The position numbers and the translations under genes are program-made. The notes under the pieces are model-generated. The model ran no database searches. It saw only the letters and a list, made by a program, of their open reading frames with translations, and was not told the origin of the DNA. A stretch of 33,183 nucleotides of DNA, taken from the IMG/VR virus record IMGVR_UViG_3300038701_001184, positions 1-33,183 of that record, one strand, 5' to 3'. This document shows, in pieces, positions 1 through 33,183 of the stretch (positions are counted from its first letter, which is position 1; each line of letters starts with the position of its first letter). The stretch comes from a virus.

Positions 1-1
1 A

Positions 2-1636
2 GCGTTTTCAGGCACAGAAGGCGGCTTTAAACGCCTTGTAGAAGGCATGAAGGCGTCATTTACAAATTTCCTTGGTGAGATTGCTTATCAAGCGGCTGCG
101 CGTCCTATATTAATGAGCTTGGGGGTCGTTGGCGGTGTCGCAGGTGGCTCATCCAGCGCGAGCGCAGGTGGCTTAAGCGCTATACTTGGAGGGGGTGGCG
201 GTAGCTTTGGTGGCTTATCATCTCTATTTAGCGCGGGTAAAAACCTACTTAGTGGCGGTTCAAGTCAAATACTTACAGGCGGCTTGAATAAAATAGGCTC
301 TATTTTAGGAATTGGCGGCGTTGGGCCTAATGGCCCAGTATCTCTATCTAGCTATTCTAGCTTAACCAACGGTTCTTTTGGCGGGTCTTTAGGTGGAGCG
401 GCTGGCGGGTTTATCGGCAACTTCGGGGCTAATGCTTTGTTCGGTGGCGATAGGGGTGTAGGGGCTAATATTGGCGGGACTATCGGGGGTATCGCTGGCT
501 CTTTCATTCCTGTTCCAATTCTAGGGCCAGCTATAGGTTCTTTTATAGGCAACGCTATTGGTGGATTATTTGGTGGCGGGTCAATACCATCAAATGCCGC
601 ACAGATATCATTTGGCGCTAGTGGTGGATTGCTAAAAACTGGTAAAATAAGCAGTGACGAAGCAAGCGAAGAGCGTTTAAAGCAAATTAAAACTGCTGGC
701 GGTAGTGTTACACAAACAATAAATAACCTTATGGGGGCTATCGGTGGGAGCTTAGAAAGATCTCCTAACTTCATTCTTGGCGCTACACGAAGAGAGCCCG
801 GTATAGCAAAAATCAGTGGTATGCGCGGAAGTGGTCAAAGCGGTGAGTTTGTCTTTGGCAGCTTTCAAAAAGCAGTTGACTTCGCACTGACAAATGTCCT
901 TGCAAGGTCTGATATATCAGGCGTGTCAGAAGGATTTGAAAATATATTTAAAAACATATTTGCGAAGGGCGGGAAGTTTGAAACAAGAGCTGCAGAAGTT
1001 TTAGAGGCGAAAGCACTCTATGATTTAATTGAAGGAGTTGATAAAGAAGCCATATCACCGCTTAAAATAGCTCTTGATGAACTTGACGCAGAATTTGATA
1101 GATTAAGAGGCACAGCCTCTGGTTTGGGGCTTGATGTTGATAAATTAAATCAAGTTTTCGAAGAGCAAAGAACTGCGATTATTCAAGAAAGCCTAGCCCC
1201 TTTACAGCAATTTTTAGACGCACAGGCTTTATCAGGTCAGTCTAGCCTTTCATCTGTTGAAAGATTATCTTTAGCTCGTAGCGCATTTGATGAGAATTTA
1301 AACGCGATTAATTCAGGTGATTTAAGTGGTTTGGGAAATATCACAAATCAAGCAAGCACATTATTAGGACTAGGGCGTGATGTATTTGCGAGCGGAGAAG
1401 GCTTTAACGCTTTAGAAAGCTTTGTACGTCAGTCAATTACTGGCATTGCTGGAACATTGGGGGCAGAAGGTGGTCTAGATGATAGCATAGCACGTGAAAT
1501 GTCGCTAAACAGTGCACAACAAACATCTCTTTTAGAGCAAATGAATGTCGAACTTCAAGAGTTGCGCGAAGAAAACAGAAAGCTTCGTAAATCAATGGAG
1601 CGCGTGGGTAACGCCGTGGTGAGTATGACATCATGA
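2..1636 (+). CDS. Tail tape measure protein, C-terminal part (5' end outside window)
   Basis: The frame is open from the first bases of the window, so the gene begins upstream; an internal ATG at 47 gives 529 residues but is unlikely to be the real start. The visible N-terminal part contains a segment typical of the end of siphovirus tape measure proteins (GFKRLVEGMKASF, then a hydrophobic stretch). A long glycine/serine-rich, hydrophobic region follows, then a helical, coiled-coil-prone C-terminus rich in E, L, Q and R. Tape measure proteins set tail length inside the tube and help deliver DNA. It overlaps the next tail gene by ATGA, which indicates translational coupling. Missing N-terminal sequence prevents any length estimate. 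Confidence 0.75.
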   Translation, partial: AFSGTEGGFKRLVEGMKASFTNFLGEIAYQAAARPILMSLGVVGGVAGGSSSASAGGLSAILGGGGGSFGGLSSLFSAGKNLLSGGSSQILTGGLNKIGSILGIGGVGPNGPVSLSSYSSLTNGSFGGSLGGAAGGFIGNFGANALFGGDRGVGANIGGTIGGIAGSFIPVPILGPAIGSFIGNAIGGLFGGGSIPSNAAQISFGASGGLLKTGKISSDEASEERLKQIKTAGGSVTQTINNLMGAIGGSLERSPNFILGATRREPGIAKISGMRGSGQSGEFVFGSFQKAVDFALTNVLARSDISGVSEGFENIFKNIFAKGGKFETRAAEVLEAKALYDLIEGVDKEAISPLKIALDELDAEFDRLRGTASGLGLDVDKLNQVFEEQRTAIIQESLAPLQQFLDAQALSGQSSLSSVERLSLARSAFDENLNAINSGDLSGLGNITNQASTLLGLGRDVFASGEGFNALESFVRQSITGIAGTLGAEGGLDDSIAREMSLNSAQQTSLLEQMNVELQELREENRKLRKSMERVGNAVVSMTS

Positions 1637-3315
1637 TTTTGTCAACCTATCCTTTATCAACCTATACAATAGGGAATCTTCCAAGTGAGTATAGCTTGGC
1701 GACTGAAAACCCATTTAGAAATTTACAGCGCGGTGTTGATATTCAATTAACCTATTTAATAGAGCTTGAGCCTTATAACACAGAATTAGAACAACAAATA
1801 TCTGGCGCTCCTTTATCTGCAATCCCATTGTCTACACTTCCTCGATTTGCAAGGCGCGGTGGAGTAGATGTTATTTATTTGAGCGATAAAGGGTTTTTCA
1901 CAAATCCAACAGATACTCCATCTAACACATCATATCTTCCGCTAGTCAATAACCCCTTTCAATTTGAAGTATCTATTCTAAATGGTGATGAGTTTAGGGG
2001 GGGCATCCCTTCTTTTGGCGCAATCAGAATAAAGAACGGCGAAGGAATATTTGATGAGGCAGCTAACTACTTCTGGCAGGGGCGCAAGGTTACTATATAT
2101 GCAGGTGGTGCAAATTTTGCACGATCTGATTTTGAGGTTATATTTAATGGCGCAGTGCGTGATATTGAATATGATGAAGATGAGATCATAATTAACATAT
2201 CTGACAAAACGGCAATTATTGAAAAGTCTTTTGAACAGCAATTATATTTAGGGACTGGTGGCGTTGAAGGCGGGGAGAACATTGAGGGGAATGTTAAGCC
2301 GCTTTGTTATGGTGAGGTTTATAATATACCACTTACATTAGTTGACGCAGGCACAAATCTTTATCAGGCACATGATGGTTCTATTGAAGAAGTTTTGGCA
2401 GTTTATGATAGGGGGGTAGAGTTAAATAATCAGGGCGATGTTGCGGATATTACGGCAACCACGGTTTCAGGAGGTAATTTCAAAACCCAATTATCTGGTG
2501 GATACATTAGGCTTGGTGGCAACCCTGATGGAACTATTACTGCAGATGTCAAGGGTGATAATACAGGCGGCTATATCGACAAAACAGGGGCTATTATCTC
2601 ACGCCTTGCTAGGACAAAGCTGGGGCAAAACAATTTAAGTACGAATGAAGTTGACCAAGGAGGTTTAAATCTTCTTGACACAAATTATCCTTATTCAATA
2701 GGGGTTTATATAAATAGCAAAACTCAATTTAATAATGTATTAGATCAAATAACAATACCAGCTAATTTCTATTGGTTTTTTAATAGGACTGGTCTTTTGA
2801 CAGTTAAGGCAGTATCTCCGCCAAGCAGTGATGTTTTAACTATAAATCAAAACCAAATCATAGACGGTTCTTTTGAATTGTTACGCTCTATTTCACCTTA
2901 TTGGCGCATTACTGCTGGCTATAAAAAGAACTGGCAAGTAACTTTAGCTGATAACCTTGCGCCTGCAACATCTGATGCACAAAAATCTTTTGCTATAGAA
3001 GAATTTAGAAAACTAACGGTTGAGGATAGGGCAACAAGAACAGTGGCTCTGCTTGATAATGAATTGACGTTTAACAGCCTTTTTGTATCAGAAACAGATG
3101 CGCAAGCTTATAGAGATAGGCTTGTAAATATATATCAAACCAAGCGCAATGTTTATCGGCTTACGACATTTGATTTATTGTTTAAGGTGTTTATTGGTGA
3201 TACCATAAAAATTAAATATCCTCGTTATGGATTAGATAACGGTAAGGATTTTGTCATTGTCGGTATTTCAGAGGAAGCGGAAGATAATCAAACTATTTTA
3301 GAGGTGTGGGGATAA
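1633..3315 (+). CDS. Tail tip/hub structural protein
   Basis: This 560-residue protein starts at an ATG overlapping the tape measure stop (ATGA). It resembles a tail protein family seen in siphophages of Proteobacteria: a segment around residues 218-228 (GNVKPLCYGEV) and the following VYDRGVELN are typical, and the C-terminus (IGDTIKIKYPRYGL) looks like the closing beta domain of a tail hub protein. No enzymatic motif is seen. Its position directly behind the tape measure and ahead of the fibre gene supports a place in the distal tail or hub. The exact component (distal tail protein versus hub) cannot be decided by reading alone. Confidence 0.6.
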   Translation: MILSTYPLSTYTIGNLPSEYSLATENPFRNLQRGVDIQLTYLIELEPYNTELEQQISGAPLSAIPLSTLPRFARRGGVDVIYLSDKGFFTNPTDTPSNTSYLPLVNNPFQFEVSILNGDEFRGGIPSFGAIRIKNGEGIFDEAANYFWQGRKVTIYAGGANFARSDFEVIFNGAVRDIEYDEDEIIINISDKTAIIEKSFEQQLYLGTGGVEGGENIEGNVKPLCYGEVYNIPLTLVDAGTNLYQAHDGSIEEVLAVYDRGVELNNQGDVADITATTVSGGNFKTQLSGGYIRLGGNPDGTITADVKGDNTGGYIDKTGAIISRLARTKLGQNNLSTNEVDQGGLNLLDTNYPYSIGVYINSKTQFNNVLDQITIPANFYWFFNRTGLLTVKAVSPPSSDVLTINQNQIIDGSFELLRSISPYWRITAGYKKNWQVTLADNLAPATSDAQKSFAIEEFRKLTVEDRATRTVALLDNELTFNSLFVSETDAQAYRDRLVNIYQTKRNVYRLTTFDLLFKVFIGDTIKIKYPRYGLDNGKDFVIVGISEEAEDNQTILEVWG

Positions 3316-4092
3316 ATGGAAAATGTAATACTGGCAAGCCCTATTTTAAGTGACGCGGGGACATTTACAGGGTCACTTGCCGTTGGTGATATGTCTTTAC
3401 AGAACTTGAAAGCAATAAATCTTTTTCAAAAATACAGAACGAATGACCTTAGTGCGGTAGTTAATATTGACATGCTTTCAGCTCAATCAATAGATTTTAT
3501 TTCTATAGTAGCGCATAACGGAACTGCGAGCGCAACTGTTACAATTAAGGCAGGGACAACTAGCGCGGCTTCTGATTATACCAGCGGGGCATTATCATTA
3601 TTGACAGGCGATGATATGGGTTATTCTTTAAATTCTTTTGCCTCAAAGTTCACGAATCAAAATTACCGTTATTGGAAACTTGAATTTTCAGATGTTTCAA
3701 ATCCTGATGGATTTCTTGAAATGGGACGGGTTTATTTATCAAAATGCTTTCAGCCAAATAAGAACGCTATTTGGGGCATGGAAGAAGGATACAGGGACGA
3801 CAGCCGTAGTGCAAGGACAGTTAGCGGTGGAATTTCCACAGTCCCAAGAACGCCACTTAAAACTGCGCGATGGCAACTTGATTTTTCCACAAGTTTAGAA
3901 ATGTATAATCAGGCGCGGGAAATTGACCGAACTAGAGGAACGTCTAAAGACGTAATTTTTATTCCTGATCTGGATGATAGTAATTATTTTCAAAGTCGGT
4001 TTTTATATGGTAAGATGACAGGGCTTACCCCGATTATAAGCGCGGCTTTTTCGATATATCGTAAGGCTTATGAATTAGAGGAGATTATTTAA
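3316..4092 (+). CDS. Tail-tip protein with discoidin-like beta-sandwich features
   Basis: This 258-residue protein starts immediately after the previous stop and overlaps the fibre gene by TAATG. The first half has the flavour of carbohydrate-binding discoidin-type domains: a position-dependent pattern of hydrophobic beta strands, SIDFISIVAHNGTAS, and NYRYWKLEF preceding a loop and GFLEMGRVY. The second half (about 140-258) is a tail-specific extension. Such proteins sit at the tail tip between the hub and the receptor-binding fibre. The fold is inferred from the strand pattern, not from a search. Confidence 0.5.
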   Translation: MENVILASPILSDAGTFTGSLAVGDMSLQNLKAINLFQKYRTNDLSAVVNIDMLSAQSIDFISIVAHNGTASATVTIKAGTTSAASDYTSGALSLLTGDDMGYSLNSFASKFTNQNYRYWKLEFSDVSNPDGFLEMGRVYLSKCFQPNKNAIWGMEEGYRDDSRSARTVSGGISTVPRTPLKTARWQLDFSTSLEMYNQAREIDRTRGTSKDVIFIPDLDDSNYFQSRFLYGKMTGLTPIISAAFSIYRKAYELEEII

Positions 4093-5165
4093 TGGCTTTT
4101 GTAATAGCTGACAGGGTAGCAGAAACAACCACAACCACAGGCACAGGAACGCTTAATTTAGCTGGTCCAGTAACAGGTTTTCAATCTTTTGTATCTGGGG
4201 TTGGTGATACAAATACAACATATTATGTCATGACCGATAATACTGACTGGGAGGTAGGTATCGGTACTGTGTCGGCTGGCTCACCTGATACTCTTTCGCG
4301 TGATACTATTTTACAATCGACGAATAGTGATGCGGCGGTAAACTGGGGCGCGGGGACTAAAGACGTATTTTTAAGCGTCCCAGCAGGGCATTTTGTTGCC
4401 AATAATTTAGACAACACATTTACAGGTAATAACACCTTCACAGGTGATAACACATTCGCAGGCGATAATATATTTACAGGTGGACTAACAAAGTCCAACG
4501 ACACATTTATCACAGGGCGTAATGCGGCAAATGATGCGGATATAGATATTATAAAAGTTAATGCAGGCGATGATATTGAAATTGGCGGTAATATGTCGGG
4601 TGCAAGTACGCATAAGCTTATAAATATGGCTGACCCAACATCTGCACAAGATTATGCAACTAAGGCTTATGTTGACGGTAATTCGGCATCATTAACGTTA
4701 GGGACATCTGTTGCGACAACTTCAGGAACATCAATTGATTTTACTAGCATACCTTCAGGTGTCAAAATTGTTATCATAAGTTTTAGTGGAGTACGATTAA
4801 ACAGTACAGACGACATATTAATCCAACTTGGTGATAGCGGAGGTGTTGAAACCACAGGTTATCAATCAACTTCGACATTAACATCAACAGGCGTTAATAC
4901 AATTAGCTCGACAAGCGGAATAGTGTTAAACACAGCAGGGGCGACTGGATTTACATTTCATGGTAGTATCATCTTATCATTACTCGACGCAACAACAAAT
5001 ACATGGTGCGCTAATGCTTCTTTAGGCCGCGAAGGTGGAGCATCAGCTTGTTTTGGTGGTGGCAGTAAGTCATTAAGCGGAGAATTAACCACAATTAGGC
5101 TTACAAGCTCTGCGGGAACAAATACGTATAACGGTGGAATAGCTAACATTTTGTGGGGTAAATAA
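4092..5165 (+). CDS. Tail fibre / receptor-binding protein
   Basis: A 357-residue protein low in charge and rich in T, S, G and N. The N-terminal ~105 residues form a domain often seen at the base of phage fibres (DRVAETTTTTGTGT, SRDTILQSTN). Four six-residue repeats of the NTFTGN/NTFTGD type follow (about residues 108-131), then the fibre linker INMADPTSAQDYATKAYVDG at about 178-197. The C-terminal ~160 residues are a beta-rich, serine/threonine-rich domain that probably makes host contact. The following small gene overlaps by TAATG and may be an accessory or chaperone. Recognition of cell-surface sugar or protein is inference. Confidence 0.7.
   Translation: MAFVIADRVAETTTTTGTGTLNLAGPVTGFQSFVSGVGDTNTTYYVMTDNTDWEVGIGTVSAGSPDTLSRDTILQSTNSDAAVNWGAGTKDVFLSVPAGHFVANNLDNTFTGNNTFTGDNTFAGDNIFTGGLTKSNDTFITGRNAANDADIDIIKVNAGDDIEIGGNMSGASTHKLINMADPTSAQDYATKAYVDGNSASLTLGTSVATTSGTSIDFTSIPSGVKIVIISFSGVRLNSTDDILIQLGDSGGVETTGYQSTSTLTSTGVNTISSTSGIVLNTAGATGFTFHGSIILSLLDATTNTWCANASLGREGGASACFGGGSKSLSGELTTIRLTSSAGTNTYNGGIANILWGK
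4413..4484 (+). repeat. Four tandem 18-base repeats inside the tail fibre gene
   Basis: Four consecutive diverged 18-base units at 4413-4430, 4431-4448, 4449-4466 and 4467-4484 encode the hexapeptide repeat NTFTGN/D. Units share an AACACnTTnnCAGGnnAT pattern. The repeats probably build a regular shaft segment in the trimeric fibre. Divergence among units argues for an old, selected repeat and not a recent slippage event. Confidence 0.8.
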
Positions 5166-5410
5166 TGATAAGAGAAATAAATTTAAAAACAGGAAAACAA
5201 ATTGAGCGTGAATACACAGAGGAAGAAATTTCTAAACGCGACAAAGCTATTTTAGAAAACGCTAAAACCTCAAAAAAAGATAGAATTTTAAATAAACTAA
5301 CAGAGCTTGATATACGATCAATCCGCGCTATTCGTGAAGGGGATGCAAAACGAATTCAAGAATTAGAGTTGCAAGCTGAAAAATTGCGTACTGAACTTAG
5401 GAAATTGTGA
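5165..5410 (+). CDS. Small charged protein behind the fibre gene, possible fibre accessory
   Basis: This 81-residue protein starts at ATG 5165 in a TAATG overlap with the fibre stop. It is strongly charged (many K, E, R) and almost entirely helical, with heptad-like spacing at about residues 38-80. No family is recognised with confidence. Small helical proteins immediately behind fibre genes are often fibre-assembly chaperones or tail accessories, so this role is possible here, but nothing in the sequence proves it. Confidence 0.6.
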   Translation: MIREINLKTGKQIEREYTEEEISKRDKAILENAKTSKKDRILNKLTELDIRSIRAIREGDAKRIQELELQAEKLRTELRKL

Positions 5411-5625
5411 TGCCAGACGACTTATACCGCGCAATAGGACGTATTGAAGAAGCCATTAAAAACGTGCAAAAAGATACGTCTGAAATTAAGGTAACTCTAG
5501 AAAAGCACAATAAGAGACTATCTGCGGTTGAGGGTTTTAAAATTCAAATTCTGACGATAGCTGGTTTAATTGGTGGGGCTGTATCTATTTTATGGGATGC
5601 TATTAAAACAAAGTTAGGTGCATGA
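5410..5625 (+). CDS. Coiled-coil plus single membrane segment protein (XhlA-like)
   Basis: A 71-residue protein. A GTG at 5407 is also in frame, but ATG 5410 forms a TGATG overlap with the previous stop and is preferred. Residues ~5-45 form a coiled coil (IGRIEEAIKNVQKDTSEIKV), followed by a single hydrophobic segment (about 47-62, ILTIAGLIGGAVSILW). This layout resembles the hemolysin XhlA type found in phage lysis modules, where the protein partners a holin. The overlap with the next membrane protein gene (ATGA at 5622) fits a lysis or membrane cluster. Function is inferred from architecture and context. Confidence 0.6.
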   Translation: MPDDLYRAIGRIEEAIKNVQKDTSEIKVTLEKHNKRLSAVEGFKIQILTIAGLIGGAVSILWDAIKTKLGA

Positions 5626-6200
5626 TTAACATTATCATAACAGTATTGCTCCCCATCTATGGCGCGTTTATGTCACGGTTTCACGGTGGGGGTTTTAAGG
5701 GCGGTGTAAATAAATCACTAAAGAACATGCTTTGGGCGTTACCGTTTGGTGTAATTGTATGGCTCTGTGGTGGGGCTTGGTGGTTATGTGCCATAACGGT
5801 AGCATTATGTGCTATTGGTAAAGCAGTGGCCCACGGTAGAGGCTTAGGAAGTGACGAGCCAATGCGTGATGATATGAAACCTGAAAAGGTGGAGTACGCT
5901 ATCTTATGGCTTCAAGACAAAGTATCAACACGTACCTATAAGCACCTCATAATGTCGCTCACAGGCTTTGCGGCTGTTTCTGGTGCAGTTGTGGCTTTTA
6001 TGTTCATTAACCCCATGGCATCGCTTATAATCGCTTTAGGGGGCTTGCTGAAAGGAGTTGCTTATGAAATCGGTACTTTTATCCTTCCTAACCAAACTAA
6101 AAGCGGTATTAAAAACCTTATGTATAAAACCGAAATCGGAGAGTTTATTACAGGATTATTTGCATACGGAGGACTTGCTATTGCCTTCATCATCACTTGA
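5622..6200 (+). CDS. Multi-pass membrane protein of the lysis region
   Basis: A 192-residue protein with several hydrophobic segments (about residues 2-17, 37-65, 110-145 and 176-191) and a polar loop containing HGRGLGSDEPMRDDMKPEKV. It overlaps the upstream gene by ATGA and the downstream gene by 20 bases. No family is recognised. Placement between the coiled-coil membrane protein and a holin-like protein suggests a part in lysis or in the host envelope, but it is longer than a normal holin. Confidence 0.6.
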   Translation: MINIIITVLLPIYGAFMSRFHGGGFKGGVNKSLKNMLWALPFGVIVWLCGGAWWLCAITVALCAIGKAVAHGRGLGSDEPMRDDMKPEKVEYAILWLQDKVSTRTYKHLIMSLTGFAAVSGAVVAFMFINPMASLIIALGGLLKGVAYEIGTFILPNQTKSGIKNLMYKTEIGEFITGLFAYGGLAIAFIIT

Positions 6201-6600
6201 GCCTATAGAATACAAAATCAGCCGCGTATCATCGACCATAAAAGATGGCACGTTTGGTGTGTTTATGATTAAGGATGCCCCTATCTGCGTGACGTTAGAA
6301 GAAACATGGCTTGATAATATACGCCGTGAAAGCTGTATTCCAGAAGGTGTTTATACGGTCAAAAAATATTCAGGAACGAAATATAAGAACGTATGGCAGG
6401 TTTATGGCGTGCCTAATCGGACTGCAATCCTAATTCACTGGGGTAATACCGAACGCAATACGGCTGGGTGTATTCTTATGGGTAAATATTTTGCGGATTT
6501 TGGCGATAGGCGAGGCGTTGCAGACAGCCGAAAAACCATTGAAATGTTGCGCAAACGGTTGCCAGACGAATTTAGACTACACATTGAGGACAATTTCTAG
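6181..6600 (+). CDS. DUF5675-type protein, TTG start
   Basis: The open frame extends upstream to 6058, but that part overlaps the previous gene heavily. TTG 6181 has a strong ribosome binding site, GGAGGA at 6168-6173 with 7-base spacing, so 139 residues is the preferred product. The protein matches the DUF5675 pattern seen in many phages: SCIPEGVYTV, then ILIHWGNTERNTAGCILMG. In that motif H86 and C97 recall the His/Cys pair of L,D-transpeptidases, although this family has no proven activity known to me. Its position between membrane proteins and the holin-like and spanin genes suggests a cell-wall or lysis role. Confidence 0.7.
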   Translation: MPSSSLEPIEYKISRVSSTIKDGTFGVFMIKDAPICVTLEETWLDNIRRESCIPEGVYTVKKYSGTKYKNVWQVYGVPNRTAILIHWGNTERNTAGCILMGKYFADFGDRRGVADSRKTIEMLRKRLPDEFRLHIEDNF

Positions 6601-6632
6601 TACAATCAGAAAATATATAGGGAGATATCATT

Positions 6633-6830
6633 ATGTTAGATTTACTTGTTCAAATATGGAATGCAATACCTGATTGGATTCTTGCAATCACAGCGGTTGT
6701 GACGGCGGCAAACGGTATTACTGCCCTAACACCAACGCAAACAGACGATAAAATTTTAAATGCTATTTTGCGCGTTTTAAATGTTCTTGCCCTTAATATT
6801 GCAAAGAACAAAAACGCAGACGATGTATAA
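6633..6830 (+). CDS. Small holin-like membrane protein
   Basis: This 65-residue protein has a good ribosome binding site (AGGGAG at 6619-6624) 8 bases before its ATG. It has a hydrophobic N-terminal half ([17 protein letters not shown]) followed by a conserved-looking [11 protein letters not shown] and a second amphipathic or hydrophobic helix ([13 protein letters not shown]), then a charged C-terminal tail. This architecture is common in short phage membrane proteins annotated as holins. It lies directly ahead of the spanin pair, which supports a holin call, but at this size the evidence is mostly context. Confidence 0.6.
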
Positions 6831-6833
6831 CGC

Positions 6834-7064
6834 ATGACCTCCGCGTTTAAACTTGCCCTCTATGGTGTTATTATCCTTTCCATCATAGGGGGCGTTTTTT
6901 TCTTAGGATATCGTGCGGGGTCAAACAAAGAAAAAGTTATTATACAGGAAAAGATTATCCATGCAGGTGAACGTCATGCAGAAATTGAACAAAGGCAGTC
7001 TAACCATGTTGCTACTCGTGGTCAGCGCTTTCATATTAACCTCTTGCGCAAAAGGAGTTTCTAA
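6834..7064 (+). CDS. i-spanin (Rz-like), short
   Basis: A 76-residue protein beginning 3 bases after the holin-like gene. It has one N-terminal membrane segment (about residues 7-27, LYGVIILSIIGGVFFLGY) and a charged periplasmic part with helical character (KEKVIIQEKIIHAGERHAEIEQ). An outer-membrane lipoprotein gene starts inside it in another frame, the hallmark of Rz/Rz1 two-component spanins. It is short for an i-spanin (lambda Rz is about 150 residues), so the periplasmic helix may be reduced. The last ~30 residues are constrained by the overlapping frame. Confidence 0.7.
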   Translation: MTSAFKLALYGVIILSIIGGVFFLGYRAGSNKEKVIIQEKIIHAGERHAEIEQRQSNHVATRGQRFHINLLRKRSF

Positions 7065-7227
7065 TGAGAATACGGAACGGCTTATTCTGCCGACACTTTT
7101 TCAATACAGCATCGAAGAACAGCAAATTCTTCTACAAGAACTCGAAAGCGGATCTTGCCAAATGTCAGACAAGTTTATTGAGGACTATGGCATCGTTCGC
7201 CAGCAAATTAGAGAGGCATTAAAATAA
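6976..7227 (+). CDS. o-spanin (Rz1-like) lipoprotein, nested start inside the i-spanin
   Basis: ATG 6976 is preceded by AGGTGA (6965-6970), giving 83 residues; ATG 6961 and GTG 6913 are upstream alternatives in frame. The N-terminus is a lipoprotein signal: MQKLNKGSLT, a hydrophobic core LLLVVSAFI, then lipobox LTSC with the lipidated Cys at position 24. The mature part is acidic and helical (YSIEEQQILLQELESGS). About 90 bases overlap the i-spanin gene and the rest runs past it. This fits an outer-membrane spanin that pairs with the i-spanin to fuse the membranes at lysis. Unlike classical Rz1 it is not proline-rich. Confidence 0.75.
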   Translation: MQKLNKGSLTMLLLVVSAFILTSCAKGVSNENTERLILPTLFQYSIEEQQILLQELESGSCQMSDKFIEDYGIVRQQIREALK

Positions 7228-7245
7228 GCATTAAACGCTCATTAA

Positions 7246-7419
7246 TCACCCCTCTCCAAATAATTTTTTCCTTAAACAATACTTAATCCATTCCGCAGAC
7301 GGTGGTCTATCGTTGTCCTGACACTCTACCCCAAAGCTATCGAAATAAGCATGACTTGCCAAGTCATCAAGGATAATAGTGTTAAATCCTTTTTTTGTTA
7401 CGTATATAATTTTACTCAT
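7246..7419 (-). CDS. Small hypothetical protein (57 aa), end of the leftward operon
   Basis: The ATG at 7417-7419 lies inside the stop region of the upstream DUF1508 gene (ATGAGTAA overlap), and the frame runs to TGA at 7246-7248. The product begins MSKIIYVTKKGFNTIILDDL and ends in a basic/aromatic helix (AEWIKYCLRKKLFGEG). No family is recognised. The typical coupled start and the sensible amino-acid composition support a real gene. Only 18 bases separate it from the converging spanin gene, and no clear intrinsic terminator is seen between them. Confidence 0.55.
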   Translation of the reverse strand: MSKIIYVTKKGFNTIILDDLASHAYFDSFGVECQDNDRPPSAEWIKYCLRKKLFGEG

Positions 7420-7594
7420 CGGTTAAGTCCTCAATAACAGCTTCAGCGGCGTTATCTTTAATGGTATATATACCATTTTCGCAACCATATATGCTGTTGT
7501 AAACGCCAGATTGGGCGACTATATTTCCGTTTTTGGCCGTGAAAGTGAAATAGTAAAGCCCGTTTTTTGTTTTGTTAATGTAAAATTTATTCAT
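7412..7594 (-). CDS. DUF1508 (YegP-like) domain protein
   Basis: A 60-residue protein made of one DUF1508 unit: FYINKTKNGLYYFTFTAKNG, then a strand, a short helix, and a CENGIYTIKDNA segment, matching the family pattern in which an NG-containing hairpin is followed by a GI-V-K-N-A helix. These small alpha/beta proteins occur singly or in tandem in bacteria and phages. Their function is not established. The gene is coupled at both ends (ATGA with the upstream gene, ATGAGTAA with the downstream one). Confidence 0.75.
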   Translation of the reverse strand: MNKFYINKTKNGLYYFTFTAKNGNIVAQSGVYNSIYGCENGIYTIKDNAAEAVIEDLTDE

Positions 7595-7755
7595 TTCTTG
7601 TGCCTATCTCTTGGGTATTCTTCATAATGCTGATATGACAAGGCTTTTAACTTATCATCACAATCCTTAATAAGTTTATCAAGGTCGTTATTAATACGGC
7701 ATTTTGTGTCAATGTACATTTGCCTGCGGTTTAAAAGGTCGTCTTTTATTGTCAT
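7591..7755 (-). CDS. Small helical hypothetical protein (54 aa)
   Basis: ATG at 7753-7755 shares one base with the stop of the upstream secreted-protein gene (TAATG), and the frame ends at TGA 7591-7593 overlapping the DUF1508 start (ATGA). The product is short, charged and helical, with two cysteines (MTIKDDLLNRRQMYI..., DCDDKLKAL). Coupled starts on both sides support a real gene. No family is recognised. Confidence 0.5.
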   Translation of the reverse strand: MTIKDDLLNRRQMYIDTKCRINNDLDKLIKDCDDKLKALSYQHYEEYPRDRHKK

Positions 7756-8069
7756 TAATACGCCTCTGGTTTAGGTTGCTCAATAGCATAGCTGTTATTA
7801 CCACTAGTTAAAACGCAGCTCATTCCCTGCTGGATATTCGTGCGTGTATTTGACCATGTGCCTGTTTCTGCATTGCGCCAATGACAGTCTAAATGAATGG
7901 GGCTAGATGTGCCACAGAATTGACGTGTCTCTCCGTATTGGCTTTCTAGCACTTCAAATAGGCTTTCGGTATCACGGCAGACATAAAACGGTACTGCACC
8001 AATAGGCTCTTGTGCTGTACTTAAATTAGGTAATAATGCCACGGTTGCGGCTACAAATGTTTTTCGCAT
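7755..8069 (-). CDS. Secreted periplasmic protein with four cysteines
   Basis: A 104-residue protein with a clear Sec signal peptide (MRKTFVAATVALLPNLSTAQ, probable cleavage near residue 20). The mature ~84 residues contain cysteines at 31, 52, 62 and 85, enough for two disulfide bonds, plus CHWRN and WSNTRTN segments. No family is recognised. It begins 11 bases after the solenoid protein gene. A small disulfide-bonded exported phage protein could act in lysis control or in blocking superinfection, but that is inference from location only. Confidence 0.65.
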   Translation of the reverse strand: MRKTFVAATVALLPNLSTAQEPIGAVPFYVCRDTESLFEVLESQYGETRQFCGTSSPIHLDCHWRNAETGTWSNTRTNIQQGMSCVLTSGNNSYAIEQPKPEAY

Positions 8070-8080
8070 TTTAGTTTCTC

Positions 8081-8593
8081 CTAAATTTTTTCAAGTTTTG
8101 CAATCTGTTCGTCAGTAAGTGCAAGTGTGACTTCCTTTTTCTCTACACCTGTTTCTTTTAGAATGCCGTAACATATTTCACCACCTTCCATTTCGGCACA
8201 GGTGATTGTTTTATCTTCGTCAGTAATATCTATCGAATTACAAAGCCCAGCAAAAATACGAAAACCTGTTTTCATAGTGCCTTTAATGTTAATAGACAGC
8301 ATGACGCATCTTCCTAATTTTACATCAGAATCACCACCGATTTCTTGAGACCCACCAATTTCTTGAGACCAGCCGATTTCTTGAGACCCACCGATTTCTT
8401 CCCATTGTTCAACAATAATGGATTTATCAACTTTCATCCAGCCTGAAACTTTATTGTAGCCCTTAATAGTAAGCCTACCATCAAGCTCAACATGTAAGTT
8501 CCCATCAATACGTAAATCACCATCAATAACATACTCATAGGCGTTGATTTTCTTTAGTCCTTTGTATTTCTCATCAATAATTACTGTTTTCAT
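8081..8593 (-). CDS. Beta-solenoid-like protein with hexapeptide repeats
   Basis: A 170-residue protein. The N-terminal half has short glycine-bounded strands (VIDGDLRIDGNLHVELDG, RLTIKGYNKVSG) that recall bactofilin-type or other right-handed beta-helix proteins. Residues about 66-86 are an almost perfect hexapeptide repeat SQEIGG/SQEIGW encoded by tandem 18-base repeats. The C-terminal part ends in a helix (ALTDEQIAKLEKI). No enzymatic motif is visible. Role unknown; the fold call is inference from the repeat pattern. Confidence 0.65.
   Translation of the reverse strand: MKTVIIDEKYKGLKKINAYEYVIDGDLRIDGNLHVELDGRLTIKGYNKVSGWMKVDKSIIVEQWEEIGGSQEIGWSQEIGGSQEIGGDSDVKLGRCVMLSINIKGTMKTGFRIFAGLCNSIDITDEDKTITCAEMEGGEICYGILKETGVEKKEVTLALTDEQIAKLEKI
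8334..8400 (-). repeat. Tandem 18-base repeat, about 3.7 copies
   Basis: Units at 8334-8351, 8352-8369 and 8370-8387 plus a partial unit 8388-8400. They are nearly identical (consensus CCACCGATTTCTTGAGAC on the + strand, 1-2 changes per unit) and in frame with the solenoid gene. The high identity suggests recent expansion by slippage. Because each unit is 18 bases, copy-number change would lengthen or shorten the protein by six residues without shifting frame. Confidence 0.85.
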
Positions 8594-8594
8594 G

Positions 8595-8912
8595 TTACTT
8601 TCCTTTAATTATTATTTTGTGTGTTTCACTGGCCTTAATTAACGCCTCATTAGGCTCGTCCATGCTGTTCAATGCCTTAATAAATGCATCCCAAGCTTCT
8701 AGCCTTCCCTCTAATTGTTTAATCTCTGCATCACGAGCTGTAATGATACGGTTTAGCACTTCAATTTGCTCTTGATATATGTCATGGCGTATATATTTAA
8801 CGCAAGGAACGTCTTGATCTTCACCATCTATATAATATGTTCCCGCTTCGCCATCATCGGTGGGAAAACACTTCGCGTCACACCATATCTCTCTTGGCAT
8901 ATTATTTTTCAT
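8595..8912 (-). CDS. Hypothetical phage protein with coiled coil (105 aa)
   Basis: A 105-residue protein. The N-terminal part (MPREIWCD..., GTYYIDGEDQDVPCVKYIR) is a pattern frequent in small phage proteins, followed by a long helix with coiled-coil spacing (QEQIEVLNRIITARDAEIKQ, about residues 47-75). A second possible start is the internal ATG at residue 5. No catalytic motif is seen. It is adjacent to and co-directional with the accessory genes on both sides, with 1-2 base spacing. Confidence 0.6.
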   Translation of the reverse strand: MKNNMPREIWCDAKCFPTDDGEAGTYYIDGEDQDVPCVKYIRHDIYQEQIEVLNRIITARDAEIKQLEGRLEAWDAFIKALNSMDEPNEALIKASETHKIIIKGK

Positions 8913-9290
8913 TTATCTATTCCCCAATATATTGTCTATAGCTGCGTTCCAGCCATAAAATTCTGCCCTATCTTCTTCATTGTCAGGCATCAGTTTTGCG
9001 TGTCGTTTCATCGCCTCTAACTCTTTACGGCTAAGGGTGATAGTATCTTCATCATCTTTTACTTTTGGCATTGACTGTATAATCCTCTTAAATTTCTCTT
9101 TACCTTCTGGGGTTGCAACCCATTTTTCGACATTAAATGAAATTGAACCATTTGGTTTTACTTCAACAATCCCAGTCTTTATTAGCTTAAATAAAGCATC
9201 ATCTTTTTCTTTTAATGTTCCTTCCACCCCTCCAAAAAAATTAACCGCATCCCAGCACCGTTTTCTTATTTTATCGCTTAAAAAAATCAT
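8913..9290 (-). CDS. Hypothetical protein (125 aa)
   Basis: ATG at 9288-9290 is preferred over an in-frame TTG two codons upstream because GAGAGGG lies about 9 bases before the ATG. The protein is charged and mostly helical, with a small beta-strand patch (GIVEVKPNGSISFNVEKW) and a C-terminal segment containing SRKELEAMKRHAKLMP and FYGWNAAIDN. No family is recognised with confidence. It is coupled to the downstream 105-residue gene with no gap. Confidence 0.55.
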   Translation of the reverse strand: MIFLSDKIRKRCWDAVNFFGGVEGTLKEKDDALFKLIKTGIVEVKPNGSISFNVEKWVATPEGKEKFKRIIQSMPKVKDDEDTITLSRKELEAMKRHAKLMPDNEEDRAEFYGWNAAIDNILGNR

Positions 9291-9308
9291 TATCAAAAAC
9301 CCTCTCTT

Positions 9309-9392
9309 TTAATTTCGGTTTATCTTCTGCCGTATAGTCATCATCTCGCTTGCCTTGCCAGCAAATTCAAGAAGCGTTGAATTAACGGTCAT
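9309..9392 (-). CDS. Possible very small ORF (27 aa)
   Basis: An ATG at 9390-9392 overlaps the end of the 69-residue gene, and the frame ends at TAA 9309-9311 (MTVNSTLLEFAGKASEMMTI...). It fills an otherwise empty 90-base gap in a tightly packed operon, and its start overlaps the preceding stop in the way real genes do here. Size makes chance likely. Confidence 0.25.
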   Translation of the reverse strand: MTVNSTLLEFAGKASEMMTIRQKINRN

Positions 9393-9591
9393 ACCCCAAT
9401 AAAGGCCAAGCATATAAGGTCTGCTTAATGGGTTGCTCGTGAGGGTTGCGTCCTGCGTGCATACGTTGCGTAAACATTTCTATTTCAGCATCAATTTTAG
9501 CCTCATGTAAAAGGGTGCTATTTGTGTCTAATTGCACGTAGAAACGCTCCCCATTGGCGTAGTAGTTAAAGAGTGTCATTTTATAGCTCAT
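9382..9591 (-). CDS. Hypothetical protein (69 aa)
   Basis: The frame starts at ATG 9589-9591, within the 3' end of the upstream gene, or at ATG 9577-9579 four codons later, which has GAG about 7 bases upstream. The product (MTLFNYYANGERFYVQLDTN...) has a strand-rich front, a helical middle (EAKIDAEIEMFTQRMHAGRN) and a C-terminal segment KQTLYAWPLLGYDR. No family is recognised. Confidence 0.5.
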   Translation of the reverse strand: MSYKMTLFNYYANGERFYVQLDTNSTLLHEAKIDAEIEMFTQRMHAGRNPHEQPIKQTLYAWPLLGYDR

Positions 9592-10147
9592 TATTTATTT
9601 TTTCCAATTCCGCCTCTAGTTTTCGTTTCTTAGATTTTTTGTATTCCTCTTTAGATAGCTTTAAATATTTATCAAATATTTCTTTATAATCATTATGAAT
9701 TACAAAAGCGTTTTCAGGGCTAAAAAATAATGATTTGTTATTTGTGTCTAAATATTTTGGTTTGTAAGATTTTAATTCAATAAAAAAATCAATAAACAAC
9801 TCTTTAGGGTAGTAATCATTAAAGCTGTATCCAAAAATATACGCCCCCTCTGGGAATCCTATTTTATAAACATACTCATTTGATGGCTGCTTGTTGTCAT
9901 CAGGCCATGCAATATAATTTGACCCTTCCGCGCAAAACAAAATATGGCGATAATCGTCGATTTTTATAAAATTAGCGTTATTATTTTCTGGCAAGTCGCT
10001 TATTTTAAATTTTTTACAAACCTCTTGGATTTCAATTCTGTTTTTTAATCCATTCTCTAATGCCTGATAATAGTAATCATCATCTATAAAATCTTTATTT
10101 TTGTTTAATGTTTTTAAAATGTTTTGGTATGCTTTTATTTTATCCAT
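9581..10147 (-). CDS. Hypothetical protein (188 aa), AT-rich
   Basis: ATG 10147 is preferred to an in-frame GTG at 10150 because it makes a TGATG overlap with the SleB-type hydrolase stop and follows GGAG/AGG ribosome-binding sequence. The protein is rich in K, N, Y, D and I; its central part (DDYRHILFCAEGSNYIAWPD, FPEGAYIFGYSFNDY) is beta-rich and resembles small SMI1/KNR4-like or immunity-type proteins in composition, but I cannot confirm a family. The C-terminus is a highly charged helix. Its base composition is lower in GC than its neighbours, which may indicate separate acquisition. Confidence 0.55.
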   Translation of the reverse strand: MDKIKAYQNILKTLNKNKDFIDDDYYYQALENGLKNRIEIQEVCKKFKISDLPENNNANFIKIDDYRHILFCAEGSNYIAWPDDNKQPSNEYVYKIGFPEGAYIFGYSFNDYYPKELFIDFFIELKSYKPKYLDTNNKSLFFSPENAFVIHNDYKEIFDKYLKLSKEEYKKSKKRKLEAELEKINNEL

Positions 10148-10569
10148 CACCTAACTCCCTTCATAAACGTATGTCCTGCGATTTTAACGCTAACCTCACC
10201 TGTATCAGCCCAAAATGGATAAACCTTATCATGCGCGTAATAGTGCTTTGCGCCGTCTGTCATATCATCTGTGAGCCGTAAATAAGCCATAATCGCCTCA
10301 CGTGTTGCAACCTCCCATGCGTGGCTGTTGTAATCAGGTCTAGCGCGTTCTATGTAGCTAAACTGATTAGGCTGATAAACAACTTCGCAGGCATCGTCAG
10401 GATAGCGGGTTGAATTAACGCGGTTCATAATAACATGAGCCACACCTATTTGCCCCTGTAGTGGCTCTCCACGGCTTTCGTGATATATTGCGGTAGTCAT
10501 GCACCTGATTTGCGTCAAGTCCGCGTAAGGGGTGTTTAAACTAGCTAATATGGCGATTAGTTTAATCAT
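10147..10569 (-). CDS. SleB-type cell wall hydrolase (candidate endolysin)
   Basis: A 140-residue protein of the Hydrolase_2/SleB family, which cuts peptidoglycan glycan strands. The motif AIYHESRGEPLQGQIGVAHV at residues 27-46 with the candidate catalytic Glu in HESRGE (E31), then NRVNSTRYPDDACEVVYQ and QFSY, are diagnostic. ATG 10569 is chosen over 10584: GGGAG lies 8 bases upstream, and the start forms TGATG with the stop of a tiny membrane-protein gene. The N-terminus (MIKLIAILASLNTPYA) is a signal peptide or signal-anchor, so export may be independent of a holin. It lies on the strand opposite the spanins and holin-like gene, an unusual split of lysis functions. Confidence 0.88.
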   Translation of the reverse strand: MIKLIAILASLNTPYADLTQIRCMTTAIYHESRGEPLQGQIGVAHVIMNRVNSTRYPDDACEVVYQPNQFSYIERARPDYNSHAWEVATREAIMAYLRLTDDMTDGAKHYYAHDKVYPFWADTGEVSVKIAGHTFMKGVR

Positions 10570-10685
10570 CAAATATTCTCCCATATAATTTGAGCAATCT
10601 TAACAACGCCAGCAACGCATAGCATGGCAATAAATAACCAGACAGACCACATGGCAATCATTTGCTTTTCTTGTTCTTTAGTCAT
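10569..10685 (-). CDS. 38-residue single-membrane-segment protein coupled to the endolysin
   Basis: The frame starts at ATG 10683-10685, preceded by AAGGA with 6-base spacing, and ends at TGA 10569-10571, which shares one base with the hydrolase ATG (TGATG). The product has a short charged head (MTKEQEKQ), one hydrophobic segment (MWSVWLFIAMLCVAGVV, about residues 12-28) and a short C-terminal tail. The translational coupling to a wall hydrolase suggests a pinholin-, antiholin- or lysis-regulator-like role; this is inference from context. Confidence 0.6.
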   Translation of the reverse strand: MTKEQEKQMIAMWSVWLFIAMLCVAGVVKIAQIIWENI

Positions 10686-10891
10686 TTCAATTCCTTTCTA
10701 TTAAAATCAACCTTCACAACCTTTGGTCTATGGTTAAGACCTTGCGCCTCTGCACGTATCGCAAAGACAGCCTCTTCTTGCGCGTCCATGAGTGCGTCAA
10801 GTAACCCATCAATGTATAAATCATCAATTTCAAGAGCGCATTCTAAAGCACGGTTTATGTGACCATGTACGGGTAGTAGTTTAGTGTTCAT
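10682..10891 (-). CDS. Hypothetical protein (69 aa)
   Basis: A small acidic-then-basic helical protein: residues ~10-45 form one or two amphipathic helices (HINRALECALEIDDLYID, ALMDAQEEAVFAIRAEAQG) followed by a basic tail (KVVKVDFNRKELK). It overlaps the 38-residue gene by 4 bases and the ribbon-helix-helix-like gene by 11. No family is recognised. Confidence 0.5.
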   Translation of the reverse strand: MNTKLLPVHGHINRALECALEIDDLYIDGLLDALMDAQEEAVFAIRAEAQGLNHRPKVVKVDFNRKELK

Positions 10892-11075
10892 TTATTTGTC
10901 CTCTTTTTTTTAACGCTAGTGATGTTAGTTGCCGAACGGCGTGTGAAAAGCTGATATCTTTATCTTTTGAATAAATATAAATTTTATCAAACAAAGCATC
11001 ATCAAACCGACAAGCAATCATCCTTCTTTTACTGCATGGCTCTTTTGTGCCAATAGTAGCGCGTCTGTATGCCAT
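10881..11075 (-). CDS. Ribbon-helix-helix-like DNA-binding protein
   Basis: A 64-residue protein with a basic N-terminus (MAYRRATIGTKEPCSKRR) followed by RMIACRFDDALFDKIYIYSK and DISFSHAVRQLTSLAL. A beta strand, a helix starting after D/A-L-F, a turn, and a second helix beginning at S-x-A-V-R match the Arc/MetJ/CopG ribbon-helix-helix layout used by small dimeric repressors. It may regulate this operon or early genes. Target and dimerisation are inferred. Confidence 0.6.
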   Translation of the reverse strand: MAYRRATIGTKEPCSKRRMIACRFDDALFDKIYIYSKDKDISFSHAVRQLTSLALKKRGQINEH

Positions 11076-11696
11076 CTATTCATCCTCGCTTGATGGTTGT
11101 GGTAGTGTCATCCAGTATTTAGGGGTAAAATCGTGCATGCACTCTGCGTTTTCCCAATGACCATCGCCGTTTGAATATTCGTGCCACCAATCAGATACAA
11201 CACATATCCCGCTGTAATCTTCATCATCCATCAAAAGAATAGTTGTCCCCTCCTTAGGCGCGGTTTCAATCGGTTGCCATCCTTGGTTCAGGTGGCCTTG
11301 GGAGTGGAGGTAGTCAAAAACTTCATTTAGCAATGAATAAACTAATTGCTTTACTCCTTGAGAATGTCCTTTGGTATATTTTGCAATAGTGTCTTGTTTT
11401 AACCCCTCCACATCAACGCTTGGCTTCGGCTGTAAGTCTTGAATAACTTTCTGCATTTCCTCTGTTGCACTCCCTATTGCTAAACCACCATCCCATCGTT
11501 CTAGAAAGTTACGTGCAATTTCAACTATATCTTTGTGTTTAATATTCGACTTCGGCTGCAGGGCGTTTTCTAGTGTTTCATAAACATCGGGAACTGCTTT
11601 AATGGGACTGTTTTTTGTTTGTTCAATCCAAGATTTTGCTAAAGCAATTCTATAATCCTTTAAAGCATCCAAAGCCTGTTTGTTTTTATCAGTCAT
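11076..11696 (-). CDS. DUF551-containing phage protein
   Basis: A 206-residue protein starting at ATG 11696, which has a perfect AGGAGG 6 bases upstream; the open frame extends to a TTG at 11717 that is not needed. The N-terminal ~135 residues are helical and charged. The C-terminal ~65 residues match DUF551, common in phages: WQPIETAPKEGTTILLMDD, then CVVSDWWHEY and the closing TPKYWMTLPQP. The biochemical function of this domain is unknown. Its stop (TAG) directly abuts the next gene. Confidence 0.75.
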   Translation of the reverse strand: MTDKNKQALDALKDYRIALAKSWIEQTKNSPIKAVPDVYETLENALQPKSNIKHKDIVEIARNFLERWDGGLAIGSATEEMQKVIQDLQPKPSVDVEGLKQDTIAKYTKGHSQGVKQLVYSLLNEVFDYLHSQGHLNQGWQPIETAPKEGTTILLMDDEDYSGICVVSDWWHEYSNGDGHWENAECMHDFTPKYWMTLPQPSSEDE

Positions 11697-11901
11697 TACG
11701 TGCCTCCTGTGCGTCAATAATTGCGCCTTCTTTTACGTCAATAGCGTGTTGCTCCCAGTCAAAAGTCTCGATATGCGCAATGCCTCGCTCAAGGGCTTGT
11801 ATTGCGTCATCCATATCGCATTCAGGGTAATCAGGCTCACCACTATGTATTTCCTCTAATAATTCTAACTGCTTTAATGTGTTTTTTATATTGTGTAGCA
11901 T
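11689..11901 (-). CDS. Hypothetical protein (70 aa), first gene of the leftward accessory operon
   Basis: A helical acidic protein (NTLKQLELLEEIHSGEPDYP, DDAIQALERGIAHIETFDWE) with an AGGAGG ribosome binding site 4 bases before its ATG. It is the first gene after the leftward promoter at 11925-11952. No family is recognised. Its position suggests early expression. It overlaps the DUF551 gene by 8 bases. Confidence 0.55.
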   Translation of the reverse strand: MLHNIKNTLKQLELLEEIHSGEPDYPECDMDDAIQALERGIAHIETFDWEQHAIDVKEGAIIDAQEARND

Positions 11902-11914
11902 TACGCCTCCTATT

Positions 11915-11966
11915 TGTTATGATTAAAATAACACAACAAAATGTTTAGTCAACAAAAAGTTTGACT
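11915..11966. promoter_or_regulatory. Candidate operator region between divergent promoters
   Basis: Three kinds of symmetry sit in 52 bases. An inverted repeat TGTTAT-7-ATAACA spans 11915-11933, across the leftward -10. An inverted repeat AGTCAA-8-TTGACT spans 11947-11966, its arms being the -35 boxes of both promoters. A 13-base near-direct repeat CAACAAAAnGTTT lies at 11934-11946 and 11950-11962. This is the expected place for binding by the helix-turn-helix protein encoded immediately to the right. Confidence 0.6.
11925..11952 (-). promoter_or_regulatory. Leftward promoter for the accessory operon
   Basis: On the minus strand, -35 TTGACT (11952-11947) is followed by 16 bases and then -10 TATTTT (11930-11925). 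The start of transcription would fall near 11918, giving a short leader with AGGAGG before ATG 11901. The -35 box forms one arm of the inverted repeat at 11947-11966. Confidence 0.6.
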
Positions 11967-11988
11967 TATTTTTAAAAAACCTTATATT
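11961..11988 (+). promoter_or_regulatory. Rightward promoter for the HTH gene, probably leaderless
   Basis: TTGACT at 11961-11966, a 16-base spacer and TATATT at 11983-11988. The ATG of the regulator begins at 11995, seven bases after the -10, so transcription should begin at or within a base or two of the start codon. No ribosome binding site can fit, as in lambda cI made from PRM. Confidence 0.65.
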
Positions 11989-11994
11989 AAAATT

Positions 11995-12177
11995 ATGACA
12001 TTAAATGAATACTTAAAAGAAAACGGCATAAGCCCTGAACGATTTGCTAAAAAAATTAATGTTAGCGGTCAGGCTGTAAGGTACTGGATATTAGGGGAAA
12101 GGCATCCTTCGCCTAAAAATATTCGCACGATACAAAATCTCACAAATAATCAAGTAAAGCCTGAAAGTTGGTATTAA
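11995..12177 (+). CDS. Cro/CI-type helix-turn-helix regulator (60 aa)
   Basis: A single-domain protein: MTLNEYLKENGISPERFAKK (helix 1-2), INVSGQAVRYWILGERHPSP (recognition helix, then the loop), and a closing helix (NIRTIQNLTNNQV). This is the compact Cro-like/XRE fold common in small phage repressors of alphaproteobacteria. It is alone on the rightward strand and converges on the leftward recombination operon. The leaderless start and flanking symmetric operator sequence suggest autoregulation and control of the leftward accessory operon. No cleavable repressor C-terminal domain is present. Confidence 0.8.
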   Translation: MTLNEYLKENGISPERFAKKINVSGQAVRYWILGERHPSPKNIRTIQNLTNNQVKPESWY

Positions 12178-12186
12178 TGACAGGAT

Positions 12187-12375
12187 TTAACCCTCATCAT
12201 TATTATATAGCTTAAACTCCACGACATCACCCTTGTGAGCCATGATAGCGTCATAATATTCATTCATGATTTTTATGATTGTTGATGCTTTGGTATTTGA
12301 TGGCTTTATCGCTAAGAGTATCGTCAATAACTCATAACGTATCTGCGCTGGTGACATAAATTCATCTTCGGTCAT
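12187..12375 (-). CDS. Hypothetical protein (62 aa), last gene of the recombination operon
   Basis: A small helical protein (PAQIRYELLTILLAIKPSNT, TIIKIMNEYYDAIMAH) with an acidic C-terminus. It starts 5 bases after the exonuclease stop and ends 9 bases from the converging HTH gene. No family is recognised. Confidence 0.5.
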   Translation of the reverse strand: MTEDEFMSPAQIRYELLTILLAIKPSNTKASTIIKIMNEYYDAIMAHKGDVVEFKLYNNDEG

Positions 12376-12380
12376 AATTG

Positions 12381-13310
12381 TTACCGCAAATCAACTTTAA
12401 CTTGGTTTTTTTTGGATTCGCTCCACGATCCGCAATCGCCGCATTGGTAATAAGCATACTTTCCCGCCCGCGTATATTTGTGGCTTTCACTTCTTAATAT
12501 ATTAACAGAACCGCAAGATTTACAACAGGGGATAGGCGAACCATCTGGCGCTTTTAAATCTAAGTAAACATTTAAGTTGGGATGGTTTTTCATGTAGGGG
12601 CGCAGTTTAAGATAAACTTTTTCAGTAACAATAACGTCTTGCTTATTATATTTCCGCATATACCTTAACGCTTCAGGGCATCCAGCAATAACTTTATCCC
12701 AGTCAGGGCTTTCATCTTTCATGCCAACGCCAAGAACATCCGCAATATATCTTAATGTATTTGATGAAAATTTAAAGTTTTGGCGGGCTATTTTAAGGGT
12801 GTCTATGGATTGTTTTGGCTGGATAGGGGGTAGGTTATATAATATCGCCCTGGCATTAAATTTTTTATAATCAAATGCGTCTGAATTGTGACCCACCAAT
12901 ATATCAGCTTGGCTTAACACCTCGTGTAGCTTTAAAATAACTCCGTAGTCATTTTCAGGGTCTTTAGGGTTTACAGATATGCAATCCACCTCTTTATCAC
13001 CTAACCACTTCCACGCCGCCCCTAGCATCCACCAGTCGCGCTTAATGTGGTCTATACTATGACGCTTTAAATTAACTCTTAAATCATAAGAGTTATATTC
13101 TAAGGTCATATAAGATGTTTCAACATCGTATGTAAGTATTTTTAATGCTGGCGGTGTTTTTGGGCTTTCACCAAATAGATCATTAACGCTTTTTTGAACA
13201 GTCTTGTGACAAATACCTTTTGATTTAGCAAACTTTACAAGGCCAAGAGGGCTTTTTGCAAACTCTCTTGCTATTTCACGCTTTTCTTGGTCTGTATATA
13301 TTCTTGCCAT
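12381..13310 (-). CDS. DnaQ-fold 3'-5' exonuclease with N-terminal HTH and C-terminal zinc ribbon
   Basis: A 309-residue protein. Residues ~8-45 look like a helix-turn-helix (EFAKSPLGLVKFAKSKGICH, KTVQKSV). The middle is a ribonuclease-H-like/DnaQ exonuclease: ExoI LTYDVETS (D62, E64), ExoII GHNSDAFDYKKF (D144 and D148) and ExoIII YNKQDVIVTEKVY (D225). The C-terminal part carries two CxxC pairs (C263/C266 and C290/C293), a zinc ribbon probably for nucleic-acid binding. GGGGG lies just before its ATG. It acts in DNA recombination or degradation with the other genes of the operon; the exact substrate is not visible. Confidence 0.75.
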   Translation of the reverse strand: MARIYTDQEKREIAREFAKSPLGLVKFAKSKGICHKTVQKSVNDLFGESPKTPPALKILTYDVETSYMTLEYNSYDLRVNLKRHSIDHIKRDWWMLGAAWKWLGDKEVDCISVNPKDPENDYGVILKLHEVLSQADILVGHNSDAFDYKKFNARAILYNLPPIQPKQSIDTLKIARQNFKFSSNTLRYIADVLGVGMKDESPDWDKVIAGCPEALRYMRKYNKQDVIVTEKVYLKLRPYMKNHPNLNVYLDLKAPDGSPIPCCKSCGSVNILRSESHKYTRAGKYAYYQCGDCGSWSESKKNQVKVDLR

Positions 13311-13354
13311 ATACCCCCACTTGGTATAAAGGCACTATATCATAAAATTAAGGC

Positions 13355-13630
13355 TTAATCTTCATCTAATTTATTCCCATAAAAAACAAACATATCAGGG
13401 TGTATAACATCAACGCGCTCAAACTCGTCATAAGTTATATAATATCCTACATATGCCTTAAGAATTCCTGTGCTGGTCTTAATTTCAGCGTATGCCACGC
13501 CCTCCCTTGATAGCGTTAAATATTCGCGTATATCGCCGCTAATCACCATATCTAAAAACCATTGCGGCTTTAGGTCATGCGGGTCGTATTCAAAGGCATC
13601 GAATTTGTATGGTTTTATTTTGTATTTCAT
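13355..13630 (-). CDS. Small phage protein with phage-common N-terminal motif (91 aa)
   Basis: The protein begins MKYKIKPYKFDAFEYDPHD and continues QWFLDMVISGDI, TGILKAYVGYYITYDEF and PDMFVFY. The order, a basic K-P-x-x-x-A-F start, a W-containing helix, a GxYIxxDxF strand and a final D-x-F segment, recalls the widespread small phage proteins with a 'PGDYI' type core. No function is established. It overlaps the GcrA-like gene by ATGA. Confidence 0.55.
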   Translation of the reverse strand: MKYKIKPYKFDAFEYDPHDLKPQWFLDMVISGDIREYLTLSREGVAYAEIKTSTGILKAYVGYYITYDEFERVDVIHPDMFVFYGNKLDED

Positions 13631-13830
13631 TTCTTATCCTTCAAGCTACTATTTTCCTTATAACACCGCGCATAATGCTCTTTGCAATAAACGCCCTTTT
13701 CCGCCTGTAATCCGCAAAACTGTTTATTGTCTAGCCCAAACGGATAACGGCACTCATTGGCTTGTAATTCGTCTAGCGCCTTTAATGGCCTGTCTGGTAT
13801 GGCTTGATATTTTTTAGGGGAAGGGTTCAC
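13627..13830 (-). CDS. GcrA-like C-terminal domain protein (67 aa), GTG start
   Basis: Residues 26-57 match the C-terminal, sigma-interacting part of the alphaproteobacterial regulator GcrA: CRYPFG at 27-32, QFCG at 37-40, YCKEHYARCY at 48-57. The spacing C27-x11-C39-x9-C49-x2-H52 looks like a metal site. The N-terminal DNA-binding helix-turn-helix of full-length GcrA (about 170 residues) is absent; only ~26 unrelated residues precede the domain. Start is GTG, in a GTGA overlap with the RusA stop. In Caulobacter GcrA binds the primary sigma factor and activates promoters with methylated GANTC. A domain-only version could redirect or block that contact, an inference. Confidence 0.7.
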   Translation of the reverse strand: MNPSPKKYQAIPDRPLKALDELQANECRYPFGLDNKQFCGLQAEKGVYCKEHYARCYKENSSLKDKK

Positions 13831-14231
13831 TGTTTAATCTCTTCTATCATTAATTCACATCGTGGGTTTTCTTTATCAATACCACCCCATTTATAAGTAA
13901 CCCCTTTAATCACATTGTAATCATCATCTGGTAATAAGCCCTTTTTTACTAATGCATCACACGTAAACTTGTCTATTATCGAACAAGGGTTAGATATATC
14001 TAGCCTGCGCTTAGTTTTAGCGTAATAAGTATAGGTTAGCATCACAGGGCGCTCAATAGCTGTGTCAGGTATTCTATCCCATATAATATCGCTGTAAGCT
14101 TTTTTTGCTGGCGCTAATGTTCTGTGGTGCGCGTTCCTGTAATTGTTTAGGTTAAGGATAAATTTGTACCACTTATAACTTGCTGATTTGCCAGTTTGAA
14201 ATTCTACCTGTAGTGGCAGTGTTATTTTCAT
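13827..14231 (-). CDS. rusA: RusA-type Holliday junction resolvase
   Basis: A 134-residue endonuclease. The RusA core is visible: KRRLDISNPCSIIDKFTCDA (acidic residues D78 and D87, with D92 following), then LLPDDDYNVIKG (D102-D104), and a closing strand ENPRCELMIEE. RusA enzymes resolve four-way DNA junctions and debranch replication/recombination intermediates before packaging. It is coupled to NinB upstream (ATGA) and to the GcrA-like gene downstream (GTGA). Confidence 0.88.
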   Translation of the reverse strand: MKITLPLQVEFQTGKSASYKWYKFILNLNNYRNAHHRTLAPAKKAYSDIIWDRIPDTAIERPVMLTYTYYAKTKRRLDISNPCSIIDKFTCDALVKKGLLPDDDYNVIKGVTYKWGGIDKENPRCELMIEEIKQ

Positions 14232-14620
14232 TTTATAAAATCCTCTGGCGTTGGTAACGATAACCCATAATATTGCGAAGCTATAACTTGCGTTTGTATC
14301 ATTAGCCTAGAAAATTGCTCTTTTGTCAATTTTGCGCTCGAATAATCGTGATACGTTATTTCGCCAGTTAAAGCATTGACACTTTCTTTCATGCCTAAAA
14401 TATTGCGTTTAACATCAATCTTCATATCATCAGGGGATGAGCCAGCCTCTTTAGCCATTAGGTCAATCCACTTGTGCCATAGATCGTTTTGATTTAATGA
14501 GCGTGGTTTTTTATTGCTTATTGTTACATGAAAGCCCTCGTTTAAAGGCAAATTGGATATATGTGATATGCAATTCTGCATACGTTGGCTATCTTTGATA
14601 TAGAATTTAATATCACTCAT
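14228..14620 (-). CDS. ninB: NinB recombination protein
   Basis: A 130-residue protein with the NinB/Orf signature: PRSLNQNDLWHKWIDLMA early, then YSSAKLTKEQFSRLMIQTQV and YYGLSLPTPEDF at the C-terminus. In lambda, NinB (Orf) is a recombination mediator that binds single-stranded DNA and helps load annealing proteins. Here it lies between the HNH-like gene and RusA, in the same operon as the ERF annealing protein and Gp157, which is a coherent recombination set. Confidence 0.85.
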   Translation of the reverse strand: MSDIKFYIKDSQRMQNCISHISNLPLNEGFHVTISNKKPRSLNQNDLWHKWIDLMAKEAGSSPDDMKIDVKRNILGMKESVNALTGEITYHDYSSAKLTKEQFSRLMIQTQVIASQYYGLSLPTPEDFIK

Positions 14621-14958
14621 AGCTCAATCCTTTCTGTTCTCCATTCCATGATTAATTGCATGGCCTTGTTATAATCACCCGATACGGCATATAATCCACG
14701 CGCTAGACGTGATGCGCGTTTAATACCTAGATATGGCCTCCAAAAATCAACTTCAGGCATATCATGTTGTTCTAAATGCGCCAAAACACTTAATGGCACG
14801 CAATACTGGTCACTGGGCTTTAACCCAGCGCCACAGATATTGCCTTTGCGTATATGAGCGCATTGGACATCATCTGTGCCATATATCAGGCAAGGCAAGC
14901 TGGTAATAAACCGCCTGTGCTTTTCGCTCCTGATATAATTGTTTTTAGGTATTAGCAT
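14617..14958 (-). CDS. HNH-like (DUF968-type) protein with altered metal-site residues
   Basis: A 113-residue protein resembling phage HNH-type putative nucleases next to ninB: PCLIYG at 22-27, QCAHIRKG at 32-39, GLKPSDQYCVPL at 45-56, HLEQHD at 61-66, then DFW. In the usual family the first motif is CxxCG and the later one PLCxxHH. Here the second Cys of the first motif is Tyr (Y26), the Cys after PL is Ser (S57) and the first His of the HH pair is Ala. The zinc site may be lost, so activity is doubtful. The start codon lies in the 12-base repeat shared with 17317-17328 and overlaps the end of the IbrA-like gene by 14 bases. Confidence 0.65.
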   Translation of the reverse strand: MLIPKNNYIRSEKHRRFITSLPCLIYGTDDVQCAHIRKGNICGAGLKPSDQYCVPLSVLAHLEQHDMPEVDFWRPYLGIKRASRLARGLYAVSGDYNKAMQLIMEWRTERIEL

Positions 14959-16147
14959 TTCTCATTTCTTTGATTTGCTTAAATTTCCCCCAAGCTTCAG
15001 ACTTTGGTTGTGTTTGTCCTAAGCCCTTACAATAATAATCGTTCCTTAGTATGCAACGACACATGCGCCTCCAGCTCGGAACCCAGCATTTGTTTTCCAA
15101 TTCAATTGGGGCTTCTTGTGGTATTTTGTCATACCCCCTATCTTTCCAGCAATGTATAAATTTTTCAAACCTAGCCTTGTAATTTTCTCTTGTTTTTGTT
15201 GGTAAAGTTGACAAAAGTAAATTGCAAAAGCTTTCCCATGTGTGTCCATCGGGTTTAGTGATCCTAACGTTCCCATTTATATTTCCGTGCTCCTTAGTGT
15301 ACAAAGCGCCAGAATTAACCCCATTCACCCTAGCAATTAACTTATACCATGTGTCTGGCTCTAAAATATGGTACAACCACAACCCTTTTTTTTGATCATC
15401 CCCGTATGGCTGACAAAGACGTTGCTCACTGATCTTAACCCCAGCCATAGTCATCTTATCGTATATTTCGTTGTGACACTTATCCTTAAAAACAGTATGG
15501 TACGTCCAAATGTCTTCTGTCCTCCAGTCATATATTGGGTAAATGTTAAACAATTGACCGCTAACCTTAGTTGTCCACTTCCTATTTTTGTGCATTAAAC
15601 CGTCTTTCCTAGAGGTTATTGCCCTATAACGATGCAGGCTTTCGTCCGATCTAATTCCAATGAAGGCGGCGCAAGGTTCGCCTTGGGCGTACCATTCTCC
15701 AAAAATCACCATTAGTTCCTCAAACTCCATTTTAGGGTAATAAAAATCATATTGAGAAAGGTCGCTTGCAAGTTTTGGCTTTAGCCTGACCCAATCGTTC
15801 TTTTTTTCTTCATCCCAACAAACCCATTTAGGCTCATAATTACTAACGGCGTTACGTAATAGTAACTCACCACAAAACCAATGCAAATCAATGTTGCTTT
15901 TATACTTATTGACAATTTCCTCTATATGCCTAATTGTGTCAGAATATTGAGCCTCAAGGTCAATTATTAGTAACCCAACCCTTCTATTCCTTTTAATCGC
16001 CTCCTCCATAACAAGGTGCGTCATAACAGTGCTATCCTTGCCACCAGAAAAACTGATGTAAATTTTCTCAAAATCATTAAATGTTTTTGATATGCGTTCC
16101 TGCGCTGCGTCTAGTACATTTTTTTCTAAATAAACTTTTTTGGTCAT
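14945..16147 (-). CDS. IbrA-like PAPS-reductase-family ATP pyrophosphatase (DUF3440 type)
   Basis: A 400-residue protein starting at ATG 16147, with AAGGGGA 5 bases upstream; the frame is open 12 codons further. The PP-loop YISFSGGKDSTVMTHL (SGGKDS at 34-39) binds ATP, as in PAPS reductases and DndC. GIRSDESLHRYRAI at 164-177 and YPIYDWRTEDIW at 203-214 are typical of the IbrA/DUF3440 branch. Several cysteines cluster near the C-terminus (SWRRMCRC, NDYYC). The partner gene, ParB-like IbrB, ends 10 bases upstream. In Escherichia coli, IbrAB activates eib genes by an unknown mechanism; a sulfur-transfer or adenylation reaction is possible, not shown. Confidence 0.8.
   Translation of the reverse strand: MTKKVYLEKNVLDAAQERISKTFNDFEKIYISFSGGKDSTVMTHLVMEEAIKRNRRVGLLIIDLEAQYSDTIRHIEEIVNKYKSNIDLHWFCGELLLRNAVSNYEPKWVCWDEEKKNDWVRLKPKLASDLSQYDFYYPKMEFEELMVIFGEWYAQGEPCAAFIGIRSDESLHRYRAITSRKDGLMHKNRKWTTKVSGQLFNIYPIYDWRTEDIWTYHTVFKDKCHNEIYDKMTMAGVKISEQRLCQPYGDDQKKGLWLYHILEPDTWYKLIARVNGVNSGALYTKEHGNINGNVRITKPDGHTWESFCNLLLSTLPTKTRENYKARFEKFIHCWKDRGYDKIPQEAPIELENKCWVPSWRRMCRCILRNDYYCKGLGQTQPKSEAWGKFKQIKEMRNANT
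14948..14959. repeat. Direct repeat copy 1 (12 bases) at the left edge of the IbrB-IbrA cassette
   Basis: GGTATTAGCATT occurs here and at 17317-17328 in the same orientation. In both places it contains an ATG (minus strand) followed by codons for MLIP. Here it supplies the last codons of the IbrA-like gene and the start of the HNH-like gene. Confidence 0.7.
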
Positions 16148-16157
16148 AGCGTTCCCC

Positions 16158-17285
16158 TTAATATATTTCAACTTGCCTCCCAACAGATAAAGCTTCCTCC
16201 ATGGTAAGCTTTTCTCTATTGTTTTTTAACAGCCATATGTTTAGGTATTCCAGAGCTGTTTCATTGGCTTTCTTTTGACTTTCATCACTCATTAATTGCC
16301 ATCCAGAGCAAAATACAGAAGGGATACCTAACTCGTAAGCCACAGCAGCTTGCCCTAACCATGCTATTCTGTTCATAGCCTTGTTGGTCAGGTAATGCTC
16401 ACAGGAATATTTCCACTCATTAATTACATTACTTAGAGCGCTAGAGAATTTTTCTTGATCAGATAAAAATTCAGCAAAAGCATATTGACACTGCTCTTTT
16501 GTCATTCCTTCTTTTTTTGTGCCGTAAAAGTTGTGATTGACGCACTCCCACTTGTCAAAAGTGTGAAAAATCCTATCTGGGTCATTAGTGTTGGCTGTCC
16601 TCCCCTTATTTTCCTCGCTGTCTAAGTCATCAGTCAAAGGCTGGAAAGTGTCCTCAATTATTGCGTCCTTTGCTTCCCATGCCTTAGAAAAATCCCTGTC
16701 CTCAAATAAGTTTTCTAGACCAGTTATTTGACAAAGCCTTAGCACTTCATCCTCATCCATGCCCAACTCCTTAGCTATTCTTGAGTTTTTCCAGTTTCTG
16801 TTTTTTAACTCCTTTACCATGTCAGACATCGCGGTTACGTTGTGCTTCCCCCTAGCCCTATTATGCCTAACAGTTGAGGCCATTCTGTCGTTTCGCGAAG
16901 AGCATGTGTCGTTAATCCCGACGATAGGAAGATACCCATGAACTCTATCATGAACATCCTTAAATTCTTTGCAAACTCTTGTTCTATGAAACCCGTCAAC
17001 CACTTCTGTTTTTTCTTTGTTTTCCCATGCTACAACTGGCTGTGTGTAACCATCATTGTTAATAGAGTGGCGCAATAATTCCATTTCTGGCGGGGCGACA
17101 CTATTCGGGTTGTAGTCATTTGCGACCACATTATCAACTTTAACCCACTTAACAAAATCAACAGGCTCATTTTTAAATGGAGATATCTCATGCACTTTCT
17201 GTCGAATTAAATTAATGCTCTCTATTTTTGCGTCTAAATCTTGGCTTTCTATTTCTTTCAAAAGCTCTTCCAAAACTCTATTCAT
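16158..17285 (-). CDS. IbrB-like ParB-domain protein with extra C-terminal domain
   Basis: A 375-residue protein starting at ATG 17285 after an AAGGGA site; an upstream in-frame ATG at 17327 has no ribosome binding site. The ParB/sulfiredoxin-like core includes EVVDGFHRTRV (VDGFHR at 96-101) and TVRHNRARGKHN (RHNRARG at 140-146), typical of IbrB. A helix-turn-helix follows (SRIAKELGMDEDEVLRL, 168-184). The C-terminal ~150 residues are an added domain with SCEHYLTNKAMNRIAWLGQA and ETALEYLNIWLL, absent from the short (~200-residue) IbrB proteins. ParB-fold proteins of this type use nucleotides and bind DNA; what this one does with its IbrA partner is unknown. Confidence 0.78.
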   Translation of the reverse strand: MNRVLEELLKEIESQDLDAKIESINLIRQKVHEISPFKNEPVDFVKWVKVDNVVANDYNPNSVAPPEMELLRHSINNDGYTQPVVAWENKEKTEVVDGFHRTRVCKEFKDVHDRVHGYLPIVGINDTCSSRNDRMASTVRHNRARGKHNVTAMSDMVKELKNRNWKNSRIAKELGMDEDEVLRLCQITGLENLFEDRDFSKAWEAKDAIIEDTFQPLTDDLDSEENKGRTANTNDPDRIFHTFDKWECVNHNFYGTKKEGMTKEQCQYAFAEFLSDQEKFSSALSNVINEWKYSCEHYLTNKAMNRIAWLGQAAVAYELGIPSVFCSGWQLMSDESQKKANETALEYLNIWLLKNNREKLTMEEALSVGRQVEIY

Positions 17286-17316
17286 TACAAAATCCCTTTC
17301 ATTCTTTTGTGTATTT

Positions 17317-17328
17317 GGTATTAGCATT
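17317..17328. repeat. Direct repeat copy 2 (12 bases) at the right edge of the IbrB-IbrA cassette
   Basis: Identical to 14948-14959. It lies in the gap between the Gp157 stop (17341) and the IbrB start (17285). The ATG in it (17325-17327) could once have been the start of the HNH-like gene before the pair was inserted. Confidence 0.7.
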
Positions 17329-17340
17329 GTAAATAACCCA

Positions 17341-17823
17341 TTATTTTGTCCTTACTTGCAAACTTTCGCCACCATTTGACAACGTAGCGCCCTCTATAAC
17401 CAAGCCTTCTGATAGGGCTTTTTTAAGAGCCATTTTATCAACTGTAATAGTCGTTTTTTTGTAATCATCTGGTATTTTGTCCTCATCAACAATAACTACG
17501 CTTGGCGATGTTGATCTAAAAGATACAGTCCCCGCCGCACTTTTATAGCTACGTTCATTAGCAGTATCCATCAAAAGACCAATGTATTTTTTAATGTTTT
17601 CAGCCTTTGAGTTAAATTGCTTTTGGCGTATCTGATAACTTTCAATTATAGACTTAATAGCCTTTGAAAAATCCTGACTTTCTTTTAACACAAATATAGC
17701 CTTATCCATGCGTTGCGAGTAATCAGCTTCATTATTTAGCAATTCAATTTTATCGGGGTCATCATCTGGTAAGGCTTCAGCGATATATTGCATAGCCCGT
17801 AAATCATCTTGAAATTTAGTCAT
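17341..17823 (-). CDS. Siphovirus Gp157-family protein
   Basis: A 160-residue protein. The N-terminal ~95 residues are a long charged coiled coil (DKAIFVLKESQDFSKAIKSI, RQKQFNSKAENIKKYIGLLM). The C-terminal domain has the Gp157 pattern: GTVSFRSTSPSVVIVDEDKI, then a P-D-x-Y segment, DKMALKKALSEGLVIEGATL and SLQVRTK. This family is known next to recombination genes and, in Streptococcus phages, has been linked to phage resistance; its molecular role is unclear. It is coupled by ATGA to the gene upstream. Confidence 0.85.
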   Translation of the reverse strand: MTKFQDDLRAMQYIAEALPDDDPDKIELLNNEADYSQRMDKAIFVLKESQDFSKAIKSIIESYQIRQKQFNSKAENIKKYIGLLMDTANERSYKSAAGTVSFRSTSPSVVIVDEDKIPDDYKKTTITVDKMALKKALSEGLVIEGATLSNGGESLQVRTK

Positions 17824-18083
17824 GTGCCATACTCCATAATGTATTTTTTTGCTTGCTCTCTGGTGTATTCCTTACCATCCCAGTCATTGGATATTTGCCC
17901 ATCCTCAAACAAATCGATGGCATCACATAGGGCTTGCTTATGTTCATTTGTGTTTTTTTGCAACATTGCGGAGGCTGACATTCCTAAATCGACATATTTT
18001 TGTAAAGCCACTGCTTGTTCATCAGTTAGATTTCCACAACCTTTAAGCCCGCCCCATTTTAATAATAAATATGGTTTACTCAT
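17820..18083 (-). CDS. Hypothetical protein (87 aa) between ERF and Gp157
   Basis: ATG 18083 is preferred to ATG 18092: it has GGATGG 5 bases upstream and makes the usual ATGAGTAA overlap with the ERF stop. The N-terminus MSKPYLLLKWGGLKGCGNLT is followed by helices (DEQAVALQKYVDLGMSASAM, REQAKKYIMEYGT). No family is recognised. Fixed placement between two recombination genes suggests an accessory part in the same pathway. Confidence 0.55.
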   Translation of the reverse strand: MSKPYLLLKWGGLKGCGNLTDEQAVALQKYVDLGMSASAMLQKNTNEHKQALCDAIDLFEDGQISNDWDGKEYTREQAKKYIMEYGT

Positions 18084-18732
18084 GACTACCATCCATTTTA
18101 CGGTTTTCTAACTCTGTCTTTTTGGCGTTTTTTACCTTTTCCAAAGTCTCATATTGTTTATCAGTCATGCGCGCCTTTGCGGTATGTGATTTAATCCACT
18201 CGTTTTTTAGGTCATCAAGTGAATTGGCGTTTTTAAGTCCGTTTTGCAGCATTAAAAATTCTTCACCTGATAACGGTTTAGCCTGCGCCTTAGGTTTAGG
18301 TGCGTCCGCTTTATTGTCCGCTTGCTTTGCGCGCTCATCGCTATCAGCATCTTTTTGATCGTCAACCATAAATAAACCGCCAAGCGCATATTTACGTGCA
18401 TACGATGACGCTGATCCCGTTACTTGAGAAGGCGACATTCCCTTTTGCTCAACTGGCTCACGCGCATAAGCTGAATTAGATACACACTTATCGCCATAAC
18501 ATAGTGACGCGGTAGCCTTAACATATATGCGCCCTGATATATCGACAATCTCATCAGAAACATAACAAGCCGCGCCTTCGGGCAATATTTTTTTAAGACC
18601 CTCTTGGATATCTTCAACATTTCTATAGTTGTAATTACCAAACTTATTAAATTGAGATTTGGGAGCGTGCAGGTTTACTTGAATATGCCTCAAAACATCG
18701 TAAACGCTATTAAATTTTTCTTCTTTGCTCAT
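18076..18732 (-). CDS. erf: ERF-family single-strand annealing protein
   Basis: A 218-residue protein with the ERF signature: PKSQFNKFGNYNYRNVEDI (about residues 24-42), a beta-rich middle (GRIYVKATASLCYGD), and SPSQVTGSASSYARKYALGG followed by LFMVDDQKDADSDERA (about 100-134). The C-terminal third is a low-complexity, lysine/alanine-rich linker plus a helical tail (DDLKNEWIKSHTAKARMTDK) that probably binds partners such as SSB. ERF proteins anneal complementary single strands and circularise or recombine phage DNA. It is the first gene of the leftward operon, with AAAGGAC before its ATG. Confidence 0.9.
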   Translation of the reverse strand: MSKEEKFNSVYDVLRHIQVNLHAPKSQFNKFGNYNYRNVEDIQEGLKKILPEGAACYVSDEIVDISGRIYVKATASLCYGDKCVSNSAYAREPVEQKGMSPSQVTGSASSYARKYALGGLFMVDDQKDADSDERAKQADNKADAPKPKAQAKPLSGEEFLMLQNGLKNANSLDDLKNEWIKSHTAKARMTDKQYETLEKVKNAKKTELENRKMDGSHE

Positions 18733-18755
18733 GATTTTGTCCTTTCAAAAAATAA

Positions 18756-18799
18756 CTATTGACAACATTATTATTGTTTTATAAATTCATTGTCAATAG
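18756..18799. promoter_or_regulatory. Divergent promoters embedded in a 10-base inverted repeat (operator candidate)
   Basis: CTATTGACAA (18756-18765) and its exact reverse complement TTGTCAATAG (18790-18799) are separated by 24 bases. Each arm contains a consensus -35 TTGACA, one per strand. Rightward: -35 18759-18764 with TATAAA at 18780-18785 (15-base spacer) or TAAATT at 18782-18787 (17). Leftward: -35 18796-18791 with AATAAT at 18772-18767 (18-base spacer). They would drive the replication operon (right) and the ERF operon (left). One factor bound to both arms could repress both promoters. Confidence 0.65.
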
Positions 18800-18831
18800 G
18801 TTTTTAAATAAAAAATAAAGGTTTTTTAAAT

Positions 18832-19068
18832 ATGTCTTACATACAAGCAGAAAGAGATTTTCGATTGATTTGTAAAACTTTGGGCTTTGACCGCGTAGAA
18901 ATATGCAGTGATAGCAGAAAGGCGCATTTAGTCGAAAAAAGAAAGATCATAGCGGAAAAATTAGACGCTTTGAACTATAACCCTAGCATGATAAGCCACG
19001 TCATGGACAAGGATAGAACGACAATTTTATATTATTTAGGCAAATTGAAAGGAAAGAAAAATGATTAA
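18832..19068 (+). CDS. Small DNA-binding protein resembling DnaA domain IV
   Basis: A 78-residue basic protein, first gene of the rightward replication operon. The segment SRKAHLVEKRKIIAEKLDAL, then YNPSMISHVMDKDRTTILYY, follows the helix pattern of the DnaA C-terminal domain: an arginine/lysine helix, then a helix-turn-helix of the type I-S-x-x-h-G-x-D-x-T-T-V-x-Y. Such small proteins in phages may recognise the origin. No ATPase part is present. The call is a fold inference from pattern only. Confidence 0.6.
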   Translation: MSYIQAERDFRLICKTLGFDRVEICSDSRKAHLVEKRKIIAEKLDALNYNPSMISHVMDKDRTTILYYLGKLKGKKND

Positions 19069-19309
19069 CCAAGACGAAAGCGTAGCGGGTGAGCGTATCA
19101 AGTCGTTTATTGAACGTATCGAACGCTTAGAGGAAAAAAAGGCCGCGTTAGCAGAAGATATTAAAGAAATTTATGCCGAGGTTAAGGCGGTTGGCTTTGA
19201 AGCTAAAATCATTCGCAAAATCGTATCTTTACGCAAGATTGAGAAAGAACGCAGGGAAGAAGAAAACCAATTATTAGAAATGTATTTATCAGCAATAGGA
19301 GAAAAATAA
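19061..19309 (+). CDS. gapR: GapR-family (DUF2312) DNA-binding protein
   Basis: An 82-residue protein that covers the whole DUF2312 domain: IKSFIERIERLEEKKAALAE, then DIKEIYAEVKAVGFEAKIIR, KIVSLRKIEKERREEENQLL and a final EMYLSAIG. In Caulobacter, GapR binds overtwisted DNA and stimulates gyrase and topoisomerase IV during replication and transcription. A phage copy, sitting between a DnaA-like gene and SSB, would fit a role at phage replication forks. It overlaps the previous gene (ATGATTAA) and the SSB start (TAATG). This family is one of the host-lineage clues. Confidence 0.9.
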   Translation: MINQDESVAGERIKSFIERIERLEEKKAALAEDIKEIYAEVKAVGFEAKIIRKIVSLRKIEKERREEENQLLEMYLSAIGEK

Positions 19310-19755
19310 TGAGTAGTGTCAACAAAGTAATTTTAGTAGGAAATTTGGGTAATGCCCCAGACTGCCGCACGATGCAAAGCGGCGATAAGGTTGTGAACTT
19401 GTCTATCGCCACAAGCGAGAGCTGGAAAAGCAAAGAGACGGGCGAACGCAAGACAAAGACAGAATGGCATAAAGTCGTTATCTTTAATCAAGGCATCGCC
19501 AAAGTCGCTGAAATGTACCTCAAGAAGGGTTCTAAAGTCTACATCGAGGGCCAACTTGAAACACGATCTTGGGAGCAGGATGGCGTCAAAAAGTACGCCA
19601 CGGAAATTGTCTTGCGCCCTTATCGCGGGGAATTGACAATGCTTGATGGTAAATCAGATAGTGCTAATGATGAATATAATCAAGACGCGCATAATCAGGC
19701 AAAATCTAATGGTTATCAGCCTGATAATGATATGGACGACGACATCCCCTTCTAA
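19309..19755 (+). CDS. ssb: Single-stranded DNA-binding protein
   Basis: A 148-residue SSB. The OB-fold occupies about residues 1-108: NKVILVGNLGNAPDCRTMQ, VVNLSIATSESWKSK, EWHKVVIFNQGIAKVAEMYL, KKGSKVYIEGQLETRSWEQD and KYATEIVL. A hydrophilic disordered linker (Q/N/D-rich) follows, ending in the conserved acidic tip DDDIPF that recruits partner proteins. Length is normal for a bacterial-type SSB. It works with the ERF protein and NinB of the divergent operon and with the replication genes downstream. Confidence 0.95.
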   Translation: MSSVNKVILVGNLGNAPDCRTMQSGDKVVNLSIATSESWKSKETGERKTKTEWHKVVIFNQGIAKVAEMYLKKGSKVYIEGQLETRSWEQDGVKKYATEIVLRPYRGELTMLDGKSDSANDEYNQDAHNQAKSNGYQPDNDMDDDIPF

Positions 19756-19901
19756 TGGACTTAAAACGCGAAATAACAGCTTTAAAACACATGATGAATA
19801 TCATGGAGGAATTAGAGCCTAACAAAACACTCACGGCACGTAAACTCATGCGCCGTGAGATAATGAGAATTGAGCTTGCAAAGGCTGATAAAGTAAAATA
19901 A
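19755..19901 (+). CDS. Small helical protein behind SSB (48 aa)
   Basis: ATG 19755 forms a TAATG overlap with the SSB stop and the frame ends at TAA 19899-19901. The product is strongly helical and basic (MDLKREITALKHMMNIMEEL, ARKLMRREIMRIELAKADKV). No family is recognised. Coupling to SSB and sensible composition support a real gene. It is the last gene before the attenuator-like hairpin. Confidence 0.55.
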   Translation: MDLKREITALKHMMNIMEELEPNKTLTARKLMRREIMRIELAKADKVK

Positions 19902-19916
19902 CATAGCCTTACGTCA

Positions 19917-19990
19917 GTTGCGGGGCGGAAACCTTTTAAACGATATCTCTTAGACCGCAACCTAGGAGGTATCATTTAAGAGGTTTTTTT
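19917..19990 (+). promoter_or_regulatory. Attenuator-like RNA: 22-base-pair terminator hairpin plus competing helix
   Basis: Positions 19932-19953 pair with 19962-19983 (21 of 22 positions, three as G-U, one C-A mismatch), and three more A-U pairs can form with the seven T residues at 19984-19990. That is a strong intrinsic terminator. The 8-base loop (19954-19961) contains CCGCAAC, a perfect 7-base complement to GTTGCGG at 19917-19923, so a competing helix 917-923/955-961 would block the terminator. The right arm also holds the AAGAGG (19978-19983) that serves the ATG at 19991, so translation of the next gene is also masked in the hairpin. Confidence 0.75.
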
Positions 19991-20446
19991 ATGTTTAAAC
20001 CATTACATGAGTTTACAGACATTGCCGAGCAATCAATAAAAACAACTGAAAGTCATATTGAAACACAAATGTTTCATTCCTTAATGCGCTCTAAGAAATT
20101 TATTTTAATGAGTGAAGGCGACAAAACAGAGGGGTGTGGCCTTTTTATATTTCCACAAGCAGAGATTAAACCGTATAGGCTAGATTTCCTTATTAAGGGT
20201 GTTGGGTTTAGAAAAGCGCAAAGAGTATGGCCGCCAAATTCAACCGCTTATTTGTGCCTTGAGTGCGATGGTAAGGAATATCATAGCTCTAAAGAAGATA
20301 AAGAAAAAGATCTAGTGCGCGATGAATTTTTAAAGAAAAAAGGCATAAAAACATTGAGATACACTGGTACTGAAATATACAAATATTCAGATAAAGTAGC
20401 CTACGATATCGCAAATTTTCTGGAAAGCATGGTTTATGATGGCTAA
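19991..20446 (+). CDS. Restriction-fold (DUF559/Vsr-like) endonuclease
   Basis: A 151-residue protein. The C-terminal ~90 residues resemble small PD-(D/E)xK nucleases of the DUF559/Vsr type: KPYRLDFLIKG (D in a strand), LCLECDGKEYHSSKEDKEKD (ExD-G-x-x-Y-H), RDEFLKKKGIKTLRYTGTEI and a final helix IANFL. The N-terminal helix may help bind DNA. Start ATG 19991 follows AAGAGG at 7-base spacing, both inside the hairpin described above. The gene overlaps the next one by 11 bases. Its substrate is unknown; it could be host DNA or a replication intermediate. Confidence 0.7.
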   Translation: MFKPLHEFTDIAEQSIKTTESHIETQMFHSLMRSKKFILMSEGDKTEGCGLFIFPQAEIKPYRLDFLIKGVGFRKAQRVWPPNSTAYLCLECDGKEYHSSKEDKEKDLVRDEFLKKKGIKTLRYTGTEIYKYSDKVAYDIANFLESMVYDG

Positions 20447-21350
20447 AGAAAACGCTACATGGTTTAAACTATATAGGGGGTGGCAAGATAACCCTATGTT
20501 TAGAAGCGATAAAGATAAGCTTAATTGGCTTTGGCTTATCGAGCATGCCGTTATAAATGAAGTTACAATTTCTATCAATAATAAGCCTGTAAGGATACAT
20601 AGAGGGCAGTTATGTTACTCTTTATCATACCTTTCAAAGGCTTGGGGTTGCAGTTTGTCATATGTAAGGACTTACTTAAAACACCTAAAATTGTGGCAAG
20701 CCATCGACACACAGAATGACAAGGGTCAGACACTCATAACCATTTGTAATTATTGTCGTTTTCAGGATGCGCACACACAAAATGACAAGGGTGCTGTAGA
20801 AAAAGTAACAAGACGATCGCATAGGAGTGACAACAATACTAAGAATGATAAAGAATTAAAGAATAAAGAATATATTATAGGGGATGCTACGCCCCCTAAA
20901 ACCCCAAATAAAAAAGATGATAAATTTGAGGAGTTTTGGAAAGAGTGTCCTAGAAAAATAGGCAAGGGCAAGGCAAGGGAAAAATATCTTATGGCTGTAA
21001 AAAATGAACCGCATGAGTTTTTAGTTGAGATGATGAAAATTCACGCTAAGGATATGAAGGGTAAAGAGGAACAGTTTATCCCACATCCTGCCACTTGGTT
21101 GCATCAAGAGCGTTATCACGATGAAACAAAGGCAAGCATTATTGTTCAGGAAAAAAAGGAATGGCCTAAATGGAAAACAAAAATTGCGGCACTTCTGGGA
21201 GACCATGTTGTTAATGGGTGGTTTAATACAGCAGAGTTAAGGGGTGATGTACTCTCATTTAGCAAGCGTTTTGAGTTTAACCATGTAAAGGAACGCCACA
21301 CAGTAGATTTGTCAAAAATAGGCATAAATGAAATTATTTATAAACCTTAA
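20436..21350 (+). CDS. Phage replication protein (winged-helix front, DnaA domain I-like C-terminus)
   Basis: A 304-residue protein; ATG 20436 or 20439 may be used. Residues ~5-115 look like the winged-helix front common in phage replication initiators or helicase loaders (WFKLYRGWQDNPMF, LSYLSKAWGCSLSYVRTYLK). A charged, repetitive linker follows (QNDKGQT..., QNDKGAV..., KNDKELKNKEY). Around 165-225 are FEEFWKECPRKIGKGKA and HPATWLHQERYHDE, typical of this replication-protein type. The last ~65 residues (WPKWKTKIAALLG, GWFNTAELRGDVLSFS) resemble the DnaA N-terminal protein-interaction domain, often found where a helicase or loader is recruited. Confidence 0.65.
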   Translation: MMAKENATWFKLYRGWQDNPMFRSDKDKLNWLWLIEHAVINEVTISINNKPVRIHRGQLCYSLSYLSKAWGCSLSYVRTYLKHLKLWQAIDTQNDKGQTLITICNYCRFQDAHTQNDKGAVEKVTRRSHRSDNNTKNDKELKNKEYIIGDATPPKTPNKKDDKFEEFWKECPRKIGKGKAREKYLMAVKNEPHEFLVEMMKIHAKDMKGKEEQFIPHPATWLHQERYHDETKASIIVQEKKEWPKWKTKIAALLGDHVVNGWFNTAELRGDVLSFSKRFEFNHVKERHTVDLSKIGINEIIYKP

Positions 21351-21384
21351 CCATTAATTAACCTTTTCCATATATTATACCCTC

Positions 21385-21525
21385 ATGAAAATATACGGAA
21401 TAGAAATACAGATTAATCAATCACCAGTGAAAGTAGATATGCGCCATGATTGGCTAATACGCCAAGCGGATGACTTGCAGGTGGTAACGGATAATTATTT
21501 TAAAAAACTTTCACATACCGCTTGA
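21385..21525 (+). CDS. Small hypothetical protein (46 aa)
   Basis: ATG 21385 to TGA 21523-21525 (MKIYGIEIQINQSPVKVDMR..., YFKKLSHTA). No Shine-Dalgarno sequence is visible. A TATTAT lies 7 bases before the ATG, which would make the message leaderless if it is a -10, but no convincing -35 is present. It occupies most of the 245-base space between the replication gene and the next transcription unit. No family is recognised. Confidence 0.4.
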   Translation: MKIYGIEIQINQSPVKVDMRHDWLIRQADDLQVVTDNYFKKLSHTA

Positions 21526-21550
21526 CAATAGGGGCGGTTTGTCCTAAATT
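21522..21550 (+). promoter_or_regulatory. Promoter ahead of the LIAAAPELL gene
   Basis: TTGACA at 21522-21527, a 17-base spacer and TAAATT at 21545-21550. Transcription would start near 21557. A small GGGC/GCCC hairpin follows in the leader, then GGAG before ATG 21596. The -35 overlaps the stop of the 46-residue ORF. Confidence 0.6.
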
Positions 21551-21595
21551 ACAGTTATCAGGGCAATAAAGCCCGCCAAACAATAGGAGACTAAA

Positions 21596-21853
21596 ATGAC
21601 ACAATCAAAACATACGCCAGCGCCTTGGTTTGTATATCCGCAAGATGACCAGCCAAAAGGTTACTATAGAATTGGCTCTCAAACAGTTGAAGTTGTCGCG
21701 TCAGATATTTGGGAGGAGGACGTCCACCTAATAGCCGCCGCGCCTGAATTGCTTGAGGCTTTGGAAAATTTAGAAAATGATGACGGGTCAATTCCTTCTC
21801 ACGCTTGGTATATGGTGCAAAAAGCAATAGCAAAAGCAAAGGGTGAGGTCTAA
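21596..21853 (+). CDS. Common small phage protein (HTPAPW...LIAAAPELLEAL type)
   Basis: An 85-residue protein. It has the recurrent phage pattern HTPAPWFVYPQD at the start, a strand-rich middle, then DVHLIAAAPELLEALENL and a C-terminal helix (MVQKAIAKAKGE). These proteins are frequent in phages of many hosts; no function is established. GGAG 9 bases before ATG marks the start. Confidence 0.75.
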   Translation: MTQSKHTPAPWFVYPQDDQPKGYYRIGSQTVEVVASDIWEEDVHLIAAAPELLEALENLENDDGSIPSHAWYMVQKAIAKAKGEV

Positions 21854-22036
21854 ATGGACAACACACCAAACCTTAAAACACTACGTAAAGCACTTGGGCT
21901 ATCAGTTAATCAATTGGCAGACTGGATAGACGTAAACGAACGCACCATAAGGCGCTGGGAATACGGCGAAATAGATACGCCTAAATCAGTGCTTATGTGC
22001 TGTGCTTACAGACTAAAGGAAGAAAACAATGGATGA
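21854..22036 (+). CDS. Small XRE-type helix-turn-helix protein (60 aa)
   Basis: Residues 8-40 form a compact helix-turn-helix: LKTLRKALGLSVNQLADWID, then VNERTIRRWEYGE. A short hydrophobic tail follows. Unlike full repressors it lacks a second domain. GGTGAGG in the preceding codons is a ribosome binding site. It may regulate late or early transcription; no operator can be assigned. Its stop overlaps a following tiny ORF by ATGA. Confidence 0.75.
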   Translation: MDNTPNLKTLRKALGLSVNQLADWIDVNERTIRRWEYGEIDTPKSVLMCCAYRLKEENNG

Positions 22037-22119
22037 TATACAAAGAAAATCAATGTTGTGGGGTTGAAATTAATTCTAAAACAGGTATTATAAATTATGG
22101 ATTTAAAAACAGCACTTGA
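22033..22119 (+). CDS. Possible tiny ORF (28 aa) coupled to the HTH gene
   Basis: ATG 22033 overlaps the HTH stop (ATGA) and reads to TGA 22117-22119 (MIYKENQCCGVEINSKTGII...). It may be a remnant of a longer gene. Chance cannot be excluded at this size. Confidence 0.3.
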   Translation: MIYKENQCCGVEINSKTGIINYGFKNST

Positions 22120-22195
22120 AGAATATGCCGCTTTCCTTCCTTATGGTGAAAACAAGGCGCTGGCAGTAAGTCTTTCAAAGAGTATCACGGCGTAA
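22097..22195 (+). CDS. Possible tiny ORF (32 aa)
   Basis: ATG 22097 to TAA 22193-22195, in a different frame from the preceding tiny ORF and overlapping it (MDLKTALEEYAAFLPYGENK...). No clear ribosome binding site. It fills the space before the candidate late regulator and may be a fragment of a decayed gene. Confidence 0.25.
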   Translation: MDLKTALEEYAAFLPYGENKALAVSLSKSITA

Positions 22196-22214
22196 CAATA
22201 CCAAAAGGAAAAAA

Positions 22215-22676
22215 ATGAACCCCGATGCAGAACTTGCGTATTTCCAAGCAAAACTTACACAAGGTTCAAAAGAAAAGATTGTAACATTAATCCAGCGCAA
22301 ATCATGGGCTAAAATATACGCCCATTTAACGCCTCAAATGCAAGACGCTGCAAGAGAGATTGAAATTGTTTTTATTTACATTACAGGCGGTTCAGGTTAT
22401 CCCATAACTGACTTAAACCACGTTAAAGGGCACAAGAATTTAGACCCAAGTGAGCGTATGATGCAGATGATTGAACGCTATAAGGAATGGAGAGGATATC
22501 CGCCCAGCATAACAAACAAAGTCATTAACATGTTTGTAGGCGGCAAGACCTTAAGCGACCTAGAGCAGTTTTATGGCCTATCTAAAAAAACCTGCATGAA
22601 ACACGTAAAGCTAGGGTTAAATGAATATTGTAAGATAGCAGGCTGGGGCGATCAATTAGAAAAGGAAACCCGATGA
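22215..22676 (+). CDS. Candidate late-gene regulator with C-terminal helix-turn-helix
   Basis: A 153-residue protein with AAAAGGA before its ATG. The N-terminal two thirds are helical and contain RKSWAKIYAHLTPQMQDAAR and KEWRGYPPSITNKVINMF. The C-terminal part (LSDLEQFYGLSKKTCMKHVK, then LGLNEYCKIAGW, about residues 114-146) is a helix-turn-helix resembling those of ArpU/RinA-like or antitermination-type phage regulators. Its place just before a promoter-terminator pair and the terminase genes is where late regulators are normally found. The functional call is inference. Confidence 0.55.
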   Translation: MNPDAELAYFQAKLTQGSKEKIVTLIQRKSWAKIYAHLTPQMQDAAREIEIVFIYITGGSGYPITDLNHVKGHKNLDPSERMMQMIERYKEWRGYPPSITNKVINMFVGGKTLSDLEQFYGLSKKTCMKHVKLGLNEYCKIAGWGDQLEKETR

Positions 22677-22915
22677 TTATATACGAAAACCCTGCAAACG
22701 GCTATCAGGCCAAATTTACTAAACTATCCTACCTATGGTCATTCCTATTCGGTTGGATGTACTTTGCCTTTAAAGGCTCGTTCTTTTGGGCTTTTATAAC
22801 TTTCATCCTATCATTTTTAACAATAGGCCTTTCATGGATTATTGTCCCATTTTTCACGCGGCCCATACTTGATAACATTTACGGCAAAAAGGGCTGGGTA
22901 AAGATAAGCTCTTGA
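22673..22915 (+). CDS. DUF2628-like small membrane protein
   Basis: An 80-residue protein, ATGA-overlapping the regulator. It has a polar front (MIIYENPANGYQAKFTK) and hydrophobic segments (SYLWSFLFGWMYFAFKG, FFWAFITFILSFLTIG, LSWIIVPFF), ending in ILDNIYGKKGW. The order, N-terminal pro-x-x-G motif, aromatic-rich membrane helices and basic tail ending in a G-[WY], matches DUF2628-type proteins. Possible roles include altering the host membrane or excluding other phages. Confidence 0.65.
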   Translation: MIIYENPANGYQAKFTKLSYLWSFLFGWMYFAFKGSFFWAFITFILSFLTIGLSWIIVPFFTRPILDNIYGKKGWVKISS

Positions 22916-22941
22916 CGCCTTGCCCCTCAATCCTGTAATAT
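22912..22941 (+). promoter_or_regulatory. Candidate late promoter
   Basis: TTGACG (22912-22917, overlapping the DUF2628 stop), an 18-base spacer, and TAATAT (22936-22941). Transcription would start near 22948, only about 12 bases before an intrinsic terminator stem. The late operon begins at 23034. Confidence 0.55.
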
Positions 22942-22959
22942 AGACATACTGAATAAATG

Positions 22960-22992
22960 CGCCCGAAATCTTAATTGATGCGGGCGTTTTTT
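22960..22992 (+). terminator. Intrinsic terminator between promoter and late operon
   Basis: CGCCCG (22960-22965) pairs with CGGGCG (22981-22986), a 15-base loop, then six T (22987-22992). A transcript from the promoter at 22912-22941 would stop after about 45 bases unless the polymerase is made terminator-resistant. Confidence 0.8.
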
Positions 22993-23033
22993 ATATTAAC
23001 CAATGTGCAAGGCACACCCAAGGGGAGAATGGT

Positions 23034-23477
23034 ATGGCGAAGAAGAAAGGGAGACCTACAAAATACACAAAAGAATTGGCTCAAAACATATGCAATAGGC
23101 TTGCTATGGGCGAAAGTTTAAGACGGATATGTAGGGATGATGACTTTCCAGCAGAAAGTACTGTGAGGCAGTGGGCACTTGATGATTACAACGGTTTTTA
23201 TGCGCAATACGCGCGTTCTAGGGATATTGGACTTGATGCGATGGCGGATGAAGCCTTGGATATTGCGGATGATGGTTTAAATGATTTTAGATTGAAAGAT
23301 GGCGCACCGCCAATATTTGATAGCGAGCATGTTCAAAGGTCAAGATTAAGAGTTGATACAAGAAAATGGTATTTGTCCAAACTTGCGCCTAAAAGATATG
23401 GTGATAAGATTGAATTTGAAACTGGGCAAAACGCAGGCGATTTATTCGCGGCTCTATCTGATAGACTTCCCGACTAA
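23034..23477 (+). CDS. terS: Terminase small subunit
   Basis: A 147-residue protein with GGGGAG before its ATG. The N-terminal helix-turn-helix (KKKGRPTKYTKELAQNICNR, MGESLRRICRDDDFPAESTV) is typical of terminase small subunits of alphaproteobacterial phages. The C-terminal part (RSRLRVDTRKWYLSKLAPKR, then YGDKIEFETG) is the recurrent end of this family. It recognises phage DNA and hands it to the large subunit, whose gene overlaps by one base. Confidence 0.88.
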   Translation: MAKKKGRPTKYTKELAQNICNRLAMGESLRRICRDDDFPAESTVRQWALDDYNGFYAQYARSRDIGLDAMADEALDIADDGLNDFRLKDGAPPIFDSEHVQRSRLRVDTRKWYLSKLAPKRYGDKIEFETGQNAGDLFAALSDRLPD

Positions 23478-24784
23478 TGCTTGACCTACGAACCGAACGT
23501 GAATTAGAACGATGGTATAAACTTATTGACCATCCTATACAATCGGCTTTGATTAAGGATGATGTCCGTTTTAAGGTTGTCCCAGCTGGTAGGCGTTCAG
23601 GTAAGACTGAAAGGGCTAAAAGATACGTTGCTAAGATGGCAATGAAAAACCCTAATGAAATGTATTTCATAGCCGCACCGACACGCGACCAAGTAAAAAA
23701 GATTTATTGGGCTGATATGAAAAGGCTTTGCATGACAAGCCTGCACAGCAAAAAGCCGAGCGAAACAGAATTAACCATATTTTTTGATAATGGAACACAA
23801 ATACAGCTTATCGGACTGGATAAGCCCGAACGGATTGAGGGTGTTTTTTGGTCAGGTGGTGTTATTGATGAAATTGCCGATGTTAAAGGTGACGCATGGC
23901 AGGCTAATATTCGCCCTGCTTTAGATACATTTAATCCAACGCGACCCGATTATAAGGCTTGGTGTTGGCTTATTGGCGTTCCTGATGGTTTAAATCATTA
24001 CTATGACATGTATCAGTATGCTTTAAACTCAAATGACCCTGAATGGAAAGGGTACACTTGGAAAAGCAGTGATATTTTACCTGCAAAGACTATTGAGGCG
24101 GCAAAGCGTCAAATGTCGCCTATGCAGTATAGGCAAGAATACGAAGCCAGCTTTGAAACTGCAAGTGGTCGAATTTATGAGGATTATTCGCCTGATAATT
24201 ATACGGATGAAGTCATTCAACCGCATGAGCAGTTATTATGGCACCATGACTTCAACTATACTCCATTGTCGAGTGGTGTTGGAGTAAGGCGCGGTGATAA
24301 TATTTACTTACTTGATGAGATTGTTCTTGTTTCGGCAGTAGCAAGGCAATCGGCTTTAGAGTTTTGCGATAGGTATAAAAACCATAAAAACCGTCATGTT
24401 ATGGTTTATGGTGACCCCGCAGGAAAAGCAGGTGAAAAGCATGGTCATCAATCCGATTACACCGAAATTGAAAAGGTACTGCGTGAGAATGGTTGGACTT
24501 TCACACGTAAGGTTAAGAAAGCCGCGCCTGCAATTAAAGACAGACAAAACGCCGTAAGGGCAAAGATAAAAAATGCGGCTGGTAATGTATCATTATTCGT
24601 TAATGTGCAAAAAGCACCTTATATACACAAAGGGCTTGCAACCGTTCAATTAAAAAAGGGTTCAACCTTCCAAGAAGAGGACGGCGAATATCAGCATATT
24701 ACAACCGCAATCGGCTACATGATAGATTATGACTTCCCTGTAGCAGGGGCAAAATTCACAGTTGGAACAACCACAGGACTTTAA
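23477..24784 (+). CDS. terL: Terminase large subunit
   Basis: A 435-residue packaging motor. The N-terminal ATPase has Walker A GRRSGKT at 38-44 and Walker B SGGVIDE at 126-132 (catalytic E132). The C-terminal nuclease domain (RNase-H-like) shows the first acidic strand LLWHHDFNYTPL with D258 and a second VMVYGDPAG with D313, and the end of the domain around HITTAIGYMIDYD. It cuts concatemers and drives DNA into the prohead. Start ATG shares one base with the small subunit stop. Length is usual for the family. Confidence 0.95.
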   Translation: MLDLRTERELERWYKLIDHPIQSALIKDDVRFKVVPAGRRSGKTERAKRYVAKMAMKNPNEMYFIAAPTRDQVKKIYWADMKRLCMTSLHSKKPSETELTIFFDNGTQIQLIGLDKPERIEGVFWSGGVIDEIADVKGDAWQANIRPALDTFNPTRPDYKAWCWLIGVPDGLNHYYDMYQYALNSNDPEWKGYTWKSSDILPAKTIEAAKRQMSPMQYRQEYEASFETASGRIYEDYSPDNYTDEVIQPHEQLLWHHDFNYTPLSSGVGVRRGDNIYLLDEIVLVSAVARQSALEFCDRYKNHKNRHVMVYGDPAGKAGEKHGHQSDYTEIEKVLRENGWTFTRKVKKAAPAIKDRQNAVRAKIKNAAGNVSLFVNVQKAPYIHKGLATVQLKKGSTFQEEDGEYQHITTAIGYMIDYDFPVAGAKFTVGTTTGL

Positions 24785-24785
24785 A

Positions 24786-26201
24786 ATGACAGACCCAAAT
24801 GTAACCCATCCACAATACAACGCCATGATTGATAGATGGACAAAGTGCCGTGATACTTATCGTGGCTTGCCAGTTGTTCAATCAAAAGGTTCAACATATC
24901 TGCCAAGATTGGGCGGTCAAGTGAATGACGCCGACCCCAAATATCAAAAATACATTCAACGCGCTCAATTCTTTGATGCCGTATCGCGTACCGTTGATAC
25001 AATGGCAGGGCATATATTCCGTAAACAACCTGTTATTGAACTGACCACAGCGTTGCAAGCGTATCAAGGCGATATTGACATGGCAGGCACAAGCCTTGAA
25101 GGGTTTATATCGAATGCCGTTCGTGAGGTTGCGCTTGTTAATCGGATGGGATTATTAGTTGAACATCCACAGCGCGGTGATGATAATGAAGGTGTTTTGA
25201 CTATTGAGCAATCAAGAGCGCAGGGATTACGGCCTTATCTGACAAGTTACAAAGCCGAGGATATCCTTAATTGGCGCATGGGGCGTGTAAATAACGCAAC
25301 TGTATTGGTTCAGGTGTTTTTATCAGAAACCTATGACGAGGGCGAAGGCGAGGAAGTGCAAATTCGTGAACTTGCCCTTGAGGATAGATATGTTCAACGC
25401 ATATGGCGGGAGAATGACGGCAAGTGGTATGTTGAAAGCGAAACATTCCCCTCAATTAATGGTCGTTCAATCAATAAAATTCCGTTTTTCTTTGTTGGCC
25501 TGAACGAAAAAGGCGCAGATACGCAAAAACCGCCTTTAGAGGGCTTGGCAGATGTTTGTCTTGGTTATTATCGCAATAGCGCGGACTATGAGGCAGCATT
25601 GCATATACACGGAGCACCTACGCCATGGATTAATGGCGTGAGCGACCCAGAATCATTCGGTGAACTTCACTTAGGTTCTGGTACGGTTTTAATGCTGCCG
25701 GTCGATGCAACGGCTGGAATGCTACAGGCTGGCTCGGACGGTTGCGCGGCCTTAAAAGAAGCCATGCAAGAGAAAAAGCAGGAAATGGCGGCACTTGGGG
25801 CGCAAATGCTTAAAGCTGATAAGGCAATGGCTGAAAGCGGTCAGGCGTTGGCAATTCAGAGGGGTGGTGAGAACTCTATCCTTGCGTCATTGGCGGCAAG
25901 CGTTGAAATGACATTCTCAAAGGCTTTGCGTTTTATGGCTGAATGGGTTGGGGCAAATCCCGATGAAGTCGTGGTGACATTGAATAAGGACTATCTGCCA
26001 CAGCCTATGGATAGCGCAATGTTGCGCGAATGGACAGCGGCTTATCTATCAGGGGCAATTTCATTCGATACCTACTTCGAGGGGCTTTTGCAGGGTGAAT
26101 TAGTGGATGAAACCTTGACCGTTGATGAGGAGCGTGACCGCAAGGAAATGGACGCACCTGCTTTGGGCTTGATTGGCGATGGCTTAAATGACAATCAATG
26201 A
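24786..26201 (+). CDS. Portal protein (DUF4055 type)
   Basis: A 471-residue protein. The open frame reaches a TTG at 24762 inside the terminase, but ATG 24786, with AGGA 8 bases upstream, is the natural start. Features of the DUF4055 portal family: RTVDTMAGHIFRKQPVIE near the front, VNRMGLLVEHPQ, then YRNSADYEAALHIHGAPTPW in the middle, and a helical C-terminus with LTVDEERDRKEMD. Portals form the dodecameric gate of the head, through which the terminase pumps DNA. The next gene overlaps by 14 bases. Confidence 0.88.
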   Translation: MTDPNVTHPQYNAMIDRWTKCRDTYRGLPVVQSKGSTYLPRLGGQVNDADPKYQKYIQRAQFFDAVSRTVDTMAGHIFRKQPVIELTTALQAYQGDIDMAGTSLEGFISNAVREVALVNRMGLLVEHPQRGDDNEGVLTIEQSRAQGLRPYLTSYKAEDILNWRMGRVNNATVLVQVFLSETYDEGEGEEVQIRELALEDRYVQRIWRENDGKWYVESETFPSINGRSINKIPFFFVGLNEKGADTQKPPLEGLADVCLGYYRNSADYEAALHIHGAPTPWINGVSDPESFGELHLGSGTVLMLPVDATAGMLQAGSDGCAALKEAMQEKKQEMAALGAQMLKADKAMAESGQALAIQRGGENSILASLAASVEMTFSKALRFMAEWVGANPDEVVVTLNKDYLPQPMDSAMLREWTAAYLSGAISFDTYFEGLLQGELVDETLTVDEERDRKEMDAPALGLIGDGLNDNQ

Positions 26202-27255
26202 GGACATTCTTGACGCTTCCATAAGTCATTCGGTATGGCTGGAGCGTTATAAAACTCAAACTGTCAATAAAATCTTAAAAATCCTAAACAAAGCCGATGC
26301 CGATTTAATCGAACAGATAGCCGCACGAATGGCAAAGATTGAACAGCGCGGCTTTGACCTTGGCAAGGCCACCACAGATCGTTTAATCGCGCTACAAAAG
26401 GCTATAGCAGAGGATAGGCAAGCGATATTCCGTGAGTTATACGGTGAGAACAAGCAAGAGATGCTCGACTTTGCCGATTATGAAGCTGATTTTAACGCCC
26501 GTATTATTGAGCAATCAGTTGCGGCGTCAGGATTAACGGTTGAGCTTGCAAGGCCGAATAAAAGCATTTTAAACGCCGTTGTGACATCACAGCCCTTTAG
26601 AGGGCGGTTATTGCGTGAATGGTATGCAGGACTAGAAACGCAAGCAGCACAGCGTATTAATGACGCGATTAAGATAGGGATTGTCGAAGGGCAAACGACT
26701 GACCAGATTATCAGGCGTATTCGTGGCACAAGGGCGAATAAGTTTAGCGATGGTATATTAAATATTTCAAGGCGTCATGCAAGCTCAGTTGTTCGCACCG
26801 CAACAAGTCATGTATCACACAGGGCAACTATGGAAACATATCAGGCCAATCAGGATATTGTTAAAGGTTTAAAATTTATAGCCACGCTTGACAGCAGAAC
26901 AACGCCAATTTGTCGTGCTTATGATAATAAGGTTTTTAAGATGGGAGAAGAGCCAGTTTTGCCATTGCATTTTAATGAGCGTTCAAAATTGATTGCTTAT
27001 TTGGGTAATTTTAAAACAAAAGGAAACCGATCGGCGAGCGGCGGGCCTGTGCCAGAAGATACAAATTATAACGAATTTCTTAGAAATAAGCCCATAAAAT
27101 TTCAAGAAGAAGCACTTGGCGTTAAGAAAGCTAAACTATTTCGTGAAGGCGGTTTGACTATGGATAAATTCGTTGACCCTACTGGCAAAGAATACACCCT
27201 TGCACAATTAAAAGAACGCGACACAGAAATTTTTAACAAAGTATTAGGTGATTGA
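26188..27255 (+). CDS. Head morphogenesis protein (SPP1 gp7/Mu gpF type)
   Basis: A 355-residue protein. The N-terminal ~130 residues are helical. The diagnostic Phage_Mu_F part lies at about 200-290: RTATSHVSHRATMETYQANQ, then KFIATLDSRTTPICRAYDN and the EEPVLPLHFNERSKL segment. The C-terminal ~75 residues are an extension. These proteins are minor head components made with the portal and scaffold. The ATG overlaps the portal gene by 14 bases. Confidence 0.88.
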   Translation: MTINEDILDASISHSVWLERYKTQTVNKILKILNKADADLIEQIAARMAKIEQRGFDLGKATTDRLIALQKAIAEDRQAIFRELYGENKQEMLDFADYEADFNARIIEQSVAASGLTVELARPNKSILNAVVTSQPFRGRLLREWYAGLETQAAQRINDAIKIGIVEGQTTDQIIRRIRGTRANKFSDGILNISRRHASSVVRTATSHVSHRATMETYQANQDIVKGLKFIATLDSRTTPICRAYDNKVFKMGEEPVLPLHFNERSKLIAYLGNFKTKGNRSASGGPVPEDTNYNEFLRNKPIKFQEEALGVKKAKLFREGGLTMDKFVDPTGKEYTLAQLKERDTEIFNKVLGD

Positions 27256-27285
27256 CATTTTCTTTTCAATAAGGCAATATATATA
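27252..27285 (+). promoter_or_regulatory. Possible promoter of the two-gene insert
   Basis: TTGACA at 27252-27257, overlapping the head morphogenesis stop, with TATATATA-type sequence at 27278-27285. The spacer to any good -10 is about 20 bases or the -10 is weak at 18, so strength is doubtful. It lies ahead of genes 27328-27844, which end at a terminator. Confidence 0.35.
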
Positions 27286-27327
27286 CCATAGAGTTATTAT
27301 GCTTAAACCAATGAAAAGGAAAACCCG

Positions 27328-27585
27328 ATGAGCAAATTAGAAAATAGAAAAAATTTAACTGTAATAAATAGACCAGACCTTCACGGCGTAGTGGCTCGAT
27401 ATGACGGCGGTCAATTTATGATAAGTATTAGCGATGCGGAATTCGTGGCAAGAGAGTTTGTAATGCTTTTGCCTGAACACCAAAGAGCCTTAATTGCAAC
27501 TTTGATTATATCAAGCCTTTTGTCAAAAGAAAAAGAGCAAGAAAAATATTTTGATTTATTAGAGTTTAAATCAAATGCAGCTTAA
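27328..27585 (+). CDS. Hypothetical protein 1 of a moron-like insert (85 aa)
   Basis: Preceded by AAAAGGA, with ATG 27328. A 10-codon reading frame (27299-27331) overlaps its start by ATGA. The product begins with a strand-rich part (LENRKNLTVINRPDLHGVVA, YDGGQFMISISDAEFVAREF) and ends in helices rich in L and S, then K/E (ALIATLIISSLLSKEKEQEK). No family is recognised. It has no counterpart in standard head-gene order, sits between two structural genes, and overlaps gene 2 by 11 bases. Confidence 0.55.
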   Translation: MSKLENRKNLTVINRPDLHGVVARYDGGQFMISISDAEFVAREFVMLLPEHQRALIATLIISSLLSKEKEQEKYFDLLEFKSNAA

Positions 27586-27844
27586 CATTAATGGAACAAT
27601 TTTAGAATTAAAATGCGAAACTGGCTTGGTAGAGGACTTAGAGTTTTTTATTGATGGTGTAAAGCAAAATAATTTTAAAGACATTACGATATATAATTGT
27701 AAAGAAGATGGTGGGGTGTCTCTTTCATGGGAAACGCCTTCAGAAAACTTAGATGAAATTGATATTGAACTATCTTTTTTTGGAGTTACACCCCCAAAAA
27801 TGGAAAACTATAATAAAAAACCAAGATATAGGCATTTAGTTTAA
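27575..27844 (+). CDS. Hypothetical protein 2 of a moron-like insert (89 aa)
   Basis: A strand-rich acidic protein (MQLNINGTILELKCETGLVE, DITIYNCKEDGGVSLSWETP) with a C-terminal basic patch (PRYRHLV). It starts inside the end of gene 1. AT-rich compared with the flanking structural genes. No family recognised. An intrinsic terminator begins 26 bases after its stop, which closes the pair as a unit. Confidence 0.55.
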   Translation: MQLNINGTILELKCETGLVEDLEFFIDGVKQNNFKDITIYNCKEDGGVSLSWETPSENLDEIDIELSFFGVTPPKMENYNKKPRYRHLV

Positions 27845-27870
27845 TTCTTTTATTATAAAACCCCAACAAC

Positions 27871-27892
27871 ACCCGCTTAAGGCGGGTTTTTT
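27871..27892 (+). terminator. Intrinsic terminator after the moron-like pair
   Basis: ACCCGC (27871-27876) pairs with GCGGGT (27882-27887) across a 5-base loop, followed by a run of six T. A second small hairpin (TCCGC/GCGGA, 27896-27908) lies immediately after. Because the scaffold and capsid genes continue in the same direction with no strong promoter seen between, partial read-through is expected. Confidence 0.75.
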
Positions 27893-27940
27893 ATGTCCGC
27901 AAGGCGGATTCAACCATAACCCAAAGGGAGAGCAAGGCTC

Positions 27941-28609
27941 ATGGATATTAAAGAACTACTCGAAACAGAAGAAGCTAAGACGGCAATTCAGGCAGCTATT
28001 GAAGAAGCCACAAAAGGCTTAAAAAGCAAAAATGAAGAGCTTTTAGGAAATCTTAAAAAAGAAAAAGATGACCGCAAATCATTGCAAGACATGATTGACG
28101 AAATTAAGGCCGAAAAAGAAAAGGCAGAAGCAGAAGCCGCCGAGAAATCGGGCGATGTTGAAAAAATTAAGGAAACCTTAAAAAACCAATATACAAAGCA
28201 AATTGACACGCTACAAGCGCAGTTACAAGACAAAGACGGCAAGCTTCATGGTTTATTGGTCGATAATGGCTTGACTGATAGCTTGTCTAAAGCTGGCGTT
28301 GCGCCTCAACACTTAGATGTTGTAAAGGCGTATATTAAAAGCCAGAACAAGGCAGAAATTACAGAGATTGACGGAAATGTCGTTGCACAGTTAAACGGCG
28401 TTCCTTTAACAGATTTTGTTACTCAATGGGCGCAAGGCGACCAAGGTAAACATTATATTGCTGCCCCTCAAAATTCGGGCGGAGGCGCTAATGGCGCAAA
28501 CGGTAGTGGCAAGGCGACTAGCGGATTGAAAAAGGCGGATATGTCCGTCAAAGAGAAGACAGCCTTTATTCGTGAAAACGGCCAAGAGGCGTATAACAAA
28601 TTACAATAG
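27941..28609 (+). CDS. Capsid scaffolding protein
   Basis: A 222-residue protein. The N-terminal ~100 residues are a highly charged K/E-rich coiled coil (KSKNEELLGNLKKEKDDRKS, KAEKEKAEAEAAEKSGDVEK). The middle holds helices, then a G/A/S-rich linker and a basic helical C-terminus (SGLKKADMSVKEKTAFIREN) that probably binds the coat protein. This architecture and its place just before the major capsid are typical of siphovirus scaffolds. GGGAG lies about 10 bases before ATG. Confidence 0.85.
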   Translation: MDIKELLETEEAKTAIQAAIEEATKGLKSKNEELLGNLKKEKDDRKSLQDMIDEIKAEKEKAEAEAAEKSGDVEKIKETLKNQYTKQIDTLQAQLQDKDGKLHGLLVDNGLTDSLSKAGVAPQHLDVVKAYIKSQNKAEITEIDGNVVAQLNGVPLTDFVTQWAQGDQGKHYIAAPQNSGGGANGANGSGKATSGLKKADMSVKEKTAFIRENGQEAYNKLQ

Positions 28610-28629
28610 CTATTTAAGGAGATTAAACA

Positions 28630-29631
28630 ATGGCAACATCACTACCAAGTGACATGAAGATTTATAACGAACAGTTTTTTGCTGGTTATACTGAACGTGT
28701 CGAACAAAATCTAGAAGTATTTAACGCCAATTCAAACGGCGCAATTCTTATGTCTTCAAATGTTACAAACGGAGAATTTATCAAGGAAGCTTTTCTTGCT
28801 AAAATTTCAAATCTTGTAACACGCCGCGATCTGACAAGCGTATCAGATGCGACTGGTCTTAAAGCTACACAAGGTGAGATCGTTAAGGTTGATCGTTCAA
28901 TTAAAATCGGGCCAGTGGAATTTACAGACGAAGCCGTCCACAAAGGCAATATGACCATGGATGAAATGGTGTTCTTGCTAGGCCAGCAAGCTGCTGACGA
29001 AGTTATGAAAGAACACACAGACGCGACATTATACGCCCTTAAAGGTGCTTATGCCGTTGCTGGTCTTTCTACACTTGTTCAGGACAGCTCAAGCGCTACA
29101 ATGACACACACAATCTTAAACAACGGTATGGCTCGCTTTGGTGATGCAGCCAATAACATTGTTGCATGGGTTATGCACTCTGGCGTTTACTTTGACCTTG
29201 TTGGACAAGCTATCGCTGATAAAATTGACAGCGTTGCTGGTACAACTATCTATGGCGGTTCACCCGGTACATTCGGACGCCCTGTTATCGTGACAGATAG
29301 TGCTGCCTTGTTGGATAACGGTTCTTCATCTGTATCAACTGATAACTTCTACACCACATACGGCCTTGTTTCTGGCGGTGCTGAAATTCAACAAACTCGC
29401 GTAGGTGAATTGTTGGTTGAACGTGTTGGCGGTAAAGAAAACATTGTTAATCGTTACCAAGCTGAAGAAAACCACGCTATCGGCCTTAAAGGTATGGCGT
29501 TCTCAACTTCAACTGCTAATCCAACAGTTGCACAGTTGGCGACAAACTCTAACTGGACAAAAGCGTTTACTGATTTGAAATCTCTTCCGGGTATTCAGAT
29601 CAAGACTAAAAAAGCCAACGCTTTAGGTTAA
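28630..29631 (+). CDS. Major capsid protein
   Basis: A 333-residue protein directly behind the scaffold, with AAGGAG before its ATG. The pattern is that of a coat protein family with a start such as MATSLPSDMKIYNEQFFAGY, a segment SNGAILMSSNVTNGEFIKEA, and a core containing TRRDLTSVSDATGLKATQGE and VKVDRSIKIGPVEFTDEAV. An HK97-type fold is inferred from family resemblance and position. The codon use in this gene is biased toward preferred codons (many GCT, GGT, GTT, CGC), as expected for an abundantly made protein. Confidence 0.88.
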   Translation: MATSLPSDMKIYNEQFFAGYTERVEQNLEVFNANSNGAILMSSNVTNGEFIKEAFLAKISNLVTRRDLTSVSDATGLKATQGEIVKVDRSIKIGPVEFTDEAVHKGNMTMDEMVFLLGQQAADEVMKEHTDATLYALKGAYAVAGLSTLVQDSSSATMTHTILNNGMARFGDAANNIVAWVMHSGVYFDLVGQAIADKIDSVAGTTIYGGSPGTFGRPVIVTDSAALLDNGSSSVSTDNFYTTYGLVSGGAEIQQTRVGELLVERVGGKENIVNRYQAEENHAIGLKGMAFSTSTANPTVAQLATNSNWTKAFTDLKSLPGIQIKTKKANALG

Positions 29632-29633
29632 TT

Positions 29634-30461
29634 GTGAAAGTAAATTTTTGGTACGCGGGGTCATTGGATTCCGCGTATCATAACCATACACCGACATCTA
29701 TTATGAAAGCCCTTCATTCGATGGGTTGTGAAGTTAATCACGTTTCACAAAATGGTTTTCGAGAGAACGATTTTATGAGTTGTGATTTTCAAGTGCTTTA
29801 CGGCATGAGATTGAACGGCAAAGAGATTATTGAAAGCTATCTTAAAAAAGGCATTCAAACGATTGTAATTGACCTTGGATATATTGACAGGGCGATGAAA
29901 TCAAACGGCTATGACGGATATTGGCAAGTATCTTTAAATGGGTTGAATTGGATGCCTGATAATGCAGACGATAAACGCTTTAAATGGGATTATCCAAAGC
30001 CTGTTAAACGTGACGGCTATGTTCTTTTGTGCGAACAAACGCCAAATGATAGCAGTCACGGTATGGATATTGACGCGTTAAACGCTTGGATGAATAAAGC
30101 CGTTAAACGGTGCGAAGAATTAGGTCTTAAATACAAAAAGCGCAGGCATCCTATGAATACGGATATACCGAAAGAGGATCTGCCAATAACGCCGATAGAG
30201 GATGATTTAAAAGGTGCGTCATGTGTTTATGTGCATAATTCAAACGCAGGTAATGACGCGCTTATGATGGGTTTACCAGTCGTATGCGATGAAAGCCCAA
30301 GATATAAACCTTCTTACTATGATTTGGTAAGTAAGGATTTAAGCAATATTTTCTATCCCGATGGTATAGAGGATTATTTAAACCGTCTAGCCTATGGGCA
30401 ATGGACACGAAACGAAATAGAAACAGGAAAGGCTTTTGAATATGTCCTTACTCAAATGTGA
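29634..30461 (+). CDS. Glycosyltransferase-like protein (GT-B type), GTG start
   Basis: A 275-residue protein starting at GTG, 2 bases after the capsid stop. The N-terminal half is an alpha/beta domain (VNFWYAGSLDSAYHNHTPTS, DFQVLYGMRL, QTIVIDLGYIDR). The C-terminal half contains DDLKGASCVYVHNSNAGNDA and LMMGLPVVCDESPRY, which resembles the nucleotide-sugar-binding part of GT-B or capsule-biosynthesis enzymes. The catalytic residue set cannot be confirmed. Position suggests it decorates the capsid or tail or host sugars; this is inference. It overlaps the following gene by about 20 bases. Confidence 0.6.
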   Translation: MKVNFWYAGSLDSAYHNHTPTSIMKALHSMGCEVNHVSQNGFRENDFMSCDFQVLYGMRLNGKEIIESYLKKGIQTIVIDLGYIDRAMKSNGYDGYWQVSLNGLNWMPDNADDKRFKWDYPKPVKRDGYVLLCEQTPNDSSHGMDIDALNAWMNKAVKRCEELGLKYKKRRHPMNTDIPKEDLPITPIEDDLKGASCVYVHNSNAGNDALMMGLPVVCDESPRYKPSYYDLVSKDLSNIFYPDGIEDYLNRLAYGQWTRNEIETGKAFEYVLTQM

Positions 30462-30774
30462 TATAACAGGATCAACGGATCGCGTTGATGCGGTTCATCC
30501 TCAATTAAAGCGTGACGGCTTGGATCGCGTATGCTTCCGCGTTGGGATTGCTTTAGAGCAATTACGCGCTGAATGTATTGCAAAATTTGAAGACTATAAA
30601 GGCATTGATAAAGCAGAAAAGATTGAAGCTGAAATTGATAAGGCATTAAAAGCGTTTTTGTCTAAGGATAAAAAGCCAGAAGTGCAAAAGCATGAGATCA
30701 AACAAGATGCGCCCGAAGTGAAAGAGGATGAAATGGCAAAGAAGAAAAAGAAGCCTTATAAAAAGAAAAAATAA
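30442..30774 (+). CDS. Small basic-tailed hypothetical protein (110 aa)
   Basis: ATG 30442 is preferred to an in-frame TTG at 30436 (AGGAAAGG lies upstream). The first ~80 residues are helical with GSTDRVDAVHPQLKRDGLDR and LRAECIAKFEDYKGIDKAEK. The C-terminus is a very basic lysine tail (MAKKKKKPYKKKK). Not a recognised family. Its position between glycosyltransferase-like and methyltransferase-like genes may mean a carrier, adaptor or head-associated DNA-binding role; none is shown by the sequence. Confidence 0.5.
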   Translation: MSLLKCDITGSTDRVDAVHPQLKRDGLDRVCFRVGIALEQLRAECIAKFEDYKGIDKAEKIEAEIDKALKAFLSKDKKPEVQKHEIKQDAPEVKEDEMAKKKKKPYKKKK

Positions 30775-31355
30775 TGAAGTTTTCAAATCCCGATAAAGCG
30801 TTACGCGAATTTATAGATATTGCCGATGGTCATGTATTGAACATTGGCGATGTCAACACAAGCCCTCACACTATGCTTATGCGCGAACATGGCCTTGATG
30901 TTACGACAATAAGCTATTGCGATGGTTCTGATATTGTTGGCGATTACAATGTTGAGTATTGCGGCGGCAAATCAAATGCTTTTGACGCGATTTGGTGCGC
31001 TCATTGTTTGGAGCATCAATTAAATGTTCATGATTTTTTGCGCAAGATATTTCTTGAATGCAAGGAAGATGGCGTTGTTTGCATTACAGTACCGCCTTTA
31101 AAGCATGAGATAGTCGGAGGCCATGTGTCTTTATGGAATGCGGGGCTTTTGATTTATAACATGATTTTGGCAGAGTTCGACTGTTCGCATGCAAAAGTCA
31201 TTGTTGATGGTTACAACATATCTGTGCTTGTAAGAAAAAAACAGGCTTATTTGCCAGAATTGTCTTATGACACAGGCGACATCGAAAAACTGGCGCGGTA
31301 CTTTCCGTTTCCAGTTAAACAGGGATTTAATGGAGATATAAAAGAATGTTTCTAG
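30774..31355 (+). CDS. SAM-dependent methyltransferase-like protein
   Basis: A 193-residue protein in TAATG overlap with the previous gene. It resembles class I methyltransferases of the type-11 kind: GHVLNIGDVNTSPHTMLMRE near the front as a degenerate SAM-binding loop, FDAIWCAHCLEHQLNVHDFL as the acid-then-LEH motif, and DGVVCITVPP before a final strand. The glycine-rich loop is weak compared with the family, so catalysis is not certain. It may modify the sugar added by its neighbour. It overlaps the next gene by 10 bases. Confidence 0.6.
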   Translation: MKFSNPDKALREFIDIADGHVLNIGDVNTSPHTMLMREHGLDVTTISYCDGSDIVGDYNVEYCGGKSNAFDAIWCAHCLEHQLNVHDFLRKIFLECKEDGVVCITVPPLKHEIVGGHVSLWNAGLLIYNMILAEFDCSHAKVIVDGYNISVLVRKKQAYLPELSYDTGDIEKLARYFPFPVKQGFNGDIKECF

Positions 31356-31846
31356 TCGAAGATGGCACAGTCGTTGAAGGCGCGAATAGCTATGTTGCAG
31401 TGGCCTTTGCCGATGCCTATCATACTGACCGTGGTAATACAGCATGGACAGGTACAGACGCGGTTAAACAAGCCGCTTTAATTAAGGCTACTGATTATCT
31501 GCAACAGCTTTATAATGGTCGATGGGTTGGATGGCTAGTCGATGATGACCAGCCTTTGGACTGGCCTCGCACTTATAACCGCCCTGCATATCCTTGGGTT
31601 GACTATGACATCACGGGTGAAATACCAGACCGTTTAAAGCAAGCTGTTTGTATTCTTGCCCTTGAAAGCCTATCAAATGATTTAAACCCTGCCCTTGACC
31701 GCGCTGTAAAGCGTGAAAAGGTCGATGTTATCGAGGTTGAATACATGGATGGCGCGGCAGAGAGACGAAAAAGACCTGCCGTCGATGGATTGGTTCGGCC
31801 TTATTTACAAGGGTCAAGTCTTAATGCGTGGGCGGTGAGAGTATGA
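31346..31846 (+). CDS. Head-tail connector adaptor (DnaT-like phage protein)
   Basis: A 166-residue protein with GGAGA before its ATG. The pattern ALIKATDYLQQLYNGRWVG, then PLDWPRTYNRPAYPW, and PDRLKQAVCILALESL matches phage proteins often labelled DnaT-like; in structural modules these act as connector adaptors below the portal. Its location between the capsid and the connector/tail-terminator genes supports this. It overlaps the next gene by ATGA. Confidence 0.7.
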   Translation: MFLVEDGTVVEGANSYVAVAFADAYHTDRGNTAWTGTDAVKQAALIKATDYLQQLYNGRWVGWLVDDDQPLDWPRTYNRPAYPWVDYDITGEIPDRLKQAVCILALESLSNDLNPALDRAVKREKVDVIEVEYMDGAAERRKRPAVDGLVRPYLQGSSLNAWAVRV

Positions 31847-32211
31847 CATTTAATTATTCAGGTATAGGCGCGGTTGCCCTAAAACAGATTAATGACAAAG
31901 GACGTGATATAACCGTTCGTTATGCAGGTAACGACCAAGTTTATAACCCTGCTACGGATACTTTTACGGCGGGGACGGATGTAGATGTGCCTGTGAAGGG
32001 GGTTTTTACGCAATTCGCTAAGAAAGATATTGATGGTGAATTGATTAAGGTTACGGACAAGCGCGTTTTGATTGCTGGCACGGCTTTAGATAATGCGCCT
32101 GAAAACAATTCAAAGATTATTGATGGTGGTATTGAATATCAGGTTATCAATACGGAAACGATACAGCCTAGCGATACGGTTGTCCTTTATATGGTGCAAG
32201 TTAGACGATGA
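31843..32211 (+). CDS. Head-closure / head-tail joining protein
   Basis: A 122-residue protein. A GTG at 31828 is open, but ATG 31843, overlapping the upstream stop (ATGA) and following GGTGAGA, is preferred. It is a small beta-rich protein (DITVRYAGNDQVYNPATDTF, DVPVKGVFTQFAKKDIDGEL, RVLIAGTALDNAP, YQVINTETIQPSDTVV) in the size range of phage head-completion/stopper proteins. Family call is by size and position plus the strand pattern. Confidence 0.6.
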   Translation: MTFNYSGIGAVALKQINDKGRDITVRYAGNDQVYNPATDTFTAGTDVDVPVKGVFTQFAKKDIDGELIKVTDKRVLIAGTALDNAPENNSKIIDGGIEYQVINTETIQPSDTVVLYMVQVRR

Positions 32212-32636
32212 ATAATTATCGTGCTGATTTACAAAAAGCATACGAAAAAAAGGTTTTAGATAAGTTAGAAAAGGTTGTTCGTGCAACGGCTTTGATTGCG
32301 CATGGTGATTTGGTAACACAAACGCCAGTCGGAGACCCTTCAACATGGAAAAACCCCGCCCCTTCTGGTTATGTTGGCGGTACAGCAAAGGCAAGCTGGT
32401 TTTTAGATATTGACACAGTGGACATTAAAGAGGTTGACCATACGTTTGATAACGAAGCGGAAGCCAAAAGGCGTGTGCAATCATACACATTGGACAGCAA
32501 GATATTTATATCAAATAACCTGCCTTATATTCGCAGATTAAACGATGGATGGTCACAGCAAGCCCCCGCTGGTTATGTTGATAGCGCATTAACAATCGCC
32601 AAGCGCAAGGCGGATGAATTTGCGAGGACATTATGA
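32208..32636 (+). CDS. Tail completion / neck protein (HK97 gp10-like)
   Basis: A 142-residue protein in ATGA overlap. Features: an N-terminal helix, LVTQTPVGDPSTWKNPAPSG around residues 36-55, YVGGTAKASWFLDID, and a later SNNLPYIRRLNDGWSQQAPA (about 101-120), which is the recurrent signature of HK97 gp10-like proteins. These bridge the connector and the tail tube. Its stop overlaps the next gene by ATGA. Confidence 0.8.
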   Translation: MNNYRADLQKAYEKKVLDKLEKVVRATALIAHGDLVTQTPVGDPSTWKNPAPSGYVGGTAKASWFLDIDTVDIKEVDHTFDNEAEAKRRVQSYTLDSKIFISNNLPYIRRLNDGWSQQAPAGYVDSALTIAKRKADEFARTL

Positions 32637-33034
32637 ATTTCAAAACAGCCGAAGCGACATTGAGAAATCACTTTGCAACCCAATGGGGTAGCACAACACA
32701 GATTGCATGGCCTGACGTACAATTTACGCCACCGAACGCGACATGGGTTCGTTTTTCAATGAAACACAATGACGGCTTTCAAGCGTCTATCGGCGCACCA
32801 ACGAATAACATGTTTCGCAGACGCGGAATTGTTTACATACAGATTTTCCAAAAGGAAGGGCAAGGCTCTACCGATGCCAGAACAAAGGCTGATTTAGCGG
32901 CAGACATATTTATCGGACAAACAATCCAAGGGATTAGGTTCGGTGATGTTGTTGCACGTGATATCGGGGCAGATGGCAATGGATGGTATCAGTGGCAAGT
33001 CGCCGCACAATTTGAATATGACAGAATAACCTAA
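32633..33034 (+). CDS. Tail terminator protein (DUF4128 type)
   Basis: A 133-residue protein. TAEATLRNHFATQWGSTTQI, then WVRFSMKHNDGFQASIGAPT, RRRGIVYIQIFQKEGQGSTD and ADLAADIFIGQTIQG follow the DUF4128 pattern of siphovirus tail terminators. These cap the tail tube at its head end. Position between the gp10-like gene and the tail tube gene is as expected. Confidence 0.75.
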   Translation: MNFKTAEATLRNHFATQWGSTTQIAWPDVQFTPPNATWVRFSMKHNDGFQASIGAPTNNMFRRRGIVYIQIFQKEGQGSTDARTKADLAADIFIGQTIQGIRFGDVVARDIGADGNGWYQWQVAAQFEYDRIT

Positions 33035-33049
33035 CAGGAGAATAAAAAC

Positions 33050-33183
33050 ATGACTATTGCTAACGCATCAGAATTTCAACTTGCTCACGTAACAGAAACA
33101 GTAGCAGGCACAACCCCATCAACCCCCGCTTTTAGTATTGACCGTATTACAGGCGGCGGTATGCAAGCGGTTCAAGAGTTTCT
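33050..33183 (+). CDS. Major tail tube protein, N-terminal part (3' end outside window)
   Basis: ATG 33050 with CAGGAG 9-10 bases upstream; the frame is open to the window end, giving 44 residues (MTIANASEFQLAHVTETVAG, then TTPSTPAFSIDRITGGGM). The V-T-E-T-x-x-G-T-T-P-S-T-P-A-F pattern is typical for the start of phage tail tube proteins. Placement directly behind the tail terminator supports the call. The window ends within this gene. Confidence 0.8.
   Translation, partial: MTIANASEFQLAHVTETVAGTTPSTPAFSIDRITGGGMQAVQEF

Follow-up and report, generated by a model that had tools for sequence, protein, structure and literature searches.

Plasmids, and also P4, offer well-known examples of leader RNAs that gate replication initiators. 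In the repABC plasmids of the Alphaproteobacteria, for instance, the leader between repB and repC switches between an open Shine-Dalgarno (SD) sequence and an intrinsic terminator ahead of the initiator gene, and an antisense ctRNA decides between a large stem-loop and the terminator (PMC3155836). In the IncI-alpha plasmid ColIb-P9 the ribosome-binding site (RBS) of the initiator gene repZ is controlled by the pairing of a loop with a distant segment, i.e. by a pseudoknot, and by an antisense RNA (PMC8383071). The P4 CI RNA and the Gifsy-1 IsrK RNA are short phage leader RNAs that combine internal complementarity with termination, where CI RNA acts on the replication operon and IsrK comes in short and long isoforms (PMC4825925). 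A further kind of phage leader, namely the hairpin that sequesters the RBS of a homing endonuclease gene, has been described for I-TevI and segB of T4 and for mobE of Aeh1 (PMC2988022, PMC3014915).

The element described here (19,917 to 19,990) lies in the IMG/VR virus record IMGVR_UViG_3300038701_001184, of which positions 1 to 33,183 were analysed (this whole stretch of 33,183 nt is called the window). A first-pass annotation had described it as an attenuator-like RNA that controls a nuclease gene. We consider it, with a probability of roughly 0.6, to be a conserved leader RNA, about 80 nt long and acting in cis, that stands at the head of a phage replication-initiator operon and works as a two-state switch by means of kissing loops; very probably we are dealing with a new RNA switch that turns on phage DNA replication. 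The element is a variant of the RNA leaders that gate replication genes and lies outside all Rfam families: a search of Rfam 15 yielded no family at gathering or relaxed thresholds, the sub-threshold matches being generic long hairpins, in line with the earlier statement that no known riboswitch class could be recognised.

With the repABC leader the element has in common a host class that is likely the same and a position ahead of a replication initiator gene. It differs in that two neighbouring hairpins carry complementary loops, and in that the window has neither a visible antisense gene nor the repA-repB-repC gene order, nor any Rfam match. The likeness to repZ resides in the pairing of a loop with a distant segment at the RBS of a replication initiator, but here the masking hairpin itself provides the loop, no leader peptide was found inside the RNA, the structure ends in a U tract and the carrier is a phage, not a plasmid. 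As in the T4-type hairpins, the SD sequence in the window lies in the 3' arm of a stable stem directly before a phage nuclease gene. Unlike them, the element has a two-hairpin kissing layout with a U tract, is followed mostly by non-nuclease genes, and shows no late promoter that would give short transcripts devoid of the 5' arm, the conserved promoter-like box lying upstream of the first hairpin (H1) and none of the scan matches being a promoter-like site within the second (H2). P4 CI and IsrK resemble it in being short phage leader RNAs with internal complementarity, and differ from it in sequence and layout. In the literature we found no description of a kissing-loop leader before the initiator operon of such phages.

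Anatomy of the leader in the window

The coordinates given by the first-pass annotation (a hairpin of 19932-19953 with 19962-19983, seven T, ATG at 19991 and a loop complement at 19917-19923) proved to be correct, as did its placement of the RBS inside the hairpin. Of the 22 paired columns 18 are Watson-Crick pairs and three are U.G wobbles; the remaining one is a C.A mismatch (C19941/A19974). H2 in fact continues as far as 19927/19988 and thereby counts 26 pairs, 14 in the lower and 12 in the upper half, with the mismatch in between (Table 1). The SD sequence AAGAGG is located in the stem, 7 nt 5' of the ATG; its unpaired probability in the window fold is 0.00, and the start region at ATG 19991 has the highest opening energy among 60 window genes. 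No other 80-nt segment on either strand of the window is as stable as the element (fold z = -6.8; none of 200 shuffles equally good), and the full hairpin is the computed minimum, some 20 kcal/mol below the simple 7-bp alternative. With G.U pairs allowed on the + strand, the inverted repeat reaches a score of 21.5, and the best of 100 dinucleotide shuffles one of 17; as Watson-Crick DNA only, the repeat scores an unremarkable 13 against a shuffle maximum of 14. The base of H2 is A-U-rich with few G-C pairs, and a simple terminator scan does not report the hairpin with its U7 tract; stems of 26 bp exceed typical intrinsic terminators in length. The AGGAGG in the upper half of H2 is a near-perfect SD word with no start codon at a normal distance; it may be a standby site for ribosomes, or else a by-product of the stem sequence. 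A related contig (L470, see below) has AAGGGG at this position.

Table 1. Coordinates of the leader, its candidate promoter boxes and the two genes that follow it (window positions)
Feature	Position	Strand	Remarks
Candidate -35 box TTGCAA	19876..19881	+	4/6 matches, weak alone; spacer of 17 to the -10 box
Candidate -10 box TAACAT	19899..19904	+	Ends 12 nt 5' of the 7-mer
H1 hairpin CGUC / (A)GUUGCGG / GGCG	19912..19927	+	Loop displays the 7-mer 19917-19923
GUUGCGG, 5' half of the putative kissing pairing	19917..19923	+	All 7 positions pair with the H2 loop in each of the four members
Lower H2, 5' strand, and mismatch C19941	19928..19941	+	14-nt linker if the loops kiss
Upper H2, 5' strand	19942..19953	+	12 bp with 19962-19973
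H2 loop A-CCGCAAC, 3' half of the putative kissing pairing	19954..19961	+	
Upper H2, 3' strand	19962..19973	+	Contains AGGAGG 19964-19969
Mismatch A19974 and lower H2, 3' strand	19974..19988	+	Pairs with 19927-19940; holds SD AAGAGG 19978-19983
U7 tract, terminator-like	19984..19990	+	Directly 5' of AUG; U6-7-AUG in 4/4 members
Nuclease gene (PF18741 REase_MTES_1575 / DUF559)	19991..20446	+	First gene 3' of the element
DnaD/O-like replication initiator	20436..21350	+	phrog_270, phrog_2514

The loop of H2 reads CCGCAAC (19955-19961), which exactly complements the GTTGCGG displayed by H1. In the window alone this 7-mer match has a p of about 0.003-0.006, which is weak for a pattern noticed afterwards; the complement recurs in three other contigs. 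H1 itself is at its weakest in the window, where it holds one U.G pair and one bulged A and has a rival in another small fold of this region. Pairing of the loops excludes the lower half of H2 only; the upper 12 bp can persist alongside it. The earlier proposal of two mutually exclusive folds has held up in so far as an attenuator-like, two-state RNA that uses 19917-19923 and the loop is concerned, but its picture of a terminator against an anti-terminator is better replaced by full H2 against H1 kissing upper H2.

A TATAAT-like hexamer occurs in every one of the four members of the family introduced below, always at offset -18, with 18 of the 24 letters matching TATAAT; this score is attained by 0.2% of shuffles and by 1.2% of circular shifts. 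The evidence for a promoter is modest. Transcription likely starts at about 19911, at the foot of H1. The -10 box of the window overlaps the 3' end of an ORF of 48 codons, and the ORF would therefore not be on the short transcript. This ORF was rejected as a leader peptide, being not conserved (neither it nor the nuclease has close relatives in the fetched loci) and located upstream of the likely start, which also makes the earlier suggestion of a ribosome stalled on it unlikely. Opposite the leader no consistent site for an antisense promoter was found, and none of the scan matches was a promoter-like site inside H2.

Relatives of the element and their covariation

A covariance model made from a single sequence (19904-19995) matched the contig L013 with 41.8 bits, at a site that has another stem and the same UUGCGG upstream, CCGCAA loop and U6 followed by AUG. 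A pattern scan based on this match yielded 95 stretches, among which a hairpin test singled out two more members, L461 and L470; members have stem scores of 22-24.5, against 12 for the other pattern matches. The family thus consists of the window, L461, L470 and L397 (a wider fetch of the L013 contig), all of them viral contigs. When the window was held out, the covariance model from the three other contigs retrieved it with 80.1 bits (E 2.9e-18), the best non-member reaching 32 bits. Absence of conserved base pairing in relatives had been named at the outset as grounds for giving up the annotation; the pairing is conserved in all three of these contigs with changed letters, which implies that the RNA is conserved and not a one-off.

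In each of the four members H2 has about 26 bp, a loop of 7-8 nt and one mismatch at 11-13 bp from the loop, and the lower half of the helix contains the SD sequence, followed by U6-7 and AUG. The 11 pairs nearest to the loop are standard pairs in 44 of 44 cells and change on both sides at 10 of the 11 positions; the window and L470 have much stem sequence in common, such that there are about three independent stems among the four members. Read on the + strand, the four helices hold 20 G·U or U·G wobbles and three C·A, the latter all at the conserved mismatch, and these counts argue for selection that acts on the + strand RNA and not on the DNA.

H1 is present in all members with stem letters that differ from one to the next: CUGUU-AUUGCGG-AACAG in L461, CCUAC-AUUGCGG-GUAGG in L397, GCGC-GU-CUUGCGG-A-GCGC in L470 and CGUC-A-GUUGCGG-GGCG in the window. 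The first kissing pair covaries (G-C, A-U, A-U and C-G in the four members), and pairs 2-7, i.e. six of the seven, are invariant. If the partner is slid along, kissing pairing falls from 100% to 21-46%. In a formal control on the kissing helix alone, 47 of 500 shuffles reach it, which is not significant with four sequences. The pattern that retrieved L461 and L470 required TTGCGG and CCGCAA; for these two members, therefore, independent evidence comes only from the one kissing pair outside those six, from both hairpins and from the gene context.

Beyond these members, exact-word and palindromic pattern scans yielded no relatives, the broader pattern having succeeded after the L013 match. No true member was found among about 790 sampled bacterial genomes (385 alphaproteobacterial and 398 of the phylum): the genome matches of the covariance models were ordinary terminators, and the genome pattern matches, inspected by eye only, were without such a hairpin. 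The hairpin is likewise absent after ssb in related phages. The starts of nine DUF559 genes that were checked show no comparable hairpin, so nuclease and element do not travel together. Homologues of the replication initiator in the phage collection were too distant for use.

A general scan for a long hairpin with a T tract and an upstream loop complement gave few further cases. One of these, at L045:1830-1975 (+), consists of a TATAAT box, a 5' hairpin, GGTTCAGGAA, a 20-bp hairpin with a 40-nt loop that holds a 10-nt complement, TTCCTGAACC, and T7; it lies upstream of a replication initiator-like ORF, with no ATG after the T tract, and may be a looser relative of the element. Another, at L188:4380-4730, on a contig related by its terminase, is non-coding and structured; it has a 24-bp hairpin that looks like a terminator and, upstream, a loop complement of 7-8 nt that is probably due to chance.

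The operon behind the leader

The neighbours in the window are gapR, ssb, the 48-codon ORF, the nuclease and the DnaD-like initiator, and the relatives of its SSB are found mostly in alphaproteobacterial genomes. ATG 19991 is the sole start before the ESxIE motif of the nuclease, for which a protein search returned only distant DUF559 relatives. The initiator gene starts within the end of the nuclease gene (an overlap of 11 nt), and the two are probably translationally coupled. In L461 the element is directly 5' of a replication initiator whose residue 1 aligns to position 1 of the phrog_1408 profile, which indicates that the AUG after the U tract is the true start there. In L470 this AUG opens an ORF of 18 codons, followed by the initiator (phrog_26426, phrog_270), and in L397 it opens a helicase gene, after which come a methyltransferase and, behind that, the initiator. 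A replication initiator is thus encoded downstream of the element in four out of four members, and, going by these gene orders, the replication-initiator operon is the common denominator. The first-pass annotation saw control of the nuclease as the essence; in view of the other three contexts, the nuclease is, as far as gene order tells, simply the first gene of the replication operon of this particular phage. SSB and GapR, which had been put forward as effectors, gained no specific support, neither gene being seen beside the element in the three other members.

Several further genes may be recorded separately. The Geobacillus phage vB_GthS_NIIg9.7 (L342:1288-2720) has a DUF559 endonuclease directly followed by a DnaD-type initiator, a gene pair as in the window. 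On Firmicute plasmids (L389, L390, L391 and L394) solitary DUF559 nuclease genes stand beside genes for small helix-turn-helix regulators, which could form a small defence or toxin-like pair. A PAPS-reductase-like gene (PF01507 and DUF3440) adjoins a ParB-N-like gene in the window (14945-17327, - strand), and a protein of the PAPS-reductase family is encoded just upstream of the element in L470 (11006-11641, - strand). The rightward operon of the window begins, before gapR and ssb, with a gene for a 78-aa protein (18832-19068, + strand) that has a partial DnaA C-terminal DNA-binding domain, below the cut-off of Pfam.

A proposed two-state switch and its alternatives

We propose that transcription would start at the foot of H1, that H1 would display its 7-nt loop and that H2 would be made next. 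Fully zipped, H2 would mask the SD sequence with its lower half and, together with U6-7, could act as an intrinsic terminator, such that the operon would be off by termination, by RBS masking or by both. If the loop of H1 kisses that of H2, geometry would leave room for no more of H2 than the 11-13 bp above the conserved mismatch; the lower half would become a linker and an exposed SD sequence, no terminator would form and the operon would be on. The two states would be exclusive, because in fully paired H2 the whole helix of about 26 bp separates the loops and that of H1 cannot reach the other. The linker measures 12-16 nt in the four members, against a span of 23-25 bp for the stacked rod of H1, kiss and upper H2; at about 2.8 A per bp and 6 A per nt, the opened lower strand is estimated to be just long enough to span the rod. 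Computed energies in the four members are -9.9 to -12.6 kcal/mol for lower H2 and -8.6 to -10.2 kcal/mol for the loop-loop pairing, where pseudoknot energies are rough. While the lower 3' strand has yet to be transcribed, H1 and upper H2 are already able to form, according to the co-transcriptional order as computed for nested folds in the window. Given the similar strengths and this folding order, two states are plausible. The balance between them may be shifted by the kinetics of co-transcriptional folding, a protein, RNase III or a trans-acting RNA.

Much of the anatomy would also be accounted for by a plain RBS-masking hairpin of the T4/Aeh1 homing-endonuclease type, in which H2 silences the first gene in read-through transcripts, a later start or a cut by RNase III frees the RBS and the loop complement is idle. 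The complete burial of the SD sequence and the high opening energy agree with this, and a 26-bp helix would suit RNase III. Such hairpins are, moreover, documented at phage nuclease genes, free-standing ones included (PMC2988022, PMC3014915). We nevertheless regard this explanation as unlikely: it has no place for the covarying loop-loop complement and H1, which are found in all four members, nor for the U6-7 tract, and in three of the four the gene after the element is not a nuclease.

It is similarly doubtful that H1 and H2 serve solely to end most transcripts, with low read-through to the replication genes, a kiss that merely aids or hinders the hairpin and no translational role. For a pure terminator, the invariable location of the SD sequence in the stem and of the AUG right after the U tract would be needless, and the stem is very long with a weak, A-U-rich base, even though U6-7 lies directly 3' of the stem in all members, a promoter-like box of its own is found just upstream and the arrangement recalls the repC leader of repABC in its intrinsic-terminator state (PMC3155836).

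The terminated H1-H2 RNA, or an antisense RNA, might instead use the complementary loops to act in trans and so serve the phage as an RNA for copy-number control or immunity. The promoter-like box and the terminator-like end would delimit an RNA of some 80 nt, pairing between complementary loops of separate molecules is possible, and precedents exist in P4 CI RNA and the isoforms of IsrK (PMC4825925), in ColIb-P9 repZ with its antisense RNA (PMC8383071) and in the ctRNA of repABC (PMC3155836). None of our observations requires a role in trans and there is no consistent antisense promoter, and we hold this to be improbable as well. A DNA-level feature, i.e. an origin hairpin or a recombination or packaging site, is disfavoured and very improbable, for although a strong inverted repeat adjoins the replication genes, the repeat stays within the shuffle range when read as Watson-Crick DNA and the wobbles are those of the + strand.

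The two-state leader, in which the kiss occurs in cis, could in principle be extended to a replication rheostat: the leader would kiss in cis (on), and terminated copies of about 80 nt would, as they accumulate, compete for the loops in trans (off). We consider this extension quite unlikely. If it were true, the copy number of the leader would set the expression of the replication initiator, and superinfection immunity would be possible without any protein. If the switch works as proposed, it would constitute a compact, RNA-only control of the commitment of a phage to DNA replication. It would then be recognisable from sequence by its loop-loop complement, U tract and AUG, and the four members would provide a seed alignment for a new RNA family.
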